Assembly (NCBI GenBank): GCA_019695115.1
Contig: JAIBAP010000061.1
Span: forward strand, 1-33,773
Direction of reading: 5' to 3'
Origin: Caldilineales bacterium
GTDB taxonomy: Bacteria; Chloroflexota; Anaerolineae; J102
DNA length: 33,773 bases
Shown here: positions 1 to 33,773 of the stretch, one piece after another
Layout of the letters: each line of letters starts with the position of its first letter
How positions within the stretch are numbered: position 1 is the first letter of the stretch
Program-made: the position numbers and the translations under genes
The notes under the pieces: model-generated
Database searches by the model: none
Seen by the model: only the letters and a program-made list of their open reading frames with translations
What the model was told of the DNA's origin: nothing

Positions 1-126
1 TCAGCCTACTTTGATGCCAGGTGTCGACTGCTCGGCCGAGCCGGCGTTTGCGCCCCTGCCTGGATTATGTGAGTTCCGCCTACTTTAACTCATCTCCCTC
101 TCTTCGGGAAACTTTGACGCCCACCC

Positions 127-1029
127 GTGGCGGCATTGTCTTTCGCCGGCTCCGGCGAGGATATCCTGGCAGCTTACTGCCTATCCGGCTCTATCGTGCG
201 ATGGCAGTTGGGCGACAATCAGCGTCTGGTGGATGCTCTGAATGTCGAGCCTTTTGGCTGTTCGTCGGTAGCGTTCGACCAGGCAGGAAAACTGGCGGCG
301 GTAGGCGGCGGCAGCATTCCGCCTACACAGGCGGCCGGTTATGCGGTGAGCTTCAAGGGAGGACGGCTATGGGACCTGGAGCAACGAAAACTCAAATTCA
401 AGTCAAGGGATTTATCCCTTGTAGATGTACTAATCAGCCCCGATGGCAAATGGTATGTCGAGGTGACGCAGGCAGGTCCAGATGTCTACGAAACAAGCAT
501 GGGGGATGACCTGGTGTATGGTTATGTCTGGATGGGGGAACCATGGACTGCTGCCGGCATCGATTCGACCGGCGAATGGGTGGCCTATGCCTCGGCTGAC
601 GGTAGGATTGATATCGAGCCAACCACATCAAGCCGGGGAAGAGAGGGGCGTGGGGGGATTCTCGGTCTGGACAGAGCAGAACCGACCCTCGACATCGCCT
701 TCGATCCCTTTCATCGTTATGTTGCCACTGTTACGACGAACACTTTCGCGCTGTGGGAACTCCGCAATTGGGATAGCCTTGTTCTGGAGCAGGCGCTCGC
801 AAACCCGACATCTCTTGGTGACGTGACCTTCAGCCCAGATGGAAAGCTACTGGCCGTGGCGACGGCAGCTGGCTGGCAGATCTGGTCGGTCAAGGATAGG
901 CAATTGCTGCTGGAGAACCCGCAGGCGACGTACGCTCTCGCCTTCAGCCCCGACGGACGCCTTTTTGCCTGGGGAGACGCCAACGGAGTAGTGCACATCT
1001 GGGGAGCGCCTGACCAGGGGGCATCATGA
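127..1029 (+). CDS. WD40-type beta-propeller protein, possibly 5'-truncated
   Basis: The 300-residue product is built from about seven WD40-like repeats. Each has the pattern FSPDG..LA......I.IW, clearest at residues 230-295 (TFSPDGKLLAV, AFSPDGRLFAW). Such propellers are protein-binding scaffolds; no catalytic domain is visible. The first possible start after an in-frame stop at 115-117 is the GTG at 127. It has no Shine-Dalgarno sequence and lands directly in a repeat, so there is no signal peptide or leading domain as is usual in this family. The upstream 126 bases have stops in all forward frames, so the front of the gene may be lost or frameshifted. Its end overlaps the next gene by four bases (ATGA), implying coupled translation. 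Base composition is less GC-rich than in the housekeeping genes downstream. Confidence 0.7.
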   Translation: MAALSFAGSGEDILAAYCLSGSIVRWQLGDNQRLVDALNVEPFGCSSVAFDQAGKLAAVGGGSIPPTQAAGYAVSFKGGRLWDLEQRKLKFKSRDLSLVDVLISPDGKWYVEVTQAGPDVYETSMGDDLVYGYVWMGEPWTAAGIDSTGEWVAYASADGRIDIEPTTSSRGREGRGGILGLDRAEPTLDIAFDPFHRYVATVTTNTFALWELRNWDSLVLEQALANPTSLGDVTFSPDGKLLAVATAAGWQIWSVKDRQLLLENPQATYALAFSPDGRLFAWGDANGVVHIWGAPDQGAS

Positions 1030-1904
1030 TCCTGCGCCGAATCCTTATTCTTGTCATCTCGATCTTCATAGCGGTGGGGATTGCATGGCTGGGCTGGCGG
1101 CTCCGCATCGACTGGCTTCGTCCTGAGCGGAGCGCTTATTCGATGGAGTTGGTTCCGGGCCTTCATTACAGGCGCGAAGCGCGCTCCTCGCCTCGACCAC
1201 TGCTCATTCACATCCTAACCGTCGACCTCCACCAGCCCGGCCTCGGAGTGCTGGTAACGCCTGGGAATCGGACAGAAAGAGGCGAAATCAGTGCACGCAC
1301 CACCTCAGCTTTTGCAAGAGAGTTCGGGGTACAGGTTGCCATCAATGGCAGCTTTTTCGAGCCATTTCATGCCGGGGCCTGGCCCTGGGACTATTACCCG
1401 CACAGCGGTGATCCCGTCGATGTCACGGGGCTGGCGATTTCCGATGGCCGCATCTATTCGTCAGCTGACAACAAACACCCAGTCCTGTGCATCGTCGGTG
1501 ATCGTTTTACACTGGGGAGTCTCCAATGCCCCCCTGCCACGACAGAAGCGCTTGCCGGCGACCGTGTCTTGGTGCAGGCGGGCAAGTTGAGCTACAGCGA
1601 ACGGGCCCCCGCCCTTCATCCGAGAACCATGGTGGCCCTGGCGCCAAATGGCAATACCTTGTGGTTGGTCATTGTTGATGGACGACAGACTGGCTATAGC
1701 GAAGGTGTTACGCTGACCGAACTGGCTGAAATCGCCCTGGAACTCGGGGCTGACTCAGCCATGTCGCTCGATGGTGGCGGCTCAAGTACACTCGTCGCCG
1801 CGATCCATGGAGAGGTCCGGGTTTTGAATTCACCTATCCACCAGGATATCCCGATGTTCGAAAGACCGGTCGCAAACCATTTGGGCGTCTATGTTTCAGA
1901 CTAG
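1026..1904 (+). CDS. Phosphodiester glycosidase family protein (NAGPA domain), membrane-anchored
   Basis: The 292-residue protein begins with a hydrophobic segment (about residues 5-25) behind two arginines, so it is probably an anchored extracytoplasmic protein. The rest matches the NAGPA/DUF2233 fold: NGSFF near residue 108, a GLAISDGRIYS strand, HPRTMVAL, and the hallmark DGGGSS at 249-254 followed by TLV. Family members hydrolyse phosphodiester-linked sugars, such as GlcNAc-1-phosphodiester caps, or act on exopolysaccharide. The bacterial substrate is not predictable here. The ATG overlaps the TGA of the WD40 gene, so the two are probably one transcription unit. The family call is secure; the substrate is unknown. 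Confidence 0.88.
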   Translation: MILRRILILVISIFIAVGIAWLGWRLRIDWLRPERSAYSMELVPGLHYRREARSSPRPLLIHILTVDLHQPGLGVLVTPGNRTERGEISARTTSAFAREFGVQVAINGSFFEPFHAGAWPWDYYPHSGDPVDVTGLAISDGRIYSSADNKHPVLCIVGDRFTLGSLQCPPATTEALAGDRVLVQAGKLSYSERAPALHPRTMVALAPNGNTLWLVIVDGRQTGYSEGVTLTELAEIALELGADSAMSLDGGGSSTLVAAIHGEVRVLNSPIHQDIPMFERPVANHLGVYVSD

Positions 1905-1931
1905 CGATCATCCTTCGACTTCGCTCACAGC

Positions 1932-1967
1932 CTGCCCTGAACCAAGTGAAGAAACAAGTCAGGGCAG
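1932..1967. repeat. Inverted repeat downstream of the glycosidase gene
   Basis: CTGCCCTGA at 1932-1940 pairs perfectly with TCAGGGCAG at 1959-1967 around an 18-base loop. No T-run follows, so it is not a convincing intrinsic terminator. It could be part of a dispersed repeat. Confidence 0.5.
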
Positions 1968-1983
1968 CACGGCCGCGGCGGCC

Positions 1984-2061
1984 AATGGCAACGAGACCGG
2001 CAAGCTGCTATACAAGCCCTGGGGCGAGAGCCGCTACAGCAGCGGCAGCACGCCCACCACC
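1984..2061 (+). pseudogene. Fragment of an Rhs/YD-repeat protein (core region)
   Basis: The frame through 1984-2061 encodes about 26 residues ending KLLYKPWGESRYSSGSTPTT. This closely resembles the conserved stretch just before the Rhs-associated core (pattern LYKPWGE.RY.SG..PT). The reading does not continue into Rhs sequence on either side: upstream is the repeat at 1932-1967, and downstream is unrelated sequence leading to the ABC-F promoter. I read it as a short fossil of a large Rhs/polymorphic-toxin-type gene. No start, signal or toxin domain remains. Confidence 0.6.
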
Positions 2062-2142
2062 CTCTCACACGGGCGTGCTCATCTCGCGGCGAACATGGGG
2101 GATAGAATGGGGCTGTTTCTGGCGGTCATTTTGGCGGACAAT

Positions 2143-2150
2143 GATATAAT
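2143..2150 (+). promoter_or_regulatory. Extended -10 promoter candidate for the ABC-F gene
   Basis: TATAAT at 2145-2150 is preceded by TG and one base, giving an extended -10 element. No good -35 box lies at the right distance. Transcription would start near 2157, about 45 bases before the ABC-F start codon. Confidence 0.45.
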
Positions 2151-2200
2151 GGCCCTGCGCCCCATTCATCACTCAGGAAGGCGCGGCAGCTCGCTCCCAC

Positions 2201-4171
2201 ATGTCCCTCCTCACCGCTCACCGCCTGGCCATGTCCTACGGCCCCCTCGATGTCTTCGAGGGGGTCGATCTTGCTGTGGCCAACGGCGACCGCATCGGTT
2301 TGGTCGGCCCCAATGGCGAGGGCAAAACCACCCTCCTCCGCATCCTGGCCGGGCAACTCCAGCCCACGGCCGGGGCCGTCCACCGCCGCCGGGGCCTGCG
2401 CATCGGCTACCTGCCCCAGGACCCGCCCCCGCCCGGCGACAAAACCCTGTGGGACGACCTGCTCGAAGTCTTCGCCGGCTTGCGGGCCGAAGAAGCCGCC
2501 CTGCGCGACCTGGAGGCGCAGATGGCCGACCCCGACCACGGCGAGGCGGCCCTGGCCCTCTATGCCGAACGCCAGCATCGCTTCGAGTTGGCCGGCGGCT
2601 ACGACTATCCCCTGCGCATCCAGCAGACGCTCACCGGGCTGGGCTTCCGGCCCGACCAGTTCGACCTGCCCCTCAACTTCCTCAGCGGCGGCCAACGCAC
2701 CCGCGGCCTCCTGGCCCGGCTGCTGCTGGAAAAACCCGACCTGCTCCTGCTCGACGAACCCACCAACCACCTCGACCTCAATGCCGTCGAATGGCTGGAG
2801 GACGCCCTCCTGGGCTGGGAAGGCGCCATGATCCTGGTCGCACACGACCGCTATTTTCTGGATCGGGTGGCCACCAAGACCTGGGAGATGGCCTGGGGCG
2901 AATTGACGGCCTACCGCGGCAACTACAGCCATTACGTCATCCAGCGTGAAGATCGGCTGGAACGGCTGCGCAAAGATTACGAGGCGCAGCAGGAATTCAT
3001 CGCCAAAGAAGAGGACTACATCCGCCGCAACCTGGCCGGGCAGAACACCCGCCAGGCCCAGGGCCGGCGCACCCGGCTGGAACGCCTGCTGGCGGCCGAC
3101 CGGCTGGCTGCGCCCCGCCATCGACATCGCCTCAACCTGGCCTTCCAGAATCGGCTGCGCAGCGGCACGCTGGTGCTGGCCACCTCCGGCCTGGTGGCCG
3201 GCTATCACGCCCGGCCCACACCGGTGAGCAGCATGGATCGATCGGGCGGCATCGCCTACACTGGCAACGGCCCCATCCAGCCCGAAGACACGGTGCTGTT
3301 CTCGGCCGAGGATGTGCTGCTGAAGCGCGGCGAGCGTGTGGGCGTCATCGGCCCCAACGGCGCCGGCAAGACGACCTTCGTCAGGACGCTGCTGGGGCAG
3401 ATCCCGCCCCTGGCCGGAGAACTGCGGCTGGGCGCCAGCCTGCGGCCCGGCTATCTGGCCCAGGTGCAGGCCGCCCTCAAACCAGAGTGGACGGCGCTCG
3501 ATGCCTTGACCGACGCCGACCCCCGCCTCCTCCCCGCCGAGGCGCGGCACATCCTCGCCCGCTATCTCTTCACCGACGACGATGTCTTCAAAACCGTGGA
3601 CACACTCAGCGGTGGGCAGCGCAGCCGCCTGGCCCTGGCCCGCCTCAGCCGCCAGCAGGCCAACTTCCTGGTGTTGGACGAACCGACCAACCACCTGGAT
3701 ATCGAGTCGCAGGAAGTGCTGGAGGCGATGCTGGCCGAGTTCAACGGCACGGTGCTGCTGGTCTCGCACGACCGCTATCTGATCGACGCCATCGCCACCC
3801 AGGTGTGGGCCATCCAGGGCGGGCGGATGCGGGCCTACGAGGGCAATTACTCGTCCTATCTGGCCGCCCGCGCCGCCGAAGCGGCGCAGCAGTCGTCAGC
3901 CGAGGTCGCCCGCACCGAATCGCAACAGCAGCGCGAACGCTCGCGCGAGGAGCGGCGCAAACGGCGGGAAGATGAAAAACGCCAGGCCGAGGCCGCCGCG
4001 GTCGAATCCGAGATCGAAACCCTGGAAAACCAACTGGCCGAGATCGGCGAGGCCCTGGCCCGCGCCAGCCATGCCCAACGCCTGGGCGAGGTACAGGCCC
4101 TGGGCGAGCGCTACGTCGATGTCGAGCAGCAACTTCACCAGCTGCTTGAAAGCTGGGCCGAAATGGCCTGA
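2201..4171 (+). CDS. ABC-F family ATPase (ribosome-associated type)
   Basis: The 656-residue protein has two complete ATP-binding cassettes and no membrane segments, the hallmark of ABC-F proteins that act on the ribosomal E site. Cassette 1 has GPNGEGKTT at 36-44, LSGGQRT near 161 and LLLLDEPTNHLD near 180. Cassette 2 has GPNGAGKTT at 384-392, LSGGQRSR at 469 and LVLDEPTNHLD at 490. Both signatures are intact. The inter-cassette linker includes charged helices (about 240-300). The last ~90 residues are a charged, probably coiled-coil tail like that of Uup-type members. Length is normal for the family. Assignment to a resistance or a translation-factor subgroup cannot be made from motifs alone. 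Confidence 0.93.
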   Translation: MSLLTAHRLAMSYGPLDVFEGVDLAVANGDRIGLVGPNGEGKTTLLRILAGQLQPTAGAVHRRRGLRIGYLPQDPPPPGDKTLWDDLLEVFAGLRAEEAALRDLEAQMADPDHGEAALALYAERQHRFELAGGYDYPLRIQQTLTGLGFRPDQFDLPLNFLSGGQRTRGLLARLLLEKPDLLLLDEPTNHLDLNAVEWLEDALLGWEGAMILVAHDRYFLDRVATKTWEMAWGELTAYRGNYSHYVIQREDRLERLRKDYEAQQEFIAKEEDYIRRNLAGQNTRQAQGRRTRLERLLAADRLAAPRHRHRLNLAFQNRLRSGTLVLATSGLVAGYHARPTPVSSMDRSGGIAYTGNGPIQPEDTVLFSAEDVLLKRGERVGVIGPNGAGKTTFVRTLLGQIPPLAGELRLGASLRPGYLAQVQAALKPEWTALDALTDADPRLLPAEARHILARYLFTDDDVFKTVDTLSGGQRSRLALARLSRQQANFLVLDEPTNHLDIESQEVLEAMLAEFNGTVLLVSHDRYLIDAIATQVWAIQGGRMRAYEGNYSSYLAARAAEAAQQSSAEVARTESQQQRERSREERRKRREDEKRQAEAAAVESEIETLENQLAEIGEALARASHAQRLGEVQALGERYVDVEQQLHQLLESWAEMA

Positions 4172-4196
4172 AATCAAGATCTAATACACAAAAACC

Positions 4197-4288
4197 AACA
4201 CAAAGGCACGAAGTTCACAAAGATCAACACAAAGAAGTATAATAGTATTTCCTTCGTGTTTTCTTTGTGTTCTTCGTGTCTTAGTGTT
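4197..4288. repeat. Imperfect inverted repeat (cacaaag/cacgaag words) with a promoter-like loop
   Basis: Left arm 4197-4236 consists of purine-rich words (aacacaaag, gcacgaag, cacaaag). Right arm 4249-4288 is its near reverse complement (cttcgtg, ctttgtg, cttcgtg). The central bases 4237-4248 contain TATAAT. The element occupies most of the space between the ABC-F stop and coaE and is much richer in A/T than its surroundings. Confidence 0.75.
4214..4243 (+). promoter_or_regulatory. Sigma-70-like promoter candidate for coaE, inside the inverted repeat
   Basis: TTCACA at 4214-4219 and TATAAT at 4238-4243 are separated by 18 bases. The -10 box lies in the loop of the inverted repeat, so the repeat may supply the coaE promoter. 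Confidence 0.45.
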
Positions 4289-4341
4289 GAAGTTCAAAAC
4301 TGAGAACTGTCCCCTCCTCAAAAAAACACCAAACCAAAATT

Positions 4342-4950
4342 ATGAAAGACACCCTCATCATCGGTCTGACCGGCAACATCGGCACCGGCAAGACCACCGT
4401 CCTCAAGCTGCTGCGCGCCTATGGCGCCTGCACCATCGACGCCGACGATGTCGCCCACGAGGTCATCCAACCCGGCCAACCGGCCCATGCCCAGGTCGTG
4501 GCCGCCTTCGGCCAGGAAATCTTGGATGACAGCGGCATCATCGACCGCAAACGCCTGGGCCAGATCGTCTTCAACGACCCCAACAAGCTGGCGCGGTTGG
4601 AGCACCTCATCCACCCCGCCATTATCGCCCGCATCAACGCCCTGATCGAGGCCGCCAACGAAGCGGTCGTCGTCATCGAGGCGATCAAATTGCTGGAGGC
4701 CGGGATGGCGGCCACTCTGTGCGACCAGGTCTGGGTCGTCACCTCGCCGGTCGAGCAGCAGATCGAGCGGCTGATGGCCGAGCGTGGGATGACCCGCGCC
4801 GCCGCCCTCGCCCGCCTCTCCAGCCAAAGCCCGCAATCGTTCAAAGTCAGCCAGGCCGATGTCGTCATCGATAACAGCGGTAGCCTGGCCCAACTCGAAC
4901 GACAGGTGCAGGCCGCCTGGCAACGACTGCCCTTGTTCGTCCCCGCCTGA
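4342..4950 (+). CDS. coaE: Dephospho-CoA kinase
   Basis: CoaE phosphorylates the 3'-hydroxyl of the dephospho-CoA ribose, the last step of coenzyme A synthesis, in the cytoplasm. The 202-residue protein has the P-loop GLTGNIGTGKTT at 8-19, then the family's AYGACTIDADDVAHEV segment with its Asp-Ala-Asp substrate motif. Further on are HPAI and the lid region ending RLSSQ. Length matches the family (about 200). The ATG at 4342 begins directly before the conserved first strand. It lies 170 bases after the ABC-F gene and is followed by a repeat block, so it is probably transcribed alone. Confidence 0.95.
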   Translation: MKDTLIIGLTGNIGTGKTTVLKLLRAYGACTIDADDVAHEVIQPGQPAHAQVVAAFGQEILDDSGIIDRKRLGQIVFNDPNKLARLEHLIHPAIIARINALIEAANEAVVVIEAIKLLEAGMAATLCDQVWVVTSPVEQQIERLMAERGMTRAAALARLSSQSPQSFKVSQADVVIDNSGSLAQLERQVQAAWQRLPLFVPA

Positions 4951-4966
4951 CGCTTGCCATTCACAA

Positions 4967-5160
4967 TTTGATCCGCGAAGAACGCGAAGAAACGCGAAGA
5001 AAACAAACCCTTCGCCCCCTTCGCGTCCTTCGCGGATCACCCCACTCTTCGCCCCCTTCGCGTCCTTCGCGGATCACCCAACCCCTCCGCTCCCTTCGCG
5101 TCCTTCGCGGATCACCCCACTCTTCGCCCCCTTCGCGTCCTTCGCGGATCACCCAACCCC
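4967..5160. repeat. Tandem and inverted repeat block (cttcgcg words)
   Basis: Four copies of a unit ending TCCTTCGCGGATCAC finish at 5040, 5077, 5115 and 5152, spacings of 37, 38 and 37 bases. Alternate copies match better, giving a 75-base higher-order period. The head of the block (about 4967-5003) carries CCGCGAAG, ACGCGAAG and ACGCGAAG, the reverse complement of the unit, so the block can fold as a hairpin. It fills the gap between coaE and the next gene. No coding potential is claimed. Confidence 0.85.
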
Positions 5161-5178
5161 TGATTTGTCATTCATCCC

Positions 5179-5397
5179 ATGAGCAGGCTCCAGAATCTTT
5201 GGCGCGACCACCCCAACCTCGTCTCCTTTGCCGTCCTGGCAGTGGGGATGCTGGTCATCCTCTTTTTCTCGGCCCGGCATGTGGGCTTCAGCCCCGGCCA
5301 ATGGCTGGCCCTGGCCATCGCCACCCTCGTGCTGGCGGGGCTTTGCGTCTGGATCATCAACTGGGAAAGCGGCGATGAGGAGGAAAGCGCCGGATGA
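5179..5397 (+). CDS. Small membrane protein, two transmembrane segments
   Basis: This 72-residue protein has two hydrophobic helices (about 15-31 and 42-60) and a short acidic tail (GDEEESAG). I recognise no domain. Its stop overlaps the dnaJ start by four bases (ATGA), which implies co-translation with DnaJ and supports the frame being real. A role tied to membrane protein folding would be a guess from context only. Confidence 0.7.
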   Translation: MSRLQNLWRDHPNLVSFAVLAVGMLVILFFSARHVGFSPGQWLALAIATLVLAGLCVWIINWESGDEEESAG

Positions 5398-6527
5398 GCA
5401 CGAAACGCGACTACTACGAGATCTTAGGCGTCGACCGCAAAGCCTCGGCCGAGGAGATCAAGCGCGCCTACCGCCGGCTGGCCAAGCAATACCACCCCGA
5501 TGTCTACAAGGGCGGCGACGGCGACCAGCATTTCAAGGAGATCAACGAGGCGCACGAGGTGCTCAGCGACCCCGACAAGCGCGCCGCCTATGACCGCTTC
5601 GGCCATGCCGGGGTGAGCGGGGCCGCCGGGGCCGGGCCAGGCGGGCCGGGCGCGGGCTTCCCCGACATCACCGACATCTTCACCGAGTTCTTCGGCGGCG
5701 GCTTTGGCGGCTTTGCCCGCGGCCCGCAACGCGGCCCGGTGCGCGGGGCCGACCTGCGCTACAACCTGACGATCGAGTTCGAAGAAGCCGTGATGGGGGC
5801 AGAGAAGGAGATCGAGATCACCCGCGAGGAGAGCTGCCCCCGCTGCACCGGCACAGGCGCCGAGCCGGGCACCTCGCCCATTCGCTGCCCCACCTGCAAC
5901 GGCAGCGGCGAGGTGCGCCAGCGCCAACAGACCATCCTGGGCACCTTCGTCAACGCCAGCACCTGCCCGCGCTGCCGCGGCGAGGGCGAGATCGTCACCA
6001 CCGCCTGCCAGCAGTGCAACGGCGAGCGCATCGTGGGGGTCAGCCGGCGGCTGCGGGTCAAGATTCCGCCCGGCGTCGATGACGGCACCCGCATCCGCCT
6101 GGCCAACGAAGGCGCGGCCGGGCTGCGCGGCGGGCCGAACGGCAATCTCTACGTCTTCCTCAACGTCAAGGCGCACAAATATTTCCGCCGCCAGGAGAAC
6201 GACATCCTCCTCGACCTGCCGGTGAACATCGCCCAGGCTGTGTTGGGGGCCGAACTGGAGGCGCCCACGCTGGATGGCCCCCGCTCCGTCAAAGTGCCGC
6301 CAGGCTCGCAGCCGGGCAAAGTGCTGCGGCTGAAAGGCCTGGGCGTGCCCCACCTGCGCGGCAGCGGTCGTGGCGACATGCTGTTCACCGTCCGGGTGGC
6401 CATCCCCACCCAATTGAACGACGAACAGCGGCGGCTCTTCGAGCAACTGGCCGAAAGCCTGGGCAGCGCCGCCGACAAACCCGAAGGCGGCTTCTTCGAG
6501 CGGATGAAGGACGCGTTGGGTTTGTAA
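5394..6527 (+). CDS. dnaJ: Chaperone protein DnaJ (type I Hsp40)
   Basis: DnaJ delivers unfolded clients to DnaK and stimulates its ATPase. The 377-residue protein has a J domain with HPD at 34-36 and a Gly/Phe-rich linker (about 74-115). A zinc-finger region starts at Cys148 with CPRCTGTG, CPTCNGSG, CPRCRGEG and CQQCNGER. The C-terminal client-binding domains include the strand GNLYVFLNVKAH. The fourth zinc motif ends ER rather than the usual G-x-G, but all eight cysteines are present. dnaK and grpE are not adjacent, so this may be an additional DnaJ paralogue. It overlaps the small membrane-protein gene. Confidence 0.95.
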   Translation: MSTKRDYYEILGVDRKASAEEIKRAYRRLAKQYHPDVYKGGDGDQHFKEINEAHEVLSDPDKRAAYDRFGHAGVSGAAGAGPGGPGAGFPDITDIFTEFFGGGFGGFARGPQRGPVRGADLRYNLTIEFEEAVMGAEKEIEITREESCPRCTGTGAEPGTSPIRCPTCNGSGEVRQRQQTILGTFVNASTCPRCRGEGEIVTTACQQCNGERIVGVSRRLRVKIPPGVDDGTRIRLANEGAAGLRGGPNGNLYVFLNVKAHKYFRRQENDILLDLPVNIAQAVLGAELEAPTLDGPRSVKVPPGSQPGKVLRLKGLGVPHLRGSGRGDMLFTVRVAIPTQLNDEQRRLFEQLAESLGSAADKPEGGFFERMKDALGL

Positions 6528-6530
6528 CAG

Positions 6531-6565
6531 TCAACAATCAACAATCAACAGTCAACAATCAACGG
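6531..6565. repeat. Heptanucleotide tandem repeat, TCAACAA type
   Basis: Five consecutive 7-base units: TCAACAA, TCAACAA, TCAACAG, TCAACAA, TCAACGG. The array starts three bases after the dnaJ stop codon. A near-identical array lies at 16790-16824. Confidence 0.9.
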
Positions 6566-6609
6566 CAAACGGCCCGCCCGCATCCCACCCCACCCGCATC
6601 CCGCCACCC

Positions 6610-7512
6610 ATGTCCAATCTGCTCGAACTCTACCTGCCGGTGCGTACGCGGCAAGCTGATGCCGAGGCCGTGACCGCCGCAGCCGAACTGCTGGCGCAGC
6701 ATATCCCCGGCGGGGTGGTGGTGGAACAGACCGGTTTTGGCGAATATGGCGAGACCGAGGCGGTGCAGGTGGCGATCCGGGCCTTTGTGGAGGACGACCC
6801 GGGCTGGCTGGCCCGGCTGCAAGCCCTGGCCCAGGCCCTGGCTGCCCTCCCCACCGCCGAAAGCTACGGCGAGATCGCCATCCGCCCCCTGGCCGAACGA
6901 GACTGGACCGAAGCCTGGAAACAGCACTACACGCCCCTGCGGGCAGGCGAGCGGCTGGTCATCTCGCCCACCTGGACGCAGCCGGAGACGAAACCCGGCG
7001 ACATCGTCATCCGGCTCGACCCCGGCATGGCTTTTGGCACTGGCGGCCACCCCTCCACCCGTCTCATCCTGGCCCTGCTGGAGCGCTACCTGCGCCCCGG
7101 CGACCGCGTGCTGGATGTGGGCGTCGGCTCCGGCATCCTGGCCATCGCCGCCTGCAAGTTGGGCGCGGCTGATGTGCTGGCCACCGACATCGACCCCGTG
7201 GCCGTGCGCGTGGCCGCCGAAAACGCGCGCTTGAACCAGGTCGCCGAGGCAATCCGGGTCGAGGCCGGCTCGGTCCCCGCCGCCGGCGTCTTCGACCTCA
7301 TCCTGGCCAACATCCTGGCCGATGTGGTGGCCGAGCTGCTGCTGCACGAAGACCTGGCCGAGCGTCTGGCTCCCGGCGGGGTGCTGCTCCTGGCCGGGAT
7401 CATCGACCACCGCCGGCATCTGGTCGATCTGGCGCTGGCTGCGCGCGGGCTGGGCCTGGTCGATTCGCGGCGCGACGGCGACTGGTGGGCGCTGGTTGCA
7501 CGGGAGGAATGA
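6610..7512 (+). CDS. prmA: Ribosomal protein L11 methyltransferase
   Basis: PrmA trimethylates ribosomal protein L11 using S-adenosylmethionine. The 300-residue protein has the N-terminal recognition domain with the conserved ERDWTEAWKQHY. GMAFGTGGHPST follows, then the SAM-binding loop VLDVGVGSGILA at 167-178, the acidic strand ATDIDPVAV, and NILADV from residue 234, which is diagnostic of PrmA. Length matches the family. It is followed 14 bases later by rsmE, a pairing common in many bacteria, so the two are probably co-transcribed. Confidence 0.95.
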   Translation: MSNLLELYLPVRTRQADAEAVTAAAELLAQHIPGGVVVEQTGFGEYGETEAVQVAIRAFVEDDPGWLARLQALAQALAALPTAESYGEIAIRPLAERDWTEAWKQHYTPLRAGERLVISPTWTQPETKPGDIVIRLDPGMAFGTGGHPSTRLILALLERYLRPGDRVLDVGVGSGILAIAACKLGAADVLATDIDPVAVRVAAENARLNQVAEAIRVEAGSVPAAGVFDLILANILADVVAELLLHEDLAERLAPGGVLLLAGIIDHRRHLVDLALAARGLGLVDSRRDGDWWALVAREE

Positions 7513-7526
7513 CACAAATCTGAACC

Positions 7527-8309
7527 ATGCATCGCTTCTTCGTCTCCCCCTCTTCAATTCGCGGCCAACAGGTGCGCTTTGGCCCCGACCAGGCGCACCA
7601 GATCCGCAGCGTCCTGCGTTTGCGCAGCGGCGACGAGGTGGAGGTGCTGGATGGCGAGGGCGGGCGCTACCGGGCGGGCTTGCAGTTCAGCGGCAAGAGC
7701 GAGGTGTCCGGCCAGATCGTGCTGACCCTGCCTGCGGGCGCGGAACCGGCCGGCGATCTCATCCTCTGCCAGGCCATCGCCCGCGGCGAACGTTTCGAGT
7801 GGGTGCTGCAAAAAGGCGTCGAGTTGGGCGTGACCCATTTCCAGCCCATCATCACCCGCCGCACGGTGCGCCGCTCACCGGGCGACGGCCAGCACCAACG
7901 CTGGGAGCGGATCATCCGCGAGGCGGCCGAGCAGAGCCTGCGCGGGCGGTTGCCGCAACTGCTGCCGGAGATCGGCTTCGAGCAGGCGCTGGCGCAACGG
8001 CGGGGTCTGGGCCTGATGCCCGCCACCTCGGCCGCCCGGCCCATCCGCCAGGCGCTGGGCGCGGCGGGCTGGCCCCTGACGCTGTTCATCGGCCCGGAAG
8101 GCGGCTTCGACCCGGCCGAGATCGAGGCGGCGGCGGGGGCGGGGGTCGAACTGGTGGGGCTTGGCCCGCGCGTCCTCCGCACCGAGACGGCCGCCGTCGT
8201 CTTGCTGGCGCTCGTCGCCGCCCAACTGGGCGAGATGGATCGTCCCGCCCCCTATTGGGAGGCGAACGAGGTAACATCGCGCGATTTTGCCGCGTCCAAA
8301 GAACCGTAA
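7527..8309 (+). CDS. rsmE: 16S rRNA (uracil1498-N3)-methyltransferase
   Basis: RsmE methylates N3 of U1498 in 16S rRNA and has a SPOUT (trefoil-knot) fold. The 260-residue protein starts MHRFFV as usual and has an N-terminal PUA-like domain. The region around residue 90 (GERFEWVLQKGVELGV) holds the family's conserved K-x-x-E-L-G-V. The SAM-binding knot follows: IGPEGGF near 188-194 and LGPRVLRTETA near 213-223. It lies 14 bases after prmA and probably shares its transcript. Confidence 0.95.
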   Translation: MHRFFVSPSSIRGQQVRFGPDQAHQIRSVLRLRSGDEVEVLDGEGGRYRAGLQFSGKSEVSGQIVLTLPAGAEPAGDLILCQAIARGERFEWVLQKGVELGVTHFQPIITRRTVRRSPGDGQHQRWERIIREAAEQSLRGRLPQLLPEIGFEQALAQRRGLGLMPATSAARPIRQALGAAGWPLTLFIGPEGGFDPAEIEAAAGAGVELVGLGPRVLRTETAAVVLLALVAAQLGEMDRPAPYWEANEVTSRDFAASKEP

Positions 8310-8345
8310 CCCCAAAAACGTAATCTCAAACTGGAGCCTTCGCAA

Positions 8346-9329
8346 ATGTCTATCGAAAACGTCATCATCATTGGCAGCGGCCCCGCCGGTTTTTCGGCCG
8401 GCATCTATACTGGGCGCGCCCAACTCAATCCCCTCATCATCACCGGCAACGAGATCGGCGGCCAGGTAGCCATTACTTACGAAGTCGAGAACTATCCCGG
8501 CTTCCCGGCCAGCCTCTCTGGCCCCGAGCTGGTGGAGAAATTCCAGGAGCAGGCGCAGAAGTTCGGCGCCCGCATCGAATACGATTATGTCAACGAAGTC
8601 GATTTCAGCCAGCATCCCTTCCTCGTCAAGACGCAGGGCGGGCAGAGCTACCAGGCCCGAAGCGTGATCGTGGCCACGGGCGCCACCCCGCGCAAGCTGC
8701 ACATCCCTGGCGAAGAGGAACTGACCGGTCGCGGCGTCAGCTACTGCGCCACCTGCGACGGCTTTTTCTTCCGGGGCAAAGAGGTGGTGGTGGTGGGCGG
8801 CGGCGATAGCGCCATCGAGGAAGCGCTGTTCCTGACCCGCTTCGCCACCAAAGTGACGATCATCCACCGCCGCGATGAGTTGCGGGCCAGCAAGATCCTG
8901 CAAAGCCGGGCTTTCAGCAACGAAAAGATCCAGTTTCTGTGGGATAGCACTGTTTCCAGCATCGAGGCCGGGCCGAGCGGGGCGGTGCAAGCGATCGTGG
9001 TCGAGAATGTGAGGACGGGCAAAAAGGATGTCTTCCCCACCGAGGGCGTGTTCATCTTCATCGGCCATGAGCCGAACGGCTGGATGTTCGAGGGCCAGTT
9101 GGAGATGGAGAACGGCTATATCGCCACCAACCGGCGGATGCATAGCAGCGTGCCGGGCGTGTTTGCCGCCGGCGAGATCCAGGACGACTACTTCCGGCAG
9201 GTGGCCACCAGCGCCGGGCAGGGGGTGATGGCGGCGATGGAGGCCGAGAAGTTTCTGGCCGCGCTGGAAGCGACCGACTACGACACCTTCCGCATCGTCA
9301 TCCCGGCCGAGGAACTCATCCCGGCCTGA
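8346..9329 (+). CDS. trxB: Thioredoxin reductase (NADPH, FAD)
   Basis: TrxB passes electrons from NADPH through FAD to thioredoxin. The 327-residue protein has the FAD-binding loop [12 protein letters not shown] at 8-19 and the redox-active CATCDG with cysteines 134 and 137. The NADP loop [15 protein letters not shown] follows, then the C-terminal FAD motif [12 protein letters not shown] Shine-Dalgarno GGAG sits at 8334-8337. In the final motif the usual GD is GE, a minor variant. An intrinsic terminator lies directly downstream. The active site uses cysteine, so this is not a selenoprotein despite the selA gene elsewhere in the window. Confidence 0.93.
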
Positions 9330-9361
9330 AGCGGGCCAGCTTCCGACAGGTGTGGAGACTG

Positions 9362-9398
9362 AAACACGGGCGGCTGCAGGACCGCCCGTGTTTTCTTT
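9362..9398 (+). terminator. Intrinsic terminator after trxB
   Basis: A perfect 12-base stem pairs 9362-9373 (AAACACGGGCGG) with 9382-9393 around an 8-base loop, followed by the T-rich run TTTTCTTT at 9391-9398. It ends the prmA-rsmE-trxB stretch. Confidence 0.9.
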
Positions 9399-9450
9399 GG
9401 GCGGGAGTAATGTTTCTGTAAGAAATGCGCTGTATGGTGCATTTTGCGAA

Positions 9451-9479
9451 TTGCATGTTTTCTGGCGTCGATTCAGAAT
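9451..9479 (+). promoter_or_regulatory. Promoter candidate for the two-component genes
   Basis: TTGCAT at 9451-9456 and CAGAAT at 9474-9479 are separated by 17 bases, in the most AT-rich stretch between the trxB terminator and the repeat before the response regulator. The boxes are only moderate matches. Confidence 0.35.
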
Positions 9480-9486
9480 GAATCCA

Positions 9487-9588
9487 CACGCCTTCACGTT
9501 TCACGCCTTCACGTTTCACGCCTTCACGTTTCACGCCTTCACTTCTCACGCAACACGTAACACGCAACACGCACCACGCCACACGCAC
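9487..9588. repeat. Composite tandem repeat (15-base then 7-base period, CACG words)
   Basis: Four 15-base units of CACGCCTTCACGTTT, the last diverged, cover 9487-9546. They are followed by six heptamers of the type CACGCAA, CACGTAA, CACGCAC and CACGCCA (9547-9588). The array ends three bases before the response-regulator ATG, leaving no room for a Shine-Dalgarno sequence. Confidence 0.88.
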
Positions 9589-9591
9589 CCC

Positions 9592-10281
9592 ATGGACCGC
9601 CCCCACATCCTCGTCGTCGAAGACGAACCCAGCATCGCCGAAGTCGTCAGCCTCTACCTCAAGCGCGGGGGCTATGATGTGACCGTGCTGCGCGATGGCG
9701 AGACGGCGCTCAACTGGCTGGCGGCCTCGCACCCCGACCTGGTGGTGCTGGACTTGATGCTGCCGCATGTCGATGGCCTCGAGATCACGCGCTGGCTGCG
9801 GGCGCACAGCGACACCCCCATCATCATGCTCACCGCCCGCCGCGAGGAGACCGACCGCATCCTGGGTCTGGAAATGGGGGCTGATGATTATGTCGTCAAG
9901 CCCTTCAGCCCGCGCGAGTTGGTCAGCCGCGTCAAGGCGGTGCTGCGGCGGACGCAGGGGGCGCCGACCGCCAGCGGTGAAGCGGCCATCGTTTTTGCGG
10001 ACCTGCAAATCGACCCCAAGACGCGGCTTGCCACCGTGCGCGGCGAAGAAAAAACCCTGACCGCCAAGGAATTCGACCTGCTGTGGTGGCTGGCCCGGCA
10101 TCCGCGGCAGGTCTTCAACCGCGACCAACTGCTCGACCAGGTGTGGGGGATCAGCGAGTACATCGACCCCAGCACCGTCACCGTCCACATCCGCCGCCTG
10201 CGCGAGAAGCTGGAGGCCGACCCCTCGAACCCGCGCCATCTCCTGACGGTGTGGGGGGTGGGGTATAAGTTCGAGCCGTGA
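9592..10281 (+). CDS. OmpR/PhoB-family DNA-binding response regulator
   Basis: This 229-residue regulator has a receiver domain with acidic pocket E10-D11, phosphoacceptor Asp54 (VVLDLMLP), Thr81 and Lys103. Its C-terminal winged-helix domain has the typical LTAKEFDLLWWLARHPRQVFNRDQLL and TVHIRRLREKLE. It acts in the cytoplasm as the output of the histidine kinase encoded 107 bases downstream. The ATG at 9592 fits the conserved N-terminus (HILVVEDE). A longer open frame from 9352 only runs through the terminator region and repeat array and is not credible. The regulated genes are unknown. Confidence 0.93.
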   Translation: MDRPHILVVEDEPSIAEVVSLYLKRGGYDVTVLRDGETALNWLAASHPDLVVLDLMLPHVDGLEITRWLRAHSDTPIIMLTARREETDRILGLEMGADDYVVKPFSPRELVSRVKAVLRRTQGAPTASGEAAIVFADLQIDPKTRLATVRGEEKTLTAKEFDLLWWLARHPRQVFNRDQLLDQVWGISEYIDPSTVTVHIRRLREKLEADPSNPRHLLTVWGVGYKFEP

Positions 10282-10282
10282 G

Positions 10283-10375
10283 GTGGAGATTGGGGAGTGG
10301 AGAGTGGAGATTGGTTATTATGCGTCGCTCAGGCAGAGCCAATCTCTAATCTCTAATCTCTAATCCCCAATAACT
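10283..10375. repeat. Two-arm heptamer repeat (GTGGAGA / AATCTCT)
   Basis: Left arm 10283-10317: GTGGAGA, TTGGGGA, GTGGAGA, GTGGAGA, TTGGTTA. Right arm 10341-10375: AATCTCT three times, then AATCCCC and AATAACT. The arms are partly complementary, with a 23-base centre. The block starts one base after the response-regulator stop and ends 13 bases before the kinase ATG. Confidence 0.88.
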
Positions 10376-10388
10376 GGGAGATTGTGCC

Positions 10389-11651
10389 ATGGAACTAACC
10401 ATTACCGAGAAACGCCCGCTTTCGATGCGGTTGCCGATGCGATACCTGGCGGGGGTGCTGGTCACGCTGGCGCTGGCGCTGAGCTTTTTCTATCTGCTCA
10501 TGCGGCCGTCGATGCTGGATTTGCAGGCGATGGCGCTGTTTCTGGCCATCACGGCCGGGATTTCGCTGGCCGCTGGCTATCTGGCCTATCGTTTCGGGCT
10601 GATCCATCGCTCGCCCAGCCTGCGTTGGACGCTGCTGGGGAGCTGGGCGCTGGCCGGGGCGCTCACGTTCCTCAATGTCTGGCTGACGGCGCGGCTGATG
10701 TTCGCCAGCCAGCACGATCTGCGGTTGGCGACGGTGCTGCTGCTTTTTGCCGGGGGCATCGCCATGTCGTTGGGCTATTTCCTGGCCGCGGCGCTGACCG
10801 ACAGCATCGCCCAACTGACGGCGGGTGCGCAGGCGGTGGCCAGGGGGCAGTTGGATGTGCGGGTGCCGGTAGCCGGTCGCAACGAGATGGCCGAATTGGC
10901 CGCTTCGTTCAATGAGATGGCGGCGCAGCTTCAGACCACCGACCAGGAGCGCCGCGACCTGGAGGCGATGCGTCGCAACCTGGTGGCCTGGGCCGGCCAT
11001 GACCTGCGCACGCCGCTGGCCTCGGTGCAGGCCATCATCGAGGCGCTGGCCGATGGCATGGTGGAGGATGCTGACACCCAACAACGTTATCTGCGCACGG
11101 CCCGGCGCGATGTCCAGGCATTGGCAACCTTGATCGATGATCTCTTCGACCTGGCCCAGTTCGACGCCGGCCGGCTTCTGCTCGACCGCCACCCCACCCC
11201 CATCGCCGACCTGGTCTCGAACACCATCGAACGCTACGCCGAGCTGGCCGCCCGCCACCAGGTGGCGCTGGCAGGCGACGCCGGCCCGGACCTGATCGCC
11301 GACCTGGATGCGCAGAAGATCGAGCGCGTGCTGACCAACCTGGTGGGCAATGCCCTGCGCCACACCCCGGCCGGGGGGCGGGTGCAGGTGCGGGCCACAG
11401 CCGCAGCCGGGCAGGTGGAGATCGAGGTCATCGACACGGGCGAGGGCATCGGGGCCGAGGATTTGCCACACGTCTTCGACCAGTTCTACCGGGGCGAGAA
11501 GTCGCGCAGCCGCACGACGGGCGGGGCCGGGTTGGGGCTGGCCATCGCCCGCCGCATCGTCGAGGCGCACGGCGGCCGCATCTGGGCCGAAAGCCGGGCG
11601 GGGGAGGGGGCGAGGTTCGTGGTCAGGTTGCCGGCGGTGCAGGCTGCGTAG
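10389..11651 (+). CDS. Membrane sensor histidine kinase
   Basis: The 420-residue kinase has four hydrophobic segments (about 20-39, 46-66, 81-101, 113-135), so sensing is probably within or near the membrane. A HAMP domain follows (about 135-188). The phosphoacceptor is His204 in the H box GHDLRTPL. The ATPase domain has the N box NLVGNALRHTP (from 317), DTGEGIG, the F-box region HVFDQFYRGEKSRSRTTGG, and GAGLGLAIAR. All catalytic motifs are intact. It surely pairs with the response regulator just upstream. The signal is unknown. Confidence 0.93.
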   Translation: MELTITEKRPLSMRLPMRYLAGVLVTLALALSFFYLLMRPSMLDLQAMALFLAITAGISLAAGYLAYRFGLIHRSPSLRWTLLGSWALAGALTFLNVWLTARLMFASQHDLRLATVLLLFAGGIAMSLGYFLAAALTDSIAQLTAGAQAVARGQLDVRVPVAGRNEMAELAASFNEMAAQLQTTDQERRDLEAMRRNLVAWAGHDLRTPLASVQAIIEALADGMVEDADTQQRYLRTARRDVQALATLIDDLFDLAQFDAGRLLLDRHPTPIADLVSNTIERYAELAARHQVALAGDAGPDLIADLDAQKIERVLTNLVGNALRHTPAGGRVQVRATAAAGQVEIEVIDTGEGIGAEDLPHVFDQFYRGEKSRSRTTGGAGLGLAIARRIVEAHGGRIWAESRAGEGARFVVRLPAVQAA

Positions 11652-11730
11652 GCCACCCTGAACCGGGTGTGCTCCGGCGGCATCTCCGGTCGCTGCGTGC
11701 ATCACGCGCTGCGGCGCTGCCGCGCGCTTG

Positions 11731-11739
11731 TGATAAAAT
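11731..11739 (+). promoter_or_regulatory. Extended -10 promoter candidate for the MoxR gene
   Basis: TGATAAAAT at 11731-11739 gives TG-N-TAAAAT, an extended -10 box, with no clear -35. It resembles the TGATATAAT before the ABC-F gene and lies 39 bases before the MoxR start codon. Confidence 0.4.
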
Positions 11740-11778
11740 CGACGCATTCCCACCCACACCCTTCGTCTCGGAGTTGCC

Positions 11779-12744
11779 ATGTCCACACCCACTGTCGTTC
11801 AAGAACTGGTCGAGCGCATCACCGCCAATGTCGAGCGCGTCATCCTGGGCAAACGCCAGCCCATCCGCTCCACCCTCCTCGCCCTCCTCTGCGAAGGCCA
11901 CCTGCTGATCGAGGACGTCCCCGGCCTGGGCAAAACCATGCTGGCGCGGGCCATCGCCAAATCCATCGGCTGCACCTTCAGCCGCATCCAGTTCACGCCC
12001 GACATGCTCCCCAGCGATGTCACCGGCGTCTCCGTCTACAACCAGAAGACGCAGACCTTCGAGTTTCGGCCCGGCCCCATCTTCGCCCAGATCGCCCTGG
12101 CCGACGAGATCAACCGCGCCACCCCCAAGACCCAGGCCGCCCTGCTCGAAGCCATGGAAGAACGCCAGGTCACGGTCGATGGCGTCACCTATCCCCTGGC
12201 GCGGCCCTTCCTGGTGCTGGCCACACAGAACCCGATCGAATACGAAGGCACCTTCCCTCTGCCCGAGGCCCAGGTCGACCGCTTCATCATGCGCATCCAC
12301 CTCGGCTACCCCGACCGCAAGCACGAGGTCGCCATCCTCGACTCGCAGGTCGACCATCACCCCATCGAGGACATCGCCCAGGTCGTCAGCGCCGAGGAAC
12401 TGACCGCCGCCCAAGACGCGGTCAAGACCATCTATGTCGATGAGCAACTCAAGAACTACATCATCTCGCTGACGACCGCCACCCGCGAACACCCCGACGT
12501 CTACCTCGGCGCCAGCCCGCGCGGCTCGCTCGCCCTGTTCAAGACCGCCCGCGCCTTTGCCGCCGCCCAGAGTCGCGACTACGTCATCCCCGATGATGTC
12601 AAAGCCCTGGCCGTCGCCACCCTGGCCCACCGGCTGATCATCAGCCCCTCGGCCCGGATCAAGAACGTCAACCCGGAAACCATCGTCCAGGAAACACTGA
12701 ACACCATCGCCATCCCCGGCGCCCGTTCGCAGCCCAAAGCCTGA
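11779..12744 (+). CDS. MoxR-family AAA+ ATPase
   Basis: MoxR ATPases act as chaperones in assembling or activating partner proteins. The 321-residue protein has Walker A VPGLGKT (G49, K52, T53) and the MoxR-specific [13 protein letters not shown]. Walker B is ALADEINRA (D109, E110), with sensor 1 in [20 protein letters not shown] and the C-terminal [17 protein letters not shown]. Length is typical. The DUF58 gene follows 65 bases later, the standard partner arrangement. No transglutaminase or VWA gene completes the cluster here. Confidence 0.94.
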
Positions 12745-12809
12745 ACCAGACCCAACTCGCGTCTCGCAACGGCCTCAGCCTCGCCGTCGCCCCGTCGCCT
12801 ACACGTCAC

Positions 12810-14090
12810 ATGCGTCGCAACACCTGGATCGCCCTCCTTGTCTGGCTCATCAGCCTGGTCGCCGCCCTGAACACCGGCCGGGACATCCTCTACAACACCT
12901 TCTACCTCATCACCATCCTGCTGGCGGGGTCCTGGCTGTGGGCATGGCTCAACGTCAACTGGGTGAGCCTGAGCCGTTACACCCGCGCCCGGCGCAGCCA
13001 GGTGGGCAAATTCGCCGAAGAACAATTCGAGCTGGTCAACCGCAGCCGACTGCCCAAACTCTGGCTGGAGGTGAAGGACTTTTCGACCCTGCCGGGGCAT
13101 CAGCCTTCGCGGGTGGTCAGCTCGCTGGGCGGGCGCAAACGGCACAGCTGGTTCATCCGCACCCCGTGCTACCGCCGCGGGCGCTATCTGCTCGGCCCCC
13201 TCAGCGTCCGCAGCGGCGACCCCCTGGGCATCTTCGAGCACCGCCGCACCCTCCCCCAGACCAGCAGCATCCTCGTCTACCCCGCCACCGTCCCCGTCCA
13301 CGCCTTTCGCCTGCCCGAAGGCATGGCCCCTGGCGGCGAAGCGGCCCGCTATCGCACACATTATGTCACCACCAACGTGGCCACCGTGCGCGACTACGTC
13401 CCCGGCGACAGTTTTGGGCGCATGCACTGGCGTTCCACGGCCCGCACCGGGCGGCTGATCGTCAAGGAATTCGAGCTCGACCCGACCAGCGACATCTGGA
13501 TCGTCGTCGATCTCGACGCCATCTGGCACTTCGCCATGCCGTGGGAGGCTCCGAGCGAACTCGACCGGCCGGCCGTGCTCTGGAGCGAAAGCGCCACCCG
13601 CTTCGACCTCATCCCGGCCACGATCGAATATGCTGTCACCGCCGCCGCTTCGCTGGCCAGCCACTATCTCACCCAGCGCCGGGCGGTTGGCCTCATCACC
13701 TACACCGCCCATCGCGAATTGATCCATCCCGACCGTGGCGAGCGCCAGCTGAACAAAATTCTGGAGACGCTGGCCGTCCTGGAGCCGCGGCAGGGCGGGC
13801 CAGGCTTCGACCGCATCCTCACCGCCGAAGGCGGCTTTCTGGGCCGCACCAGCACCCTCATCGCCATCACCCCCTCCAACGACCGCAACTGGGTGTTGGC
13901 CTTGCGCGAGGTCAACCGTCGCGGCGTCCGCAGCACCGCCATCCTCGTCGCCGCCGACACCTTCGGCGCCCCCAACCGCCATGAACGCACGCTGGCCGAA
14001 CTCTGGGCCAACAACATCCCCAGCTATGTCCTCAGGCACGGCGACCCCATCACCGCCTCGCTCTCCCACTTCGCCCGGCCCGGTGATTGA
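12810..14090 (+). CDS. DUF58 domain protein, MoxR partner
   Basis: The 426-residue protein has two N-terminal hydrophobic helices (about 6-24 and 30-48). The DUF58 core near 190-221 is YVPGDSFGRMHWRSTARTG followed by LIVKEFE. DUF58 proteins resemble von Willebrand A domains and are almost always encoded beside MoxR ATPases. The biochemical role of the pair is not established, though links to envelope or enzyme maturation are often proposed. Helix placement suggests most of the protein is on the cytoplasmic side. It ends just before a repeat block. Confidence 0.9.
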   Translation: MRRNTWIALLVWLISLVAALNTGRDILYNTFYLITILLAGSWLWAWLNVNWVSLSRYTRARRSQVGKFAEEQFELVNRSRLPKLWLEVKDFSTLPGHQPSRVVSSLGGRKRHSWFIRTPCYRRGRYLLGPLSVRSGDPLGIFEHRRTLPQTSSILVYPATVPVHAFRLPEGMAPGGEAARYRTHYVTTNVATVRDYVPGDSFGRMHWRSTARTGRLIVKEFELDPTSDIWIVVDLDAIWHFAMPWEAPSELDRPAVLWSESATRFDLIPATIEYAVTAAASLASHYLTQRRAVGLITYTAHRELIHPDRGERQLNKILETLAVLEPRQGGPGFDRILTAEGGFLGRTSTLIAITPSNDRNWVLALREVNRRGVRSTAILVAADTFGAPNRHERTLAELWANNIPSYVLRHGDPITASLSHFARPGD

Positions 14091-14109
14091 AATGGTGACC
14101 GGCTGAGCC

Positions 14110-14190
14110 GGAGACCAGGAGACCAGGAGACCAGGTCCACTTGCCACCTGCCACTTGCCACTTGCCACTTGCCCCCTGCCTACCTGCCTC
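14110..14190. repeat. Composite repeat: GGAGACCA octamers then CACTTGC heptamers
   Basis: Three GGAGACCA units (14110-14133) are followed by CACTTGC, CACCTGC, CACTTGC three times, and CCCCTGC (14138-14179), then looser CCTGC copies to about 14190. The next start codon is at 14196, so the array replaces any Shine-Dalgarno sequence. Confidence 0.85.
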
Positions 14191-14195
14191 CTCCC

Positions 14196-14726
14196 ATGCA
14201 CATCCGCCGCCCCACCCTGCACGACCTCAATGAGTGCGTCAAACTCGACCCGGCCTTCACCACCCAGCGCGTCTGGCAGATGAACCTGAACGTCGAGGGC
14301 GCCCACATCCAGATCGGCTTTCAACTGGCGCCTTTGCCGCGGCCCATCACCCTGCCCGGCGTCCCCATCAGCGACGCTCTGTTGCAGTGCTGGCAGCGCG
14401 GGGACTGCATGTACACCTCCCGGCAGGATGCGACCATCACCGGCTTCATCCATCTTGCGCCCGACCCGGCCAAACGCCTGGGACGGCTGGAGCACCACGT
14501 CGTCCATCGCGACCTCCGGCGCCAGGGCATCGGCTCGGCCCTGCTCGAAACAGCCCTACAATGGTCGCGCGACCACCATCTGCGCAGCCTTATCGTCGAG
14601 ATCAACACCAAGAACCACCCCGCCATCGCCTTCTACACCCACCACGGCTTCGCCTTTAGCGGTTTCCACGAACGCTTCTACAGCGACCAGGAGATCATCC
14701 TCCATCTGGCCCGCATGGTCCGTTAG
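14196..14726 (+). CDS. GNAT-family N-acetyltransferase
   Basis: The 176-residue protein has the GNAT acetyl-CoA site: HHVVHRDLRRQGIGSALLE, with R108-R109-Q110-G111-I112-G113 as motif A, then LRSLIVEINTKNHPAIAFYTHHGF (motif B). It transfers an acyl group from acyl-CoA to an amine. The substrate is unknown. The ATG at 14196 is preferred over an upstream TTG at 14169 because the latter lies inside the heptamer array. It is flanked by repeat blocks on both sides, so it is probably a self-contained unit. Confidence 0.88.
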   Translation: MHIRRPTLHDLNECVKLDPAFTTQRVWQMNLNVEGAHIQIGFQLAPLPRPITLPGVPISDALLQCWQRGDCMYTSRQDATITGFIHLAPDPAKRLGRLEHHVVHRDLRRQGIGSALLETALQWSRDHHLRSLIVEINTKNHPAIAFYTHHGFAFSGFHERFYSDQEIILHLARMVR

Positions 14727-14729
14727 CAA

Positions 14730-14819
14730 GTGGAGGGTGGAGGGTGGAGAGTGGAGATTCGAGATTAGACGATCCCTCAATCTCCAATCCCCACTCTCCA
14801 CTCTCCGATCTCCACCCTC
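14730..14819. repeat. Two-arm heptamer repeat (GTGGAGG / CACTCTC)
   Basis: Left arm 14730-14764: GTGGAGG twice, GTGGAGA twice, TTCGAGA. Right arm 14778-14819: CAATCTC, CAATCCC, CACTCTC twice, CGATCTC, CACCCTC. The arms are extensively complementary, so the element can fold into a long imperfect hairpin. It begins three bases after one stop codon and ends six bases before the next ATG. Confidence 0.9.
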
Positions 14820-14825
14820 CCCATC

Positions 14826-16781
14826 ATGTCCTCGCTTCCCACCTGGCTGGGCATCGTCGAGTTCGCCAACCTGGTCCTCTCGTCGGCGATTCTCATCCTC
14901 AGCTTTTCCCTGCTTGCCTACATCCTCACCTTCAACCTCCACAGCCGGGTGGGGCGGGCCTTTGCCGCCCTGCTCCTGGGCGTCGTCATCGTCTATTCGG
15001 GCGACATCGTCCTGCCGCGCGTCGAATGGCAGGAATTCTGGCTGCGCTTCCAGTGGCTGGGCATCGCCCTGGTCCCCGCCGCTTACCTGCACTTCAGCCG
15101 CGCCGTCCTGCTGGCCACGTGGCTGCACCCCTACCAACGGCGCTGGGTCTGGCTGATCCGCGCCGCCTATGGCCTCAGCGCCTTCTTTGCCCTCCTCGCC
15201 GTCGCCACCGACATCCTGGTGCTCCCTCCCGCCGGCGCATTTCCCGTCACCTATCTCCAGCCGGGGCTACTTCTTCTCCCCTTCACCCTCTACTTCATCA
15301 TTGCCACGTTGTGGGGTGGTTGGACGCTGCTGCGCGCCCGCAGCGCCGCCCGTAGCACCGCCTCCAAACGGCGCTTGAACTACCTGCTGTGGAGTTTCGC
15401 CGCCCCGGCCCTCGGCGTCTTTCCCTACCTCATCCTCGCCCCCAGCGCCGGCAAGGCCGACCCCGTCCTCGTCCTCATCCTGGCCAGCGTCGCCAACATC
15501 GCCGTCGGCGTGATGCTGATCGCCATGACCTACAGCGTCGCCTACTACGGCGTCCTCTCGCCCGATCGCGTCGTCAAACGCCAACTGATCTACTTCCTCC
15601 TGCGCGGGCCGAGCGTGGCCGTGTTGGTGGTGGGCATCCTCCTGGCGACACCCAAGCTCGAGGCCATCCTCGGCCTCCCACCCGATACCGCCGTCACCTT
15701 GCTGGTGGTGGGAACGATCGTGCTGGCGCCGCTGCTGTTCTACCTGGGCCAAAGCAGCATCGATCGCGTCCTCTATCACACCGAAGCCGACGAGGTGCAA
15801 TGGCTGCGCACCCTGGAAACGCGGCTGATGACCAGCAGCGACCTGCGCCAGTTCCTGGAAAACGTGCTCATCTCGCTCTGCGACGCCTACCAGGTCCACA
15901 CCGGCTTCGTCGCCTTGCCGGGCGAAACCGAGGCCCGGATCGAGGCCATCCTGGGTAACGAGAAAGACGCCCGGCGCATCCTCTCCCTGCCCGAAGTCCA
16001 AACCCTGCTCACCGCCGAAAACCCCGATAGCGAGTTTCACGCCGTCGATGGCTACCTGGTGCGGACCCTGATCAACCGCCACACCGACCAACCGATCGGA
16101 CTCGTTGGCCTCTGCCAACCGGCCGACGTCCCGGCCCCGCACGACCCCGAAGCCCTGACCGTGATCGAGCATCTGCTGCGCCGGGCCGAGATCGCCGTCG
16201 AAGACCGGCGTCTGCAACTCGACGTGGTCGAAGCCCTGCGCCCGATCCTGCCCGACATCGAAGTCATCCAGGCCCTGCGGGGGGCCGTGCCCTATGTCAT
16301 CGCCCCGCCCGCCTCGTCCGCCGGGGTGCTCGTCGCCTCGCCCGAATTCGGCGAATGGGTGCGCGATGCCCTCACCCACTTTTGGGGCGGCCCCAAGCTC
16401 AGCGATAGCCCCCTGCTCGACCTGCAAGTGGTGCGCCAGCGCCTGGGCGAATTCGACGACTCGCCCACACGCGCCCTGCGCGCCGTCCTCCAAACCGCCG
16501 TCGAACGCCAGCGTCCGCCCGGCCCCCGCCAGATGACCACCTCCGAGTGGCTGCTCTACAACATCCTCGACCTGAAATTCATCCAGGGCAAGCGCGTGCG
16601 CGAAGTGGCCAACCGCCTGGCCATGAGCGAATCCGACCTCTACCGCAAACAGCGCGTGGCCATTGCCGAGGTCGCGCGCACCCTGGCCGAGATGGAAGCC
16701 GGCGCCGATAGCCTGCCTGCCGACAACAACGGCGCCGCCCCTGTCGCCAATCCTCAACCCCTGGCGGTAGGCAGAGGGTGA
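14826..16781 (+). CDS. Multi-spanning membrane sensor with GAF-like region and C-terminal HTH-like module
   Basis: The 651-residue protein begins with seven to nine hydrophobic helices (about 10-310). This resembles the 7TM region of some histidine kinases. A soluble GAF-like region follows (about 325-455), starting after SSIDRVLYH. There is no H box or ATPase domain. The C-terminal ~110 residues carry WLLYNILDLKFIQG and then, at 589-617, KRVREVANRLAMSESDLYRKQR, which looks like a helix-turn-helix. I read it as a one-component membrane-bound regulator or a kinase-less signalling protein; direct DNA binding is inference. It stands alone between two repeat arrays, upstream of ftsK. Confidence 0.7.
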   Translation: MSSLPTWLGIVEFANLVLSSAILILSFSLLAYILTFNLHSRVGRAFAALLLGVVIVYSGDIVLPRVEWQEFWLRFQWLGIALVPAAYLHFSRAVLLATWLHPYQRRWVWLIRAAYGLSAFFALLAVATDILVLPPAGAFPVTYLQPGLLLLPFTLYFIIATLWGGWTLLRARSAARSTASKRRLNYLLWSFAAPALGVFPYLILAPSAGKADPVLVLILASVANIAVGVMLIAMTYSVAYYGVLSPDRVVKRQLIYFLLRGPSVAVLVVGILLATPKLEAILGLPPDTAVTLLVVGTIVLAPLLFYLGQSSIDRVLYHTEADEVQWLRTLETRLMTSSDLRQFLENVLISLCDAYQVHTGFVALPGETEARIEAILGNEKDARRILSLPEVQTLLTAENPDSEFHAVDGYLVRTLINRHTDQPIGLVGLCQPADVPAPHDPEALTVIEHLLRRAEIAVEDRRLQLDVVEALRPILPDIEVIQALRGAVPYVIAPPASSAGVLVASPEFGEWVRDALTHFWGGPKLSDSPLLDLQVVRQRLGEFDDSPTRALRAVLQTAVERQRPPGPRQMTTSEWLLYNILDLKFIQGKRVREVANRLAMSESDLYRKQRVAIAEVARTLAEMEAGADSLPADNNGAAPVANPQPLAVGRG

Positions 16782-16789
16782 GGAAGCGA

Positions 16790-16824
16790 TCAACAGTCAA
16801 CAATCAACAATCAACAGTCAACTG
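16790..16824. repeat. Heptanucleotide tandem repeat, TCAACAA type
   Basis: Five units: TCAACAG, TCAACAA, TCAACAA, TCAACAG, TCAACTG. It has the same word, number and setting (just after a stop codon) as the array at 6531-6565, about 10 kb away. Confidence 0.9.
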
Positions 16825-16838
16825 CTAAGCCGCCGGCC

Positions 16839-19046
16839 GTGCCTTCCCCCACCCGCCTCACCCAAGCCCGCCAATACCACATCCTGGGCGTCATCCTGCT
16901 CAGTGCGGGGCTGATCCTGGCCATCGAGCTGGTCTCCGGCGGCGCCAACGCGCGCTTCCTGCGCCTGCTGGTGGGATGGGGGGCGCTGCCTTTGGCGCTG
17001 TTGCTTGCCGCCGCCGGGCTGTATCTGCTCCTGCGCCAGCGCCTGGCCCCGCAGCTGGCGAAGAACTGGTACATCGAGTTCGTGCTGGGGGTGCAGGCGC
17101 TCTTCGTAGCTGCCTTGGCGGCTACCCACTTGAGCCTGGGCGCGGATAGCTATCTGGATGCACAGGCCGGGCGGGGCGGGGGCATGGTGGGGTGGGCATT
17201 GTCCGACCTGCTGCGAGAGGGGATGGGCGCGGCCGGGGCCTGGTTTGTCGTCATCGCCCTCACCGCTGTGGGCCTGTTCCTCATCTTCAACTACAGTCCA
17301 CTGCGGGCTTTGCCCCTGCCGGCCTGGCTCATCCCGGCGCCGCGTCCTGCCAGGAGGCCCGAGGGCGGAGGGCGGAAGGCGGAGGGCGGAGGGCGGAGGG
17401 CAGAGGGCGGAGAGACCGGGAAATCTGGCAAGGGTGCGGACGCGCCGGCAGCGAAGCCCGCGCCGCCGCCTGCCGCCGCCCGCGCGCCCGCAATCGCAAC
17501 TCAACCACCGGCCAAACAACCGGCCGCAGCCCGACCGGTCGAGCCTGCAGCCAAACCGATTGTTGCCCCGACCACAGCCACCGTCGCCCGCGGTCTCGCT
17601 CCGCCGCCGACCCCCCGTCGCGGCAAAAAACTCCCGCCGCTCGACCTGCTGCAGGGCGAGGACAAAGGCGGGTCGAGCAACCAGCAGGCCGCCATCCAGG
17701 CCGCCATCATCGAAGACACCCTGGCCAGCTTCGGCATCCCGGCCAAAGTCGTGGAAACCAACATCGGCCCCACCGTCACCCAATTCGGCGTCGCGCCCGG
17801 CAACATCCAGAAGAACGACCGCATCCTGCGCGTGCGCGTCAACCAGATCGTGTCGCTGTCCGACGACCTGGCCCTGGCCCTGGCCGCCAGCCCCGTGCGG
17901 ATCGAGGCCCCCGTGCCGGGCCGCCCCTACGTTGGCATCGAAGTCCCCAACCCCGACAGCACCCTGGTCAGCCTGCGCCGCCTCTTGCAGGATCGCGCCT
18001 TCAAGAAGATCGGCGCACCCCTGGCCGTCCCCTTCGGTCGCGATGTCAGTGGGGCCATCGTCGCCGCCGACCTGCACAAACTACCGCACCTGCTCATCGC
18101 CGGCGCCACCGGGTCGGGCAAATCGGTGGCCCTGAACGCCATCATCTGCTCCCTGCTTTTCAACAACACCCCCGACGCCCTGCGCCTGATCCTGGTCGAC
18201 CCCAAGCGCGTCGAATTCCCCGGCTACAATGGCATCCCCCACCTGGTGGCGCCGGTGGTGACGGAGATCGACCACGCCGGCGGCGCCCTGAGTTGGCTGC
18301 TGATCGAGATGGACGAACGCTATCGTCGCTTCGCCGCCCGCAACGTCCGCAACATCACGGCCTTCAACGAAAGCGCCCCTGCCAGCGAACGCCTGCCCTA
18401 CCTGGTGCTGGTGATCGACGAGCTGGCCGACATGATGATGACCGCCCCAGAGGTGATCGAGGCCAAGCTCGTCCGCCTGGCGCAGATGGCGCGCGCCACC
18501 GGCATCCACCTGGTTGTAGCCACGCAGCGGCCCTCGGTGGATGTGGTGACGGGGCTGATCAAGGCCAACTTCCCCGCCCGGCTGGCCTTCGCAGTCACCA
18601 GCCAGATCGACTCGCGCGTCATCCTCGACACGCCCGGCGCCGAGAAGCTGTTGGGGCGAGGCGACGGCCTGCTGATGACCGCCGACAGCGCCAAATTGCG
18701 ACGCATCCAGGGCTGCTTCGTCAGCGACAACGAGATCGGCGACCTGGTGCGCTGGTGGCAGACCAACTACCCCGCGCCGCCGCCCGACCCCACCCGGCCG
18801 CGCTATCCCTGGAGCCAACTGATGGCGGATGAGGCGACCGCCGATGACCTGATGCAGCAGGCCATCGAGAAGCTCCGCAGCCGCCAGACGATCAGCGTAT
18901 CGGGTTTGCAGCGACTGCTGGGTGTGGGCTATCCGCGGGCGGCCCGGCTGATGGAAGAGCTGGAGACGGAGGGCATCGTCGGGCCAGAGGGCGACCGGCG
19001 CACGGGCCGGCCGGTGCTGATCGAGGATGAGGATCTGCTCGGCTAG
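16839..19046 (+). CDS. ftsK: FtsK/SpoIIIE DNA translocase
   Basis: FtsK-type proteins sit at the division septum and pump chromosomal DNA. The 735-residue protein has about four N-terminal membrane helices (within residues 15-155) and a low-complexity Pro/Ala linker (about 170-265). The motor has Walker A GATGSGKS at 422-429 and Walker [12 protein letters not shown] (D527, E528). It ends in a gamma-type winged helix ([21 protein letters not shown]). The GTG at 16839 is the first start after the repeat array and precedes the first helix closely. The linker contains an in-frame heptamer insertion (17361-17416). Length is between short FtsK and SpoIIIE forms. Confidence 0.93.
17361..17416 (+). 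repeat. Heptamer repeat (GAGGGCG) in frame inside ftsK
   Basis: Eight 7-base units (GAGGGCG, GAAGGCG, GAGGGCA and a diverged last unit GAGAGAC) lie in the linker-coding part of ftsK. Three units make 21 bases, so the frame is kept and the protein shows a seven-residue period ([14 protein letters not shown]) at about 175-193. Confidence 0.9.
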
Positions 19047-19077
19047 CCGAGAAGCAGGTCACTCTGCCCGCAAAACA

Positions 19078-19106
19078 TTGGGGTTTCCCGTTCATTGTGT
19101 TAGACT
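19078..19106 (+). promoter_or_regulatory. Sigma-70-like promoter for infA
   Basis: TTGGGG at 19078-19083 and TAGACT at 19101-19106 are separated by 17 bases, in the gap after ftsK. Transcription would start near 19113, giving a leader of about 60 bases. Confidence 0.55.
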
Positions 19107-19113
19107 GTTTGTT

Positions 19114-19150
19114 CGGTCTGGGCAACCGTCTATTTTTCTCGCCCAGGCCG
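19114..19150 (+). promoter_or_regulatory. Leader hairpin in the infA 5' region
   Basis: CGGTCTGGGC at 19114-19123 pairs with GCCCAGGCCG at 19141-19150 (ten pairs, one G-U) around a 17-base loop. It begins at the predicted transcription start and ends 10 bases before the Shine-Dalgarno sequence. It may shield the 5' end or modulate translation. Confidence 0.45.
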
Positions 19151-19174
19151 ATTCTCATTCCAGGAGACCGCCAC

Positions 19175-19423
19175 TTGTCCAGGACACAATCCAAGCCCGG
19201 TAAGAAAGCCAAAGAGACGATCGAAGTCGATGGCACCATCACCGAAGCATTGCCCAACACCATGTTCCGCGTCCGGCTCGATAACGGCCACGAAGTGTTG
19301 GCCCACATCTCCGGCAAGATGCGCATGTACTACATCCGCATCCTGCTGGGCGACCGCGTCACCGTCGAGCTTTCGCCCTACGACCTCACCCGCGGGCGCA
19401 TCACCTTCCGCCATCGCACCTGA
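19175..19423 (+). CDS. infA: Translation initiation factor IF-1
   Basis: IF-1 binds the ribosomal A site during initiation. The 82-residue protein has the S1/OB-fold core: [34 protein letters not shown], then [28 protein letters not shown]. This is close to the family's most conserved stretch. I chose the TTG at 19175 because CAGGAG lies eight bases upstream and it leaves only a short basic extension ([13 protein letters not shown]) before the core. An earlier in-frame start at 19097 would place coding sequence over the promoter and leader hairpin. The TTG start may limit expression. Confidence 0.92.
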
Positions 19424-19455
19424 TTCATCGCGCCTCATTTGGGGCCGTCTTTTTC

Positions 19456-19529
19456 GGGCGAATAGCTCAGCAGGCTAGAGCGCTTCCCTTACAAGGAAGA
19501 GGCCACAGGTTCGAGTCCTGTTTCGCCCA
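19456..19529 (+). tRNA. tRNA-Val (anticodon TAC)
   Basis: A full cloverleaf can be drawn. The acceptor stem is GGGCGAA with TTCGCCC, the D stem GCTC/GAGC, the anticodon stem CTTCC/GGAAG, and the T arm ACAGG-TTCGAGT-CCTGT. The anticodon loop is CTTACAA, giving TAC. The discriminator base is A and CCA is not encoded. It lies 32 bases after infA. Confidence 0.95.
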
Positions 19530-19602
19530 TTCATGGCTAGAAGAGCGACGGGGAAGTTGAACGACAAGGAAGGGAAATCGCCTCCACCACGCAGAGGATT
19601 CT

Positions 19603-20793
19603 ATGGCGAAAAAGAAGGTAAAGAGCAATTTTTCGCAACTTTTGCTCAATCTGATCACAGAACCCCATTTTGTTCGCTACGAGAATCTGCTGCGTGAACC
19701 CAACTTCTTCACGATTGTCGGCAGATCGCATTATGAACGCTGGCATGCGGCGTTTTGGGGTTGGCTGCTGGATGCCAACGGAACACATCTTTTGGGAGAC
19801 TACACGCTGCGACGTTTTCTAGCCTTGCTGGTGGATGAACGCTGTCTGAGATCGACGCTGTCCCCCGATGGCTTTTTGCTCGGCATCGTTCCCTTGGCCG
19901 AGTTTAGCGATGTACAGGTGTTGCCCAACGAGTATGTGCCCGTCGAAACAAATGTGAGGAATGTGGGCCGGTTCGATATCTTCGCCAGTTTTTCGTTTGG
20001 GGGCAATGGACTGGTTCCGGGCAGGGCCAATCTCTTGGTCGAGATGAAGATCGACTCCCGGCCGGACGGCGTACAATCGCGCAAATATGCCGACTGGTTG
20101 CTCGAACAGCATCGCAAGGATGCCAATCTCCTCGTTTACCTGACCCCACAGCTCGGCCCCGACTCGCTCTCAACCGTGGGCGATGAACGATGGCACTGCC
20201 TTGACTATCAGTTGCTCAATGACAAGTTCCTGTTGCCGCTTCTCGACCATCCGCGGCTGAACGAAAAGGTCAAGCCGTTCATCGTCCAGTATATCAAGAA
20301 CCTCAGAACACGAAACAGGGGCATCAAAATGGCAATCACTGAAGAGGAAAAGAGGCTGGCCCTGGCGCTTTATGAGAAGTATAGCGATGTCTTCGACTCG
20401 ATCTACGACGCGTTGGTTTCAGTAGGAACGATCGACGCCAGCACGGCCGATGTGTCGTCGGCGAGGGGAAGGGCTTCGGGCAGGTTGGCTGTACGGGTCG
20501 AGGATGCCCTGATCAGTGGGGACAATGTCAGGCTGCTCTTCGCCGAAGTGCTGCGCTATTTGGTGGATCATGACTACGTGCTGCGACTGCCCATGCCCTG
20601 GGGAAGCAGCAACCAACGCTACATTATCACCAATGAGGAACCACCTGTTCATCCCAACGGACGGCCGTTTTTCTATCCTGTCAAGCACCAGGGCTATACG
20701 CTAGAAAGCCATTATGCCAGGGACAGGGCGATGCGCGTATTGAACGACTTGTGCACGAAGCTGGACCTTCACTTCGAAGTGGTCGCAACGTGA
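19603..20793 (+). CDS. PD-(D/E)XK nuclease superfamily protein
   Basis: The 396-residue protein has a PD-(D/E)XK-type active site: GRFDIF with Asp125, then LLVEMK with Glu147 and Lys149, followed by a helix with QSRKYADWL. This matches PD-(D/E)XK nuclease families of unknown function that often occur as single accessory genes. The C-terminal half has no recognised domain. Codon use is visibly less GC-rich than in its neighbours and the gene sits between tRNA-Val and selA, which hints at acquisition. Yet its TGA overlaps the selA GTG, so it is well integrated. AGAGG lies six bases before the ATG. Confidence 0.75.
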   Translation: MAKKKVKSNFSQLLLNLITEPHFVRYENLLREPNFFTIVGRSHYERWHAAFWGWLLDANGTHLLGDYTLRRFLALLVDERCLRSTLSPDGFLLGIVPLAEFSDVQVLPNEYVPVETNVRNVGRFDIFASFSFGGNGLVPGRANLLVEMKIDSRPDGVQSRKYADWLLEQHRKDANLLVYLTPQLGPDSLSTVGDERWHCLDYQLLNDKFLLPLLDHPRLNEKVKPFIVQYIKNLRTRNRGIKMAITEEEKRLALALYEKYSDVFDSIYDALVSVGTIDASTADVSSARGRASGRLAVRVEDALISGDNVRLLFAEVLRYLVDHDYVLRLPMPWGSSNQRYIITNEEPPVHPNGRPFFYPVKHQGYTLESHYARDRAMRVLNDLCTKLDLHFEVVAT

Positions 20794-22175
20794 ACACCGA
20801 AGCCGCCTCCCCCTACCGCACCCTCCCCAGCACCGACCGCCTGCTGGCCCAGCCCGAACTGGCTGGGGCGCTGGCGGAGTTCGGGCGCAGCACGGTGCGC
20901 GACGCCGCCCGCCGCCTGCTAGAGGCTGTGCGGGCCGAGATCGCTGCCGGAGCGAGCGCACCGAGCCTGGTCGATCTCATCGCCCGGCTGCTGGCCGACC
21001 TCCGGCGCGACCTGACCCCCAGCCTGCGCCCCCTCATCAACGCCACCGGCGTCATCATCCACACCAACCTGGGCCGCGTCCCCCTCTCGGCGTCGGCCCA
21101 GCAGGCCATGATCGCGGCGGCGACCGGCTACAGCAACCTGGAATACGACCTGGAGGCGGGACAGCGCGGCAGCCGTTACGACCACGCCGAACGGCAGTTG
21201 TGCGAATTGACCGGGGCCGAAGCGGCCCTGGTGGTGAACAACAACGCCGCCGCCGTCACTCTGGCGCTGCGCGGCCTGGCCGCCGGCCGCGAGGTGATCA
21301 TCTCGCGCGGGGAACTGGTCGAGATCGGCGGCGGCTTCCGCATCCCCGACATCCTGGCCCAGAGCGGCGCCCGGCTGGTGGAGGTGGGGACGACCAACCG
21401 CACCCGTCTTGCCGATTATAGCGCCGCCCTCACCCCCGCCACGGCCGCCATCCTCAAGGTCCATCCCTCCAATTTTCGCATCATCGGCTTCAGCCAGGCC
21501 GCCGCCATCGACGAACTGGCGGCGATGGGCCGGGCGCTGAACCCGGCTGTGCCCCTGATCGATGACCTGGGCAGCGGCGCCCTCATCGACACCGCCCCCT
21601 TTGGCCTGGCCCACGAGCCGACCGTGCCAGAAAGCCTGGCCGCGGGCGCAACCATTGTCACCTTCAGCGGCGACAAGCTGCTGGGCGGGCCGCAGGCGGG
21701 CCTCATCGTTGGCGACAAGGCCCTCATCGCCGCCCTCAAGCGCCACCCCCTGACCCGCGCCCTGCGCCTGGACAAGATCACCCTGGCGGCGCTGCAAGCT
21801 ACCTTGCTGGCCTATCTGCGCGGGACGGCCGCCGCCGAACTCCCGGTCTGGCAGATGATCGGCGCCGACCCGGCCAGCCTGGAAGCCCGCGCCCGCGCCT
21901 GGGCCGACGCCCTGACCCGCGCTGGCCTGGCCGCCGAGCTACGACCCGGCCAGAGCGCCATCGGCGGCGGCTCGCTGCCCGGCCAGACCCTGCCCACCAC
22001 CCTCCTGACCCTGCCGGTTGCCCAACCCGATGTTCTGGCGGAGCAATTGCGGCGCGGCAATCCGCCCGTCGTCGCCCGCATCGACGATGACGCCCTGGTC
22101 TTCGACCCGCGCACCGTGCTACCAGGGCAGGAGGAGGCGCTGTTGGCCGCCATTCACCTTTCTTTCGGAGCCTGA
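20790..22175 (+). CDS. selA: L-seryl-tRNA(Sec) selenium transferase
   Basis: SelA converts seryl-tRNA(Sec) to selenocysteinyl-tRNA(Sec) using selenophosphate and PLP. The 461-residue protein has the N-terminal YRTLPSTDRLL and the conserved INATGVIIHTNLGR. GEVIISRGELVEIGGGFRIPD-like sequence follows, and the PLP lysine 296 lies in SGDKLLGGPQ. GTG at 20790 is chosen because it begins just before the conserved N-terminus; it overlaps the nuclease stop (GTGA). A GTG at 20751 is possible but would overlap more. SelB, SelD and tRNA-Sec must be elsewhere if the pathway is functional. Confidence 0.94.
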   Translation: MNTEAASPYRTLPSTDRLLAQPELAGALAEFGRSTVRDAARRLLEAVRAEIAAGASAPSLVDLIARLLADLRRDLTPSLRPLINATGVIIHTNLGRVPLSASAQQAMIAAATGYSNLEYDLEAGQRGSRYDHAERQLCELTGAEAALVVNNNAAAVTLALRGLAAGREVIISRGELVEIGGGFRIPDILAQSGARLVEVGTTNRTRLADYSAALTPATAAILKVHPSNFRIIGFSQAAAIDELAAMGRALNPAVPLIDDLGSGALIDTAPFGLAHEPTVPESLAAGATIVTFSGDKLLGGPQAGLIVGDKALIAALKRHPLTRALRLDKITLAALQATLLAYLRGTAAAELPVWQMIGADPASLEARARAWADALTRAGLAAELRPGQSAIGGGSLPGQTLPTTLLTLPVAQPDVLAEQLRRGNPPVVARIDDDALVFDPRTVLPGQEEALLAAIHLSFGA

Positions 22176-22177
22176 AG

Positions 22178-22582
22178 ATGGAGAGCGTTCTGCAAGGCCG
22201 CGTCATTCGCGCGGGCCGGGCCGAGGGTCCGGCGCTGGTCAGCCCCGCCGCCATCGGCTTCTTGGGCGGCGTCGATCCTGATAGCGGCGTCGTCCTCGAC
22301 CCCGGCCACCCGTTGCAAGGCCAGTCCATCGCCGGCAAGATCCTGGTCTTCCCGCACGGCAAAGGCTCGACGGTGGGTTCCTACACCATCCTGCGGCTGG
22401 CGCGGGCGGGGGCGGCCCCGCTGGCGATGATCAACAGCAACTCAGAAGCGATCACGGCGGTGGGAGCGATCATCGCCGACATCCCCATGGTCGATCAGAT
22501 CGACATCGGGCGCATTCAGACTGGCGACTGGGTGAGGGTGGAGGGCGAGAGGGTGGAGGTGAGGTCGGATCGCAACCAGTAA
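22178..22582 (+). CDS. DUF126 protein, aconitase-X small-subunit (swivel domain) type
   Basis: The 134-residue protein matches the small subunit of aconitase X: GRAEGPALVSPAAIGFLGGVD, then the hallmark PHGKGSTVGSYTI and IIADIPMVDQ. In two-subunit aconitase X enzymes this swivel domain works with a DUF521 [Fe-S] large subunit. Examples are phosphomevalonate dehydratase in archaea and cis-3-hydroxyproline dehydratase in bacteria. No DUF521 gene is next to it here. It begins two bases after the selA stop with GGAG at 22167-22170, so it is co-transcribed with selA. The dehydratase substrate is unknown. Confidence 0.85.
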   Translation: MESVLQGRVIRAGRAEGPALVSPAAIGFLGGVDPDSGVVLDPGHPLQGQSIAGKILVFPHGKGSTVGSYTILRLARAGAAPLAMINSNSEAITAVGAIIADIPMVDQIDIGRIQTGDWVRVEGERVEVRSDRNQ

Positions 22583-22624
22583 TAGATCGCCCCGGCCCAA
22601 TGACAAGCACGAGCCGGGGCGATG

Positions 22625-22721
22625 AACGACTGAAGTCGTTGCTACGGGGGGCGGGCGATGAACGACTAAAGTCGTTACTACGGGGGGCGATTATGAGAGA
22701 GGGTGAACGGCTGAAGCCGTT
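22625..22721. repeat. Three palindromic repeat units (AACGACTGAAGTCGTT type)
   Basis: Units lie at 22625-22640 (AACGACTGAAGTCGTT), 22661-22676 (AACGACTAAAGTCGTT) and 22706-22721 (AACGGCTGAAGCCGTT), joined by TACGGGGGGCG-like spacers. The third unit has paired changes in both arms, so the stem is kept. It overlaps the 3' end of the P450 gene and encodes its tail. Confidence 0.85.
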
Positions 22722-24079
22722 ACGACGAGGGGTGGGGGCGGGGGTGAGATGTGGGGGTAGCGACGCTTGTAATGGATCAGGGTTGGCGTTGGCCGGGCCG
22801 CGCCCATGCCGTTGAGCACACGCGGGTTGGGGCTGAGCAGCTTGAGATCGAATTGTTGGAACAGGAGGGCGGCAATGATGCTCATCTCGGTGTTGGCGAA
22901 GTTCATCCCTGCGCACTTGTGGACGCCGCCGCCAAAACCGATCAGGCTGAAGCGATGCTGTTTGTCTTCCTCGCGACCGGGGGCAAAGCGCAGCGGGTCG
23001 TAGGTTTCGGGGTCGCGGAACCATTCGGGCAGGTAGTGGGCGACCATGGCCGCCGTCTGCACCAGCCAGCCGGCGGGAACCAGAAAGTCGCCAAATTCGA
23101 TGTCCTGCTCGGCATGGCGCATCACCATCTCGGCCGAGGGTCGCAACCGTTCGGTCTCGCGCACGGCCCAGGCGATGTGGTCGAGGTCGTTGACCAGGGC
23201 GGCGTCGAAGGGAGCGCCATAGGGAAGTTTGGCGGCCAGTTCGGCCCGCACCAGATCGATGTACCACGGATTCTGGAGCATGAGGATGATCGTCCAGGCC
23301 GATTGGCCGGCGGTGGTCTCGTGGCCGGCGAAGTTGAGGCCGAGGATGAGCGAGAAGAGGGCGTCGTCCTCCAGCTCGCGGCCGTCTTTGTAGCGGGCGT
23401 TGACGAAGTCCTGTAAGAAATCGTCGTAGCGTTCGGGGTGGGCGCGGCGCTCGGCGATGATCGGCCTCAGGATCTCGATCATCCTGGCCTTGGCGCGGTC
23501 GCGGCGGCGGAATTTGGGCAGCGGCCAGTGGGGTGGGATCAGCGGGTCGAGCGCCCGGCCCAGGTCGCCATACAAGGCCCAGAATTCCGGCCCTACGCTC
23601 TGCTGGAAGGCCTCGCCCATGAGGGCGTAGCCGGCCACGTTTTGCACCAGGCGATTCATGGCCCCGGTGATCTCGATCTCGCCTTCCTGGCCCAGGTCAG
23701 CGAGCCAGTTCTGGGTCTGTTCCTGCATGATTTCGATGTAACGCTTCATTTTGGCGCGGCGAAACGGTTCGTGCAGGATGTGGCGCTGCTCGACGTAGGT
23801 TTCGTGCGAGGCCAGGAAGGCCACTTCGCCAAAGATGGCGCGCAGGAAGCCATACGGTTTGTCCATGTTCAGGGCTTTGTCGGTCTCCAGGAAGAAGGTG
23901 GACTGATTGGCTGGGCCGGCGACGACGGCGACGTTCTGGTTGGCCAGTTTGAGGGCGAAGACCGGGCCGTGTTCCTGGTAGCCGCGGCGGAGGAGGGGCG
24001 TCAGGTTGCTGCGATATTCCAGAGCGTGGCCCAAGACGGGCAAGGCGCCGGAGACAAAGGGCGGGGTGGGTTTGGTCAT
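22691..24079 (-). CDS. Cytochrome P450 (CYP51-like architecture)
   Basis: This 462-residue monooxygenase has a CYP51-like N-terminus (SGALPVLGHALEYRSN). The I-helix oxygen-activating motif is AGHETT, the ExxR motif is ETERLR, and the heme-binding loop FGGGVHKCAG has Cys389 as thiolate ligand. No membrane anchor is obvious, so it is probably soluble. The substrate could be a fatty acid, terpenoid or xenobiotic; motifs do not tell. A longer open frame upstream of the ATG at 24079 runs through the operator and is rejected. It is divergent from the TetR gene across a palindromic site, so substrate-induced expression is likely. The last residues are encoded by a repeat. Confidence 0.92.
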   Translation of the reverse strand: MTKPTPPFVSGALPVLGHALEYRSNLTPLLRRGYQEHGPVFALKLANQNVAVVAGPANQSTFFLETDKALNMDKPYGFLRAIFGEVAFLASHETYVEQRHILHEPFRRAKMKRYIEIMQEQTQNWLADLGQEGEIEITGAMNRLVQNVAGYALMGEAFQQSVGPEFWALYGDLGRALDPLIPPHWPLPKFRRRDRAKARMIEILRPIIAERRAHPERYDDFLQDFVNARYKDGRELEDDALFSLILGLNFAGHETTAGQSAWTIILMLQNPWYIDLVRAELAAKLPYGAPFDAALVNDLDHIAWAVRETERLRPSAEMVMRHAEQDIEFGDFLVPAGWLVQTAAMVAHYLPEWFRDPETYDPLRFAPGREEDKQHRFSLIGFGGGVHKCAGMNFANTEMSIIAALLFQQFDLKLLSPNPRVLNGMGAARPTPTLIHYKRRYPHISPPPPPLVVTASAVHPLS

Positions 24080-24116
24080 GGGTAGGGGGTCTTGAACGGA
24101 TGGAGCAGGGTCGATA

Positions 24117-24163
24117 AGGATATGATACAGGATATTACATATCCTTGATATGACCTGTATCAT
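24117..24163. promoter_or_regulatory. Palindromic operator between P450 and TetR genes
   Basis: Nested inverted repeats: ATGATACAGG (24122-24131) pairs with CCTGTATCAT (24154-24163), and AGGATAT (24129-24135) pairs with ATATCCT (24139-24145). A further AGGATAT lies at 24117-24123. The site is AT-rich and lies 11 bases upstream of the tetR -35 box, suiting control of both genes by the TetR protein. Confidence 0.7.
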
Positions 24164-24173
24164 TTCTTCCCAC

Positions 24174-24202
24174 TTGTGTGAGAATCCGCTAAGACGTAAA
24201 AT
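24174..24202 (+). promoter_or_regulatory. Promoter for the TetR gene, probably giving a leaderless mRNA
   Basis: TTGTGT at 24174-24179 and TAAAAT at 24197-24202 are separated by 17 bases. The start codon at 24209 is where transcription should begin, and no Shine-Dalgarno sequence is present. Confidence 0.5.
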
Positions 24203-24208
24203 GCGCCC

Positions 24209-24781
24209 ATGTCTCACTCCCGTCCCGATCCCCGCGTCCAACGCAGCCAGCAGCGGCTGCAGCAGGCGCTGGTGGCCCTCATCCTCGCCCGCGGCTACGG
24301 GGCGATCTCGGTGCGCGAGATCACCGCCGCCGCGGGGGTGAGTTATCCCACGTTTTTCCGCCACTATGCCAGCAAAGATGCCCTGTTGCTGGATGTGGTG
24401 GGCCATTCGCAGGCCGAGATGCTGGCGCTGCTCAAGCTGGGAAACGGCCATGCGCCGGCGCAGGCGGGCCGCATCATCTTCGAGCATGTGGGGCGGAATG
24501 AGCAGTTGTATCGGGTTTTGCTGCTCGACAAGGGGGCGCAGCATTTGTTGGCGCAGGTGCACGAGGCGGCGGTGGGCGAGGTGGCCTCGTTCTGGCAGCC
24601 AGTCGAGGGGGCTGCGATCCCCTTCGCCATCCTGGCCAACCATTTCGTGGCCGGCGTCATTGCCCTGCTGCGTTGGTGGCTGGAGCACGGCCAGCCGTAT
24701 GAACCGGCGCAGATGGGGCAGATCTATGCCGATCTGATCTTCTGGCCGATGCAGCGGCTGTGGGTCGAGCGCGAGGCTTGA
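24209..24781 (+). CDS. TetR-family transcriptional regulator
   Basis: The 190-residue regulator has an N-terminal helix-turn-helix (about 10-57): SQQRLQQALVALILARGYGAISVREITAAAGVSYPTFFRHYASKDALL, the classic TetR pattern. The C-terminal ligand/dimer domain is poorly conserved, as expected. It is divergent from the P450 gene and probably represses it and itself through the palindromes at 24117-24163 until a ligand, perhaps the P450 substrate, is present. Confidence 0.92.
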   Translation: MSHSRPDPRVQRSQQRLQQALVALILARGYGAISVREITAAAGVSYPTFFRHYASKDALLLDVVGHSQAEMLALLKLGNGHAPAQAGRIIFEHVGRNEQLYRVLLLDKGAQHLLAQVHEAAVGEVASFWQPVEGAAIPFAILANHFVAGVIALLRWWLEHGQPYEPAQMGQIYADLIFWPMQRLWVEREA

Positions 24782-24816
24782 GGGCTATCGTTGCCCGACC
24801 GGAAGGCGGCTGCAAG

Positions 24817-24845
24817 TTGATGCAAGGGTGGCAAGCGGCTATAAT
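24817..24845 (+). promoter_or_regulatory. Strong sigma-70-like promoter for def
   Basis: TTGATG at 24817-24822, a 17-base spacer, and a perfect TATAAT at 24840-24845. Transcription would start near 24852, ahead of the Shine-Dalgarno CTGGAGG at 24861-24867. Confidence 0.75.
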
Positions 24846-24878
24846 GACGGCGAATCATCGCTGGAGGTTTTGTTCTGA

Positions 24879-25436
24879 ATGACAGTCATGGACATCGTCC
24901 GCCTGGGCGATCCCCGCTTACGTGTTAGATCCGCCCCGGTGCGGCGTTTCGATGCGCGCCTGGCGCGCCTGGCCACCGACATGGTGGAGACGATGCGCCA
25001 GGCCCAGGGGGTGGGCCTGGCGGCACCCCAGATTGGGGTGGCGGAACGGTTGATCGTGGTCGAAATGCGCAAAGAGGATTTCGAGGACGACCCGCAGGCC
25101 GGTAAGCTGTATGTGGTCGTCAATCCCGAAATCGTGCGCGACCGCGGCGAAAAGATCGCCGACGACGAGGGCTGTCTGTCCATCCCCGGCTATGTGGGCG
25201 AGATCGAGCGCCCGGATCAGGTGACGGTCAGGGGTTTCGACGTCCAGGGCAAGCCCCTGCGGATCAAGGCTTATGATTATCTGGCCCGGGTCTTCCAGCA
25301 CGAGATCGACCACCTGGACGGCGTGCTCTTCATCGACCGCCTCACCGACCTGAGCAAGCTGCGGCGGCTAGTGCGCGACCCCAAGACCGACGAAGTGGTG
25401 GAAGAACCGGTGTCGGCCATCCCCACACGCGCCTGA
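24879..25436 (+). CDS. def: Peptide deformylase
   Basis: Def removes the formyl group from the N-terminal methionine of new proteins, using a bound metal. The 185-residue protein has all three motifs: GVGLAAPQIG, EGCLSIPG with metal ligand Cys99, and QHEIDHLDG with His141, catalytic Glu142 and His145. Length is normal. The ATG at 24879 follows the CTGGAGG ribosome site; a second ATG at 24888 is an alternative. It has its own strong promoter and converges with the cytochrome gene. Confidence 0.96.
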   Translation: MTVMDIVRLGDPRLRVRSAPVRRFDARLARLATDMVETMRQAQGVGLAAPQIGVAERLIVVEMRKEDFEDDPQAGKLYVVVNPEIVRDRGEKIADDEGCLSIPGYVGEIERPDQVTVRGFDVQGKPLRIKAYDYLARVFQHEIDHLDGVLFIDRLTDLSKLRRLVRDPKTDEVVEEPVSAIPTRA

Positions 25437-25476
25437 AAAACAAACACCTGCCAGATCATGCATGGTCTGGCAGGTG
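25436..25476 (-). terminator. Intrinsic terminator for the minus-strand cytochrome gene
   Basis: CACCTGCCAGA (25445-25455) pairs perfectly with TCTGGCAGGTG (25466-25476). Read on the minus strand, the stem is followed by TTTGTTTTT (25444-25436). It lies between the convergent def and cytochrome genes. Confidence 0.85.
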
Positions 25477-25501
25477 CGGATTGGCGAGCAACGGGCGCGA
25501 A

Positions 25502-26404
25502 TCAGTTGCTCAGGAAGGCGATCAGGCTGGCGATCTCCTGCGGGCTGAGGTCGAGATCGGGCATTTCGGTGGCAGGGCGAAGGCTTTTGGGATCGGCCAG
25601 CCACTGACGCAGGAACGGTGAGCCGGCCGGGGCGACGTAGTTCGTCAGCACAGGACCGATGTCAACGCTGACAAAACCGCGCGAGGGCGCCTCGGCGTGG
25701 ACATGGCAGGTGACGCAGCCCTTGGCCAGGAACAAGGCCCGGCCTTCGCTGACCTGGCCGGCGCCAGCGCCAGACGGCGCGGCGGAGGCGGTGACGACGG
25801 TCGGAGGCGCGGCCGCCAACACCATCACCAGCGTCAGAGCGCCGGCCGCAGCCCCCAGGCCCAAGAGTCCGCCCAGCGCCCGGCGGCGGCGACCAAGCTG
25901 CAGGGCAGCCAGAAAGAGGGCGGTGGCTGCCAGCGCCAGCAGCAGGGGCAGCCACGGGTTGGCAATCGCAGTGGGCTGCGCGGCTGGCTCAGACACGGCT
26001 GTGGAGCCAGAGACGAGGGTCGAGCTGGCGGCGGCCACCGCCAGAGGCGCCCAACGCACCCACGGATCTTGATTGACGTCGATTCCCCACTCCCAGGCGC
26101 CCGAGCTGGGGAACGTGAGGTCGGCAGTGTAATGCCCGGTAGGGCCTTGCGTTTGGGGTGTGACCTGCAAACGCTGGCCCGTAGCCTCGTTCTGGGCGAC
26201 CACAGAAAGCCCATCCCAAAAGACCGGTGTGCGGCCATGTTGGCGCAGCATGAAGCCGATGGTGAGCGGCTGGCCGGCAGTCGCCGAAGCCGGCAGCGAA
26301 TCGAGCGTGATGACGAACCAGCCGCCTGCCTGGGCCAGCGAGGCGACTGAGAGGGCGAGGGCGAGGACGGTGAGCAAGAACAGACGGCGGAGGGATGTTG
26401 GCAT
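25502..26404 (-). CDS. Membrane-anchored cytochrome c protein with N-terminal YtkA/FixH-like domain
   Basis: The 300-residue protein starts with a signal peptide (RRLFLLTVLALALSVASLAQA). An extracytoplasmic beta-rich domain (about 27-120) follows, resembling YtkA/FixH-like domains (ATAGQPLTIGFMLRQHGRTPV, GHYTADLTFP, GAWEWGIDV). Two membrane helices come next (about 145-205). The C-terminal cytochrome c domain has CVTCH (Cys230, Cys233, His234) and a likely axial Met in ATEMPDL (near 283). It probably carries electrons at the outer face of the membrane. The ATG at 26404 has AAGGAG upstream. Its promoter matches the neighbouring ECF sigma gene, implying shared control. Confidence 0.87.
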   Translation of the reverse strand: MPTSLRRLFLLTVLALALSVASLAQAGGWFVITLDSLPASATAGQPLTIGFMLRQHGRTPVFWDGLSVVAQNEATGQRLQVTPQTQGPTGHYTADLTFPSSGAWEWGIDVNQDPWVRWAPLAVAAASSTLVSGSTAVSEPAAQPTAIANPWLPLLLALAATALFLAALQLGRRRRALGGLLGLGAAAGALTLVMVLAAAPPTVVTASAAPSGAGAGQVSEGRALFLAKGCVTCHVHAEAPSRGFVSVDIGPVLTNYVAPAGSPFLRQWLADPKSLRPATEMPDLDLSPQEIASLIAFLSN

Positions 26405-26468
26405 CGGGCAGACTCCTTGCGAGGCATGGGTGTGGTTCGGGCAGCACGGGGCGCTGCTGATGACAGGT

Positions 26469-26495
26469 ATACACCGCCGGCCGGGTGTAGGTTCC
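26469..26495 (-). promoter_or_regulatory. ECF-sigma-type promoter before the cytochrome c gene
   Basis: On the minus strand, GGAAC (26495-26491) and GTGTAT (26474-26469) are separated by 16 bases. The same boxes and spacing occur before the sigma-factor gene. The GCGGTGTAT around the -10 is also shared. The start would be near 26462, giving a leader of about 58 bases. Confidence 0.7.
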
Positions 26496-26499
26496 ATCC

Positions 26500-27261
26500 T
26501 CACTCAGCCGCCAGTGATTCCGCTATTTTTCGGGCCTCGGCCAGCGGCAGGTCGGTCTCCAGCCGGTAGGTGACATCCCCCTGCTCCCACAGCAGCACAT
26601 GGCCCTGCACCAGGCGGCGCAGGCTGGGGTCGCCATTGCTGGCTTGCAGCAGGTGGGGGCCGTCGATCCACAGGGCCCAGTGGCTGCCGACTGAGCTTTC
26701 TTCGATCATACGCACATTGCGTTTGTCGAACGAGAAAGCGGCGCCGATTTGTGTCAGGCTCAACCGCACCTGATCAGGCTGGCCTGGCTGCAACCACACG
26801 AGCACGACGGCGGGGCCATCGAGTTCCTGGACGAAGACATGATCGGGCTGGCCCAGGTCGGCGGGATAGGTGGGCAGCAGGATGGGGAAGGGGAGTTGCT
26901 GGCGGGCAGCAGCCAGGGTGGTCTCGCCGGCCAGATCGAGCACAGAAGCCAGGGGCGTGGCCGTGGGCAAGATGGGTGTGGCGATGCTTCTGCCTTCGTC
27001 GGCTGTGGGCGTCGGCTCGGCCAGGAAGATGCGGACGGCGCCCAAACGCAGGAACTCGACCACTGCCGCTCGCACAGGTGGGACGGCCATCAGCCCGGCC
27101 AGCAGCGCCAGCATGATGACCGTCGCCCAGGCCCAACGCGGGCTGCTGCCGGCAGCGGGCCAGGGCGAAGCCGACCGGGAGAGATCAGGGGTGGGGGGAT
27201 AGGTGAAGGCCCGCGCCAGGGTCTGCACCCGCCCTTCCCAATCAGTGGAGGGCCGGATCAC
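26500..27261 (-). CDS. Membrane-anchored probable anti-sigma factor
   Basis: The 253-residue protein has a short N-terminal cytoplasmic part, a single membrane helix (about 45-62, ATVIMLALLAGLMAV) and an extracytoplasmic domain of about 180 residues without a recognised signature. The GTG at 27261 overlaps the end of the ECF sigma gene by 20 bases, the usual layout of sigma/anti-sigma pairs. The N-terminal part is too short for a clear ZAS zinc motif, and no H-x3-C-x2-C is present. The anti-sigma role is therefore inferred from position and topology. The outer domain could sense an envelope signal. Confidence 0.65.
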   Translation of the reverse strand: MIRPSTDWEGRVQTLARAFTYPPTPDLSRSASPWPAAGSSPRWAWATVIMLALLAGLMAVPPVRAAVVEFLRLGAVRIFLAEPTPTADEGRSIATPILPTATPLASVLDLAGETTLAAARQQLPFPILLPTYPADLGQPDHVFVQELDGPAVVLVWLQPGQPDQVRLSLTQIGAAFSFDKRNVRMIEESSVGSHWALWIDGPHLLQASNGDPSLRRLVQGHVLLWEQGDVTYRLETDLPLAEARKIAESLAAE

Positions 27262-27853
27262 GTGTGACCTCCTGCTGAAGGTGAGGGAAATCGGCCTGCA
27301 CGACCGCCCGCAGCCGCTGCAAGGCGCGATGCAGCCGCGATTTCACGGTTCCGGGGGCGATGCCGAGCGCCGCCGCGGTTTCGGCCTCGGTCAGTTCCAG
27401 ATAGTAGCGCATGTAGATGATCTCCTGGTCGGTGCGACCCAGCCGCCGGATCGCCTGCCAGAGGATGGTCGCCTCGTCGTGGGCGACGTGGGCTTCCTGG
27501 TGCATCGCCGCCGGCGGCGTGGCCTGGAAGAGCCGTTGCAGGGCGGCAAAGTAGCGGCCGGCCGAGCGACGCTGGTTGTAGGCCAGGTTGGTGGCGATCT
27601 GAAGCAGCCAGGGGCGCAAGGGCCGCCCGACATCGAAACGGTGCAACGAGCGAAAGGCGCGCAAAAAGGTTTCCTGGGCAATATCCTCGGCGGCGTCGGC
27701 ATCACCGACGATGAGGTAGGCCAGGCGAAAGACCGGGGTCTGGTGCTGGCGAACCAGCGTTTCCCAGGCGATGGCGTCGCCCTGGCGGGCGGCTGTCGCC
27801 AGTTCGGCATCGATCACGCGGCAAGCTCGGTGGGGATGGATGGTGCGTTTCAT
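27242..27853 (-). CDS. ECF-type RNA polymerase sigma factor
   Basis: The 203-residue protein has region 2 (about 25-90: WETLVRQHQTPVFRLAYLIVGDADAAEDIAQETFLRAF, then RPWLLQIATNLAYNQRR). Region 4 (about 135-185) has LTEAETAAALGIAPGTVKSRLHRAL. The absence of regions 1.1 and 3 marks it as ECF (group 4). The ATG at 27853 is directly downstream of an ECF-like promoter, so it probably autoregulates and may be translated from a leaderless mRNA. It overlaps the probable anti-sigma gene and is likely to control the cytochrome c gene, too. Confidence 0.92.
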   Translation of the reverse strand: MKRTIHPHRACRVIDAELATAARQGDAIAWETLVRQHQTPVFRLAYLIVGDADAAEDIAQETFLRAFRSLHRFDVGRPLRPWLLQIATNLAYNQRRSAGRYFAALQRLFQATPPAAMHQEAHVAHDEATILWQAIRRLGRTDQEIIYMRYYLELTEAETAAALGIAPGTVKSRLHRALQRLRAVVQADFPHLQQEVTRDPALH

Positions 27854-27858
27854 ATCAC

Positions 27859-27885
27859 ATACACCGCCGCGGCGCAAACGGTTCC
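27859..27885 (-). promoter_or_regulatory. ECF-sigma-type autoregulatory promoter
   Basis: On the minus strand, GGAAC (27885-27881) and GTGTAT (27864-27859) are separated by 16 bases, identical in spacing to the site at 26469-26495. GGAAC is the classic ECF -35. The -10 ends five bases before the sigma ATG, so the mRNA would be nearly leaderless. Confidence 0.7.
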
Positions 27886-27909
27886 AGACTGACCCCCGCC
27901 CGCCGCTCT

Positions 27910-27937
27910 TTGCCATCGGCTGCGGTTGCGCTATACT
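27910..27937 (+). promoter_or_regulatory. Sigma-70-like promoter for the ECF transporter operon
   Basis: TTGCCA at 27910-27915 and TATACT at 27932-27937 are separated by 16 bases, divergent from the sigma-factor promoter. Transcription would start near 27944, 42 bases before the ATPase start codon. Confidence 0.5.
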
Positions 27938-27985
27938 GCCGTCGCCCGTTGTCTTGCCATCCTCCCCACTCTCAGTCTGCGCTCG

Positions 27986-29632
27986 ATGACCTCGCCAGCC
28001 CTGGTCGTTCGGAACCTCAGCTATCGCTATCGCACGCGCTCTGCCCCGGCCCTGGAGGAATGCTCGTTCGAGGCGCAGCCGGGCGAGATCATCCTCATTG
28101 CCGGCGCCAGCGGCTGCGGCAAGACGACCCTGATGCGCTGCATCAACGGTCTGATCCCCAACTCGTACAAGGGCGGCGAGTTGAGCGGCTCGGTCGAGGT
28201 CAACGGCCAGCCGGTGGCAGGCAAGACGCTGGCCGAGTTGGCCGGGATGGTGGGGACGGTGCTGCAGGACCCCGAGAAGCAGATCGTGGGCGCGTATGTG
28301 CTCAACGAAGTCGCTTTTGGCCTGGAAAACCTGGGTCTCGACCGCGACGAGATCATCCAGCGGGTGGACGAGACGCTGGCCTGGTTGGGCATCGGCCATC
28401 TGCGCGAGCGCGAGACCTTTGCCCTTTCGGGCGGCGAGAAGCAGAAGGTGGCCCTGGCCGGCGTGCTGGCCATGCGCCCCGACATCCTCCTGCTCGATGA
28501 ACCGCTGGCCAGCCTGGACCCCGCCAGCGCCCTCGACGCCCTCGATGGCATCCGCGCCCTGGCCGACGCCGGCAAAACGATCCTCCTGATCGAACACCGG
28601 GTGGAGGACGTGTTGCGAGTGCGGCCCGACCGGGTGCTGTTTCTCGAAGCCGGGCGACAAAGATACTTCGGCCCGACGGAGGGTTTTCTGGCTATGGCCG
28701 ACCCCACCCAGGTCAAGCTGCCGGCCCAGTTCACCGCCCGCGCCGCCGTCCGTGAGCGGGCCGCTGATCTGGCGATAACGGCGGCGCCGTCTGCCGAGGG
28801 CGCCCCCCTGGTTGTCTTCGACCAGGTCGATTTCTGGTACGAGGCCGGGCGGCCGGTGCTGCACGAGATCAGCACCGACATCCGCGCCGGCGATGTCATC
28901 GCCCTGTTGGGGGCCAACGGCGCCGGCAAGAGCACGCTGGTCAAGCACGCCATCTGTCTCTTGCGCCCGCGTCGCGGCCGGGTGCTCGTCGGCGGCAAGG
29001 ACACCCGCCAGCTGACCGCCGCCCAAACCGCCCGCTCGGTGGGCTATGTCTTCCAAAGCCCCACCCACATGCTGTTTGCACCCACCGTGACCGAGGAACT
29101 GGCCTTCGGGCCTCGCAACATCGGCTTTGCCGAGGCAAGCGTGCGGGCCAGCGTTGCCCATGCCGTCGATGTCACCAATCTGCACGGCTTGGAGCAGCAG
29201 CCGCCGCTTTCCCTGAGCTTCGGGCAACAGCGGCGCGTGGGCATTGCCGCCATCGTGGCCATGCAGTCCACCATCCTGGTCATGGACGAACCGACCGCCG
29301 GGCAGGACTACCGCAACTACACCGGCTTTATGACCGCTATCATGACCATGCGCCAACAGAGTGCGGCCACCGACAACGGGAAGACGCCGTTCGAGGCCAT
29401 CCTGTTTATCACCCATGATCTCGATCTGGCGGTTGGCTATGCCAATCGGGTCTGGCTGTTCAACCAGGGCCGGCTGGCGGCGGATGGCCCGCCCGAACAG
29501 GTGCTGGCCGATGACGCCCTGCTGGAGAAGTGCCGTGTGGTCCCCACCTCGTTGTTGCGCCTCAACCGAGAATTGCTACCGCGAACCGGTCGCTTTCAGC
29601 GCGCTGAGGCGCTGGGCAAGTTTATGACGTGA
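27986..29632 (+). CDS. Energy-coupling factor transporter, fused EcfA-EcfA' ATPase
   Basis: The 548-residue protein joins two ABC ATPase domains, like other fused EcfAA' subunits. Domain 1 has GASGCGKTT at 40-48, a Q-loop VLQDPEKQIVG typical of EcfA, LSGGEKQKVALAG, and LLLDEPLASLD. Domain 2 has GANGAGKST at 309-317, the Q-loop YVFQSPTHMLFAPTV, the variant signature LSFGQQRRVGIA and VMDEPTAGQD. Together with the S and T genes downstream it forms a complete vitamin/cofactor uptake system. The ATG at 27986 is chosen because it begins just before the first domain; an upstream extension from 27926 overlaps the promoter. Confidence 0.92.
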   Translation: MTSPALVVRNLSYRYRTRSAPALEECSFEAQPGEIILIAGASGCGKTTLMRCINGLIPNSYKGGELSGSVEVNGQPVAGKTLAELAGMVGTVLQDPEKQIVGAYVLNEVAFGLENLGLDRDEIIQRVDETLAWLGIGHLRERETFALSGGEKQKVALAGVLAMRPDILLLDEPLASLDPASALDALDGIRALADAGKTILLIEHRVEDVLRVRPDRVLFLEAGRQRYFGPTEGFLAMADPTQVKLPAQFTARAAVRERAADLAITAAPSAEGAPLVVFDQVDFWYEAGRPVLHEISTDIRAGDVIALLGANGAGKSTLVKHAICLLRPRRGRVLVGGKDTRQLTAAQTARSVGYVFQSPTHMLFAPTVTEELAFGPRNIGFAEASVRASVAHAVDVTNLHGLEQQPPLSLSFGQQRRVGIAAIVAMQSTILVMDEPTAGQDYRNYTGFMTAIMTMRQQSAATDNGKTPFEAILFITHDLDLAVGYANRVWLFNQGRLAADGPPEQVLADDALLEKCRVVPTSLLRLNRELLPRTGRFQRAEALGKFMT

Positions 29633-29715
29633 GCAGTCGTTGCGAGGAGGCAATGGCTGTTGGCGATGAATCGTTCCAACTCGTTCTTTTCTCATCCTGA
29701 AGGAGGTTTTCTGCT

Positions 29716-30624
29716 ATGACTACACAAAGTGCGCGTTCCAGTCTGACGCTGACCCGCGTCATCGGCGCCCTTGTCGTGGCCACGGTCGTACTCATCCTGG
29801 CCAATCTGCTGGCCACGAGCGGCGACGAGGCCAACCGGGCCGAGGGCGTCGACTGGATCCTCTACCTGGTGGGCGCAGTGATCACGATGGCCATCTACTT
29901 CTTTTTCGCCGGCAGACCGATCTGGCAGGTGACGACGCGCGAGATCGTTTACATGGCCATCGGCGCTGCCCTGTATGGCGTGCTCTCGTGGGCCACCAAC
30001 ATCGTCCAGCTGCCTTCGGTCAGCCTGGTGTCGCTGCGGCCGGCGGTCGTCCTGCCCGTGTTCTTCGGCTTCGTCTTCGGCCCGGTGGTGGGTTTCTTCA
30101 CCGGCGCCGTGGGCAACATCCTGGGCGATGCCCTCACCGGCTGGGGTGTGTACCCGGTTTGGGACATCGGCAATGGGCTGATGGGCATGATCCCCGGTCT
30201 CATCCTCGCCTTTGCCAACCGTGAGCGCGTCACCCGCAACGTGCTCTATCTCGTCGCCGGTGTGTTGATCGTCTTCACGGCGTTGGCGCTGGCGTTCCCG
30301 GCGGTCGAGCATCCGTGGGCGGGTCAGACGGTGGGGCAGTGGTGGCCGTTGTTGGTCATCTTGCTGGTGCTGGTGGTGGCGGGCTATCTGCTGTTGCGCC
30401 GGCGACCATCGATCGGCGCCAGCATCGTCTGGGGGGCGCTGGGGGTGATCGTGGGCATGGGCTTTGCCAGCATCGCCGATATTTGGGTCAACGGCTACAG
30501 CGTTGCCACGGCCCTGCTGGGTGAGTTCGTCCCGGCAGCGGGGGCCAACCTGTTCATGATCGTCATCCTGATGCCCATCCTGACCGCCGCCTGGGAGGCT
30601 GCCCGCGCCCAAAGCGGTCGCTGA
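29716..30624 (+). CDS. ECF transporter substrate-binding S component
   Basis: This 302-residue membrane protein has about eight hydrophobic helices. Its core (REIVYMAIGAALYGVLSWATN, SLRPAVVLPVFFGFVFGPVVGFFTGAVGN and WDIGNGLMGMIPG) matches the ECF riboflavin-type S-component family. It is longer than classic S components (about 180-200), with extra helices at the end. The substrate is not certain: related proteins handle riboflavin or other vitamins, and no riboswitch is visible upstream. AAGGAGG lies just before the ATG, the strongest ribosome site in the window. It should assemble with the flanking ATPase and T genes. Confidence 0.87.
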   Translation: MTTQSARSSLTLTRVIGALVVATVVLILANLLATSGDEANRAEGVDWILYLVGAVITMAIYFFFAGRPIWQVTTREIVYMAIGAALYGVLSWATNIVQLPSVSLVSLRPAVVLPVFFGFVFGPVVGFFTGAVGNILGDALTGWGVYPVWDIGNGLMGMIPGLILAFANRERVTRNVLYLVAGVLIVFTALALAFPAVEHPWAGQTVGQWWPLLVILLVLVVAGYLLLRRRPSIGASIVWGALGVIVGMGFASIADIWVNGYSVATALLGEFVPAAGANLFMIVILMPILTAAWEAARAQSGR

Positions 30625-30634
30625 TCCCTGGCAA

Positions 30635-30666
30635 GCGGCGGCGGTTTCCTCCTCGACCGCCGCCGC
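30635..30666 (+). other. Strong GC hairpin between S and T component genes
   Basis: GCGGCGGCGGT (30635-30645) pairs perfectly with ACCGCCGCCGC (30656-30666) around a 10-base loop. No T-run follows, so it is not a normal intrinsic terminator. It may adjust relative expression of the S and T genes or stabilise the upstream mRNA. Confidence 0.6.
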
Positions 30667-30705
30667 AACAAGAGGTGCGACGCACCTGCCCCATTTCCCT
30701 CGGCC

Positions 30706-31545
30706 ATGCTCGTCAACTGGAACTACAAGGAACGCGATACCATCGTCCAGAAGCTGGACCCGCGCGCGCGCGTCCTTTTCATCCTCTGCGCCATCGTCGC
30801 CATCACCCTGGTGTGGGATCTGCGCTTGCTGGCGATCTGGCTGGTCTTCGCGCTGGGTGTGCTGCGACTGGCAAAGCTGACCTGGCAGGAGACGCGGCGC
30901 TTCTGGCTGGTGGTGATCCCGGTTGTCACGGCGATGGTGCTGCTGACGGCGCTGACCGGGCGCGGGGGCGAGGAAGCCTATCAGGAACAGACGATCGTCT
31001 GGCAGGCGCGCTGGTCGCTGGGTGGCTGGTCGCCGTCGTTCAGCAGCCAGCAGTTGGTCTTCGCCCTCTGCCAGTTTGCGCGCATGATCAGCATGGCGGC
31101 GCTATCGCTGATCATCCCCTTCACCATCCATCCGGCCCAGTACGGCATCACGTTCAAGGGGCTGGGCCTGTCGGACAAATTCGCCGCCGCCACCGACCTG
31201 GCCTTTCGCTTCGTCCCCACCCTGGGCCGGGATTTCCAGACCGTGCTGGATGCCCAGCGCGCACGCGGCTACGAGGTGGAGCGGTTGGGCGGAGGGTTGG
31301 CGCAGCAGGTGCGGCGGCTGGCGCCCCTGGTCATCCCTATCACCATTGGCGCCATCCTGGGGGCCGAAGACATCATCGATGCCATGGATTTGCGCGCCTT
31401 TGGCACGCAGAAGCGCACCTGGGTGACGGTGCTGGTCTACAAGTATGGCGACTACGCCCTCATCGCCGCCGGTGTGCTCGCCATCGTCATCACGGCCATC
31501 CTGCGCTGGCAAGGGATGATCTATTTCTGGCTGCCGACGGGATGA
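30706..31545 (+). CDS. ecfT: ECF transporter T component (EcfT)
   Basis: EcfT couples ATP hydrolysis in the EcfA domains to movement of the S component. The 279-residue protein starts KLDPRARVLFILCAIV, the usual EcfT entry, and has about six membrane helices. It carries both coupling motifs: AQRARG (near 183-188) and LRAFG (229-233), the latter a variant of the usual A-R-G. It is third in the transporter cluster, 81 bases after the S gene. A toxin-antitoxin remnant begins 13 bases after its stop. Confidence 0.92.
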   Translation: MLVNWNYKERDTIVQKLDPRARVLFILCAIVAITLVWDLRLLAIWLVFALGVLRLAKLTWQETRRFWLVVIPVVTAMVLLTALTGRGGEEAYQEQTIVWQARWSLGGWSPSFSSQQLVFALCQFARMISMAALSLIIPFTIHPAQYGITFKGLGLSDKFAAATDLAFRFVPTLGRDFQTVLDAQRARGYEVERLGGGLAQQVRRLAPLVIPITIGAILGAEDIIDAMDLRAFGTQKRTWVTVLVYKYGDYALIAAGVLAIVITAILRWQGMIYFWLPTG

Positions 31546-31557
31546 GGCGCTTGACAA

Positions 31558-31668
31558 GTGCTGGTTGTTGTCTTCACCGAACCTGGACCGGACATCGTCC
31601 GGCTCATTTCTGCCCGCAGGGCAAACCACCATGAACGAGCGAAATATTCCGAAAGCATCCGCGACTGA
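31558..31668 (+). pseudogene. brnT: Truncated BrnT toxin gene (C-terminal remnant)
   Basis: A frame from GTG at 31558 to TGA at 31666-31668 encodes 36 residues: VLVVVFTEPGPDIVRLISAR followed by RANHHERAKYSESIRD. This is the typical BrnT ending, with its last strands and the conserved ISARRAN...E...Y signature. About two-thirds of a normal BrnT (about 90-100 residues) is missing. An in-frame TGA stands at 31552-31554 and the EcfT coding region ends at 31545, so the front is deleted, not frameshifted. It overlaps the brnA start as an intact brnT would. Confidence 0.75.
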
Positions 31669-31906
31669 TTGGGAACATCTGGAGCGGATGGCGGACGACG
31701 ATATCGACTATAGCGACATCCCACCGCTAGGAGATGATTTCTTTGCGCGGGCGCGTGTCTATGTGCCTCGAGCGGTCCGCCCAAACTCTGTCGAATTGGA
31801 TCAGGATGTCCTGACCTGGTTCCGAGGACGTGACAAACAGCACCCCAATCTAATCAATGCCATCCTGCGGAAGTATATCGAAATCCAACAGGAAACCGCA
31901 GCATAG
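31631..31906 (+). CDS. brnA: BrnA-family antitoxin, orphan
   Basis: The 91-residue protein ends with the BrnA ribbon-helix-helix-like signature: VELDQDVLTWFRGRDKQHPN then LINAILRKYIE, comparable to the family pattern L..DVL.WF...G....INA.LR.Y. BrnA antitoxins bind the BrnT ribonuclease toxin and repress their own promoter. Here the toxin gene is reduced to its last 36 codons, so BrnA is an orphan that may now only bind DNA or counter related toxins elsewhere. The ATG at 31631 lies inside the toxin remnant, the normal overlapping layout. No clear ribosome site is visible. Confidence 0.8.
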   Translation: MNERNIPKASATDWEHLERMADDDIDYSDIPPLGDDFFARARVYVPRAVRPNSVELDQDVLTWFRGRDKQHPNLINAILRKYIEIQQETAA

Positions 31907-31954
31907 CCACAGCCAGCGTTCGTTGGTTCTGGCCCCGTGCGGGCGCAGGCGTTC

Positions 31955-32893
31955 TCAGTTTGCTGCGACTGGCATCTCGGCGTTGTTGGCAGGCGGGGCG
32001 ACGGGTGGCGGCGGAGGAGAGCCGGCCGGCGGATCCTCGGCGACGAGCATGAACCCAAACACCGTCTGGCCGATGGTGATGCGGTCGCTGTTCTCCAGTT
32101 TGCGCCGCTGCTCCTTCTGCCCGTTCACCAGCAGGCCGTTGGCGCTGGCCAGGTCGTAGATAACAAAGCCCTCTTTCTCCAGCCGGACGCGGGCGTGCTG
32201 CCGCGACATGGTGGGATCCTCGACCGAGGCCGGGTTGTAGCGGCTGTCGCGACCGATGTCGGTCAGCACATCCAGCCGGAATTCCTTCCCCGCCCGCGGC
32301 CCGTTCATCACCACCAGCCAGGCCAACGGCAGGGGCTGAGATAGCTCCGGTTGTAGCACGCGGGTGCGGTCATCCAACGGCGACGAGAGGTCGATGACCT
32401 GGCTGCCGATGACCTGGGTGGCCGCCGGCGGGGAGGGGTCTGGACGGCGGCGCAGTGGCGGGGGTGATGGGGCCGGGGTGAGGCGGGTGATGGTGGGGGC
32501 TGCGGCCAGGGTCGGGGCTTCCTCGGCCGGCGCTTCGGTCAGTTCCGGGCCGGCGGCCGCTTCGAGGGCATGGACGCCGATGCCGGCGCTGTAGAGCACG
32601 AGCGTGATCAGGGCGACGAGGGTGGCGAAGGCGCCCAGGTAGGCCAGGAGGATAGCCATCTCGCCAGGCCCCTGCGCCAGGTTGGGGAACAGGCTGAGCA
32701 CCGCGCCGGGCGCCACCACCAGGGCCGAGATCAGGGAGAAGGCCTTCCACAACGGGGCCGAGAGCTGGCGACGCTGGCAATCGAAAAAGACCCACAGGCT
32801 GGTGACGATGGTGACGGCCAGACCCAGGGCGACGCCCCACTGATACCAGGTGGTCGCGAAGCGGGTTGGGTCGCCAAAAAGGGCTGCGAGCAT
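31955..32893 (-). CDS. Membrane protein with C-terminal FHA domain
   Basis: The 312-residue protein has three hydrophobic helices in its first ~105 residues, a Pro/Ala-rich linker (about 115-185) and an FHA domain (about 190-285). The FHA domain has the phosphothreonine-binding residues in GRDSRYN, SRQHARV and LASANGLLVNG. FHA domains bind phosphothreonine peptides, linking to Ser/Thr kinase signalling. It is the last of three adjacent FHA genes on this strand, six bases after the previous one, so they form an operon. No kinase gene is visible in the window. Confidence 0.88.
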   Translation of the reverse strand: MLAALFGDPTRFATTWYQWGVALGLAVTIVTSLWVFFDCQRRQLSAPLWKAFSLISALVVAPGAVLSLFPNLAQGPGEMAILLAYLGAFATLVALITLVLYSAGIGVHALEAAAGPELTEAPAEEAPTLAAAPTITRLTPAPSPPPLRRRPDPSPPAATQVIGSQVIDLSSPLDDRTRVLQPELSQPLPLAWLVVMNGPRAGKEFRLDVLTDIGRDSRYNPASVEDPTMSRQHARVRLEKEGFVIYDLASANGLLVNGQKEQRRKLENSDRITIGQTVFGFMLVAEDPPAGSPPPPPVAPPANNAEMPVAAN

Positions 32894-32899
32894 AGGGGA

Positions 32900-33277
32900 T
32901 CAGAGCTGCTTGAAGACGAAGACGGTCTGGCCGATGCTCAGGCGGTCTTCATCGCGCAGGGGCTGCTGCGAGATGCGCTGGCCGTTGACAAAGGTGCCGT
33001 TGGCGCTGGCCAGGTCGTGAGCGTAGAACTGCAGATGGTCGACGAGGCGCTCGGCCAGGATGCGGGCATGAAAGCGCGAGACGGCATCGTCGTCCACCAG
33101 GATGTCGTTGGGCGGCACCCGGCCCAGGTTGACGCCTGCCGCCTTGAGGGGGTAGAGGCGACCGCGGCGCGGGCCGTTCAGCATCACCAGCCAGGCGAAA
33201 CTGGGCGTTTCCTGGCCGATGACGAGGGTGGGGCCGGGTTCGGCCTCGGGCGTAGGGAGCGGGACGGAGATGGACAT
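32900..33277 (-). CDS. FHA domain protein (single domain)
   Basis: This 125-residue protein is little more than one FHA domain. It has LGRVPPNDILVDDDAVSRFHARI, then LASANGTFVNGQRI and DRLSIGQTVFVF, with the phosphothreonine-contacting Arg, Ser, His and Asn present. The ATG at 33277 overlaps the TGA of the upstream FHA gene by one base. A TTG one codon earlier is possible. It is a soluble phosphopeptide-binding adaptor in the three-gene FHA operon. Confidence 0.88.
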   Translation of the reverse strand: MSISVPLPTPEAEPGPTLVIGQETPSFAWLVMLNGPRRGRLYPLKAAGVNLGRVPPNDILVDDDAVSRFHARILAERLVDHLQFYAHDLASANGTFVNGQRISQQPLRDEDRLSIGQTVFVFKQL

Positions 33278-33773
33278 CAAGGTTTGCCGGTGGTGAACAG
33301 CAGGCTGACGCTGCCCAGCCGTAGCTCGTCGCCATCCTGCAAGGGTTGGCGCTGGACGGCGGCGGTGTAGCCGGTCTCACCGCCCAGAAAGGTGCCGTTG
33401 GTGCTGCCCAAGTCGTAGATGACGAAGCGCCCGTGTTCCTGGCGAATCTGGGCGTGCAGGCCACTGACGGTGGGGTCGCTGAGGACGACGTTGGCCCGAG
33501 CCGGGTCGCGGCCGAGGACGAGGGTCTGGCCGGGGTGGAGGGGGAAGCTCTGGCCCAGTTGTTGGCCGCTGCGCACGACCAGCCAGGCAATGGCCTGATC
33601 GGCCGCCGGCGACCCGGCTGCAAGCTGCTGCGTCGATGGGGCCGAGGCGAGGGTGTCGGAGTCGTAGAGGGCAGCGGCGCCCGCCCCGGCGGCGGCCCCG
33701 CTCTCGCGGCCGGGGCGAGGACGAGGCGGCGGCGGCACCAGGTTGCCGGCCACGCCCACCACCGCCGGCGGCG
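33277..33773 (-). CDS. FHA domain protein, start beyond window
   Basis: The visible part has a Pro/Ala-rich N-terminal stretch (VPPPPRPRPGRESGAAAGAG) and then an FHA domain: LVLGRDPARANVVLSDPTVSGLHAQI, LGSTNGTFLG and DELRLGSVSLLF. In the S-x-x-H motif the residue after Ser is Gly (SGLHA) rather than the common Arg. A GTG at 33762 could be the start, but the frame stays open to the window edge, so the gene may be longer. It is the first visible gene of the FHA operon. Confidence 0.83.
   Translation of the reverse strand, partial: PPAVVGVAGNLVPPPPRPRPGRESGAAAGAGAAALYDSDTLASAPSTQQLAAGSPAADQAIAWLVVRSGQQLGQSFPLHPGQTLVLGRDPARANVVLSDPTVSGLHAQIRQEHGRFVIYDLGSTNGTFLGGETGYTAAVQRQPLQDGDELRLGSVSLLFTTGKP

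Follow-up and report, generated by a model that had tools for sequence, protein, structure and literature searches.

Does the ECF sigma factor encoded at this locus transcribe its own gene, and which other genes does it serve? The locus lies in the window, by which we mean the whole stretch of 33,773 nucleotides of DNA from a Caldilineales bacterium that was analysed, and it consists of three genes on the minus strand accompanied by two matching candidate promoter sites, designated P1 and P2. An earlier note had proposed that this sigma factor transcribes itself, a probable anti-sigma gene and a cytochrome c gene. The sites, their spacing, their conservation, their specificity within the genome, the gene synteny, the co-occurrence and the domain content were computed here; from these we infer that the local sigma factor reads both P1 and P2, that the membrane protein encoded next to it is its anti-sigma, and what the signal and the physiology of the module may be. 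The features are as follows.

27881-27885, minus strand: P1 -35 element, GGAAC (with 27880, GGAACC), kept in relatives
27859-27864, minus strand: P1 -10 element, GTGTAT (with 27865, GGTGTAT), kept in relatives
27242-27853, minus strand: gene for an ECF sigma factor of 203 aa, with sigma-70 regions 2 and 4
26500-27261, minus strand: putative membrane anti-sigma gene with a DUF4367-like extracytoplasmic domain, overlapping the sigma gene
26491-26495, minus strand: P2 -35 element, GGAAC, 4 bp past the anti-sigma stop codon
26469-26474, minus strand: P2 -10 element, GTGTAT, 64 bp 5' of the cytochrome c gene start
25502-26404, minus strand: target gene, encoding a signal peptide, a YtkA-like domain and cytochrome c

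With a convergent peptide deformylase gene on one side and a divergent ABC transporter on the other, the three genes form a closed unit. In the transporter region (27926-30624) a divergently oriented ABC ATPase was found together with a sequence matching an ECF-type S component, where ECF stands for energy-coupling factor and shares only its abbreviation with the unrelated ECF sigma factors; a sigma-70-like site on the plus strand (27910-27937) may serve these genes. The sigma protein matches Pfam Sigma70_r2 (1.6e-18), Sigma70_r4_2 (3.5e-15) and the NCBIfam sigma70-ECF superfamily, all above cut-off, and with only sigma2 and sigma4 in about 200 aa it is an ECF sigma-70 factor. Only 5 nt separate its ATG at 27853 from the P1 -10 box, so that the sigma mRNA would have no leader if translation began there; the alternative is the GTG at 27817, the start that aligns with those of relatives.

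On the minus strand P1 reads GGAACCGTTTGCGCCGCGGCGGTGTAT (27885-27859) and P2 reads GGAACCTACACCCGGCCGGCGGTGTAT (26495-26469). Both copies of GGAAC-N16-GTGTAT described earlier are exactly in place, and so are the matching bases beside the boxes, a C after GGAAC and GGC before GGTGTAT (a shared GGCG). These two copies in the window compare with 0.02 expected from dinucleotide-preserving shuffles; no sigma-70-type promoter was seen on the minus strand 5' of the sigma or the cytochrome gene. The whole-genome search that the note had called for was run on the entire assembly of 5.99 Mb. GGAAC-N14-18-GTGTAT has four matches there, and at N16 only P1 and P2 are found, which are also the only perfect copies of GGAACC-N14-GGTGTAT. 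The single match to this longer pattern with one mismatch overlaps coding sequence, and when up to two mismatches are allowed there are 46 matches versus 36 for the reversed control, so that matches of this kind outside P1 and P2 are background. Further targets were considered among the degenerate sites of this genome (L122-L149) and set aside, nearly all of them lying within long coding frames; L132, a site 5' of a lipoprotein gene, is not claimed as a target because it has two mismatches at otherwise invariant bases. The regulon in the window's genome thus appears to be limited to P1 and P2, while relatives add distal targets.

The earlier note had named loss of the motif from relatives that keep the same genes as a result that would refute it, and the proposal withstood this test. 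We assembled 37 non-redundant loci with the same sigma/anti-sigma pair from Chloroflexota (Anaerolineae and allies). A public genome collection supplied 22 loci, and many of the compared genomes are metagenome assemblies. In the first four loci sigma is 53-61% and anti-sigma 37-52% identical to the window. Every pair of 5-mers at the 12 spacings from 10 to 21 was scored in 260 nt around the sigma start of all 37 loci. The top-ranked dyads of this unbiased scan were GGAAC-15-GGTGT (30 of 37 loci) and GGAAC-16-GTGTA (29 of 37), which describe the same site; the best dyad in shuffled DNA reached three loci. GGAAC..GTGTA occurred 5' of the sigma gene at no other spacing between 10 and 21 in any locus, and a control pattern with a spacer one base longer showed no enrichment over its reversed form. 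In P1 and P2 alike, GGAAC and GGTGTA carry about 1.9 bits per base, the preceding C about 1 bit and the following T up to 1 bit, and most of the spacer and flanks is near 0; it is therefore the boxes that have been kept and not the whole region. From this alignment the motif is refined to GGAACC-N14-(C)GGTGTAT; a TTGTA variant was found in families f39 and f43. P1 and P2 are conserved in the relatives and a chance origin is therefore untenable. A signal kept almost letter for letter in distant relatives makes the regulatory circuit readable from the sequence alone.

These properties bear on the nature of the repeat. An invariant spacing would also be produced by a protein dimer, and the repeat might then be a transcription factor binding site and not a bipartite promoter. 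Its halves, however, are related neither as inverted nor as direct repeats, the E. coli sigma E -35 element has GGAAC as its core (GGAACTT, as quoted in PMC3397946), the distance between the boxes fits a -35/-10 pair, and in each case a start codon follows on the same strand. We regard a binding site as extremely improbable and continue with the promoter reading.

Where sequence is available 5' of the sigma gene, almost all orthologous loci have P1 with its exact spacing. Three misses (L042, L049 and L059) are explained by a contig ending short of the sigma gene or by a broken copy, and two loci (L041 and L060) have one-base variants. The site is truly absent from its usual place in two Thermoflexus loci and in L061; in the last of these the motif precedes a ferric-reductase-like gene leading into the sigma gene. 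In Thermoflexus a motif copy lies 1.7-3 kb or more upstream of sigma, 5' of an unrelated gene (L010:1952, L012:511, G118:C19:1745 and G155:C67:17603); in L010 the gene after this copy encodes 244 aa and a peroxiredoxin-like gene follows anti-sigma. About half of the loci have the second site, P2, past the anti-sigma gene, and it is kept in most of those where a YtkA/cytochrome gene comes next. In some of them a short gap takes its place, consistent with co-transcription from P1.

This last arrangement raises the possibility that the cytochrome gene of the window is expressed by read-through from P1 and that P2 is decayed or silent. No terminator-like structure was seen between the module genes, and some relatives keep the gene without P2 (it is missing in L013, L015, L025 and L048 although a YtkA gene follows anti-sigma). 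Against this, the boxes of P2 are conserved to the same degree as those of P1 while spacer and flanks are unrelated; in L007 and L016, where P2 lies one gene further up, its position shifts together with the beginning of the downstream unit; and the distal motif copies of relatives also precede single genes. Read-through alone is accordingly very unlikely, and we take P2 to be a promoter in its own right.

A different uncertainty is which sigma factor uses these promoters. P1 and P2 might be read by a paralogous ECF sigma of the same specificity, the local sigma having other targets. The genome contains 18 sigma region 4 matches over cut-off, some of them other HTH proteins, and another sigma could therefore in principle share the motif. 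The distribution of the module across 396 genomes of the class speaks to this point. Anti-sigma orthologues occur in 40 of the 396 but not in the two sister genomes from the window's own genus, and the module is thus patchy. The 396 genomes contain 75 exact copies of the motif versus 9 of a reversed control, and the motif is present in 27 of the 40 genomes with anti-sigma versus 24 of the 356 without (Fisher p 2e-18, a value overstated in that genomes are not phylogenetically independent). The dyad scan, made on divergent loci, is independent of such genome-count p-values. Some genomes lacking the anti-sigma gene do have one or two motif matches, but many of these fall inside long coding frames. 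The motif thus tracks the sigma/anti-sigma pair over the 396 genomes, and it lies 5' of the same sigma gene in almost all orthologous loci, which is the usual mark of autoregulation. A paralogue is consequently a very improbable reader of P1 and P2, and the comparative data point to an autoregulated promoter of conserved specificity, common to the sigma gene and its targets.

The target gene follows the same distribution: a YtkA-like gene is present in 24 of the 396 genomes, 22 of which carry anti-sigma (p 4e-23, likewise overstated because the genomes are not phylogenetically independent), and it mostly adjoins the anti-sigma gene on the same strand. In L281 and L279, where no anti-sigma gene was detected, a YtkA-cytochrome gene is kept without the motif, beside the same partner families (a ferric-reductase-like protein and an exported GPGLD protein).

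In many relatives the sigma leader contains a further element. Between P1 and the sigma start there is a perfect palindrome of 12-14 nt, CCTCTCCGGAGAGG, with variants that are still palindromic (CCTCTCGCGAGAGG, CCTCTGCAGAGG and CCTCTCGAGAGG); it occurs in L006/L033, L007/L032, L014-L017, L019-L022, L036, L037 and L041. Its right half is the Shine-Dalgarno sequence, 3-6 nt 5' of a GTG or TTG start. Palindromes of at least 10 nt were found in 15 of 31 sigma leaders versus 1.4 in shuffles and in none of 20 P2 leaders, and the window itself has none in its sigma leader. This pattern suggests that the palindrome either seals the translation of sigma mRNA or acts as an operator.

The membrane protein is a putative anti-sigma, an assignment for which synteny, the overlap between its gene and that of sigma, and a single membrane span argue. 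In its predicted structure (mean pLDDT 79) a short N-terminal helix is accompanied by one membrane helix and a beta-rich domain. The roughly 42 residues before the membrane helix contain no Cys and are predicted to form only a helix at 7-18 and a short turn. No anti-sigma Pfam family was matched at E<0.1 by any of 23 putative anti-sigma members, and neither a class I anti-sigma domain (3-4 helices, >50 aa) nor an Hx3Cx2C zinc motif was found; judged by its sequence, the protein would not belong to class I. Domains shorter than 50 aa have been treated as possibly class II (PMC7406223). When the model was compared with VIA-align, four RseB entries scored Z 8.5-8.7 and MucB 7.7, with the next rows at 6.7, while Foldseek gave an E of only about 0.05. 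The overlap with RseB covers 91-96 residues at an rmsd of 2.7-3.0 and runs through the C-terminal domain of RseB/MucB. The predicted sensor domain therefore most resembles this C-terminal domain, which is suggestive of a shared fold, and it probably senses envelope damage. In L039 (G303:C4:1026906-1028210), and also in L015, the extracytoplasmic domain of the anti-sigma product seems to be duplicated (a 454-aa frame with two profile matches).

The earlier note had described the output as a cytochrome c. The target protein has a signal peptide, a YtkA-like domain of Ig fold, two predicted membrane helices and a mono-haem cytochrome c domain, for which Pfam Cytochrom_C is above cut-off; CVTCH at 230-234 and the conserved M281, a candidate axial Met, support this assignment from sequence. 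Among 23 aligned targets, however, the invariant core (AGGW, P38, H56, P99 and GxWxW) is the YtkA-like domain, and cytochrome c (CxxCH and Met) is fused in 19, being absent in L026, L057, L058 and L251. The gene stands under the motif as claimed, and the constant part of its product is the exported YtkA-like domain, with cytochrome c an optional fusion. A cytochrome-first interpretation (SoxX-like, below the NCBIfam cut-off) was abandoned in view of the four relatives that have the YtkA domain alone, and the filamin-like matches of this domain (Z up to 11.7) were taken to indicate only an Ig-type fold. Pfam YtkA (PF13115) is matched by 18 of the 23 targets (best 3.7e-6); the window's protein has no such match passing E 0.1 but aligns throughout with family members, and by sequence match the family can be assigned to the YtkA-like domain.

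In relatives, the distal copies of the motif have start codons roughly 6-50 nt downstream. The genes that follow encode a small exported lipoprotein family without a Pfam match (L183, L185, L232 and L252, and beside the locus in L016), beta-propeller or propeller-like lipoproteins (L186, L187, L192, L224, L247, L249 and L250, and within the module locus in L041 and L060; PD40 was tested in L186 only) and LPG_synthase_TM proteins (L226 and L228). The motif also precedes genes for an exported family with KGG past the signal peptide (L007 and L018, and similarly at L190) and for a ferric-reductase-like membrane protein (L181, L223 and L061), which we take to resemble MsrQ (tested against PF01794 only). 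Nearly all of these proteins are exported or sit in the membrane, as one would expect if the regulon responds to envelope stress.

Taken together, these observations make it very probable that the locus is a cell-envelope stress module run by its ECF sigma factor, with P1 for feedback and P2 for output. An envelope signal would be sensed through anti-sigma, releasing sigma from its membrane partner, and the freed sigma would direct RNA polymerase to GGAACC-N14-GGTGTAT. Transcription of the sigma and anti-sigma genes from P1 would provide positive feedback and, through anti-sigma, shut the system off again, while P2 would serve as a promoter for the exported YtkA-cytochrome c gene alone, so that this output could be tuned separately. 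The original proposal for these three genes is supported by the conserved motif, synteny and co-occurrence, and is corrected in three respects: the YtkA core of the target, the non-class-I character of the putative anti-sigma, and a regulon that in this genome appears to comprise P1 and P2 only but has distal members in relatives.

The locus is a new and well-supported case of a circuit type that is already known. As in E. coli rpoE-rseA-rseB and B. subtilis sigW-rsiW, a sigma gene is followed by the gene of a single-span membrane protein, and one promoter motif with a GGAAC -35 core lies 5' of the sigma gene and its targets. Unlike in those operons, the -10 element here is GGTGTAT, the anti-sigma lacks a recognised class I domain and a YtkA-cytochrome c protein forms the output. 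The E. coli system includes RseB, whose domain type is the one that the anti-sigma model most resembles; there it is a separate protein, whereas here the part resembling its C-terminal domain lies within anti-sigma itself. Tt-RpoE1/Tt-TolB of Thermoanaerobacter tengcongensis likewise pairs an autoregulated ECF sigma with an anti-sigma encoded immediately 3' of it, but its -35 element is tGTTAC in place of GGAAC (PMC3397946). In B. subtilis, YtkA-domain proteins assist CuA assembly of cytochrome oxidase, and CtaK and the C-terminal domain of YcnJ resemble the targets here in being exported, membrane anchored and linked to a c-type cytochrome (PMC13344008). Here, by contrast, most members carry the YtkA domain fused to cytochrome c, and the gene stands under an ECF sigma; any copper-binding residues would be putative, with one invariant His, H56. 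From the B. subtilis precedent, copper or redox handling at the membrane is a reasonable guess, and probably what the output concerns; the module as a whole may have a redox or envelope role. More tentatively, and with considerable doubt, we suggest the full combination of an RseB-like sensor built into anti-sigma on a minimal non-class-I tail, a palindrome control layer in relatives and a YtkA-cytochrome c output for copper or redox repair.

In the library searched we found no description of ECF regulons of Chloroflexota. Strong comparative evidence now connects a promoter specificity with an anti-sigma partner and a family of targets, which makes the circuit testable in a cultured relative, and the link between the ECF sigma and YtkA-cytochrome c offers a handle on what this exported redox protein does.
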